DNA from: a virus
Strand: one strand, 5' to 3'
Length of the DNA: 39,613 nt
Virus record (IMG/VR): IMGVR_UViG_3300041964_000183
Span: 1-39,613 of that record
The first letter of the stretch is position 1. Every line of letters begins with the position of its first letter. Below, piece by piece: positions 1-39,613 of the stretch. Under the pieces are notes generated by a model. It was not told where the DNA came from. It made no database searches and saw nothing but the letters and a program-made list of their open reading frames with translations. The translations under genes and the position numbers were made by a program.

Positions 1-381
1 TCAGGGCTTTCGGCGATCGAACACCTTGCGTACGGACTTGGTCGGATCCGGGCGGAGCTGGTCGTGGCGGAGGCGTAGAACGCCGTCGTCGGCCGCCGCC
101 GCTGCGGCGCCTTCGGCGATGTCCTGACCTTGCAGCCAGCGCCGGCCCTTCTCGGTCAGGTGGGCGCGATCGTCGCCATGGACGAAGGTCACGACGCCCG
201 CGTCCCTAAGCTTCGGCAGGTCCCGCCGCACATTGGACAGGACGCGATCCGTCTTGACCGCCAGTTCGCCGACCGTGAGCGCGTGGTCGGGCGCCTCGCG
301 CAAGACGCGCAGCGCGTCGGTGTAGGTGTGCACCACGGCCGGGAAATCCGGCCGGACTCGTTCGCGCATGGGAATGGACAT
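1..381 (-). CDS. Winged-helix DNA-binding protein, small
   Basis: A 126-residue protein, last gene of the leftward early operon in this window. The start is the ATG at 381, whose A is also the last base of the ATPase stop codon (TGATG), which implies translational coupling. Residues ~20-80 read as a winged helix: a helix (ALRVLREAPDHALTV), a turn-helix pair (GELAVKTDRVLSNVRRDL), then a basic wing ending TEKGRRWL. The tail is Ala-rich then basic (VRKVFDRRKP). The fold resembles MarR/ArsR-type regulators but I do not recognise a specific family. The reading frame is intact. Coupling to an AAA+ ATPase suggests the two act together, for example as a DNA-targeting partner, which is inference. Confidence 0.65.
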   Translation of the reverse strand: MSIPMRERVRPDFPAVVHTYTDALRVLREAPDHALTVGELAVKTDRVLSNVRRDLPKLRDAGVVTFVHGDDRAHLTEKGRRWLQGQDIAEGAAAAAADDGVLRLRHDQLRPDPTKSVRKVFDRRKP

Positions 382-1240
382 CAGGCGGTCTCCAGGGCGG
401 GTGGCCAGGGGGCTTTGCTGAGGCGGACAAGGACGTCGTCGGACGCGTCCTCGTCCCAGAGCGGGGGAGTGGGCATCTCGCGCGCCGGCGAGCTCGAGAC
501 GCGGATGCGGCCGAACATGGCCGCGGGGCTGAGGTCGTGGTTCAGGCGCGGGCCCAGGACCAGGTCGCGCTTGATCGACTCGGCGACCTCGCGGATCAGC
601 GCAGGCGCGGCGCCGGCGAGGGCGTCGGACACGGCGCTGATCGTTTCGTCGGAGACGCGGAAGGGCGCGATGTAGCGTTTGACGATGGCGAACCGCTCGG
701 TCGCACCGGGGAGGCCGACCTCGATCTGCAGCTGAAAACGTCGCCAGATCGCGGGGTCGATCGCATCGGGCCGGTTTGTCGCCGCGAAGATCAGGCCGTT
801 GTGCCGGTCCATGAGCTGCAGCAACGCGATGACGATGTTGTTCTTCTCGCCCCCGCCGCTTCCCCCGCCTTCCTTCCGGGCTGCCGCGAGTGCGTCCAGT
901 TCGTCGAAGAAGAGCGCGACTCCGCCGGCGTGCCGGCGGGCCAGGCGGAACAGTTCGGCAAGCTGTGAGCCGGTCTCGCCGATGAACTTCGAGATGAGAC
1001 TCGGCGTCTCGACGACCACCAGCGGAACGCCGAGGCGGCCCGCGACATGCCACGCCAGCGTGGTCTATGCCGTCCGAGGGCACTGCAGGAGCGCTCGGCG
1101 CCTCGGCTGCACGCCTACGGCCGACAGGTCCGCGGCGTAGTTCAGCTCATACAGCCACGCGTGCAGCGCTTGGCGAGTCGCGGGATCCTAGGATGGGCGC
1201 CACTCGGCGTCCTCTCGGGCGCAGAACCTCGCCGAAGTGC
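381..1240 (-). CDS. AAA+ ATPase (FtsH/SpoVK-like), frame-disrupted N-terminus
   Basis: The C-terminal two thirds are clean and carry diagnostic AAA+ motifs: the helix ETPSLISKFIGETGSQLAEL, Walker B VALFFDELDAL (about 895-930), sensor 1 IFAATNRPDAID (about 765-800) and the arginine-finger segment AIWRRFQLQI. The Walker A loop lies around 1050-1080, where the frame breaks; joining frames gives GPS..(GK)TTLAWHVAGRLGVPL. Further upstream another frame gives HAWLYELNYAADLSAVGV, typical of the sequence before Walker A, so the gene begins at or beyond ~1200; its start cannot be fixed. The FtsH/SpoVK class remodels or unfolds protein complexes. The target is unknown. It overlaps the winged-helix gene by one base at its stop. 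Confidence 0.75.
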
Positions 1241-1590
1241 GAGAAGAGTCGGCGTAGGGATCGCGGCTTGAACCGAGGGTTTGTCGTTCACGGGCGAGGG
1301 CTCCGATGCGGGATTGGGCTGATCCGGGGCCGGTCCGGTTTGAGGGCGGCGCGATATCCATGCCGTCCGTGCCGTCCTCGCGCTCCAAGCATATCGTCCC
1401 AAGCATGCGTTGGTGTGCGCGTGGCGGGTAGGGATGGAGGTGATGCGACCGCCTTCCGTCGGTCCGGCTTGGCGCCCCTTCGCGATCGCCACGTCGCGCG
1501 ACATGTCGACAGGCGGAGCGCATTGGGCGGGTGGGCGGACCGTCTGTGCGGGCGGGGCGTCAACGGAAGATCCCGCCTCTTCATCGCGCA
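1241..1590 (-). other. Disrupted coding stretch between GapR-like and ATPase genes
   Basis: No frame is convincingly open as a family I know. Minus-strand pieces such as CLEREDGTDGMDIAPP and MSRDVAIAKGRQAG occur in different frames, which is the pattern of a small gene, or of the ATPase N-terminus, broken by several indels. Plus-strand frames across the same interval look like shadows. I cannot assign start, stop or function. Confidence 0.3.
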
Positions 1591-1869
1591 GGAGGCGGTC
1601 CGTCGTCCCCATCGGGCGTGGCCCTCGACCGCTGCCGAGGTACAGGTCCATGAGCCTCTTGCTCCTCGGCGCGCTTCCCTTGTCCTGCTGCAGATGGCGC
1701 AGACATCCGCTTGATGATCTTAGGTGGTCGAGCCCTCTGCGAGATGTTCTTGGCTTCGGACATCACCTCGCCGATGTCGCGGCGACCGCCTTGTCGATCG
1801 ATCTCGAGCCGCTTGAGCCGCTCCACGATGGAGCGCAGGCACCGCTGGCGGCGAAGGTCTGTTCGTCAT
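1591..1869 (-). CDS. GapR-like (DUF2312) DNA-binding protein, frame-disrupted
   Basis: Joining minus-strand frames gives RSIVERLKRLEIDRQ, then DIGEVMSEAKN, a middle stretch around KIIKRM, and AEEQE followed by DLYLGS. This order matches the DUF2312/GapR family: the helix pair IVERIERLEEEK...IAEDIKDVYAEAK, the region ILRKII.LRKQD, and a C-terminal DLYL helix. GapR is a small alphaproteobacterial nucleoid protein that binds overtwisted, AT-rich DNA and aids replication; phages and prophages carry homologues. At least three frame changes occur between 1600 and 1800. The start ATG at 1869 overlaps the preceding stop (TGATG). The C-terminal end is approximate. Phage function is unproven; a role in phage DNA topology or host nucleoid interference is inference. 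Confidence 0.6.
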
Positions 1870-1967
1870 CAGGCGGCTTTCCGCGCTGGGGCGGGGCGGG
1901 TGCGGTGCAGAGCGGCGTCGAGCTCTTCGGCGGTCTCGCCGGCGGTCAGCACGATTGCGGGTCTCAT
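1869..1967 (-). CDS. Tiny coupled ORF in the early operon
   Basis: A 32-residue ORF from the ATG at 1967: MRPAIVLTAGETAEELDAAL, then an Arg/Pro/Ala-rich tail. It starts inside an ATGA overlap with the gene upstream and ends in a TGATG overlap with the GapR-like gene, so it sits exactly in the chain of coupled genes. No family is recognised. It could also be the C-terminal part of a larger gene cut off by an indel. Confidence 0.4.
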   Translation of the reverse strand: MRPAIVLTAGETAEELDAALHRTRPAPARKAA

Positions 1968-2290
1968 CGGCCGCGTCCGTCGCGGTGTAGGATGACGACG
2001 CGGTGCGCGCGCGGGCCGGGTGATCAGTCCGTGTCGCGCACTCACGTCAGCTGCCACGCGCTCGACGCGCAGGCCGCGGCCGGCGCGGAGGCAATGGAGG
2101 TCCGGCCGCGAGCGCTTCCACGTCGGAGAAATACGGCGGATCCTCCTGGCGGATACTCGGCGTCAGATAGCGATTAGGCCTGTAATACGACGTCGGGGTG
2201 CGCTCACACCGCCGCCCTCGGGTCGCGGCGCTCCGAGCTTCGGCGCCAGAAGGGATCGTCCTCGGCCAGTGGGCGCCGCGGGGTGGCAGT
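1964..2290 (-). CDS. Hypothetical early protein, frame-disrupted
   Basis: A stop-free but frame-switching stretch ending HRVVILHRDGRGR at a TGA at 1964-1966 that forms an ATGA overlap with the next small ORF. Upstream pieces include TSYYRPNRYLTPSIRQEDPP and YFSDVEALAAGPPLPP, which have a coding-like composition unlike the other frames. I do not recognise a family. The start is not defined; position 2290 is a guess. The only firm observation is the conserved stop/start coupling with its neighbour. Confidence 0.35.
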
Positions 2291-2875
2291 GCAGAGACGA
2301 GGATAAAATGGGCGCATCACGCCGGAGAGGAAGGCGCAGACCACGAGCGGGATCACAGCCGACAAACGTCAGGCGTTCCGCGCGAACATCCAGGCGGCCT
2401 CGCTGCGATGGCGGCGGTGTCCAATCGCCGCAGCGACTCCGGCGTGATCACCGGAAGCAGAGCGTCCCGCAGCTGCTGCGGCGGTGTGGACCGGGCGTCC
2501 GTGTCGGCGGCGAGCCGTAGCTTGCAGCGATACGCCGTTCGGCGTCCTCGTCCAGCGACGTCGGACGTCAACAGCCGTCTCGCTGACGGAGGCGCCCACG
2601 CCCATGAGACAGTACGGGTCACGAAGCCGGCCTCGACCTCCGGCCGGCAGTATCTAGGACCGCGACCATGTCGATGCCGGCCGGCCAGCTGCGGAGCGAT
2701 GATGCGTTGGGCGAGGTCGGAGAGAGTCTTGCGGCTCGTCTGCTTCGCTGCGGATGCGGCCGAAGCGAAGCGACTGGAGGTATGATTCGCGCAGAGCGTC
2801 TCCGCAGCTGCGGGCGAGCGGTGCGCGTCCGGAATCCGGTGACGAAGGCTTTAGGTGAGCGCAGGGCGTCTGCAT
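2291..2875 (-). CDS. Hypothetical early protein(s), frame-disrupted
   Basis: Minus-strand frames trade places along this stretch. Coding-like segments in order are CGDALRESYLQSLRFGRIRS, KTLSDLAQRIIAPQLAG, IDMVAVLDTAG, and CKLRLAADTDARSTPPQQLR followed by DALLPVITPESLRRLD. A candidate ATG is at 2875. The pieces are consistent with one or two genes of the leftward operon, but no motif allows a family assignment. All boundaries are approximate. Confidence 0.35.
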
Positions 2876-2904
2876 CGGTCCACAATCTCTGCGGTGTCGT
2901 CCGA

Positions 2905-3391
2905 GTGTAGTAGTGGCCTAACGTCCCTTTGTCTAACGACCGGAGTGGGCGGAGTGTCCTGACTGTCTAGCTGTCCAGTCCTAAAGGCGGCAAAAAACGG
3001 AGTGGATTGGAGACGCGCCTCTGTGGACGGATAGCGCAGCTCCAGGTCGGGCATTGTACGTGGTGGGCGAAGTTCTCGCCGTCTCGCTGCCCTTGTAGTT
3101 TTCACGACGCCGACCATGCGTTGACTCGACTCAGCGAGCGTCGCGATCCCGAGGTGGGCGGTCGTTCCGCTGCACCACAGTGATTTCGCCGTCGCAATCC
3201 TGGGTTTGCCATGCTGCTGCCAGATTGTGCGACGATGTACACTCTCTCACGCGTGTGTCAGGCCATCGGCAGCTCCACGTAGTCGAGCATCTCACATGGT
3301 TGAACGCGATACGGTCACCTCCGCTGCCGGCGGCCTAGCCGTCCCTCAACAGGGACTCGTCGGACCTCTCCTAGATTCGGGCTGACGGCGA
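2905..3391. other. Gene-free control region with TGTC repeats
   Basis: No plausible gene is seen in this stretch, whose base composition is less GC-rich than its flanks. Between 2937 and 2977 the plus strand carries four TGTC steps at short spacing (TGTCTAAC, TGTCCTGA, TGTCTAGC, TGTCCAG). The stretch lies just upstream of the leftward early genes, so it is a candidate promoter/operator region for them. No convincing -35/-10 pair could be fixed. Confidence 0.35.
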
Positions 3392-3941
3392 TCAGCGATC
3401 TCGGATGGACGGCGGCGCTTCGCCTGCCAGAAAGCCTTCGACGACGCGGGCCTGACCCGTAGAATGTTCGTCGTCCGTCTTGAGCTTCCGGCGAGGAGCT
3501 TCGATCCGATGCAAGGGCAGCGCAGCCAATCGGATCGCGCGCGGCGGCCCATCTCGTACACGCGATTGCGCCTACCATCCGCCTGTTCATGGGGCTCGTC
3601 CAATGTCGGGCGCGATCGGCATCCACGCGCGTTTTGCGCAGGCTATGACGAGTAAGGCCCAAATCACTCCAGCCAATTTGGACGTCCACTGCAGTCAGAG
3701 ACGTATCGTCCACTATGAGACAACTTGTCACAAGGGTCTATGAAGTGACCCCAGTCAGACCGGCTCGTCGCTGTCTTTCCGATGGAAGCGAGTCGCACCA
3801 TAGAGCCGACCTCTCGACGACGCCGTGCGGAAGTGGCAGCGGCGCGCGGGCCTGGTCCCATCGAATCCCAGGCGCGGTTCTCCGGGTCGCGGAGCGGAGG
3901 CTCGAGCTGCCGAGCTGCCGACCTGATCGCCGAAACGCGAG
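3392..3941 (-). other. Remnants of minus-strand ORFs and a small palindrome
   Basis: Coding-like minus-strand pieces appear in different frames: RKLKTDDEHSTGQARVVEGF then LAGEAPPSIRDR ending at a TGA at 3392, and CDSLPSERQRRAGLTGVTS ending at a TAG at 3738. They could be C-termini of two small genes, one possibly the repressor that would be expected here, but no helix-turn-helix is visible. Between them lies the 11-base palindrome GACAACTTGTC (3719-3729), a possible operator. Nothing else can be supported. Confidence 0.25.
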
Positions 3942-4340
3942 TCACCGGCACAGCTTCGGGTGGGCCGCGTGATGACGGTTGGCGAGAACCCACCGAAGAA
4001 CGCTCCGACAGGTAGGCCGTAGGCCCTGAGTGCTCGCTGCGCGGAGATGGGCGAGGTGGCGCAGCTGCGCGACGTCGCGGAGCGTAGCGTGGCACCTGAG
4101 CAACTCGACCTGCGCTCCCGCTGCCGGCGGCTCGACGCGCATGCACAGCTTTTCCGCGCTGCGGTCCTCTACGTGCTGGGCGAGGTGCTGCGTCAGCTCA
4201 AACGTCGTCGGGAGCGCTTGGCCAGGCCATGCGGTCGGCGCTGGTGGGCGGTACGGATCACGACAGCCATCGTATCGAGTAGTGCCTAGCCGCACGCTCG
4301 ATTTCCGCACGCAGCCGCCCATCTGCTCTGCGCCAGGCAT
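3942..4340 (-). CDS. Hypothetical protein coupled to the thermonuclease
   Basis: A 132-residue open frame from the ATG at 4340, which overlaps the nuclease stop as TGATG. The middle (ELTQHLAQHVEDRSAEKLCM, then RCHATLRDVAQLRHLAHLRA) looks helical and coding. The first ~30 residues may be in the wrong frame, because an alternative frame gives AWRRADGRLRAEIERAARHY, which also looks coding. No family recognised. Position in the coupled operon supports it being real; the sequence of its N-terminus is uncertain. Confidence 0.4.
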   Translation of the reverse strand: MPGAEQMGGCVRKSSVRLGTTRYDGCRDPYRPPAPTAWPGQALPTTFELTQHLAQHVEDRSAEKLCMRVEPPAAGAQVELLRCHATLRDVAQLRHLAHLRAASTQGLRPTCRSVLRWVLANRHHAAHPKLCR

Positions 4341-4759
4341 CAGCAGTCATGATACAGCGGCCACCGGACGGACCCGCGAGCGCGGAGCCTAGCTGGCCAA
4401 GGGTCGGCGTCCCAGGGGCGGGGTGTGCTAGCGAGCGCGTTCCGATCATAGGTCCGGTTCACGGCCGTGCACTCGATGGGGCGACAAGGGGACTTCGCCC
4501 AGGATCTGCTTGGCCCGGAGTCCAACGTCCTTCTCCCGAAGCTCGGGAGCGTTGAAGTCGGCCCAGCCGGATTTCGACCCAGGTCTCGGGTCGGTTCTTC
4601 GATCCCACACAGAGGCTGTCTCCGTCCCCGACGTACCGGACGACTCCGCCGAAGCGGTCTCCAGTCGAGGCAAGGCCCCCTCGCAGGGTCGGCTTGAGCC
4701 CCGCTCGCGATCGCCCAGCCGGCGAGGCTGAGACCAAACGTGCCGGCGATCCGTCGCAT
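4340..4759 (-). CDS. Exported thermonuclease (SNase-like), frame-disrupted
   Basis: Staphylococcal-nuclease-like fold. From the ATG at 4759 the first ~25 residues form a signal peptide: MRRIAGTFGLSLAGWAIASG, then AQA as a likely cleavage site. After a frame change the core reads VVRYVGDGDSLCVG, WVEIRL, ADFNAPEL and RAKQILG, then IECTAVNRTYDR, matching the SNase order of strand, Arg-containing EIRLA.F.APE loop, helix, and TYDR with the second catalytic Arg. These enzymes cleave DNA and RNA with Ca2+. At least three single-base frame changes lie at ~4690, ~4560 and ~4490. It is the first recognisable gene of the leftward operon. A secreted nuclease in a prophage could act in the periplasm on incoming DNA; this is inference. 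Confidence 0.7.
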   Translation of the reverse strand: MRRIAGTFGLSLAGWAIASGAQADPARGPCLDWRPLRRSRPVRRGRRQPLCGIEEPTRDLGRNPAGPTSTLPSFGRRTLDSGPSRSWAKSPCRPIECTAVNRTYDRNALASTPRPWDADPWPARLRARGSVRWPLYHDC

Positions 4760-4786
4760 CGTGAGCCTCCGCTCAAGCCCGAAGCC

Positions 4787-5108
4787 GTGAGCGCCTGGGC
4801 GGGCTTGGTGGTGGAGGCCCAGCGCTGCGCGCGCAAGCTGGATCGCTCGCCCAAGGTGCTGCGTCGCCTGGGCCGAAACGCGGCGCGCTGGTTGACGCCG
4901 GCGGAGCGCGGCGCCGACAGCGACTACATCGCCCTGCTGGCCATCGCCGGTCGCTGGCACCCGGATCAGCCTGTCCGAGCGGGCGGACAGCGCTTCGGCG
5001 ATGCTGCGCCACGCCGGGCGGAATCGAGGCGGCCGTGGAGCGTCGCGACCCGTTCGCGAACCGCGTTCGCCCGTGCGGCTGCCCTGGCGCGCCGACGTGG
5101 ACGGCTAG
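4787..5108 (+). CDS. Hypothetical early protein, frame-disrupted
   Basis: A ~105-residue helical protein read from the GTG at 4787: SAWAGLVVEAQRCARKLDRS, then RRLGRNAARWLTPAERGADS and DYIALLAIAGRWH. After a frame change near 4970 it continues LSERADSASAMLRHAGGIEA and, after another, ends LPWRADVDG at a TAG just before the next ATG. No family recognised. Only 27 bases separate it from the divergent nuclease start, too few for two promoters, so one of the two starts may be misplaced. The palindrome at 5056-5070 lies in its 3' part. Confidence 0.45.
5056..5070. repeat. Interrupted palindrome GCGAAC-CGC-GTTCGC
   Basis: One of six dispersed copies of GCGAAC-N3-GTTCGC in the window; the only one with spacer CGC instead of GCC. 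It lies inside the 3' part of a hypothetical early gene. Confidence 0.7.
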
Positions 5109-5110
5109 CC

Positions 5111-5367
5111 ATGCGCACCCCGGAGGAGACGCCCTGGCGAACGGATGAGCTGGACTCGCTACGGAGCATGTTGCGAGGCGGATGGACGCTGGCCGAGGCG
5201 GCGGACGCGCTCGCCGAAGCCCGGACGAATGCGACCGGGCGGCGAACAGCCTGCTCGGTCGCACGGCCGTGGAGGCGCTGCCGTTCGTCAACGCCGTGCT
5301 GTCGGCCAAGGCCGCGGTTCAGGTGGACGACGCCCGTGCTGGCGTCGGCGTGGCCGCGGGATGGTGA
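5111..5367 (+). CDS. Small helical (HTH-like) early protein, one frameshift
   Basis: Starts MRTPEETPWRTDELDSLRSM at the ATG at 5111, continues LRGGWTLAEAADALG, and after a frame change at ~5212 reads RSPDECDRAANSLLGRTAVE and ends VGVAAGW. The segment DELDSLRSMLRGGWTLAEAADALGRSPDE has the spacing of a SANT/Myb-like or sigma-type helix-turn-helix (WT..E...L...L..G.....IA..LGRS...) and is a plausible small DNA-binding protein. That assignment is by pattern only. It sits between two early genes on the same strand. Confidence 0.5.
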
Positions 5368-5389
5368 GGGCCGAGGCGGTCGCGCCGTC

Positions 5390-6082
5390 ATGGAGCGCCG
5401 GGACACCTCGCGAGCCGAGGGCGTGCTCGACTTCTTCCCCACACCGCCTGGGCGACCCGCGCTGTGCTGCCGCTGATTGCGGAGCTGTCGCCGCGGCGGT
5501 TGCTCGATCTGACATGCTGGGAGCCCGCTTGCGGCGAGGGCCACATGGCGGAGCCCCTGGCCGAAGCCTTCGGGGGCCGTGATGGCGACGGATGTCTGGT
5601 CCTACGGCGCCGGCGGCGTGGGTGGGATTTTTTGGACGCCCACGCGCCCGAGCTGGCCGGCGCTCAAGGCACCGACTGGATCGTCCACCAACCCGCCGTT
5701 CAAGGCGGCCGTTGACTTCGCCCTGCTCGGTCTCGAGCGCGCACGGCATGGCGTGGCCCTGCTGCCTGCGGAGCGTTGGGCGAAGGCGGCGACCGGTATG
5801 CGCGGCTGTTCGGGCCGCGCCCGCCGGCGATGATCGCGCAGTACTGCGAACGCGTGCCCATGGTGCAGGGGCGTTGGGATCCTGAAGCGTCGTCGGCCAC
5901 CAGCTACGCCTGGTTCATCTGGACGGCTGACGCGTGCGACTCGACCCGGTTCGTATGGATCCCGCCAGGGCGTCGTGAGGCGCCTGACCAAGCCCCGTGA
6001 CGTGCGGCGCTGGACGAAGCCGCCGGCCGCCGTTGCTGGGACGGAGCCGCGGCATGATCGTGGTGCGGGTGGAGCTGCATAG
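5390..6082 (+). CDS. SAM-dependent methyltransferase-like protein, frame-disrupted
   Basis: Start ATG 5390 (MERRDTSRAEGVLDFFPTPP). Joined frames give DFFPTPP..ATRAVLPLI, motif I EPACGEGHMAEPLAEAFG, then VMATDVWSYG, and motif IV STNPPFKAAVDFALL, followed by GVALLPAERWA, RYARLFGPRPPAMIAQYCER and SYAWFIW. The (D/N)PPF motif is typical of amino-methyltransferases that modify adenine or cytosine in DNA. Frame changes occur near 5455, 5580, 5630, 5690 and 5780. In phages such enzymes often protect DNA from host restriction or mark it for regulation; its specificity cannot be read here. The C-terminal end is uncertain: an alternative frame stops at 6000. Its 3' end overlaps the next gene. Confidence 0.65.
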
Positions 6083-6321
6083 CGCAATCACGCGTGAGGT
6101 GACCGAGCTGGCTCGGATGGAGATCGCCAACGACGGCCCGGGCGTCGGTTCACGACCCGAAGAAGGGCGATTACACGGGCCGCACGCTCAAGGGGCGGTC
6201 CCGGGAAGCGCTTGACCGTCGCGAGGTGACCCGAACGGGTGCTGTCGCCGACTACCCCCGCCAGGCGCTCCATGTCTGGAACCTGGTTGCGCGCATGTTG
6301 GCCAGCATGGGCTACCGATGA
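6054..6321 (+). CDS. Conserved-looking small phage protein, one frameshift
   Basis: About 89 residues from ATG 6054: MIVVRVELHSAITREVTELA, RMEIANDG, then after a frame change near 6145 KKGDYTGRTLKGRSREALDR and HVWNLVARMLASMGYR. The whole layout (strand-rich N-terminus, a Gly-rich middle, a terminal VWNLVARML helix) is coherent and ends at a TGA that overlaps the primase ATG as ATGA. I associate this type with small proteins beside primases in alphaproteobacterial phages, but no function is known to me. Confidence 0.6.
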
Positions 6322-7452
6322 CGGACGACCTGTTCGAGCGCGCCCGGGGCGTGGAGCTTGCCCCCGTCGCCGGCGTGAAGCTGTACCGCTCCGGCCGCGA
6401 GCTGCGGGGCGAGTGTCCGCTGTGCGGTGCGTCGAAGGGCAAGAAGAGCGGCGGCGCCTTTGCGCTCGACCCGCGCAAAAGCTTTGGACCTGTCACGCCT
6501 GCGGGGAGGGGGGCGACGCCGTCGCGCTCGAGCAGGCGCTGCGGGGCGGGACGGCGCGCGAGGCGGCGGAGCGCCTGGTGGGCGCGGCGCCGCCCATGCC
6601 GACCCGGCCGGCGCCGCCGCGGCCGACCCAGGCGGAGGACGACGCCGCGTCCCGTGCGAAGCGGCGGCTTTCGGAGAGGCTGTGGAAGGAGGCCGCGCCG
6701 GCGGCCGGAACGCCCGTGCAGTTCTATCTGGCTGGTCGAGGCCTGGGTGGGCCGATGCTGGACAGCGCATTGCGTCGGCTGCGCTTTCACCCGGCCGCCT
6801 ATCACTCCGGGCGCGAGCCGGACGTTCTGTGCGCACCCGGGATGATCGCCCAAGTGGTTGGCCCGGATGGGCCCACGGGCGGGGCCCATGTGACCTATCT
6901 GGCTGAGGAGCGGGGGCGCTGGTTCAAGGCGAGGCTGGATCCCGCCCGGCGCATGTGGGGGCCGCAGGCCGGCGCCGAGGGGCGGTTCGGCGGAGCCGCG
7001 CTGGGCGGCGTCTCGGGGCCGCTCGTGGTGGCCGAGGGGATCGAGAACGCAATCGCCGCGGCCATGCTGCTGGGTGTGCCTTGTCGGCCCTATGCGGCGC
7101 TGTCGCTTAATCGGCTGCAGGGTGGCTGGCTGCCCGACAAGTGGGGGCGGAAAGACCCGGATGCGCCGGCGGCCGATCCGGAGTCGCCGCCCTACGCCTG
7201 GCGGGTCGAGCCGGGGAGCGAGGTGCTGATCGCAGTCGACCGCGACATGAGCCCGATCAAGATCAAGGCGCGCAAGGCGTTGGGCGGGACTTGGGAACGC
7301 TCGCTGGACGCGGAGGCGCGCGCGCGGGTGTGCGCCAGCCTGGCCCTGCAGCACTGGCGGCGGCTGAACCCGCACCTTTCCGCGAACGCCGTTCGCGCGA
7401 TCGCCCCCGGTCCGGGGCGGGACTTCAACGACGAGTTGCTTGCGAGGCGTAG
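6318..7452 (+). CDS. CHC2/Toprim DNA primase, one homopolymer frameshift
   Basis: Start ATG 6318, in ATGA overlap with the preceding stop. An N-terminal zinc finger is formed by CPLCG (6414) and, after a frame change at the A run 6477-6480, CHACGEGGD (6491). The Toprim domain follows with GPLVVAEGIENAIAAAMLLG (catalytic Glu) and VLIAVDRDMSP (metal-binding D-x-D). Total ~378 residues. Such proteins make RNA primers for replication and are typical of phages that also encode a P4/D5-like helicase, as here. The frameshift sits exactly where one more A would restore K-[SL]-F/L-W-T-C-H-A-C, so it looks like a sequencing indel. The palindrome at 7382-7396 lies near the 3' end. Confidence 0.85.
7382..7396. 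repeat. Interrupted palindrome GCGAACGCCGTTCGC
   Basis: Perfect copy of the dispersed GCGAAC-GCC-GTTCGC element, extended to 17 bases by a C-G pair outside (7381/7397). It lies within the primase coding sequence, where it is read Ala-Asn-Ala-Val-Arg. Confidence 0.8.
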
Positions 7453-7836
7453 ATGACGATGTCCGACGCAGGGCGAAAAGCTGCGCTGCATGAAATCCGG
7501 AGAGCTCTGAAAGAGAGGGGCTGGGGCGTGGCTGTGGACGATCTGCTCGTGATGGTCACGGGTGGGCTCGGTAGCGGTACGGAGAAGCGGCGGGCGTTCA
7601 ATGGCCTCTCGCAACTCGACGGAGCCTTACTACTCGCGGAATACGCCTTTCCCGGCGTTTGGTGGATCGTAGCCAAGGGGCGGACCACCTCCGCCGAGCC
7701 CCTCTTCGGGGCGCAGCTCTATGCTGGCCAGGAAGAGATCGCGATCGCCGAACACGACGCTGCGGGCGTCGCTGTTTTGCTCGCCGTCGTCGCCGGTCTG
7801 CTGCGGCCCCCTCGAGCCGGGTCGGCTCTCCAGTGA
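7453..7836 (+). CDS. Hypothetical protein between primase and helicase
   Basis: An intact 127-residue frame beginning MTMSDAGRKAALHEIRRALK directly after the primase TAG. A second ATG at 7459 could also serve. The protein has an N-terminal helical part (ALHEIRRALKERGWGVAVDD), a central FNGLSQLDGALLLAEYAFPG and a hydrophobic helix (AAGVAVLLAVVAGLL, residues ~104-118). No family recognised. The stop TGA overlaps the helicase GTG start (GTGA), so it is part of the replication operon. Confidence 0.55.
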   Translation: MTMSDAGRKAALHEIRRALKERGWGVAVDDLLVMVTGGLGSGTEKRRAFNGLSQLDGALLLAEYAFPGVWWIVAKGRTTSAEPLFGAQLYAGQEEIAIAEHDAAGVAVLLAVVAGLLRPPRAGSALQ

Positions 7837-9433
7837 CCGCGTTCGACTTCCCCGGCGCGCCCTCGCCCGAGATCCTGGCCGGGTTCGACCTGAACGACTA
7901 TGGCAACGGGCAGCGCCTCATCACGCTTGTGGGCGGGTTGATCGAGGCGGATGGCTCCGTCGACGTGTCCCGGGCGACCCTGCTTTACCAGCTCGGGCTG
8001 GGCTGGGTCGGGTTCAACGGCCGGTTCTGGGACCGAAAGCTCGGGGAGCAGCTGGCGAAGCGCGCGGGGCACCGGGTCGCCAGGCGGTCCGCGGGCTGCG
8101 CTCGGAGCTTCTGGCGCGCGGGCTGTCAATCAAGGACGTGAACGGTTTCGTGGACGGGTGCGGCTCGCGCGGGTCCACCTCGGCGATGCTTGCCCAGGCA
8201 GAGCCGTACCTGACCGTCGAGATCGACGACTTTGACCGGGATCCGCTGACGGTGAACTGTCGAAATGGCACCCTGCACCTGAAGCTGGGCGCCGGCGGCC
8301 TGGAGGTGGAGAGCCGCCCCCATGATCCGGCCGACCGCATCACACGCTTCGTCGACGTCGCCTATGACGCGACGGCGCGGGCGCCCCACTTCCTGGCCAC
8401 GGTGAACGCCTCGCTGCCGGACGCCGACGTCCGCGGCTTTTTCCAGCGCGGCCTGGGTTACTCGTCGACCGGGCAGACGCACGAACAGGCCATGTTCATC
8501 TGTCAGGGGCTCGGCCGGGATGGGAAGTCGACCCTGCTCGACGCCGTCCGAGAGACGCTGGGCGGCTATGGCGCCGTGGGCAAGGTGGAGACCTTCCTCG
8601 ACATCGGGCAGCGGGGGGGCGGCGACGCCGCGCCGGACATCGTGAAGCTGGCCGGCGATGTGCGCTGGCCGTGCTGTCGGAGCCGCCGCGAGGCGTTAAG
8701 TTGGCCGAAGGGCTGCTCAAGGCCTGGACGTCCGGCTCGCCGATCTCGGCGCGGGAGCTACGGGAGAAGCCGTTCGACTTTCGACCGATCGCCAAGCTCT
8801 GGATGGAGTGCAACGCCCTGCCCGTGGCTAAGGGCGACGACGACGGACTGTGGCGGCGTATTCATGTGATCCTGTTCGAGCGCCAAGTGCCTGAGGGGCT
8901 GCGGCCGGACGGGACCCCCTGGGTCGACAAGCAGCTGCCCGCGAAGCTCCGCGAGGAGAAGGCGGGGATCCTCAACTGGCTGCTCGAGGGCGTCGGCGAC
9001 TGGTTGCGACGAGGGCTCGATCCGCCCGCGCGGGTGAAGAAGGCGCTTGAGGACTACCGCAAGCTGTCGAGTCCCTTCGGGGACTGGCTGAACGAGCGCT
9101 GCGTCTGGGGACGGGCGGCCGATGGCACGCGCACCCTGGTCGGCGAGCTGCACGCCGACTTCAAGGACTGGGCGGAGAAGCAGGGGCAGGACAAGCCCAT
9201 GAGCCAGCGCGCATTCGGAGACGCCCTGGCCCAGCGGCAGATCGTGCTGGCGGGCAAGAACTCGGCTGGGCTCAAGTACCGCTCGCCGATCCGGCTCAAG
9301 AACCCGGCGGAGCTCGAGGCGGACGCCGCCGCGGCCGAGGCGGCCGGGGAGAACGGGCGGCCCGGCGCCGGCGGCGGGTCGTTCGAGCTCGGTCCCCGAC
9401 GACGAGAACCCTTTCGACGGGAACGGACAGTGA
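7833..9433 (+). CDS. P4/D5-like primase-helicase, three frameshifts
   Basis: About 533 residues from GTG 7833 (MTAFDFPGAPSPEILAGFDL). A D5_N-like N-terminal part (LTVNCRNGTLHLK, PADRITRFVDVAYD) leads into the superfamily 3 helicase Walker A CQGLGRDGKSTLLDAV (~8500-8545). It continues with DIVKLAGD, the EPPRGVKLAEGLLKAWTSGS loop, WMECNALP, and GLWRRIHVILFE, the normal order of P4-type helicases. A C-terminal helical domain (HADFKDWAEKQGQDKPMSQR) resembles the DNA-binding tail of the family. Frames change near 8088, 8660-8690 and 9375; the last joins to DDENPFDGNGQ and a TGA at 9431. It unwinds DNA at the phage origin. The repeat cluster immediately downstream is a candidate target. Confidence 0.85.
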
Positions 9434-9637
9434 CGGACAAACGGACAATCGGCGGGTTGAGTAAAGCGCGAGGGGCGCGGTCGGACGGATGTTCGATTGT
9501 CCGGCCGGGGCGCAACGTCCGTCCGCTAAGTCGTTGATCTAGAAGGGATGACGGACATTCCGGACAATGCGGACAGTTGGCCGGGGTGGAGGCTGAAGGC
9601 GGGCGTCATGCGTGAGATTGTGGGGCGGGTGTGTCCG
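9424..9637. repeat. Cluster of eight CGGACA repeats (iteron-like), putative origin or operator array
   Basis: CGGACA occurs at 9424, 9434, 9442, 9552, 9561 and 9570 on the plus strand, and as TGTCCG at 9498 and 9632. The plus-strand copies form two triplets with steps of 10 and 8, and 9 and 9 bases. The interval 9434-9690 holds no gene. P4-family helicases bind short iterated sites at their origin, so an origin is one reading; an operator array controlling the regulator gene at 9691 is another. Confidence 0.55.
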
Positions 9638-9690
9638 TTCGTCCGTCTGGTGAGTGTGTTGGGTGTGGTCTCCTCGGAGAGGATCGAAAA

Positions 9691-10434
9691 ATGAACTCAG
9701 TTCAAATCAAAGCGGCGAAGCCGGCGGCCCGTAAGGCCGGGCGCAAGGCCAGCGGCCTGCGGGACCTGCCGCCGGAAGCGGCTCGGCTGGCGGTCAGCCG
9801 GGCGGCCCTGGAGCTGCTGGAGGCCGGGCGCGAGGCCACGCCTGTCGAGGTTAAGGCAGTGACCCGCCGCGCCGTCACCGTGGTGGAGGGCGCAGTTACC
9901 CTGCAGCGCGAGGCTCGCCAAGTCGGTGCGGGCGGCGGAGCCCCGACCTTGGAGCGGTTGCTTCGGGGCGACGTCGAGATGGCTTCGATCAAGGTGGTCG
10001 ACGACGGCCAGGTCCGCATGCAGCCTGTTGTTCGCGGCGACGCCACGGGCTCGCGGCTCAAGGCGGCCGGCGTGCCTGAAGATCTGCGCTGGACGGCGGA
10101 GCGCTTCCTCGGCGACGTCGAGGCCGCGACCATCGGTCGCTTGACGGCGAGCTATGGTGAGGGCTTGGGCGGGGGGCGCGCGGCGGAGCCGGAGCGCTTG
10201 GTGGTCTCGCTCGATCGACTGGCTCGCGCCCAGGCGGTGCTGACGCCGAAGGAGCGTACGGCGGTGTGGGCTCACTTGGTCTTCGGGCTGTCGCTTACCG
10301 ACACCGGGTGGGCCGTCAACGGCGAGCGTTCGGGCTCCCGCAAAGAGCCTCTGATCGCCGCCGGCCTCATCTTCGTCGAAGCTGGCCTGGAGCGGATGCA
10401 CCCCCATTACCAAGCCCGCGGGGAGGAGAGTTGA
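9691..10434 (+). CDS. Putative late regulator, unknown family
   Basis: A 247-residue intact frame from ATG 9691 (MNSVQIKAAKPAARKAGRKA), preceded by a GAGAGG ribosome-binding site; an in-frame upstream start at 9631 is less likely because it lacks one and overlaps repeats. The N-terminus is very basic. The middle holds a helical stretch LRWTAERFLGDVEAATIGRL, and the C-terminal part reads LTPKERTAVWAHLVFGLSLT with ERSGSRKEPLIAAGLIFVEA. This resembles DNA-binding proteins of the DUF6456 or RinA kind that sit just before terminase genes in many phages, but the resemblance is weak. A terminator hairpin follows, so antitermination or late activation is a reasonable guess. Confidence 0.5.
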   Translation: MNSVQIKAAKPAARKAGRKASGLRDLPPEAARLAVSRAALELLEAGREATPVEVKAVTRRAVTVVEGAVTLQREARQVGAGGGAPTLERLLRGDVEMASIKVVDDGQVRMQPVVRGDATGSRLKAAGVPEDLRWTAERFLGDVEAATIGRLTASYGEGLGGGRAAEPERLVVSLDRLARAQAVLTPKERTAVWAHLVFGLSLTDTGWAVNGERSGSRKEPLIAAGLIFVEAGLERMHPHYQARGEES

Positions 10435-10491
10435 CAGGAAGTCCGACTTAATCCACTCCCTCCCCCTAGGCGCAGAGATGCGTCCGAATCA

Positions 10492-10526
10492 CCCGCCCGG
10501 CTCGCCAGCCGCGGCGGGTTTCGTTT
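10492..10526 (+). terminator. Rho-independent terminator-like hairpin
   Basis: CCCGCC-CGGCT (10492-10502), loop CGCC, then AGCCG-(C)-GGCGGG (10507-10518) form a nearly continuous stem of about 11 pairs, followed by TTTCGTTT. It lies between the putative regulator and the HNH gene, so it would separate early from late transcription unless read through. Confidence 0.55.
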
Positions 10527-10545
10527 GTTCGGCGTGGGGCCGCTC

Positions 10546-10896
10546 ATGCCGAAAAGGCCGCCGACCTTCCGCCGGGACAGCCGGTCACATGTCGAGCGTG
10601 CGCGCGCTGACGATGCGGCACGCCGGGCGGCCCACCCGTGGCGCGCCTGGTACTCGCTGGCCCGTTGGCGCGACATCCGCGACGACCAGCTTCGTCGCGA
10701 ACCTCTGTGCCGAACATGCATGGCCGCTGGCCGGGTGACCGCCGCGACCGTCTGCGACCACGTCGTTCCGCACCGGGGCGACCCCATCCTCTTCTGGGCC
10801 GGCCCTTTCCAGTCCCTCTGCGACGCCGCTCCCTGGCGGTGCCACTCCAGCGCAAAGCAGGCCGCCGAACGCAGCCCCGGTCCGCCGCCACCCTGA
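10546..10896 (+). CDS. HNH endonuclease beside terminase
   Basis: Start ATG 10546 (MPKRPPTFRRDSRSHVERAR). The nuclease core is CRTC near residue 57, CDHVVPHRGDPILFW with the catalytic His, and FQSLC followed by CHSSAKQ, the usual zinc and ββα-metal arrangement of phage HNH proteins. Such enzymes are found just upstream of HK97-type terminases and help large terminase cleave DNA at packaging. Between SLC and CH there are more residues (DAAPWR) than usual, and a G-run (10898-10907) follows the stop, so the C-terminus may be altered by an indel: another frame stays open to ~10993. Confidence 0.75.
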   Translation: MPKRPPTFRRDSRSHVERARADDAARRAAHPWRAWYSLARWRDIRDDQLRREPLCRTCMAAGRVTAATVCDHVVPHRGDPILFWAGPFQSLCDAAPWRCHSSAKQAAERSPGPPPP

Positions 10897-11004
10897 GGGG
10901 AGGGGGGGGTCGAAAGTCTGGGGCCCCCTCGGCCGGACACCGGCGGCCAAGAGACAATCAATCGCCGCGAAAAATCCGGCGGAAGTTTTTTTAGGAGGGC
11001 AGCG

Positions 11005-11637
11005 ATGGGGCGACTGCCTGACCGACCGGAGACGCAGAAGGCGAAGGGCGGGCCGGGCAAGCGGCCGGCCGCTTATCGTCGCCGGAAGGAGCAGGCGGAA
11101 CGGGTGGCCGAGCTGCTGGCGGCGGCGCCTGCGAGCGGCACCGAGTCGATGGCTCCGCCAGTCCTGCACGATCCGATGTTCGCCCCCGCCCTGGCGATCT
11201 GGAGGGAGCTCGCGCCGGAGCTGGCGCGGACACACCGGCTGCCGAAGGATAGCCGGCTGATCTTCGTCCAGCTGTGCGTCTACACGGCCGAGTGGTTCAC
11301 CTCGCTGGTCGACGTCGCCGAGAACGGGGCGGATCAGCGGGTTAAGACCGTGGCTGGCGGGTACATGGAGCGGAAGCGCCCGGTGTACGATCGCCGCGAG
11401 CGCGCCTTCGACAACGTCATGAAGCTGTCGGAGCGGTTCGGCCTGACGCCGCATGACCTCTACGCGTTGTTCAAAGACCAGGCGATGGCGGCGTCTCAGA
11501 ACCCCGGCCTGTTCGACCAGGCGGGCGGCAACGGATCCCGACCGGGCTCGGCTCCGGGCTCCGAGCAAGAGCGGCCGGCTGGGATGATCGGCTCGGCCTC
11601 GCGCCTGCGGTCAGAGCCGCCGACCCGCCTCCAGTAG
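11005..11637 (+). CDS. Terminase small subunit (P27 family)
   Basis: A 210-residue intact protein. The start ATG 11005 follows an AGGAGG site. The N-terminus (MGRLPDRPETQKAKGGPGKR) is basic; the middle (IWRELAPELARTHRLPKDSR, FVQLCVYTAEWF) and the segment FGLTPHDLYALF match the P27/HK97-type small terminases that recognise the phage DNA end and regulate the large subunit. The C-terminus is low-complexity. It lies directly before the large terminase, as expected for this phage type. Confidence 0.8.
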   Translation: MGRLPDRPETQKAKGGPGKRPAAYRRRKEQAERVAELLAAAPASGTESMAPPVLHDPMFAPALAIWRELAPELARTHRLPKDSRLIFVQLCVYTAEWFTSLVDVAENGADQRVKTVAGGYMERKRPVYDRRERAFDNVMKLSERFGLTPHDLYALFKDQAMAASQNPGLFDQAGGNGSRPGSAPGSEQERPAGMIGSASRLRSEPPTRLQ

Positions 11638-11644
11638 CCGCGGC

Positions 11645-13360
11645 ATGGAGGAGCCCGACTGGCTTCACGCCGTCGCGGAGGACGAGACCTACGAATGGGC
11701 GCGGCTGGCCTGGCGCCGAGCGGCGGCCGTCGAGGGCGCGTGGTTCGATCACAAGCTCGCGGAGGGCGTCGTCCGCGAGTGGCCGACGTGGGCGACCCTG
11801 ACCGAGGACCGGTTCGCCGGGCTGCCGTTCCACCTGCTGCCCTGGCAAGAGATCGTGGTCCGGCTGCTGGTCGGTTGGATGGTCCCGGTCGAGGTGCTCG
11901 ACCCGATCTCCCATCGGCCGCAGGTCGAACATGTGCGGCTGTTCCGGCGGCTGCTGTTGTGGGTGCCGCGCAAGAACGGCAAGTCGGAGTTCCTGGCGGC
12001 GCTGGCGTTGCTGTTCTTCGTGCTGGACCGGACGATCTCTCCGCAGGGCTTCCTGTTCGCGCGGACACAGGACCAAGCGAAGCTGGTCTTCCGCAAGATG
12101 AAGGACATGATCGCGAACTCGGCCGAGCTGGCCGAAGCGGTCGTGCCCTACAAGCGGTCCCTCTGGTTCAAGGAGCTGCGCGGCGCCTTCGAGCTGCTGA
12201 CCGGGTCCGAGGAAGGCAAGCACGGCAAGAGCCCGACGGTGATCGTCGGGGACGAGATGCACGAGTGGCGCTCGCTCGAGCTGCCGAACACCCTGCGGCA
12301 GGGGCACGGGGCGCCCGGCTCGCAGCCCGATCGAACTTTACGCCTCCACCGCGGGGCTCAAGACCAACGCCACCGGCGTGCAGCTCTGGGAAGAGAGCCT
12401 CGCCATCCTCGACGGGCCGGATCGGACGATCCGACCACCCTGGTGGTCATCTTCGCGGCCAACGACAACGACGACTGGCAGGACGAGCAGGCCTGGCGTC
12501 GGGCGAACCCCTCGCTCGGCCTGTCGCCGACGTTGGCGTTCCTGCGCCGCGAGGCGCGCATCGCCGTCGATAACCCGCGCCAGCTCGCGCACTTCGTGCG
12601 CTACCACCTGAACCGCTGGGTCGACAGCTGGTGCGGTGGCTCGAACATCAAGCAGTGGGACGCCTGCGCCGCGTGACAGACTGCGTGGAAGACGGCGCTC
12701 GCCGAGCTGCAAGGCCGGCGCTGTTTGCGGTGCCTTCGACGTGTCGTCGACCAGGATGGACGGTCAGCTTCCTGCTGGCTGTTCGAGCCGACGGCAGAGG
12801 ATCCGCGCTGGCGGCTGTCTGCCGCTGCTGGGTGCCGGAGGACACCCTCGCGGAGCGGTGTGAAGCTCGACCGGGTGCCCTACGACCGCTTCGTCGACAG
12901 ACGGGGCGATGGAGACCACGCCCGGCGACTACGTCGACCAGAACTATGTGCTTCGGGCGGTGCTCGCAGGGCATGGCGACTTCGACGTGCAGGGCTCGGG
13001 TTTGACCCTGGAACGCCCAGAAGTTGGTGGCCGACCTGGAGCGTGAAGGCGTCGCGCTCGACGAGCCTGGTCGCGATGCGCCAAGGGATCATGACGCTGG
13101 GCGAGCCGTCCAAGCACTTCGAGCGCCTAGTTTACGCCGGGCTGCTCGACCACGGCGGTCACCCGGTCCTGCGCTGGATGGCCGCCAACGCCGTGGTCCG
13201 CTTCGACGAGAATATGAACTTCGCCCCGGCGAAGAAGCGCTCGAGCGAGAAGATCGACGGCATCGTCGCCGGCGTCATGGCTGCGGGGCTCGCGCTCTGC
13301 CGCACCGAGGAAGAGGGCTTCGACATGGACGAGTTCCTCGGCAACGTGGTCACGGCCTGA
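11645..13360 (+). CDS. Terminase large subunit (HK97 type), several frameshifts
   Basis: About 570 residues from ATG 11645 (MEEPDWLHAVAEDETYEWAR). The ATPase domain has Walker A WVPRKNGKSEFLAALAL and Walker B TVIVGDEMHEW, then ELYASTAGLKTNATGVQLWE and FAANDNDDWQDEQAWRRANP. The nuclease domain starts FDVSSTRMD in another frame and ends with RMAANAVVRFDENMNFAPAK-like sequence and RSSEKIDGIVAGVMA. Frames change near 12300, 12430, 12680, 12760, 12870 and 13020; each side keeps family sequence, so the gene is probably intact in reality. It packages DNA into the procapsid. The TGA stop overlaps the portal start. Confidence 0.85.
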
Positions 13361-14596
13361 TGAGCTGGTGGCGTCGATGGCTTGGCCGCCCCTTGTCTGC
13401 GCAGGACGGAGATTTCTGGGCGCAACACCACGGCCCAGAAACTTGGGCCGGCGAACACGTTGACGAACACAGCGCCATGCAGCTGTCGGCCTATTTCAGC
13501 TGCACGCGGCGGATCAGCCAGACGGTGGCCAGCCTCCCCCTTGGAGTCTTCGAGCGCGCGCCGGACGGTGAGAAGCGGGCCGTCACGGATCATCCGCTCT
13601 ACGAACTCCTCCACCACAGCCCGAACGCTGATCAGACGGCCGTGGAGTTCTGGGAGGGCCGGGTTCTTGGCCTTTGCACGTCGGGCAACGGTTTCGCCGA
13701 GAAGATCACCGGTGCGCGGGGACCGCCTTGTCGCCTTGGAGCGCATGCCGCCGGACACCCAGGTGCGCCGGACTGAAAACGGTGCCCTCGAATATCGTTT
13801 CGACGACCGCGGCAAGGAGGAAGTGCGCCCCGAGGCGCAGGTGTTCCACATCAAAGCCTTCGGTGATGGCGATGTTGGCATGTCGCCGGTCAGCCATGCT
13901 CGTCAAACCCTCGGTCTCTCCGCGGCGACTGAGCGAGCAAGTGCTCAGGTCTTCTCGAAGGGCATGCGGTCGCGAGGCTTCTTCGTCATGCCGCCCGGAC
14001 AGAAAAGCCTGGATGCGGAGCAGCGGCGGAAGGCCGAGAAGGCGCTCGTCGATCCCTTCATGGGGCCGCATGGGAAGCACTGGGGGATCCTGGAAGGCGG
14101 CGTCGACTTCAAGGAGGTGAACGTCATCCCCCGGGACGCCGAGCTCATCCTATCTCGGCGCTTCAACGTCGAAGACATCTGCCGATGGCTCGACGTTCCC
14201 CCGATCCTCGTCGGCCACGCCGCCGAAGGCCAGACCATGTGGGGGACCGGCGTCGAAGCGATCATGCTCAGCTGGCTCACCGGCGGGCTGCGACCTTACC
14301 TAGTCCGGATCGAACAAGCTGCTCGCAAGCGGCTCCTCACTCCAGCTGACAGGGCGCGGGGCCTTTTCATCGAGTTCTCGGTCGAGGGACTGCTCCGCGG
14401 CGACAGCAAGTCTCGGGCGGAGTTCGCGTCCAAGATGATCCAGAACGCAGGCATGACGCCGAACGAGTGGCGGCGGAAAGAGAACCTGCCTCCGATGGAT
14501 GGCGGCGACCAGCTGTTCATCAATTCGACCCTGATCCCGCTGGCCTCGGCTGGCCAAATCGCAGCGCGACAGATCGCACCGGCGGAGGTTGCATGA
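13360..14596 (+). CDS. Portal protein (HK97 family), one frameshift
   Basis: About 412 residues from ATG 13360 (MSWWRRWLGRPLSAQDGDFW), whose A is shared with the terminase stop. Family features are YFSCTRRISQTVASLPLGVF, PLYELLHHSPNADQTAVEFW, LERMPPDTQV, VFHIKAFGDGDVGMSPVSHA, ICRWLDVPPILVGHAAEG and MTPNEWRRKENLPPMDGGDQ. The frame changes once, near 13720, within the G/C-rich GGTGCGCGGGGACC. The portal forms the dodecameric ring through which DNA enters the head. Its TGA overlaps the protease ATG (ATGA). Confidence 0.9.
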
Positions 14597-15453
14597 GCGT
14601 TCGAAGGTTACCCGAACTGCGCCGCCCGGCGCAGGTTCAAGGGACGACGCCGGAGCTGCCCGAGAAGGCTCTCAAGTCTTGGAACCCCCGGGTCCGAGCC
14701 GCGGCATCCGGAGCCACGATCACCATTTTTGATGTGATCGGCGAGGACTTCTTCGGCGAAGGCGTTAGCCCCAACCGCATCTCCGCGGCCCTGCGCTCGA
14801 TTGGCGACAAGCCGGTCACGGTTCAGATCAACTCGCCGGGAGGCCTCTATGACGACGGCCTGGCGATCTACAACCTGCTCCGCCTCCACCCCGCGAAGGT
14901 GACCACGCAGGTGGTCGGCATGGCTGCTTCTGCGGCCTCCGTCATCGCCATGGCCGGCGACGAGATCCAGGTAGCTAAGGCCGGGCACCTGATGATCCAC
15001 AACACGCAGTGGGTCGCCATCGGGGACCGCCACGTCATGCTGGAAGCCGCCGAGGCGATGGCTACCTTCGACACCACGGCCGTGCAGCTCTACGCCGACC
15101 GCTCCGGGCTGGATCCGAAGGTGATCGCCCGGATGATGGACGAGGAGACGTTCATGTCGGGCGAGGAGGCCGTGGAGCTCGGCTTCGCGGACGCACTCCT
15201 GGGAGTGGACACGACCCAGGACGACACCCTCTCGAACAGGTCCGCGCTGTACCGCGTCGAGGCGGCGCTGGCCGCCGGCCGGGCCATGCCTCGAGCCGAG
15301 CGCCGCAAGCTGCTGAGAGAGATCACCGAGGACATGCCGGGCGCTGTCAGCGGGAACCCCACGCCGGGCGCTGGGGACCAGGCCGTCGAGGAAGACGACG
15401 GCTTCACTTCGCTCCGTCTGGCTGCGGCCCGGCTGAGTCTCGTCAGGCCCTAG
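14593..15453 (+). CDS. ClpP-like prohead protease
   Basis: A 286-residue intact protein from ATG 14593 (MSVRRLPELRRPAQVQGTTP). It is a Ser protease of the ClpP/S14 family: VQINSPGGLYDDGLAIYNLL, VVGMAASAASVIAMAGDEIQ with the catalytic Ser, and HLMIHNTQ with the catalytic His. The C-terminal ~70 residues are variable. Such enzymes mature the capsid scaffold; here the major capsid follows with an N-terminal coiled-coil region that could be the removed delta domain. The start overlaps the portal stop by four bases. Confidence 0.9.
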   Translation: MSVRRLPELRRPAQVQGTTPELPEKALKSWNPRVRAAASGATITIFDVIGEDFFGEGVSPNRISAALRSIGDKPVTVQINSPGGLYDDGLAIYNLLRLHPAKVTTQVVGMAASAASVIAMAGDEIQVAKAGHLMIHNTQWVAIGDRHVMLEAAEAMATFDTTAVQLYADRSGLDPKVIARMMDEETFMSGEEAVELGFADALLGVDTTQDDTLSNRSALYRVEAALAAGRAMPRAERRKLLREITEDMPGAVSGNPTPGAGDQAVEEDDGFTSLRLAAARLSLVRP

Positions 15454-15482
15454 GCCGCCCACACCCCTCAAGGACTACCCAA

Positions 15483-16700
15483 ATGCCCATGTCCCAAGAA
15501 GACCGAGACCTGCTCCGGCAGGTCACGAACGACCTCACGCGCGTCAGCGACGACCTGACTCGCAAGGCTGAAGCGGCGATGACCGAAGCGCGGAACACCG
15601 GCGGCCTCGCCCAGTCCACCAAGGACACGGTGGACGCGTTGGCTACCCAACAGACCGCGCTCACCGGCCAGATCGGTGAGATCACCGCCCGCCTAACCGA
15701 CGCCGAGCAGAAAGTGGCTCGCCGCGGCGGCCCCCCCGAGAACGCAGCGCGGAAGAGCATCGGCGCCCAGCTCGTCGCCAGCGACAAGCTGAAGCCCTTC
15801 GCTCAAGCCATTCAAGGCGGCCAGCGCCTCAACGTGCCCGTCACGAACGCTCTTCTCAGCACGGGCGTGGCGGAGGGCGTAGTCGAGCCGATGCGTCTGC
15901 CCGGCATTGACCGGCTGCCCAACCAGCGGCTCTTCATACGCGATCTTATCGCGCCGGGCCGCACCACGAGCCCGGCGATTTTCTGGGTCCAGCAGACCGG
16001 CTTCGTAAACAACGCGGCCGTGGTCCCGGAGGGCACCAAGAAGCCCGAGTCCACGATCAGCTTCGACACCAAGATCACCCCGGTGGCGACCATCGCCCAC
16101 CTGTTCAAGGCGTCGAAGCAGATCCTGGACGACTTCCCCCAGCTCCAGTCCACCGTGGACGCCGAGATGCGCTTCGGCCTGAAGTACGAGGAGGAGCAAG
16201 AGATCCTGTTCGGAGACGGTACGGGCGTCCACCTGCACGGCATCGTTCCTCAGGCGCAGACGTTCGACCCGGCGTTCGAGGTCACCGGCGGCACGGCGAT
16301 CGACACCCTCCGTCTGGCGATGCTGCAGACCCAGCTGGCCCGCCTCCCGGCGACCGGCTTCGTCCTGCACTTCATCGACTGGGCCAAGATCGAGCTGACC
16401 AAGGACTCCACGGGGCGGTACGTCTTCGCCAACCCGCTCGCCCTAGCCGGCCCGAATCTGTGGGGCCTGCCGGTGGTTTCCACGGAGGCCGCCGGTTTCG
16501 AAGGCGAGTTCCTCACGGGCTCGTTCCAGGCCGGCGCCCAGCTATTCGACCGCGAAGACGCGAACGTCGTGATCTCCACGGAGAACGTCGACGACTTCGA
16601 GAAGAACATGGTCACCATCCGCTGCGAGGAGCGCCTGGCGCTCGCCGTCAAGCGGCCCGAAGCCTTCGTGACGGGCCCGTTCGCACCGCCCGTTCCCTAA
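15483..16700 (+). CDS. Major capsid protein (HK97 gp5 family)
   Basis: A 405-residue intact protein from ATG 15483 (MPMSQEDRDLLRQVTNDLTR). Residues 1-85 are a helical delta-like domain; the mature fold follows with LPNQRLFIRDLIAPGRT, WVQQTGFVNNAAVVPEGTKK, TISFDTKITPVATIAHLFKA, SKQILDDFPQLQSTVDAEMR and EEEQEILFGDGTGVHLHGI, and a C-terminal VVSTEAAGFEGEFLTGSFQ and RCEERLALAVKRPEAFVTG. These are the usual landmarks of HK97-like capsids. A terminator-like hairpin follows the gene. Confidence 0.93.
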   Translation: MPMSQEDRDLLRQVTNDLTRVSDDLTRKAEAAMTEARNTGGLAQSTKDTVDALATQQTALTGQIGEITARLTDAEQKVARRGGPPENAARKSIGAQLVASDKLKPFAQAIQGGQRLNVPVTNALLSTGVAEGVVEPMRLPGIDRLPNQRLFIRDLIAPGRTTSPAIFWVQQTGFVNNAAVVPEGTKKPESTISFDTKITPVATIAHLFKASKQILDDFPQLQSTVDAEMRFGLKYEEEQEILFGDGTGVHLHGIVPQAQTFDPAFEVTGGTAIDTLRLAMLQTQLARLPATGFVLHFIDWAKIELTKDSTGRYVFANPLALAGPNLWGLPVVSTEAAGFEGEFLTGSFQAGAQLFDREDANVVISTENVDDFEKNMVTIRCEERLALAVKRPEAFVTGPFAPPVP

Positions 16701-16722
16701 GCCGACAACCTAAACCGAGGCT

Positions 16723-16749
16723 GGGCCGCTCCTGACGGGGCGGCCCTTT
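16723..16749 (+). terminator. Terminator-like hairpin after the capsid gene
   Basis: GGGCCGC (16723-16729) and GCGGCCC (16740-16746) form a perfect 7-pair stem with a 10-base loop, followed by TTT. It could damp transcription between the abundant capsid and the connector genes. Confidence 0.5.
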
Positions 16750-16764
16750 CCGTGGAGAGAGACG

Positions 16765-17055
16765 ATGAAGGTCCAAGCCCTTAAGCGCTTCCGCAACGAC
16801 CGGGTGGTTGTGGCGGCCGGACAGGTGTTCGAAGTCACCGGCGCTAGGGCAAAGGACCTGGAGCGTGTCGGTCTGGTGGTCGAGGCGAAAGCTACCGCCG
16901 CAGTCGCTCCGCCCAACCCGGAGAACGCTCCGAAGCCCAAGCACCAGGGCGGCGGCAAGTGGTCGGTCGTCGATGGCGACCAGGTGCTGGTCAAGGACCT
17001 GGACAGTAAGGGTTCTGCCGAAGCCTGGATCGGCACTCACGTTCAGGCGCGCTGA
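16765..17055 (+). CDS. Hypothetical protein after capsid
   Basis: A 96-residue intact frame with a GAGAGA ribosome-binding site. The N-terminal half (MKVQALKRFRNDRVVVAAGQ, VFEVTGARAKDLERVGLV) resembles the small β-rich KOW/SH3-like proteins found between capsid and connector genes in HK97-like phages. A Pro/Lys linker separates it from the C-terminal KWSVVDGDQVLVKDLDSKGS. Function unknown; its place suggests a head accessory or assembly role. Confidence 0.7.
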   Translation: MKVQALKRFRNDRVVVAAGQVFEVTGARAKDLERVGLVVEAKATAAVAPPNPENAPKPKHQGGGKWSVVDGDQVLVKDLDSKGSAEAWIGTHVQAR

Positions 17056-17056
17056 C

Positions 17057-17597
17057 GTGGCCGCCATCGTCATTGAACCGGGCGCGCCAGCGCTGACGTT
17101 GGCGGAAGCCAAGGTTCATTTGCGCCTTCCTGCCGAGACGACCGACGAAGACGACTATCTCGAGAGCTTGGTGGCGGCGGCGCAGCGACACGTCGAGACG
17201 GCGTGCGACATTACTTTAACGCTGGCCACTCTCGAGGCGAGCGCCACCTGGAGCGGCGGGCGCGTGTTGGAGCTTCCCGGCCGGCCTGTCCGCTCAGTCC
17301 TGACGGTCACTGCCCTGACGCCCACCAGCGAGATCGCGGTGGCCGCAGGCATTTACCGCCGCCTCGCCGGAGGGCGTGAGCTTCGCCGGGTGGCCTGGCC
17401 ACAGTGACCTGAGAGTCCGCTACGTCGCGGGCTACGCCGAAGACCACACTGGCGTTCCCCAACCGCTCCGGCACGCCCTGCGGCTCCTCCTGGCCCACTG
17501 GTACGCGAACCGGGAAGCGGTGAGCGCCGGCGATCTGAAAGAGCTTCCGGTCGCCGTCGATGCGCTGATCTCCCCATACCGCAACTGGAGAGCTTGA
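17057..17597 (+). CDS. Head-tail connector (gp6-like), one frameshift
   Basis: About 180 residues from GTG 17057, right after the preceding stop. ALTLAEAKVHLRLPAETTDE, DDYLESLVAAAQRHVETACD is the diagnostic N-terminal helical pattern of the phiE125 gp8/HK97 gp6 connector family. After a frame change near 17370 it continues RVRYVAGYAE, GVPQPLRHALRLLLAHWYAN and REAVSAG, the normal C-terminus. The ring it forms joins the portal to the tail-completion proteins. Confidence 0.85.
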
Positions 17598-17599
17598 TT

Positions 17600-17785
17600 A
17601 TGCGCGTACGCTTCACCGGAGACTTCGACTGGACGCCGCCGCAGCAGCGGCAAGTGACCCTGGCCTTCCTCGCGGGCGAGGAGAAGACGGTGAAGCGGGA
17701 CTGCGGTGAGGCGGCGATCAAGGCCGGAAAAGCGGAAGAGGTCACGCCTCCGGGGCGCGACGAGGCCGATGCCGGGCGCGGGTGA
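17600..17785 (+). CDS. Small hypothetical protein in connector region
   Basis: A 61-residue frame from ATG 17600, chosen over the in-frame TTG six bases upstream. It reads MRVRFTGDFDWTPPQQRQVT, then LAFLAGEEKTVKRDCGEAAI. Small proteins with the same opening (strand, then FDW.P, then Arg/Lys-rich helix) are common between connectors in phages of alphaproteobacteria; no function is known. Its last 17 bases overlap the next gene. Confidence 0.65.
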   Translation: MRVRFTGDFDWTPPQQRQVTLAFLAGEEKTVKRDCGEAAIKAGKAEEVTPPGRDEADAGRG

Positions 17786-18098
17786 ACTGCGGGACCGCGT
17801 GCAGCTGCTGCAGCGGGGGCTGGACGCGCAACAGGATCGGCTGGGAGCCTGGACCGAAGAAGGAACCCGCTGGGCGAAAGTGGCTCCGCTCCGGGGCGGC
17901 GAGGGCGTCGTGGCCGGGCGCCTGGCCGGGAAGATGTCGCGACTCGTGACGGTGCGGGCGGACAGCCTGACTCGGGGCGTGACCACGGACTGGCGGATCC
18001 GCATCGGCGCCGTGCTGTTCGAGGTGAAGGACGCAGCGGTGACCGCGGATCGCGCCTTCGTCGACCTGCTCTGCGAGAAGGCGGCCGGGCGTGGCTAG
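17769..18098 (+). CDS. Head-tail adaptor / head closure protein
   Basis: A 109-residue protein (MPGAGELRDRVQLLQRGLDA) with the pattern of the SPP1 gp16/HK97 gp7-like head-closure family: AGELRDRVQLLQR, then GTRWAKVAPLRGGEG, then TTDWRIRIGAVLFEVKD. It forms the stopper ring that keeps DNA in the filled head and docks the tail. It overlaps both neighbours, as is usual for this compact block. Confidence 0.8.
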   Translation: MPGAGELRDRVQLLQRGLDAQQDRLGAWTEEGTRWAKVAPLRGGEGVVAGRLAGKMSRLVTVRADSLTRGVTTDWRIRIGAVLFEVKDAAVTADRAFVDLLCEKAAGRG

Positions 18099-18510
18099 TG
18101 GGTTCGACCCCGCGCAGCGCGCGCGAGCCTTGGCGCGGATGCGCAAGCTGCCCGAGCCAGTCAAGCGGCGGGTCCGGGCGCAGATGAACGCGAACGCTGC
18201 GGAGCTGACGGCGATGCAGCGGCGGGTCGTTCCGAAGGATGACGGTGTCCTGGCGGGGACCATCAAGGCCGAGGACCAATCGGACGAGACGCGGATCCGC
18301 GTGAAGGTCAGCGCCGGCGGTCCGGCGACCACGCGCGAGGTTCGGCAGGACTCGGGCAAGCGTTACGACTACGCCCGGGCTGTCGAAAACGGGCGCGAGG
18401 GGCAGAAGCCCCAACCCTTCTTCTTCGGCTCCTATCGCGCGCTCCGGAAGCGGATGAAGGCGGCGGTCAACCGAGCGGCCCGGGCGGGCATCAAGGAGGC
18501 GCTGCGATGA
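18091..18510 (+). CDS. HK97 gp10-like tail completion protein
   Basis: A 139-residue intact protein starting at GTG 18091, inside the end of the adaptor gene. The basic N-terminus (ALARMRKLPEPVKRRVRAQM) is followed by helix NANAAELTAMQRRVVPKDDG, a strand pair (DETRIRVKVSAGG), then YDYARAVENGREGQKPQPFF and FFGSYRALRKRMKAAV, the order seen in gp10-like proteins. It contributes to the head-proximal end of the tail. Confidence 0.8.
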   Translation: MASGFDPAQRARALARMRKLPEPVKRRVRAQMNANAAELTAMQRRVVPKDDGVLAGTIKAEDQSDETRIRVKVSAGGPATTREVRQDSGKRYDYARAVENGREGQKPQPFFFGSYRALRKRMKAAVNRAARAGIKEALR

Positions 18511-18902
18511 GCGACCCCTCGGCCGCGGTCCGTGAGGCCTTCCTGGCGCGGCTCCGGACGGCGCTGACGCCGATCAAGGTTTACGGCGAGGTGCCGGAGA
18601 ACCGCGAGTTTCCCTACGTCTCCCTGCGCACCTTGCAGGCGATCCCGGACGACACGGGCTGCGTGGACGGGTCGGAGATCTACCTCGACTTCGACGGCTG
18701 GTCGGACATGCTCGACGGCGTCGCCCTGGGCGCGATCGCGAACGCCGTTCGCCAAGCCCTTCGCCTCGAGCTGGAGATCCCCGGACACGGCGTGGTCGTC
18801 CAGGAGTACCTCGGCGTCCAGTTCACGGACGACCCCACGCCCGGCATCGCCCGGGCGATGTTCTCTCTCCGGCTCGAGACAGAGCCGGTTCAACAGCCCT
18901 GA
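18507..18902 (+). CDS. Tail terminator-like protein (DUF3168)
   Basis: A 131-residue intact protein from ATG 18507 (ATGA overlap). DUF3168 features are AVREAFLARLRTALTPIKVY, FPYVSLRTLQAIPDD, GSEIYLDFDGWSD and the terminal strand RAMFSLRLE. This family, like lambda gpU, caps the tail tube at its head end. The palindrome at 18738-18752 lies inside it. Confidence 0.8.
   Translation: MSDPSAAVREAFLARLRTALTPIKVYGEVPENREFPYVSLRTLQAIPDDTGCVDGSEIYLDFDGWSDMLDGVALGAIANAVRQALRLELEIPGHGVVVQEYLGVQFTDDPTPGIARAMFSLRLETEPVQQP
18738..18752. repeat. Interrupted palindrome GCGAACGCCGTTCGC
   Basis: Perfect copy of the dispersed element, inside the DUF3168 gene and again read Ala-Asn-Ala-Val-Arg. Confidence 0.8.
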
Positions 18903-18928
18903 TCGGGGCCATTCCAAAGGAGACTACG

Positions 18929-19411
18929 ATGGCCCTCAACCCTGTGCAGCAGGTCGCCGGCTCGCGCCTGGTGTTCAAGATCAAGGACGGCGCGGCCCCC
19001 AACGAGTACCGCACCCTCTGCACGATCAACGCCGACCGCGGCATCACCTTCAACAAGGGGATGGAAGACGAGGAGGTGATCGACTGCGACGACCCGAACG
19101 CCATCGGGTGGCGCACGCGCAACGCCACCACGCGCTCCATCGACATCGAAGGCGGCGGCAAGGTTCACCGTCCGGACATCGCCCGCATGGAGGCTTGGCA
19201 CGCCGCTGAGGGACCGGTCGACGGGAAGATGATTCTCGACGACGACGACCCCGAGAACGTCATCACCTGGACCGGCCAGTGGGATCTGGAAACGTTCGGG
19301 ATCAGCGGTCCCCGCCGCGCCAAGCTCGACGCCAGCCTGACGATCGGCTCCAACGGCCCCATCGTGACCACCTACGGTGCGAACGTGGGCCTCACGCCGC
19401 CCGCGCCCTGA
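18929..19411 (+). CDS. Major tail tube protein
   Basis: A 160-residue intact protein preceded by an AAAGGAG site. MALNPVQQVAGSRLVFKIKD, FNKGMEDEEVIDCDDPNAIG, then GGKVHRPDIARMEAWHAAEG and ITWTGQWDLETFGISG fit the β-rich tube proteins of siphoviruses with short, regular tails. It builds the tail tube on the tape measure. Its TGA shares a base with the start of the tail chaperone. Confidence 0.8.
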   Translation: MALNPVQQVAGSRLVFKIKDGAAPNEYRTLCTINADRGITFNKGMEDEEVIDCDDPNAIGWRTRNATTRSIDIEGGGKVHRPDIARMEAWHAAEGPVDGKMILDDDDPENVITWTGQWDLETFGISGPRRAKLDASLTIGSNGPIVTTYGANVGLTPPAP

Positions 19412-19839
19412 TGAGCGGAGCGGCGGAAGTCGAGCTCACCTTCGCCGGTGAGAAGCGCCTGTTCCGGCAGCGGATCGGCGCGCAACGTGCGGTGCAGGAG
19501 GCTACGGACTGCGGTCCGATGGAGCTTCTGCGCCGCTTCGGAACCGGAGACTGGCGCGTGGATGACCTCCGCGCGCCGATCTACCGCGGTCTGATCGACG
19601 GGGACATGAAGGCCGACAAGGCCGCCCAGCTCATGATCCACAACTTCGACGACCTACCGAAGGCGCAGTTCGTGCCTCTGGCCCGCGCCATCGTGGGCAT
19701 CGGCATAATTGGTGTGCCCGAGGAGGAGGAAGACGGCGACGACGCGGGGGAGCCCGCGGGGGAGACGGTTCCGAGCCCGCGCTCCCCCGAGGAAAGATCC
19801 CCTTCGGAGCCCTCCTCGGGCTCGCCGCCGGAACGCTAG
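19411..19839 (+). CDS. Tail assembly chaperone, short product (GTA gp10-like)
   Basis: A 142-residue frame from ATG 19411, overlapping the tube stop. VELTFAGEKRLFRQRIGAQR, GPMELLRRFGTGDWRVDDLR, APIYRGLIDGDM and ARAIVGIGIIG match the gene transfer agent gp10-type chaperone (GTA_gp10). The last ~30 residues are an acidic then Ser/Pro-rich tail that looks like out-of-frame or linker sequence. Immediately after it the -1 frame encodes a conserved-looking domain, so this may be the upstream product of a frameshifting pair. Confidence 0.75.
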   Translation: MSGAAEVELTFAGEKRLFRQRIGAQRAVQEATDCGPMELLRRFGTGDWRVDDLRAPIYRGLIDGDMKADKAAQLMIHNFDDLPKAQFVPLARAIVGIGIIGVPEEEEDGDDAGEPAGETVPSPRSPEERSPSEPSSGSPPER

Positions 19840-19984
19840 GCTGGTCCGCGCGCGAGGTGGACCAGCTATCGTTGTGGGAGCTGAACACGGCGATCGACGG
19901 CTGGCGGAAAGCGAACGTCACAGAAACCGGGGCCAAAGGCCCGACCGACGCCGAGGACGAAGCGTTGCGGGCCAAGTACGGCTG
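19785..19984 (+). CDS. -1 frame extension of the tail chaperone (G-T-like)
   Basis: In the -1 frame, KIPFGALLGLAAGTLGWSAR then EVDQLSLWELNTAIDGWRKA and DAEDEALRAKYG runs to a TGA at 19984. It has no start codon of its own. The segment matches the C-terminal domain of tail assembly chaperones (TLGWS...LWEL..A..GW). In siphoviruses such a domain is made by programmed -1 frameshifting. Two GCG-GGG-GAG runs at about 19745-19770 are possible slip sites. A sequencing indel would give the same picture, so the mechanism is open. Confidence 0.6.
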
Positions 19985-20000
19985 AGTCTAGGCTTGGCGA

Positions 20001-20300
20001 ATGGAGATCTTCCTCGCCGTGGTCGTGCTCGGCTTGTTGCCGGCGTTCATCGCCCACAGCCGGGGCCACAACTTCGTCCTGTGGTGGATGCTCGGGGCGG
20101 CGCTGTTCCCCCTCGCCCTCATTGCGGCGTTCTTCCTGAAGCGCGACCTCGCCCACAGCAAGCGCAAGTGTCCACACTGCGCCGAGACCATCCGGGCGGA
20201 GGCGACGACCTGTCGCTTCTGCGGTCGCGACGTCCAGTCCCTGGCCGACCCCCCCGGTAAGGCGGAAATGCGCGACCTGAGGGAACGCCTCCGGTCTTAG
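20001..20300 (+). CDS. Membrane protein with C-terminal zinc ribbon
   Basis: A 99-residue intact protein. Two membrane segments (IFLAVVVLGLLPAFIA, residues 3-18; VLWWMLGAALFPLALIAAFF, 26-45) are followed by a cytoplasmic zinc ribbon: CPHCAETIRAEATTCRFCG, with a CxxC...CxxC spacing. Function unknown. It lies between the tail chaperones and the tape measure, a place normally occupied by nothing, so it may be a cargo (moron) gene rather than a tail part. Confidence 0.7.
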   Translation: MEIFLAVVVLGLLPAFIAHSRGHNFVLWWMLGAALFPLALIAAFFLKRDLAHSKRKCPHCAETIRAEATTCRFCGRDVQSLADPPGKAEMRDLRERLRS

Positions 20301-20335
20301 CGCGGGAGGCCTAAGCGCCGCCCGATGGAGGCGGC

Positions 20336-23207
20336 ATGGCCCAAGACGCTGAAGCCCTACTCCTCTACCTCGACGCCAACCTGCGGCGGTTCGAGCGGTC
20401 TATGAACAAGGCCGCGGGCATCGCGGACCAGAAGTTCAACGCCATCGAGCGTCGCCAGCGCGAGGCCGACAAGAAGCTGGCCGCGTTCGGGTCCCAACTG
20501 GGGGACGGGCTCGGGAGGGCGTCCCTCGTGGCGGGCGCAGCGCTGGGCGCCATCGGCCTGTATGCAGTCGAACTGGCGAAGGACGCTGAAGAGACCAAGA
20601 ACGCTTTCAACGTGGCCTTTGGCGACTCGGCCAAGGCCGCCGAGGCGTTCGCGAACACCCTCTCCGGCAAGGTCGGCCGGGACGTCATTGAGCTCCAGGG
20701 CAACATGGCGCAGCTCCGCCTGGTGCTGGACGGGCTCGGCGTGTCTGGCGAGCAGTCGCTTCAGGTGGTGCAGGCCCTGACCGCACGCGCGGTGGACATC
20801 GGCTCGCTGTTCAATGTGGCGGACGCGGATGCGTACCGGGCGATCATCTCCGGCATCTCTGGAGAGACCGAGCCCCTCAAGCGGTTCGGCGTGGTGCTGA
20901 ATGAAGCGGCGCTCAAGACCGAACTCCTGCGCCTCGGGTTCAAGGGGACCGTGCAGGAAGCCAGCGAAGCCACGAAGGCCATCGCCCGGACCAACATCAT
21001 CTTAGAGCGTACTGGCAAAGCGGCGGGCGACGCCGAGCGCACGATCGACAGCCTGGCGAACCAGCAGAAGGTGGCTCGCGCCGAGTTCAACGAAGCCGCT
21101 CGAAACCTGGGCACCGCGCTCATCCCAGCCATGACCAAGGCGACCGAAGCCGCGGCGGACTTGGCCAGCACCATCGGCGCGATGCCCACCTCGTTGCAGA
21201 TGGCGGGCCTGGGCATGCTCGCCCTGGTCGCGGCCGGCGGCCCGATCATGTCGCTGATCACGGGCTTCTTGCGCGTTCGCACGGCCGCTCTTGAGGCAGC
21301 CGCCGCCGCCGCGATCGGCGGAGCGGGTGGCGCGGCCAAGGTCGGGGCGGCGGGCTTGGCGACCCGGTTTGGAGTGGCCGGCATCGGAGCGGCGGTCGTG
21401 GGCGGTCTCGCCCTGAATGAGCGCTCGGGCTCAAAGCGGGTCGCCACGACCCTCCGCGCACCGATGCTCGCCTCGGATGAGGACCTGAAGTTCACGCAAG
21501 GGCAAATCCAGCAGCGTCGGGACGCGGTCGCCGAGCGTTATCGGAACCGTCCGGACGCCATGCCGAAGGCAACCCGGCAAGGGCTGGAGAAGTACACCGA
21601 CCAGCTATCGAAGCTGAGCGCCGAGCGCGGCCGGCGCGAGGTGAACGCCGAGAAGCCGATGTTCGGCACGGGCACCCCCATCACGCTCAACAGCGAGCTA
21701 CTCAAGCCGATTGGTGGTGGGAAGGGCGGGGGTGGCCCGAAAGGGAAGTCGGCCGAGACCCTGGCGAAGGAAGCTGTGGCCAAGGCCGCGAAGGCCGCCC
21801 GTGAGGCCGAGCGCCGCCGGGAGGAGCAGGAAGCCCGTGAGCGCGCCCTCGACGATCAGCTTGCCGGCTTGGCGTCACAGGAGATCGCAGCCCGTGAGGC
21901 GGCCGTCAGGACCGCGGACGAGCGGTACGAGATCAGCCGCGAGCGAGCCGCGTTTGAGGCGGAGCAGTTCGACAAGGACATCGAGCGCAAGCTCAAGGAT
22001 AAGGAGATTGACGACGCCCAGGCTCACACGCTCCGGCAGGCGTTCGTCCGGGTGCAGGTGCAGGAGGCCGCCAACGCGCAAGCTGAGCTGAGCCGAGATA
22101 TCGAGGAGCGGATCGCTGTCGAGCGGGAGGAGATATTCCGCCTTGCGTCGGACGCCCTCGGCGTCGAGGCCAGCATGGCCACCACCCTGCAGCAGCGGGC
22201 CGACGTTGAGCGCCGCATCCTCGCGCTGGCTCAGCAGGAGGAGCGCGAGCGCCTGGAGCAGCAGATCGCCCGTGGCGAGGTCTACAGCCCGGAGGCGGCG
22301 CGATACAACCTCGGGACCCAGCAAGCCGGCCAGCGCGCCGCGCAGGGCTTCCAGCAGGGCCGGGACGCTGAGGTCCAGCGCCTCGGGGGCTTCGACCCGG
22401 TTCAAGCCGCACAGGGCGCTGTTGCGGGCGTGCGCTCCCAACTTACCCAGGCGGAGCAGTACGAGGCGCAGCTCGCGGAGATCGAGAAGATGCGCCAAGG
22501 CGACTTGGCGAACACCGCCACCTATGAACAGGCGAAGGCGCAGATCGAAGCTCAGTACAGCGCCCAGCGGCTGGAGGGCGCCTCGAACTTCTTCGGCGCC
22601 CTAGCCGGGCTGTCGCAGTCCTCGAACAAGAAGCTGGCTGCGATCGGCAAGGCCGCGGCCCTCGCGCAGGCCACGATCAACGGCTACCTGGCTGTCTCCG
22701 AGGCCATCGCCTCGGCCCCGTTCCCGGCCAACCTGCCCGCCATCGCTCAAGCGACGGTGGCCTCCGCTATCCAGATCGCCGGCATCGCCGGCGTGGCGGG
22801 GTTTGAGAAGGGCGGCTTCACCGGTCCCGGTCGCAAGAGGATCCGCGGCGTGGTCCACGGGGACGAGTACGTCGTCAACGCCCAGAACACGGCCAAGCAC
22901 CGGCGGGAGCTAGAGCATCTAGAGCGAACCGGCAGCCTGCCTGGGTTCGAGCGCGGCGGGTTCGTCATGCCCCGCGCGCCGCGGCTGCCCTCCGCCCGTG
23001 CGTCCGACGCGCGCGCCGTTGGACTGAACGTCGCCGTCAACAACTACGGCGCGCCCGCCCCGCGCCGAGGTCCGGCCTGACGGCAAGGGCGGCGTCCGGG
23101 TGGACCTGTACGAGGTCGCCGGCAAACGGTTCATCCAGCAGGCCGGGGTCAACGGAGATCTGGCGCGCGCCGGCCGGCAGACGCCCAGCTTCACGCAGAG
23201 GGGGTGA
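20336..23207 (+). CDS. Tape measure protein, one frameshift at the 3' end
   Basis: About 957 residues from ATG 20336 (MAQDAEALLLYLDANLRRFE). Long helical regions, a hydrophobic domain (~residues 280-370) and a highly charged coiled coil (~480-620) are typical. An N-terminal TP901-like pattern is seen in FGDSAKAAEAFANTLSG and LFNVADADAYRAIISGISGE. Near the end FFGALAGLSQSSNKKLAAIG and FEKGGFTGPGRKRIRGVVHG, DEYVVNAQNT are the standard C-terminal landmarks. The frame breaks at ~23060; the other frame gives EVRPDGKGGVRVDLYEVAGK and ends FTQRG at 23207. The protein sets tail length and is ejected at infection. Confidence 0.9.
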
Positions 23208-24033
23208 CAGTGAACCTCATCCTCAACGCCAGCTTCCTCGACGGCTCGACCGGCTGGACGGCGGACGGAGCCCTCAACGTCGACGGCGGGACCCGACGGT
23301 GCGCCTGGCCGACTGGCCCTTGTCAGCGCGAACGCCTCGGCGATCAGCGCCACCACGGTGAGCTAAGCGGCGCGTCGTCGCTGATGGTCTTCGCCCACCA
23401 CTGGAGCGCGAACGGCGCCAGCCGGCTCTCGGTGCGGTGGAGACGGCCTGACGGATCGACGGTGAGCGACCTGGACGTGCCCTTGCTGCGTCCGCAGGGT
23501 GTCGCCTCCCGCGGGCTGCCCAAGGGCTCGCCTACTCCCGCGGGCGGCTCTCAAGGCCGGGGGAGGCCACCCAGGCCACCCTGCGCCTCTACGCGCCCGG
23601 AAACACGACCCTGCCCTTCTCAAGCCCTACGCCGCACCGCCGCGTGAGTCCTGCGGCTGGCTCCCGGGCGACCACGTCAACCCGGACCTCCGCCTTGCGG
23701 TATGGCCGTCCCGAGCTGCCCCAGTGCTGGAGCAAAGCGCGCAGCCCACGGCCTCGACCGTGGAGTTCGCGACCGATGCGCAGGTCCCCCTGCAGAACAG
23801 CGTGGGGGCGCTGCCCTGGCTGATCCTCCAAGGCGGATGAAGCCGACATGGAACAGCGGGACGCACTGAGCCAGTTCGTTGAAAGCCAGCGGGAGGAGAG
23901 GCGGCCCTTCTGGTTCGTGCGCCCCAGCACCCTGCAGCTCCACCGCGCCCGATGGACGGCGGGCGGCGACCCCGCGACTCCGAGCCGGCCGGGCGCTGTC
24001 GGTAGAGTTCGCCGTCATGCTCGAGCCGCCTGA
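23204..24033 (+). CDS. Distal tail protein with carbohydrate-binding-like N-terminus, frame-disrupted
   Basis: GTG 23204 opens MTVNLILNASFLDGSTGWTA, the signature beginning of CBM4/9-like jelly-roll domains (N..F..G..GW). After frame changes the sequence goes on ASLMVFAHHWSANGASRLSV-like strands, ARKH..LKPYAAPPRESCGWLPGDHVN, STVEFATDAQVPLQ, then LPWLILQG and MEQRDALSQFVESQREERRP, FWFV. The last part resembles the end of DUF2460/minor-tail M-type proteins. A stop at 23840 may be an indel artefact or a true boundary, giving two genes (23204-23840, 23848-24033). It would be part of the tail tip baseplate and may bind host sugars. Confidence 0.5.
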
Positions 24034-24491
24034 TGGCGAGGACCCTGGACATGGTGCGCGAGCTGTATGCGCAGGGCGGTCCGCGCCGGCACGGTCCTCC
24101 TGCAGATCAGCGGCGGCGACCTGGCCGAGCCTATCCAGCTGACCGACCATCCCGGCGGCCTGCAGGTCGGGCCCGACTTCTACGCCCACGCGCCCTTCGC
24201 CTTCGGCTGGGGCGGCGCGAACCGGAGCGAAGCGCGGCAACAAGCCGCTTCAGGTCGCCAGCGCGAGGCGGATCGTCGAGGCCTTGAGGCCACGCCGACC
24301 CGGCCGACGTCCTCGTTCAGCTCGTGCGCGCCAGCGCACCGGAGCTCGCCGAGAAGAAGCTGAGGGTGCGTACGTCCCGCCGCCCAGGTGGACGCCGCCA
24401 GCATCACGATCACCTTGGACGGGCGGAACTACGCCAAGGAACCGGCCGTCTCGCGGGCCTACACGCAGGCACGAGTGCCTGGGCGTTCTGA
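24033..24491 (+). CDS. DUF1833-type minor tail protein, frame-disrupted
   Basis: ATG 24033 (MARTLDMVRELYAQ) overlaps the previous stop (TGATG). After frame changes come GTVLLQISGGDLAEPIQLTD, then YAHAPFAFGWGG, RIVEALRSHADPADVLVQLV and ITITLDGRNYAKEPAVSRAY, ending VPGAF. This is the DUF1833 (HK97/lambda L-like) order, including the AFPF-like and final PG[LA]F segments. These proteins form part of the tail tip. The TGA at 24489-24491 overlaps the peptidase ATG. Confidence 0.6.
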
Positions 24492-24890
24492 TGACCGGCA
24501 GGGTGCTGGAACGGCGGCGGCTTTTGTGGGTGCGCCCTACCGTCTGCACGGTCCACCCCGACGTTGGGACTGCCTGGGCGCAGTCGTCTGGCTTCGGCGC
24601 GAACTGTTTGGACGGGACATCGCCCTCTGCGCCGCCCCTCTACACCGCCCTGGACGCGGCGAACGCCGTTCGCGCGGAGGCGCTCATGCGTCGAGGGCGT
24701 GAAGGCCTGGCGCGAGGTGGGAAGCGGCGCCCGGCGCGGTTGTCCTGTTCGACGTCATGGGCCGGGCCGCGCACGTCGGCCTGCTGCTGACTCCGACAAC
24801 CTTCCTGCACGTCCAGCAGGCGGCCGGCACGACCATCGAAGACCTGCGCGGGCGCTGGCGCGGGAGGGTGAGGAGCTTCCATACACCTGA
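24491..24890 (+). CDS. NlpC/P60-like cysteine peptidase of the tail tip, frame-disrupted
   Basis: Start ATG 24491 (MTGRVLER), then AAAFVGAPYRLHG with the catalytic Cys in WDCLGAVVWLRRELFG, and the His in MGRAAHVGLLLTPTTFLHVQ; the order Cys...His fits the C40 family. Lambda gpK-type enzymes cut the peptide cross-links of peptidoglycan during infection. Frame changes occur near 24520, 24570, 24640, 24700 and 24745. The stop at 24888-24890 is the best candidate, with an adjacent start at 24898. The palindrome at 24659-24673 is inside. Confidence 0.7.
24659..24673. repeat. Interrupted palindrome GCGAACGCCGTTCGC
   Basis: Perfect copy of the dispersed element within the peptidase gene; the conceptual frame again reads Ala-Asn-Ala-Val-Arg. 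Confidence 0.8.
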
Positions 24891-24897
24891 CGCGCGC

Positions 24898-27800
24898 ATG
24901 GAGCAGAACGGCGCGCGCGCGTTCTCGTGGCTTGCCGCCCTCGGGTCGGAGGTCGCCGCCTTCAGGGCCAGCCCGGCGCGAGCCTGGGAGCCCTGCTCAC
25001 CGAGGCAGTCAACGCCGGAGACGTGGAGCCCGCCGACGTGCCGCTGGTGCGGTTCTACGTCGATGGGACCGCAATCCCGGCGGGGACTACGGAGGAGCGC
25101 TTCAAGCCTTGGATTTGGTCCCGGCCACGGGGGCGCAGGTCAACATCTCCGTAGAGCCCCAGGACCCCGGCACCGCCGCGCTGATCGCCGCGGTGGTGGC
25201 GGTGGCCATCTCCGTCGGCACCTACCTGATGCAGCCCAAGCCGCCTGAGACGCTGGAGCCGGGCCGTCAACAAGGGCGCGCTGAGCGGCCATCGAACGGG
25301 CTGCGTCGGCGCGAGCCGATGCCGCTTCAGCTGGCCCCCGGCCGCGTCGCGCCCGACTTGGCGGTCCTGCCGTACAGCGAGCTTATCGACGGCGACGTAT
25401 GGCTGAATGCTCGCCTACGGCGGGCACTACGGCCCCTGCACGATCTCGGACATCAAGATCGGCGAGACGCTGCTCACCGACTACCGGCCGCAGACTATCA
25501 GATCGAGTACTTCACGACGCCGGCCCGCGCCGCCTGGCGCTCATCCCCGGGCAGGTTCGGCAGAAGACTACAGGACAAGCTCGAGCTGGGCGGGCCTGAG
25601 GAAGTCACACCACCTTCGACGACACGCAGCGGATCTCGCTCGACTTCACCTGGCCGGCGGGGCTGCGGTTCAACAAGGAGAACGGCTCAATCCTCCAGCA
25701 GGAGGTGCGGCTCGACGAGTGGCAAGCCGTGGGCGACGCCGGGTGGTCGCCGGCCCCCGCTGGAGGGCGGCCCCTACCGGAACCGTCAGGGTCAGTTCCT
25801 GCCGGTCGGCACGGTCGACGTCATGGGCAAAACACAACAGCCCCATCCGCCGCACCTTCGCCTGGACCGCGCCCACGCGGGGCGCTTCAACGTCCGGGTC
25901 AAGGCGTGGGACCCCCGACAACGACGACGTGACCAAGGCGGTGCAGGACACCGTCTGGACGGCCATGCGCTCGATCAACCTGCGCCCGCCGATCAACGAT
26001 GAGTTTTCTGAGCGGCTTCGCCCTGGCGATCCGCTCAGCGACGACCTCAGCGGCAACCTGCTGTGGTGTCGGCCGTGATCGCCCCCCACGCGCCGGTCTG
26101 GACCGGAACGCAGTGGAAGGACACATCGCGGACTGGCTCCGTCCGACAATATGGCCGCCCTGGCGCGCATGATGCTCATCGGCCCTGCGGCGGCGGTCCC
26201 CCTGACGGCGGCCGACATGGACGCTTCCTGGGACGACCTGCACGACCTCATCGAGGAGCGGGGCTGGAAGGGCTCCCGCCGGCTGAATGGACGGCATGAG
26301 CCAGGAGGACGCGCTCAAGGTGATGGGGCCTCATCGGCCCGCTTCTCCGCCTACGACGACGGCGAGCGCCTGTGCGTCAGCCCGGACTGGGAGAAGCAGT
26401 ACCCGTCCAGCTCTTCTCCGGCCGCAACGCCAGGGCTACCGCTATCGCCGCGAGTTTTCCCGACGACGTGCATGCCGCGATCGTGGAGTTCGCCAACGCG
26501 GACGAAGACGGCGCGAGCGACGAGCGCTTCGTCTTCAACGACGGGTTCACCGCGGAGAACGCCGAACTGTTTGAGCGGGTGAAGCTGGACTACGCCTGCT
26601 CCCCGACCGGGCGCACACCGCGAGGGCCGCGTCTGGCTCGCACGCCGGCAGCTGCAGACCGAGACGCATGAGTGGACGACCGGGGCGGACGGCCTAGTCG
26701 CCACCTACGGAAGCCGGGTGAAGCTCCGCCACACCAGCGCGCTCTACGGCGCCGGCGAGGGCCGCGTTCAGCACCGCCTCTGGGCCGGCGGCCTGATCGC
26801 TGGCGTGCAGCTGGACAACACGGTCACGATGGAGGCGGGCAAGAGCTACGCGCTCGATGTCCGGCGCGCTGACGGCTTGGTCGCTGGCGTTCCCGTGGTC
26901 ACGGCGCCCGGAAGCAGCGCCAGCTCATGTTCCCGCGCCCTGCGGAGAGCGAAGCGCCGGAAGCGGGTGACCTTCTGCGTTCGGGGTGGCGGGGCAGGTC
27001 ACCGAGGACCTGGAGCTCGTCGAGATTTCCTACGAAGGGCAGCTCCGCCACGCTGCGGGCTGTCCGGTATACTGGCCGAGCAGATCGAGGGCGGCCGAGA
27101 CCGGGCCCATTCCGCCTTGGCAACCGGAATCACGCCCGCCCGCGGGCGCCCCAGCCGCGGATCCTGGGCGTCACTCAAGCGACCCCTGATGGCGTTGTAG
27201 TCAGCTTCGCCGCCGACTTGAGCGCTGGCGTGGTTCTAGGCGGCTTCACGGGGCCGCTGGAGACGAAGCCCGACCACTGCTGGGGAAACAGCGCCCTGGC
27301 AGACGCTGCCCGCCCTGGCCCCCTCTGAGCGTGTCGTTCGGACCCCGCCGCTCCCGGAGGCGGAGCAGTCGCAGAGGCCGAGTTCCGGGTCGACGTGGAG
27401 GTCCGGTCCTTCAACCGCCGAGGAGGTGTCCTCGCCGGCTCGTGCGCTGGACATCCTCGTTGGTCGGGCCGTGGCGACCGTACGCGACTTCAACGCCATC
27501 GGCGTGGTGAGGGCGAGCACCGCCGGGACCAGCTACGGCGCTATCCAGATCACGGCTGCTCCCATGGACGCGGGGCCGCGAGATGGAGCTGCGGGTTGAG
27601 ATCCAAGCGGCCGGGTCGAACCCTGTAGCGTGGCGCTCGGCTGTGGGCTCGCCGCTAGACGCACGGAACCCCCGCGGGACGTCACGGACGTTCTGGACGA
27701 TACCGCATACGACGTTCGGGCGCGGTGGTGGACCAACGATAACTGGTCGGGTGCCTGGGCCGTCCGGACCAATGTGCGCGTCCCTGCCGGTGCCACAGTG

Positions 27801-29376
27801 GCCAGCGACACTCTGAGGGTCGGCGGGCAGAAGATCGCCGTCCTGCTCCAAGATCTGGAGGACGCTAGCGCTTAGTCCTAGAGCGGCTGAGTGCGCTCAA
27901 CATGGTCGCTAGCCGGTCTGGCCGAGGTGCTCAACACTGAGAGCGTCTGCGCGAACCGGAGGCGGTCGAGCGGGGGCATCCTGCCTACGCCGAGCGCGAG
28001 GTAGAGATCGTCAAGACGGATCTTCGGGCGGAGGTCACGACACGCGAGGAGGAGGTGGCCGCGGTCGGGGACGGGCTCGCGGCCGTGTGCGCGAGGTCGA
28101 CAGGTAGTCGCTGAGGACCTGCTGGCCTCAACCACGCGGCTGGAGCAGGACATCAGCGCCGTGGACGAGAGCCTCGGGCTGTCTCGCTGAGGGTGACCAC
28201 GCTCAGCGAGGAGACGCAGGCCTCTCCGCCGGATCCTGGAGCTGGCCTTCGCCGTCCGTCCGGCGCGCAGAGCCTGACGCTCCGCCGGGACAATGTGTTC
28301 GCCAGCGACACGGAGACCTTCGCCGAGCGGGACAGCTATCTGAACTCCCAGTTCGACGGCACGGCGGGCCAGCCCGGAAAGCCGCCGGCGTCGGACCTGC
28401 TGACGGTGGCCCGGACGGGCCGCCGACCGCTCGCCAAAGCTCCGCCGAGCTGCTGACCGCGCTGGGCGCGGAGTACGCGACGAACGGCGCGGCCAGCATC
28501 GACTACACCAAGGTGAGGGCCGGGGCGGACGGCCGGACGGTCGCGCAGCGGTTGATCTCGGTGGAGACGGAGGCCGGCGCAGCGACCTCGGCCGCGGGCG
28601 TTCTGCTCGAGGCCGTAGACGGGCAGGGCGCGCGCGCCGGGCTGTTCGCGCGTTCGGGCAACCGGCTCACCGCCGTCATGCTCGACGGCGAGGAGGAGGC
28701 GATCGAGTTCGACGGGCGCTTCGTCCGCATCTTCGCGCCGGACGGCAGCTTCGACCTGAACCCGGGCGCCGGCAAGCTGGTGATGAAGGGCACGGCCGGG
28801 AAGAGCGTGCTCTTCCGCGACGGCGGCATCGCCTATTGGCAGGGCCCCGCGAGCGTGCCGGACGGGCAGGAGTCGGTGAGCAACGCGACCTTCGCCATCG
28901 GGACCGCCGTTCCGGAGGAGGGCTGTTCACTGGCCTGACGCTAGCCGGTTTTTTTAGCCCGGCCGTAATCGCGGTCGCCCTGCCCACCCTGGACTGGGTG
29001 GACGTGGCGGAGGGGACCACGCGCACCAACCAGGGGATGCTCAGCGTCTTCGGCGTGCTCTCGGCGAACGGCCTGGGCGCGCCGGTCGGGACCGATCCCG
29101 AGACGGGGCAGACCGCGCTGCAGTGGATCATCCGCTATCGGCTGGTCTCGACGACATGGGCGGAGGCGACCTGGTTGAGCTGCACGCCCCGCGGGAGTTC
29201 GGGCACTTCTACTTCGCCGGCAACAGCAACACCTCGCGGATGGATCACCTCTACCGCGACCGCTTCAATCACCCGCGCAGCGGGGAGCGGAAGATCAAGC
29301 TCCAGTGCAAGCGCGAGCTGGGTTCGAACCTCGCTTGCAGTCCGGCGGCTGGCTGGACCTCCACTACTTCAACTAG
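24898..29376 (+). CDS. J-like host-specificity / tail tip protein, many frameshifts
   Basis: About 1,490 residues in pieces across all three plus frames. Order: ASLGALLTEAVNAGDVEPAD, VRFYVDGTAIP, a hydrophobic segment AALIAAVVAVAISVGTYLMQ followed by PKPPE, HYGPCTISDIKIGETLLTDY, TVWTAMRSINLRPPIND, LARMMLIGPAAAVPLTAADM, RVKLRHTSALYGAGEGRVQH, then fibronectin-like GVTQATPDGVVVSFAADLSA, a coiled coil (ALNMVASRSGLAEVLNTESV) and a C-terminal β-region (AVMLDGEEEAIEFDGRFVRI). It ends GGWLDLHYFN at 29376. This is the lambda gpJ/GTA TipJ layout, which touches the host receptor. At least a dozen frame changes occur, far more than in its neighbours. Stops inside (for example 27875) are likely indels. 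The start could instead be GTG 24927. Confidence 0.75.
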
Positions 29377-29405
29377 GCCCGCTCGCCCGGCCTAGCCCCA
29401 CCTGC

Positions 29406-29425
29406 GTCGCCCTCGCGGCGGCCTT
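29406..29425 (+). terminator. Weak terminator-like hairpin
   Basis: GTCGCC (29406-29411) and GGCGGC (29417-29422) pair over a 5-base loop with one G-U, followed by CTTTCG. It sits between the tip protein and the tail fibre. Confidence 0.3.
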
Positions 29426-29442
29426 TCGCATGGGCGCATTTC

Positions 29443-32290
29443 ATGACCGAAGAACGCGAGTTCTCCGCCGGCTTCGGCGCGCTTCTGGACGCCAACGCCG
29501 GCGCCTGGGACGGCGAGGCCTTCGTGGCCGGGCTCGAGGCCCTGATGCTCCAGTCCGGAGCGTTCGTGGCTTCGGCGGAGCTCTACCGCGAGCTGACCGC
29601 CTATGTCCGCGGGCCAGCGGGCTTCCCCCTGTGGGCGACCGGTCCGCTCGACGGCGGGCCGGAGGGCGACGGCCGCTATCCCCTGATCGGCCCGGACGGG
29701 GCGGAGGTGCTCGTGCCGGGGCTGCGCATGCTCCGGGAGCAGCTCGCCAAGGGGGAGCCGGGCGCCGACGCCGGGGTGTCCTACACCTTCGTCACGGGTG
29801 CAGGCGGAAACCCGGGCCTCGGCAATATCCGCGCGAACGATGACAACCTCGTGCTCGCGACCGAGCTGCAGATCTCCGACACCACTGAGGACGGCCTAGC
29901 GGCCTTCCAGTGGGTCGACAGCTTCGATGACAGCAGCCACCCTACCGATAAGGGCACGCTGACCCTCCGACGGCGCGGCACGGTCGCCTTCCACACCTAC
30001 ACCGTCAAAGCCGTGATCCCGGTAGACACGCAGGGGGCGGGGGGCAACTATCGCCGTGTCACCGTCTCCTGGCTGAGCGGCGGCGGCGACTTCATCAACG
30101 GCGGCTCGCTGCTGGCGTCCTTTACGCGCACTGGCGACACAGGCCTGACGCCCACGATCGAGGTAGGCCAAGTCCTTGACCTGCCCCCCAGCATGGCGCC
30201 CGCGGTCGAGATCACCGGCCCGCCCAACGCAAAGACGGTCAACTTCGCCCTGGTCCGGGGCGACGACGGCCACAAGGGCTGGGCCCCGGCGTTTGGTGTC
30301 GTCGAAGACGGCGAACGGCGTGTCCATCGCATCATCGACTGGGTGGGCGGCACGGGTCCAAAGCCCACCGGCGTCGGCGCTTACTTAGGCGCCGGGTTGT
30401 GGGTGGCGAACGCGACCGACGCGACGGACGTCCGTGGCGGGTCGGGGCCGCAGGGTATCCAGGGGCCGAAGGGCGACAATTTCCAGCCGAACGCCAGCGG
30501 GACGTTCGCGCAGCGCTCCGGCTATGACAACGCCGTCCCGGGGTTCTCCTACCTCGCGACGGATCAGAGCAAGATCTACTTCCGCGAGACGACGACGCCG
30601 GGCGTATGGTCGACCGGCATCACCTTCGGCCCTGGCGCGCTGACAGGCGCGGATATCGCCGCTCTGACCTTCCTGGCGCCCTATGGCACCAGGCCCCGAT
30701 CGACGCTCCAGCGCCTTGGGGAGACGATCAACCTCCGCGAGCTCTACGAAGGGGAGGCGGACCACGTCCCGGCCTGGAACCGGATGGCGGCTCAGCTGAA
30801 CGCCAACACCAACACGGCTCCGCCCTCCGTCGAGCTGAAAGGCGCGTTCGATCTCACGTCCACGGCGACCCAGCCTCTGACGCCCCTAACCAAGAACCAC
30901 ACCGACTTCCGGGGCGTGGGCGGAGGGACTGTCCTGATCCTGGCAAACTCCGGGGAGGCGCTCCGCTTCGGCCGAGACACGCTGCCCGACGGGAGCCCCG
31001 CACCGACCACGGAGGGGCTTACATTCAGCAACTGCCGGGTCTTCGTTCCAATCCCCGTGCTCGGTCAATGCGCCTTCAGATTCCGGAACTTCGCCCGGGC
31101 GCGCCTCCAAGAGGTCGAGTGTCAGAATGTGGGCGCCCTGGCCATCATGGGCGGGAGCCCGGTGGCGTCCTACTGCCAGGACATAAAGTTCCGGGACATC
31201 GACGGCTATGCCGCGAACCTTGGCCAGACCGTCCTTGATGCTCGCCGGATGAACGGTTTTGGGCTTTCGCGCGCAGGGCTCTTCGTGGGCGGGGTTCCTG
31301 CAATTCAGAGCGCGGCGGAGAACCTGGCCACGGTGGTCGGAACCCGCTTGGTCGGTGCAAGCTCCTTCTCTGTCGACACCATCCACCTCGACAAGGTCTT
31401 CGCCGAACGCTTTGACGCCATGCTGTTCATCGAGGCCAAGGCTGGCCAAGTCATCAACAACATCAAAGTCGATGGGGCGACGGCCGACTACTGCAACAAC
31501 AGCATCGTCGCCTACGTCGCCGACGGCGGCATCATCACCACCCTGCACGTCGGCAATTCCTACCTCACGGGCTGGGGCGGAAACGCCATTCTTCTGGACG
31601 GGGTCGAGGGCGGCCGAGCCTCCCGCGCCACATTCGAAGGTCTCTCTCTATTCCAGACCCTCCGCCAGGGCCTTCTCATGCGGCGTCAATGGAAGAACAC
31701 GAAGTTCTCCGGACTTCAGGTCTACGAGAACGACCGCGCGGAGCAAGGTTTTGCGTGCGTGGAGTTCGACCCTGGCTGCACGCGCTTCAGCCTCTCGGAC
31801 TCGCAGATCGGCTTCAGCGAACCGGACTATGGTTACGGCTTCCGTGGTGATCATGCTGTCAGGGTCGGCGCCGAATGCGATGACTATTCGATCACGGGGA
31901 TCGACGCTGAAGGGTCCGTGGCTGGCTGGGACGTGGGGGCGAACAGCACCGCGTCGAAGAAGCGCTCCATACGGGGCAATGGGCGGGACCCCTCCTACGC
32001 CGGACGTCAAGTCGCCCCGCTCCTTGCAAACGGCCAGGCCAATCCCGCCTATATCCCTGGGCGGCACCCTGGCTTCACCATCCCGGCGCCGGGCGCCACT
32101 GGACCAACACGACCCCCTACACGTTCACGTTCATCATCAGCGGGGGAACGTCAGCGCCCTCTTCAAGAACGGGACGCTGACCGGGCGCGCGGCGGGCAAC
32201 TACACCATCGAGCCCGGCGAGAGCATCAGGCTGGACTACTCCCTGGATGCCACTACCCCGCTCAACATGCAGGCCGACGTCCAGCGGTAG
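29443..32290 (+). CDS. Tail fibre / tailspike-like protein, two frameshifts near the 3' end
   Basis: About 949 residues from ATG 29443 (MTEEREFSAGFGALLDANAG). Residues 1-120 are an N-terminal attachment region; 120-290 are β-rich; a short collagen-like triplet run GPQGIQGPKGDN is at about 343-355. From ~410 a right-handed β-helix of the pectate-lyase type is suggested by VGGGTVLILANSG, FSNCRVFVPI, KFRDIDGYAANLGQTVLDAR, HLDKVFAERFDAMLFIEAKA and FSGLQVYENDRAEQGFACVE. Two frame changes between ~32090 and ~32155 lead to NVSALFKNGTLTGRAAGNYT and an end at 32290. β-helix spikes often degrade or bind surface polysaccharide; no catalytic residues can be identified. Confidence 0.8.
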
Positions 32291-32316
32291 GCGGGGTCCG
32301 AGAGCTGGGCTAAGGC

Positions 32317-33401
32317 ATGGCCATGGAGCGCGAAGCGCGGATTGCGACGTGGGACGACCTCGTCTCCGCCGGACGGGTCGAGGTCCTCGCTCCCGCGTCT
32401 GCACGTTCAATCGTCGTCGAAGGCCGCATCATACCCGACGCCGAAGTGCGGCTGATCGATCTGCAGAGTTCGCAGATCCTGGGCAACCAGACCGTGATCA
32501 CCGACGACGGCCTCTACCTCGCCGGACAGATCTCGCACCTGTCGCCCATGTGGCAGGTCCACGACCACCCGCCGCCGGATAATGTGGGTTCGCTACGACA
32601 AGGAAGCGGGGACGGCCGTGGTGGCGATCCCCCTTGCGGCCGTGACCGTGCTGATCGGTTCGTCTACTTCCTGCTGAACGGCTCCGTCGGCTGCGTCAGC
32701 TTCGGACATTTCGTGTTCGACTTGTTGTCGCAGCTCCTGGCCTGGGATGAGGTCAAGCGGCCGCTACGGCGACGCGGTCGTACCGGTCCTGACCAGCGCT
32801 TATGATTTCAGGTTCCGTTGGCCAGGGATGGAGTGGCTGTTCGAGGCGCTCTTCGCGCCCGTCGGCGACATCCTACACATCGGCCCGCAGTCGCGGTTGG
32901 CGGTGGGTCGGGGCTTCGCGACCAACCGGGCCGTCATGGCGCTGCACCGGGTGCAGTATGGCGGGGCGAGCTTCACAGCGATGGCTCACGTGAGGGCCAG
33001 GATCTTCGCCGCGATGGGACGTCCGAACACCACGGGCCGCCCGAAGCGGCTCTACGTCTCCAGGCGCGACGCTGGTTATCGCGAGGCAAGCAACATCGCC
33101 GCAGTCGAGGCTGTCCTGGAGGCTTGCGGGGTTTCACACCGTTGTCGTGGGCGAGATGAGCCCGCGGGAGACCTATGAGACCTTCTTCGGCGCCGAGGTG
33201 ATCGTGGGGATGCACGGCTCCGGCCTGCTCTACAGCGTGTACGCCGAGCAGTCGGCGACGGTGATCGAGCTGCACTCCGGCAACGACTGGCAGATCATCA
33301 TGGTCACCGCCGAAGTTTGTGGACACCGGGCCGTGCGGGTGCCGCAGACTGAGGGTGCCATCGACCTAGAGGCGCTGAAGGTCGCTCTTCGGTCCGCCTG
33401 A
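32317..33401 (+). CDS. GT61-family (DUF563) glycosyltransferase, two frameshifts
   Basis: About 361 residues from ATG 32317 (MAMEREARIATWDDLVSAGR). The N-terminal part has LIDLQSSQILGNQTVITDDG; GSVGCVSFGHFVFDLLSQLL is the family motif with conserved His; RPKRLYVSRRDAGYREASNI and, after a frame change, VVVGEMSPRETYETFFGAEV, IVGMHGSGLLY follow. These match the DUF563/GT61 family, which transfers sugars (xylose, GlcNAc or others) to glycans. Frames change near 32585/32760 and 33133. It lies directly behind the tail fibre and is probably transcribed with it. A role in altering the host surface glycan bound by the fibre, as in serotype conversion, is inference. Confidence 0.75.
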
Positions 33402-33414
33402 AGCCAACGTCGGA

Positions 33415-33427
33415 CGAACGCCGTTCG
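33415..33427. repeat. Interrupted palindrome CGAAC-GCC-GTTCG
   Basis: Copy of the dispersed element with the outermost pair lost (A instead of G on the left). It is the one copy outside any gene: it lies 14 bases after the glycosyltransferase stop, in the 187-base gap before the lysis genes. Confidence 0.65.
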
Positions 33428-33588
33428 CCTGGGTGGCGGTGTGACGGCCCGGCGAGAGACCTGGGGGACGTGCCGGGCCGTCTGTCGCACGCAGCGGGAC
33501 TGCGCAGCGGCACCCTCTAAGTCGACTTTCGCACACACAAGTTCAAGGGCCGCGGTTGGCCGTCTCGCTCCTTACACCGGAGGCCTCC

Positions 33589-33915
33589 ATGCCCCTGAAC
33601 GAACCGCGGTGGCAGGCCACGCTGGCCGCCGCCGTCATGGCCGTGCTGTTCGGCGTCATCGTGGCCCTGCCGAAGGCTGAAGCGGCCACGGACGGTCGCG
33701 CTCGGACCTACGTCTGGCTGGGCTACGTCGTCGGCGTTCTCTTCTCCACGGCTGCGGCCTTCGTCTTCTTCGGACCCGGCGAGTACTGGCTGAAGAAGAT
33801 CGGCTTTACGGACGGCTTCGCCATCGGGGGCTTCATCGGCACGCTCGCCCTGCCGCTCGCCCCCTTCGTCATCAAACGGTTCTCCCGCGTCCTGGCTGGA
33901 GGTGAGCCCCAATGA
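33589..33915 (+). CDS. Holin-like three-TM protein
   Basis: A 108-residue intact protein with a CGGAGG site before ATG 33589. Three membrane segments: ATLAAAVMAVLFGVIVALP (residues 10-28), WLGYVVGVLFSTAAAFVFFG (43-62) and GFAIGGFIGTLALPLAPFVI (75-94); the C-terminus is short and basic. Size and topology fit class I holins, and it precedes the lysis enzyme by two genes. No specific holin family is recognised. The TGA overlaps the next ATG (ATGA). Confidence 0.55.
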   Translation: MPLNEPRWQATLAAAVMAVLFGVIVALPKAEAATDGRARTYVWLGYVVGVLFSTAAAFVFFGPGEYWLKKIGFTDGFAIGGFIGTLALPLAPFVIKRFSRVLAGGEPQ

Positions 33916-34400
33916 CTCTTGAACAAACGGCCGGCGTAGCCTTCTTCCTCGCTGCGGCCGGCTTCATCGTCCGCTATGCGCTGCTGAACCCGGACGTGGG
34001 TCTTTGGCCCAAGGTCGACGGCCCGACCCTGTGCTGGCGCTTCCGCGTCCGAAAGCGCGAGGTCTGCATCTGCCTGCTGTCCTGGGACATCGTCCTGCGG
34101 ACATCCCTGCTGGTGCTGGGCGCGATCCTTGGCGCGCGCGGCTGGCACCTGACCGCCGGCGACGGGCGGACCGATACAACGGGTGCGCTCGCGGCGTGGG
34201 CCCTGGCCTTTCACTCGCTGATCTTCGCTGCGAACCTGCTGCGCCAGCGTCAGCCGCTGTGGCTCACCCGGATGCTGTGCTGGCTGCGGTTGAGCATCCT
34301 AAAGGGCGAGCCGCCGCCCGCTAGGGTGGTGGACGACCTGAACGCGATGGTCGGTGCGCCCGCCGTCTACGACGGAAAGGCCCCGCCACCTGACGTCTGA
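33912..34400 (+). CDS. Membrane protein of the lysis block
   Basis: A 162-residue intact protein. Membrane segments: AGVAFFLAAAGFIVRYALL (~7-25), VLRTSLLVLGAILGARGW (~61-78) and ALAAWALAFHSLIFAANLL (~91-109). The cytoplasmic loop between the first two contains CWRFRVRKREVCIC, possibly metal-binding. Coupled to the holin-like gene by an ATGA overlap, it may be an antiholin or second holin; this rests on position only. Confidence 0.55.
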   Translation: MTLEQTAGVAFFLAAAGFIVRYALLNPDVGLWPKVDGPTLCWRFRVRKREVCICLLSWDIVLRTSLLVLGAILGARGWHLTAGDGRTDTTGALAAWALAFHSLIFAANLLRQRQPLWLTRMLCWLRLSILKGEPPPARVVDDLNAMVGAPAVYDGKAPPPDV

Positions 34401-34449
34401 GCGGACGGCCGCCAGACGTCCACCACGCCACAAAACCCGGAGAACGACC

Positions 34450-34956
34450 ATGACCGACCCTGCATGGATGCAGCGGGCGCGAGCCCTGCTGGGCACCCGC
34501 GAGATCGTTGGACCAAAGCACTCGCCCATCATCATGGGCTGGATCCGGAAGCTCGGCGCCAAGGCGCTGGGGATCAACGTCACCTCCGACGAGACCGCCT
34601 GGTGCGGGACCTTCGCCGGGATCGTCGTCAAGGAAAGCCTGCCCGAGGAGCCGCTCCCGCCCATTCTGGTCCGGGCGAGCGCCTGGGAGCGGTTCGGCCG
34701 GGCGCTCGCCCAGCCCGCCGTGGGCGCCGTGATGGTCTACCGCCGCCCGGGTGGGGGCCACGTCGGCTTCTACGCCGGTCGTTCGCCAAGCGGCGACGAC
34801 GTCATCCTCGGCGGCAACCAAGGCAACGCCGTCAGTCTCATGCGCCTGGACCCTGCCCGGCGCACGGCCATCCGCTGGCCCGCCACCACGGCGCTTCCCG
34901 CCATCGCCAAGACGGTCGTCTTGGCCGACGCGCCCAAGTCCACCAACGAAGCCTAG
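34450..34956 (+). CDS. Endolysin-like Cys peptidase/amidase (TIGR02594 type)
   Basis: A 168-residue intact protein from ATG 34450 (MTDPAWMQRARALLGTREIV). It has the CHAP/NlpC-like TIGR02594 order: PAWMQRARALLGTREI, AWCGTFAGIVVKESL with the catalytic Cys, LVRASAWERFGRAL, VGAVMVYRRPGGGHVGFYAG with the His, and ILGGNQGNAVS. These enzymes cleave peptidoglycan amide bonds and act as phage lysins. No signal peptide or membrane anchor is seen, so export would rely on the upstream holins. Confidence 0.8.
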   Translation: MTDPAWMQRARALLGTREIVGPKHSPIIMGWIRKLGAKALGINVTSDETAWCGTFAGIVVKESLPEEPLPPILVRASAWERFGRALAQPAVGAVMVYRRPGGGHVGFYAGRSPSGDDVILGGNQGNAVSLMRLDPARRTAIRWPATTALPAIAKTVVLADAPKSTNEA

Positions 34957-34957
34957 C

Positions 34958-35287
34958 GTGCAGCTCAACACGTCGGGCGCGAACCGGCTGGTCCTGCTGG
35001 TCGGTCCCTGGGCCCTGAAGGTGCCCCAGGTCCGCTCTTGGCGCGCCTTCCTGTTCGGCCTCCTCAACAACCTGAACGAGGCCGAGTGGTCGCAGGAGGC
35101 GGGCCACTGTCCCGTCCTGCTCCGCGGTCCCGGTGGGCTGTTCATTGTCATGCCCCGGGTGCGCACGCTCACGCCCGAGGAGTTCGCCAGCCTCGATGTG
35201 GAGGCCCTGCCGCCGCGGCCGGAGCGCAAGCCCGACAGCTTCGGCTGGCTGGGCGAGCAGCTGGTGGCCGTCGATTACGGGTGGTGA
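34958..35287 (+). CDS. Hypothetical protein after the lysin
   Basis: A 109-residue intact frame from GTG 34958, one base after the lysin stop. MQLNTSGANRLVLLVGPWAL, then KVPQVRSWRAFLFGLLNNLN, EAEWSQEAGHCPVLL and GGLFIVMPRVRTLTPEEFAS. The KVP...W..FL.G...N..E motif recalls the core of protein-kinase-like or lipopolysaccharide-kinase-like N-lobes, but it is too short to be an active kinase. Often seen behind lysins in phages of this group; function unknown. Confidence 0.6.
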   Translation: MQLNTSGANRLVLLVGPWALKVPQVRSWRAFLFGLLNNLNEAEWSQEAGHCPVLLRGPGGLFIVMPRVRTLTPEEFASLDVEALPPRPERKPDSFGWLGEQLVAVDYGW

Positions 35288-35294
35288 TTGGAGG

Positions 35295-35696
35295 CTAGGC
35301 GGCCTCGTCCCTCATCATCGCGCGGGCCGCTTGCACCAAGAACCCCGAGCGCGTGTAGCCCTTCGCCTCCGCAAAGCTGTCGATCTCGCGCAAGGCGTCT
35401 TCGCCAAGCGTGATGTTGACGCGCACCGTCTTCGTCGAGACGGCCGGCGCCGGGATCAAAGCGGGCATTCCGGTTGCGTGCTCCGGATTGACCGTGATCT
35501 CCTCGAAAGGCGTAGGCTCGGGGACCGCGAGCCCCTCGTCCACCATGAGGCCGATGTGGCCGGCCAGCGCCTCGGCGCCGTTCCTCATGGCCTCGCTGAC
35601 CGAGGAACCGGCGCTGACGCAGCCGGGAAAGTCGGGGAAGGAGATCCCGACGTCGCTGCCGGAGTCCTGGTGGATGATTGCAACGTAGTGGCGCAT
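35295..35696 (-). CDS. hicB: HicB antitoxin with C-terminal ribbon-helix-helix
   Basis: A 133-residue protein from ATG 35696. The partial RNase H-like HicB domain is MRHYVAIIHQDSGSDVGISF, PDFPGCVSAGSSVSEAMRNG, AEALAGHIGLMVDEG. The C-terminal DNA-binding part is RVNITLGEDALREIDSFAEA then KGYTRSGFLVQAARAMM. HicB blocks the HicA RNase and represses the operon. It follows hicA by five bases on the same strand. The pair lies within the prophage's right end and is likely a stability or anti-phage module. Confidence 0.9.
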   Translation of the reverse strand: MRHYVAIIHQDSGSDVGISFPDFPGCVSAGSSVSEAMRNGAEALAGHIGLMVDEGLAVPEPTPFEEITVNPEHATGMPALIPAPAVSTKTVRVNITLGEDALREIDSFAEAKGYTRSGFLVQAARAMMRDEAA

Positions 35697-35701
35697 GGGG
35701 C

Positions 35702-35890
35702 TCACCTGAGTTTGAGGCCGGATTGTTTCTCGATGGAGCGGAGCGTGCCCATCGGAAGGTCCTTCTTGGGGTGCGGGACGGTGACGAGGCCGGGCTTCGT
35801 CGGGTGCATGAAGTGGTGATGGTCGCCCGTCACCCGCTTCAGGTTCCACCCGTCCGCCTCCAAAGCCTTGATGATCGCCCGCGTGTTCAT
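35702..35890 (-). CDS. hicA: HicA mRNA interferase toxin
   Basis: A 62-residue intact protein. MNTRAIIKALEADGWNLKRV, then TGDHHHFMHPTKPGLVTVPH and PKKDLPMGTLRSIEKQSGLK is the dsRBD-like HicA fold with the catalytic His in G(D/S)HH.F.HP. It cuts mRNA when freed from HicB. The ATG at 35890 lies about 7 bases from a good -10 element, so the message appears leaderless. Confidence 0.9.
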   Translation of the reverse strand: MNTRAIIKALEADGWNLKRVTGDHHHFMHPTKPGLVTVPHPKKDLPMGTLRSIEKQSGLKLR

Positions 35891-35892
35891 GT

Positions 35893-35906
35893 GTGTATTG
35901 ATACAC
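35893..35906. promoter_or_regulatory. hicAB operator palindrome
   Basis: GTGTAT-TG-ATACAC is a perfect 6+6 inverted repeat covering the hicA -10 element and lying two bases from its start codon. It is a natural site for HicB. A degenerate second copy (GTGTGAATACGCAC) is at about 35934-35947, upstream of the -35. Confidence 0.65.
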
Positions 35907-35925
35907 CACGCACCGAGGGTGTCAA
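35898..35925 (-). promoter_or_regulatory. Sigma-70-like promoter of hicAB
   Basis: On the minus strand a perfect TTGACA (35925-35920), 16 bases, then TATCAA (35903-35898). Transcription should start at about 35889-35892, that is at or within two bases of the hicA ATG, leaving no room for a ribosome-binding site. Confidence 0.65.
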
Positions 35926-35947
35926 GCGGAATGTGTGTGAATACGCA

Positions 35948-36127
35948 CTAAGGCTGTAGGCGGACAACGTTCTCCGGCATGGCCGCGCCGGGTTCACCTG
36001 CAGGCTCAAGAGCGTTTGCGTAGGGTCCGGGGTAGAAGGTGACGACGCCGCCTTCCCCGATCTCGCCGATGATCGGCACTAGGCGCGGCGTGGTCGGGGA
36101 CGGGCGTGGGTCTCTGTCGTCGGTCAT
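35948..36127 (-). CDS. Small hypothetical protein
   Basis: A 59-residue frame from ATG 36127, preceded by a GAGAGA site; longer in-frame starts upstream have no such site and overlap the neighbour. MTDDRDPRPSPTTPRLVPII, then GEIGEGGVVTFYPGPYANAL and PENVVRLQP. Pro-rich and partly disordered. No family recognised. It follows the zinc-finger-like gene on the same strand and may share its transcript. Confidence 0.45.
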   Translation of the reverse strand: MTDDRDPRPSPTTPRLVPIIGEIGEGGVVTFYPGPYANALEPAGEPGAAMPENVVRLQP

Positions 36128-36140
36128 GGCTCTCTCCTGC

Positions 36141-36470
36141 TCATTCGGGGCGCTGTAGCCAGCGCGGTGTTTCGGCCGGGGGCGAACGCCGTTCGCCAGC
36201 GAATCGCACGGCTTGGGCGCCGGGCCGATCGCGGCCCCAGAAGGACACGCGCCCGTCACAGCCGACCACCCGGCAACGCGGGTTCTTGTTCCACAACGAG
36301 TAGTCCGGCCCTCGCGCCCGGATCAGCCCGTCCAGCTCGACGCGCAGGCGGACGCCGCAGCGGTCGCAGCGCGCCTCAACGAGCGTCCGCAGGCTCCACA
36401 GCTGCGTCACCGTCCAGGCGCGGTCCGCCGTGATCAAGCTGCCGAGGTAATCGGGGTTCTGGCCACCCAT
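36141..36470 (-). CDS. Putative zinc-binding protein
   Basis: A 109-residue intact frame from ATG 36470 (MGGQNPDYLGSLITADRAWT). Two Cys pairs, CDRC (about residues 35-38) and CRVVGC (about 66-71), separated by a ~27-residue strand/loop, suggest a zinc ribbon; VSFWGRDRPG follows. Proteins of this size and pattern occur near the ends of phage genomes in alphaproteobacteria; function unknown. The palindrome at 36181-36197 lies in its 3' part. Confidence 0.55.
   Translation of the reverse strand: MGGQNPDYLGSLITADRAWTVTQLWSLRTLVEARCDRCGVRLRVELDGLIRARGPDYSLWNKNPRCRVVGCDGRVSFWGRDRPGAQAVRFAGERRSPPAETPRWLQRPE
36181..36197. repeat. Interrupted palindrome GGCGAACGCCGTTCGCC
   Basis: The longest copy of the dispersed element, a perfect 8+8 inverted repeat around one base. 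Inside the zinc-protein gene, where the minus-strand frame reads Gly-Glu-Arg-Arg-Ser, unlike the Ala-Asn-Ala-Val-Arg of other copies. Confidence 0.8.
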
Positions 36471-36568
36471 GCGCGCTAGAAGCGTTCACGGTGCGTTCCC
36501 GTCAAGGGGTGGGCGGAAGCGGCGGCGCCACTTTGCTCGACTCCTGAGGTTCAGCTAATGGCCACGGC

Positions 36569-37573
36569 ATGGCGCGCCACAGGATCAGCTACCGCTTCGC
36601 TGGCTTTCAGGGAGTGCGGGAGTCCGCCCCGCTGGAGGAGGTCCTGCGACAAGTCCTCTCAGGAGCACACGCGGAGAACTACACCGATCGGATTTTCAAG
36701 GTCTCCGACCGTCACCTCCGCGCGGTTATTAACCGAAGCGACCTGGATCCTCCAGGTGTGTTGGCCGAGGTCTTTCAACTCGATCCTCGCCGAACGTTGC
36801 CGTTTGTGCAGCACCGCGAGGAGCCGGCCCCAGTCGCTCGAGTTCGAACTCGCGAGGTGCCGACGGACGAAGAGCACATAGGTCTACCTGCCTATTTCCT
36901 TGTGCTTGGAAACCACCTTGCAGTCATCGAGTCCGCTGGGCTGGGATCCAGCCAACTGCAGACTTATCTGAACGCGCTGTTTCAGTCGGCTGGCGTATTG
37001 GCACCTGACGAGCACTGGAAGCTTACCCCCAAGATCGAGGTCGTTGAGGGAACAGCCGCGTTGTCTCAGGGGATCACGCGCCTTGAGGTCAAGCCTATTG
37101 CTCGGCTGGCCGGCGACGCGCCTTCGCAGATGGACGATCGCCGCCCACCGCGCCGAACGCGAAGTGCCGTCGAAGCGCGGGAGACCAAGCTCCAACGAGG
37201 GCCGAAGATCTTCGCTCTACTTGAAGCATTGGGTGCGTCGAACGCGGAGCTGTCCGACCTCCGAGCTCGCATGAGCACTGATCTGGGGCTTGAGGCCAAG
37301 CTGGTCATCTCGGTGCAGCGGAACGCTCGCGCGACCGATGCGACGCTAAGCCCGGCGGACGTGTCCCAAGCGGTAGCGAGCTTGGAGGAAGAGAACGTGG
37401 TCACGATGGTGACGCCGGATGGCACTCAACGGGGCAGACTGATTTCGCTTTCGACCTCCTCAGAAATAGCTGATGATGGCGGGCTGTTAGAATTGGACGG
37501 AGCGATGGGCGCCTTAGCGACGGCTCTGCAGGTCTGGGGCGGCCGTGGGGTGATCGACCTCGGCGGAGGCTGA
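36569..37573 (+). CDS. Soluble 334-aa protein, RexA-like/DUF6731-like (putative defence sensor)
   Basis: MARHRISYRFAGFQGVRESA opens a β-strand/helix start; NYTDRIFKVSDRHLRAV, then LPAYFLVLGNHLAVIESAGL and GSSQLQTYLNALFQSAGVLA form a central domain; HWKLTPKIEVVEGTA follows and ~residues 190-334 are a charged helical C-terminus. The order 'self-described phenotype strand, F..L.NHLAVIES.., (S)..L..YLN.LF' resembles RexA and DUF4747/DUF6731 proteins by eye only. No membrane segment. It ends two bases before the membrane gene. A ribosome-binding site (TGAGGT, ~36544) fits the ATG at 36558 better, which is in another frame for 11 bases; an indel there is possible. Confidence 0.55.
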   Translation: MARHRISYRFAGFQGVRESAPLEEVLRQVLSGAHAENYTDRIFKVSDRHLRAVINRSDLDPPGVLAEVFQLDPRRTLPFVQHREEPAPVARVRTREVPTDEEHIGLPAYFLVLGNHLAVIESAGLGSSQLQTYLNALFQSAGVLAPDEHWKLTPKIEVVEGTAALSQGITRLEVKPIARLAGDAPSQMDDRRPPRRTRSAVEARETKLQRGPKIFALLEALGASNAELSDLRARMSTDLGLEAKLVISVQRNARATDATLSPADVSQAVASLEEENVVTMVTPDGTQRGRLISLSTSSEIADDGGLLELDGAMGALATALQVWGGRGVIDLGGG

Positions 37574-37575
37574 TT

Positions 37576-38172
37576 ATGCGATCGACGATAGCCATAGCTT
37601 TGTTCGGTGCCGCATTAGGCCTCTTAGCGCCTCCTGCCGTGCTCCTCAGCGCAAGCCAAGAGCTGATCGGGTTCATCTCGCTCCTGCTGGCTGGTCTCGT
37701 GCCGGCGATGACGCTGACGGCGACCGCCCTTCGGGGGGAAGGCCTCTCCTCAGCTCGAGTTCGCGATTACGGCAAAAGTCTCCGACGTCAGCTGGACTTC
37801 TGGGGGGTTCTGTTTCTCGTCGGGCTAGTGGCGGTATTCGCCATCTGTGCGGCCAAGATCGTCTCGAAGAGTGACATCCCTGAGTTCAACGTCTCTGGTC
37901 GTGGCTTTGACGTGAGCACCGGCCCGTTCGCCTCGGCGCTCCTGATGATCGGGTTCTCAGCGCTTTCCGTTATCGTCGCTCGGCTGTGGCCAGCATACCG
38001 CGGCCTCCGATCGCTGCTCGATCTAACCGTGGGGTTGGCCGAGCGGCAAGCGCTGGCTAACGACCGAACCCTGGGCGATGAGCTCGAGGAGAAACGAGCT
38101 CGCGTCGCTAATGATCGAACCGCCATCCCCGTCGTGGGATGGACCGTCGAGGGTCCAGAAGCGCGCCCGTAA
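37576..38172 (+). CDS. Four-TM membrane protein, RexB-like partner
   Basis: A 198-residue intact protein with four predicted membrane segments: IAIALFGAALGLLAPPAVLL (~5-24), LIGFISLLLAGLVPAMTLTA (~30-49), FWGVLFLVGLVAVFAICAAK (~75-94) and FASALLMIGFSALSVIVARL (~117-136). The cytoplasmic tail is charged and helical (LDLTVGLAERQALANDRTLG, DELEEKRARVAND). It starts two bases after the preceding stop, so the two genes form one transcript. Lambda RexB is also a four-TM protein paired with a soluble sensor, but sequence identity cannot be claimed. Confidence 0.6.
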   Translation: MRSTIAIALFGAALGLLAPPAVLLSASQELIGFISLLLAGLVPAMTLTATALRGEGLSSARVRDYGKSLRRQLDFWGVLFLVGLVAVFAICAAKIVSKSDIPEFNVSGRGFDVSTGPFASALLMIGFSALSVIVARLWPAYRGLRSLLDLTVGLAERQALANDRTLGDELEEKRARVANDRTAIPVVGWTVEGPEARP

Positions 38173-38297
38173 CCCACGGCCGGCTGGCCGGTCCGGGGGC
38201 GGTCTGGTTTTTCAGCGCTGCGCTAAGTCACTGTTACTTAAAGGGCCAAGAGCGGGCGGTTTTTCGGGTAAGCCATTGAACATGCTGCCTGAAGGCC

Positions 38298-38344
38298 AGC
38301 TTCCCAAGCTTTTCGTGCGGGTTCGATTCCCGCCGCCCGCTCCA
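38298..38344 (+). other. 3' half of tRNA-Gly(CCC), putative prophage attachment site
   Basis: AGCTTCCCAAGCTTTT carries the anticodon loop TTCCCAA (anticodon CCC); GCGGGTTCGATTCCCGC is a perfect T arm; CGCCCGC-T-CCA is the acceptor 3' strand with encoded CCA and the U73 typical of tRNA-Gly. Upstream of 38298 the match to tRNA-Gly stops: the 5' side of the anticodon stem does not pair and no D arm is found. A GCGGGCG at 38252-38258 could pair with the acceptor but gives a 93-base product with no D stem, so I read it as coincidence. A break at the anticodon loop is a classic integration point; the intact tRNA should be at the other end of the prophage. Confidence 0.65.
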
Positions 38345-38767
38345 GGGCCTGCCGGCCGATCTGGACCCTGTTCTGACACCCAGGTTCACCGTTTCTGTTC
38401 CGGTGGCGCTCTCGTTGAGGCCTGGGATGCCGTCTTAGATCACGGCGTCATATTGGACGTAAGGCCTAGTTGGCTTTTCCCACGCGCAGCGGAAGTGCGC
38501 TCGTCAAGAGCCATTCGCGGCGCTGCCGCGCAGCTCGTTGGGGCGCGTGTCGATCCCGGCGCTTAGCGGCCTCTGCGAAGCTGTCGCTCAGACCGACCGG
38601 CGCAGCTGGCGGTGCGCGTCGGTGATCACCTGGACTAAACGTAGCACAACCTTGAGGACTCGGACCTTTTGCGCTTACCGTGAGTGGACAGGCCCGGCGA
38701 ATGAGGAGCCTACGAAGCGCGAGGTCTTGCGCTGGGCTGGCGAGCGCGTTCCACGGATGGAATCTCC
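38345..38767. other. Gene-poor stretch right of the attachment site
   Basis: No RNA gene or known protein is seen. One plus-strand frame (38538-38774) ends YREWTGPANEEPTKREVLRW, AGERVPRMESPW, and its TAA stop overlaps the TTG start of the last gene, so it may be a small upstream gene or a remnant. Its N-terminal part is low in coding character. Base composition drops from here on. Confidence 0.35.
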
Positions 38768-39613
38768 TTGGTAAAACAACGGCAGAGGCAAAAAAGTCGA
38801 GGCGAGTCATCGCATTTTGTCGGCCCCATCTTGATCGGCTCTGACCGGCTACATCGACTCGTCCAGGGGTTCGCGAGGCAGGCGGAGGATCGTAACTTCT
38901 GGCTTACCCCACTTGCAGTAGCGATAACCCTGCTAACTACGCTCGTCGTGTCTGATTTTAAGGATAAATTCGGAGTACCGGCTGGTAACTGGAAGGTGTT
39001 CTTATGTGTTATGCTAGCGTTATTTTCCGTTTGGACGGTAATTTCCTGGAGACGTGCGCAAGCCCGTCAGAGCGTGAATGAGTTTATGGACGTAGTTGCC
39101 GCGAATTCGCTCGCTCCCGTGAGAAAATATGCCCTTCAACTATTTCGGGCAAAGGATGAGCAGGGCACAAATTACCTCCTCTTCTACTTTGACACAATAT
39201 GGAATTGTTATCTTTGTCCGTATTCCAGCCTGCAGCCGGATCAGTCGGCTCCGGAGGATGTTGTTGAGCCCGCCTCAGACCGTTTCGGGCTAGCTAAATA
39301 TGCACTCTCCGCTGTGGAGCTTGACGGGCTTGAGGTTAGGCACACCAAAGAGTCGCAGGCCTCTCATCAGCTGAACAATTACTGGTTTGTCTTTTATCTG
39401 ATTAAGGTAGCCTCGGAGCACGAAGCGGTTTTCGCGAAGCGGGTGTTCGAGATTCAAGGGCGGCAATATAGGTGGATGGCCTTAGAGGAAATCCTGTCCA
39501 ATCCGATGAGCATGGAACGAAATGGGGAAGTCCTTCGATACATTCGGGACAATCGTCAAGCGTTCTTCACCGACGAGGCTGCCCTCTCGATAGAGCGTCG
39601 GCTTCATGAGTGA
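38768..39613 (+). CDS. 2TM protein with inactive Nudix-like domain (Cap16-like effector candidate)
   Basis: A 281-residue frame that ends at the window edge with a TGA. It opens at a TTG (no ATG before residue ~80), so the true start may differ. Two membrane segments, FWLTPLAVAITLLTTLVVSD (~44-63) and WKVFLCVMLALFSVWTVISW (~73-92), precede a soluble part: NYLLFYFDTIWNCYLCPYSS, LAKYALSAVELDGLEVRHTK, NNYWFVFYLIKV and YRWMALEEILSNPMSMERNG, EVLRYIRDN. The strand-helix-strand order and the closing W..LEEIL resemble a Nudix fold, but the catalytic GX5EX7REUXEEXGU box is missing. 2TM-Nudix proteins are known as CBASS effectors (Cap16). No CD-NTase is in the window. Base composition is clearly more AT-rich than the prophage. 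Confidence 0.55.
   Translation: MVKQRQRQKSRGESSHFVGPILIGSDRLHRLVQGFARQAEDRNFWLTPLAVAITLLTTLVVSDFKDKFGVPAGNWKVFLCVMLALFSVWTVISWRRAQARQSVNEFMDVVAANSLAPVRKYALQLFRAKDEQGTNYLLFYFDTIWNCYLCPYSSLQPDQSAPEDVVEPASDRFGLAKYALSAVELDGLEVRHTKESQASHQLNNYWFVFYLIKVASEHEAVFAKRVFEIQGRQYRWMALEEILSNPMSMERNGEVLRYIRDNRQAFFTDEAALSIERRLHE

Follow-up and report, generated by a model that had tools for sequence, protein, structure and literature searches.

Two adjacent genes at the end of a prophage quite probably form a RexAB-type exclusion (abortive infection) module, and they are best read as belonging to a separate sequence family of such modules. They were found in IMG/VR record IMGVR_UViG_3300041964_000183, whose 39,613 nucleotides were analysed as a whole (the window). 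Gene A (36569-37573, plus strand) codes for a soluble protein of 334 aa, with a start supported by the conserved N-terminus of its family, and gene B (37576-38172, plus strand) for a protein of 198 aa. Both frames are open, with a gap of 2 bases between them. An earlier note on this DNA had described two clean frames 2 bases apart, a soluble protein of ~334 aa and a four-TM protein of ~198 aa, and the ORFs, the hydrophobic segments and the structural model of B bear this out. Direct support comes from the two genes themselves, their near-strict linkage and co-divergence, the four helices of B, a RexA-like fold of A in a model of low confidence, the prophage context and the cI-rexA-rexB slot occupied in relatives.

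The location of the pair could be established from its flanks. A 47-bp sequence (38298-38344, plus strand), the attachment-site core that marks the right prophage end, is identical to the 3' half of a Brevundimonas tRNA-Gly(CCC), and the 5' half of this tRNA is absent from the window. A lone tRNA 3' half is what a prophage attachment site would show. The final 46 bases of this half are found exactly in 41 bacterial genome stretches, mostly from Brevundimonas and other Caulobacteraceae, and in seven stretches that were tested they form, in all but one, the terminus of a complete tRNA-Gly gene. Elsewhere the window reads as an ordinary prophage of the tailed kind, with genes for primase, terminase, portal, capsid and tape measure, so the pair sits at the attachment end of a prophage whose host is of Brevundimonas type. 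To its left, and outside the module, are hicA (35702-35890, minus strand) and, downstream of it, hicB (minus strand, reaching to 35295; Pfam HicB_lk_antitox, 2.5e-30), with a candidate endolysin (34354-34956) further left that is weakly CHAP-like (E 0.007, under the Pfam cut-off). The placement between the lysis/HicAB block and the attachment site proposed previously was thus confirmed, with the weak CHAP-like candidate standing for lysis.

A weak terminator-like hairpin followed by five Ts (38193-38207, plus strand) lies 20 bases past gene B, where about 1.2 such sites would be expected by chance in the region scanned, and a sigma-70 promoter scan found none. The third-position GC of the pair (0.69) is lower than in the structural genes tested (0.76-0.90), and lower values are common among cargo genes. 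Neither an integrase nor a left attachment site was identified in the window, and the record may therefore be truncated on its left side; close to this edge is an AAA ATPase (381-1019, minus strand; PF00004, 1.1e-17). To the right of the attachment site, a 281-aa membrane protein (38768-39613) matches PHROG 32870 (2.8e-10) and has a GC of 51.5%, as against ~68% in the phage structural genes; it probably represents a further accessory gene of foreign origin.

Direct searches with the window proteins returned nothing from the phage, plasmid, viral-contig and genome collections. The first true relatives of A (27-37% identity) appeared among 390 genomes of the host family, and further ones were collected through alignments from viral contigs, the class, the whole phylum, one further class sample and annotated phages. 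Homologues of both genes, adjacent and in the same order, are present at more than 20 other loci, which indicates that the pair is more than chance ORFs. Relatives of A were collected at 26 loci, the window among them, and in 25 of these a membrane ORF follows immediately downstream on the same strand, at a spacing that ranges from a 43-base overlap to a 25-base gap. The sample includes an A gene reduced to a remnant (L181) and a partner that is shortened (that of Shigella phage SfIV). The exception (L148, 4361-5308) is a weak match (6.7e-5), a solitary relative of 315 aa among ribosomal-protein genes that has no adjacent membrane gene. A search begun from B alone led to a locus (L160) in which A again stands beside B. 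The pairwise distances of A and B correlate with an r of 0.90, to which clade structure contributes, and none of 5000 permutations reached this value. Separate occurrence of the two genes, which the earlier note had taken as grounds for abandoning the module, is therefore not the pattern seen, and the pair travels together. Some weak tblastn matches (L125 and L130-L135, E 2e-4 to 0.01) were left out of the count; the two that were inspected, L125 and L130, have unrelated contexts.

By sequence, A belongs to a family that has apparently been neither named nor discussed in the literature. It matches the profile of PHROG 3482 (function unassigned) at 1.2e-8 over residues 95-318, the only significant PHROG, and all nine members of the A alignment (A7) match this profile too. 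The protein PERCE_43 of Escherichia phage Perceval does so at 2e-135, and the A genes of Acinetobacter phage phi1_092021 and of SfIV are homologues of PHROG 3482 members. The window protein is a divergent member, with about 15-38% identity to its relatives. No mention of phrog_3482 appeared in the literature searched, and Pfam, NCBIfam and PADLOC gave nothing common to the family and nothing over a cut-off, leaving A unnamed. A previous hint at DUF6731 or DUF4747 had to be dropped, with no Pfam match in any family member. In the PHROG search lambda RexA and RexB fall into PHROG 12654 and PHROG 14878, and gp44 and gp43 of phage CarolAnn into PHROG 36224 and PHROG 38328. Neither the A family nor gene B belongs to the sequence family of its lambda counterpart, and the hhalign profile comparisons were negative as well; hhalign also found no sequence link between the A family and CarolAnn gp44 either, and a sequence search of the PDB did not connect the pair with lambda RexA/RexB or CarolAnn gp44.

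The likeness to RexA emerges from the predicted structure. The AlphaFold2 model of A was built on nine sequences and is of low confidence (mean pLDDT 53); its N- and C-terminal parts are better, and most of the middle, presumably the dimerisation part, falls below 50 (residues 157-290 being mostly of low confidence). When this model was compared with the PDB by VIA-align, lambda RexA (8TWQ, chain 8twq_B) came out on top with a Z of 11.5 and an rmsd of 3.1 over 143 residues, model residues 4-330 aligning onto RexA 1-267; a best Z of 7-8 is typical of this comparison without a clear relative. The runner-up group, CENP-N, scored 7.4, and RdgC 5.3. Foldseek against the PDB gave no significant match and placed RexA only fourth (E 0.13, prob 0.84), so that the fold evidence rests on VIA-align. 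In RexA a globular domain is split between both ends of the chain, with the dimerisation domain inserted between them, and RdgC is a known relative (Dali Z 4.4 between the two) (PMC11077077). The model of A divides in the same way, into split ends and a separate middle, and on this low-confidence model A is predicted to possess a RexA-type, RdgC-like globular domain assembled from its N- and C-terminal parts. The best PDB match was thus the protein to which the earlier note had pointed and no unrelated enzyme. Among the structural matches RexA is followed by CENP-N and Iml3 (Z 6-7.4), which are kinetochore proteins; CENP proteins are not mentioned in the RexA paper (PMC11077077). In a viral fold library the top matches of A were all unnamed proteins, and B had no significant one.

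The parallel with lambda RexA/RexB that had been proposed at the outset therefore stands in fold, in linkage and in the cI/rexAB slot occupied by relatives, and fails as to sequence membership of the lambda families; the analogy is largely right in fold and in likely function, the exclusion activity being ascribed by analogy. Several results count against a RexAB-type module: the model confidence, the non-significant Foldseek match, the missing sequence links to RexA, RexB and CarolAnn gp44, a position of the pair that is not after cI, and the fact that no PADLOC defence model recognises it.

The window pair has the features of a RexAB-type module in that A and B are linked with A first, B has four helices and the pair is prophage-borne. 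As in lambda, a soluble A is followed by a four-helix B in adjacent prophage genes, with lambda RexA (8TWQ) the best structural match to A and some relatives in the same post-cI slot; unlike in lambda, the window pair lies by the attachment site, similarity in sequence is undetectable, and both proteins are larger (334 aa against 279 for RexA, and 198 against 144 for RexB). CarolAnn gp44/gp43 and Sbash gp30/gp31 are likewise pairs of a soluble and a four-helix protein, both needed for exclusion, and their A proteins are RexA homologues that bind DNA (PMC11077077, PMC6426606, PMC6426596); the CarolAnn pair differs from ours in its PHROGs and has no sequence link to it. RexABpp of Pseudomonas putida (PP_5643/PP_5644, prophage P1), the closest of the studied analogues and compared here by its published description, has a DNA-binding A of ~37 kDa with a RexA-like fold and a four-helix B, and resides in a proteobacterial prophage that also carries hicAB, the difference being that it sits in the repressor operon (PMC12894663). 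Prophage P1 contains both hicAB2 and rexABpp, and there HicAB has no part in defence (PMC12894663). Overexpression of RexApp halts growth only with RexBpp, membranes becoming permeable with no depolarisation detected, and suppressors were found in B (PMC12894663). The membrane depolarisation invoked for the window pair in the earlier note should accordingly be read as membrane damage.

With lambda RexAB, Sbash, CarolAnn and RexABpp as analogues (PMC11077077, PMC6426596, PMC6426606, PMC12894663), a course of events can be proposed. The product of gene A would be a soluble, probably dimeric, DNA-binding protein of RexA fold that senses the replication of an incoming phage, through a product or a DNA intermediate, and, once activated, triggers B. 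The four-helix inner-membrane protein B might then oligomerise into a pore or leak and damage the inner membrane, and growth would stop before the second phage matures, protecting the sister lysogens. That A binds DNA, dimerises and activates B, that B forms a pore and that the pair excludes phages is all taken over from these analogues.

Gene B has hydrophobic segments at residues 5-23, 30-48, 78-96 and 117-135 and an AlphaFold2 model of four long helices, and hydrophobicity and model together predict a four-helix integral membrane protein. A proline, P43, is conserved among the alphaproteobacterial-type partners, in which A39, R136 and L148 are nearly invariant. Between the alpha-type and gamma-type partners no sequence relation is detectable, and nearly all B partners keep 3-5 hydrophobic segments. 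The window B has no significant PHROG match, and the membrane partners downstream of PHROG 3482 genes fall into PHROG 16807, PHROG 4510 and others that are unassigned. An assignment of B to DUF2567 (0.004, under its cut-off) was rejected, and a fingerprint of seven RexBpp residues (from PMC12894663) was matched by no B partner, the best having four of the seven. B has thus diverged past sequence recognition and A has remained one family, making A the constant half of the module and B the variable one.

This divergence also bears on the main rival, in which the roles are reversed: A would be the part that is toxic or acts against the phage, and B would only keep it at the membrane, to be set free on infection. 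Mycobacteriophage Butters gp30/gp31, of the same anatomy, works in this way (PMC12894663; original work PMC7542560), and a B unrecognisable between alpha- and gammaproteobacterial members beside a single A family might fit A as the constant active part. A fast-diverging effector B would, however, yield the same pattern, and B is the effector in the other four RexAB-type systems studied, so that we consider such a reversal unlikely.

The gene neighbourhoods of the relatives fall into several kinds. At two loci (L153 and L160) the pair directly follows a repressor of CI type (HTH and peptidase S24), and in phi1_092021 one small ORF separates it from the repressor upstream, its A homologue carrying the depositors' name 'DefenseFinder protein'. 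In Perceval the order is CI - A - B - Kil - Gam - Bet - exonuclease, CII, O and P being encoded on the opposite strand, and the pair occupies exactly the rexA-rexB slot of lambda. Adjacency to the immunity repressor was thus found in these relatives (L153, L160, L161 and L163) and not in the window, and it is not universal in RexAB-type systems, Sbash and Butters being different (PMC11077077). Elsewhere the pair converges on an integrase (L149, L155 and L159), with a tRNA upstream in L149 and L155, an arrangement like that of the window, or has late genes, such as those for tail or lysis, as its neighbours (L150, L156, L162, L175 and L180, judged partly by eye). In SfIV (L162, 2405-3827) the A gene is beside holin/endolysin genes, and its 108-aa partner adjoins a transposase gene.

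The relatives next to cI could suggest that the main role of A is to regulate the lysogeny/lysis switch, with B an accessory membrane anchor and exclusion secondary or absent; lambda RexA itself binds DNA non-specifically and biases this switch independently of RexB (PMC11077077). This is improbable, since the pair is away from the switch both at the integrase/att end (the window, L149, L155 and L159) and near tail or lysis genes (L150, L162, L175 and L180), and since RexApp has no effect on its repressor promoter (PMC12894663). Late-gene neighbours and a small, helical membrane protein B might equally fit a two-gene membrane module of unrelated mechanism (DNA-entry superinfection exclusion or an undetected lysis/holin accessory), a decidedly improbable reading that would leave the RexA fold of A, the repressor-linked placement and the rexAB slot unexplained. 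That the window copy is no longer functional has very little probability: broken copies do occur (the frameshifted pair of G145, the SfIV partner, the remnant at L181), but in the window both frames are intact and of full length, and they can be aligned with their relatives from one end to the other. In the G145 copy (L138, 5300-7048) both genes are frameshifted, by decay or sequencing error.

Beyond the exclusion module itself, we would suggest, at somewhat short of an even chance, that PHROG 3482 and its partners make up a separate class, widespread in Proteobacteria, in which one family of RexA-fold sensors is combined with four-helix membrane effectors that have been swapped or have diverged past recognition by sequence, and which replaces rexAB in some lambdoid coliphages. 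The function class is known; the sequence family has no name in Pfam, NCBIfam or PADLOC. A paper of January 2026 puts the number of RexAB-like systems described at only five (PMC12894663), and if the suggestion is true a whole sequence family, spanning alpha- and gammaproteobacteria and coliphages, would join them. Should PP_5643 belong to PHROG 3482, the window pair would join the RexABpp group as a divergent member; otherwise it would represent a separate class. Of 5426 complete Escherichia coli genomes, 42 carry the Perceval-type pair (L163, 3635-5185), 41 of them over at least 80% of its length, so that a further Rex, independent of the first and in the same slot of the genome, could serve to test the old question of the Rex trigger in E. 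coli K-12. Among the matches listed these copies are annotated as hypothetical proteins, and one of them (T309.Ta3) is split by an IS3-family element.
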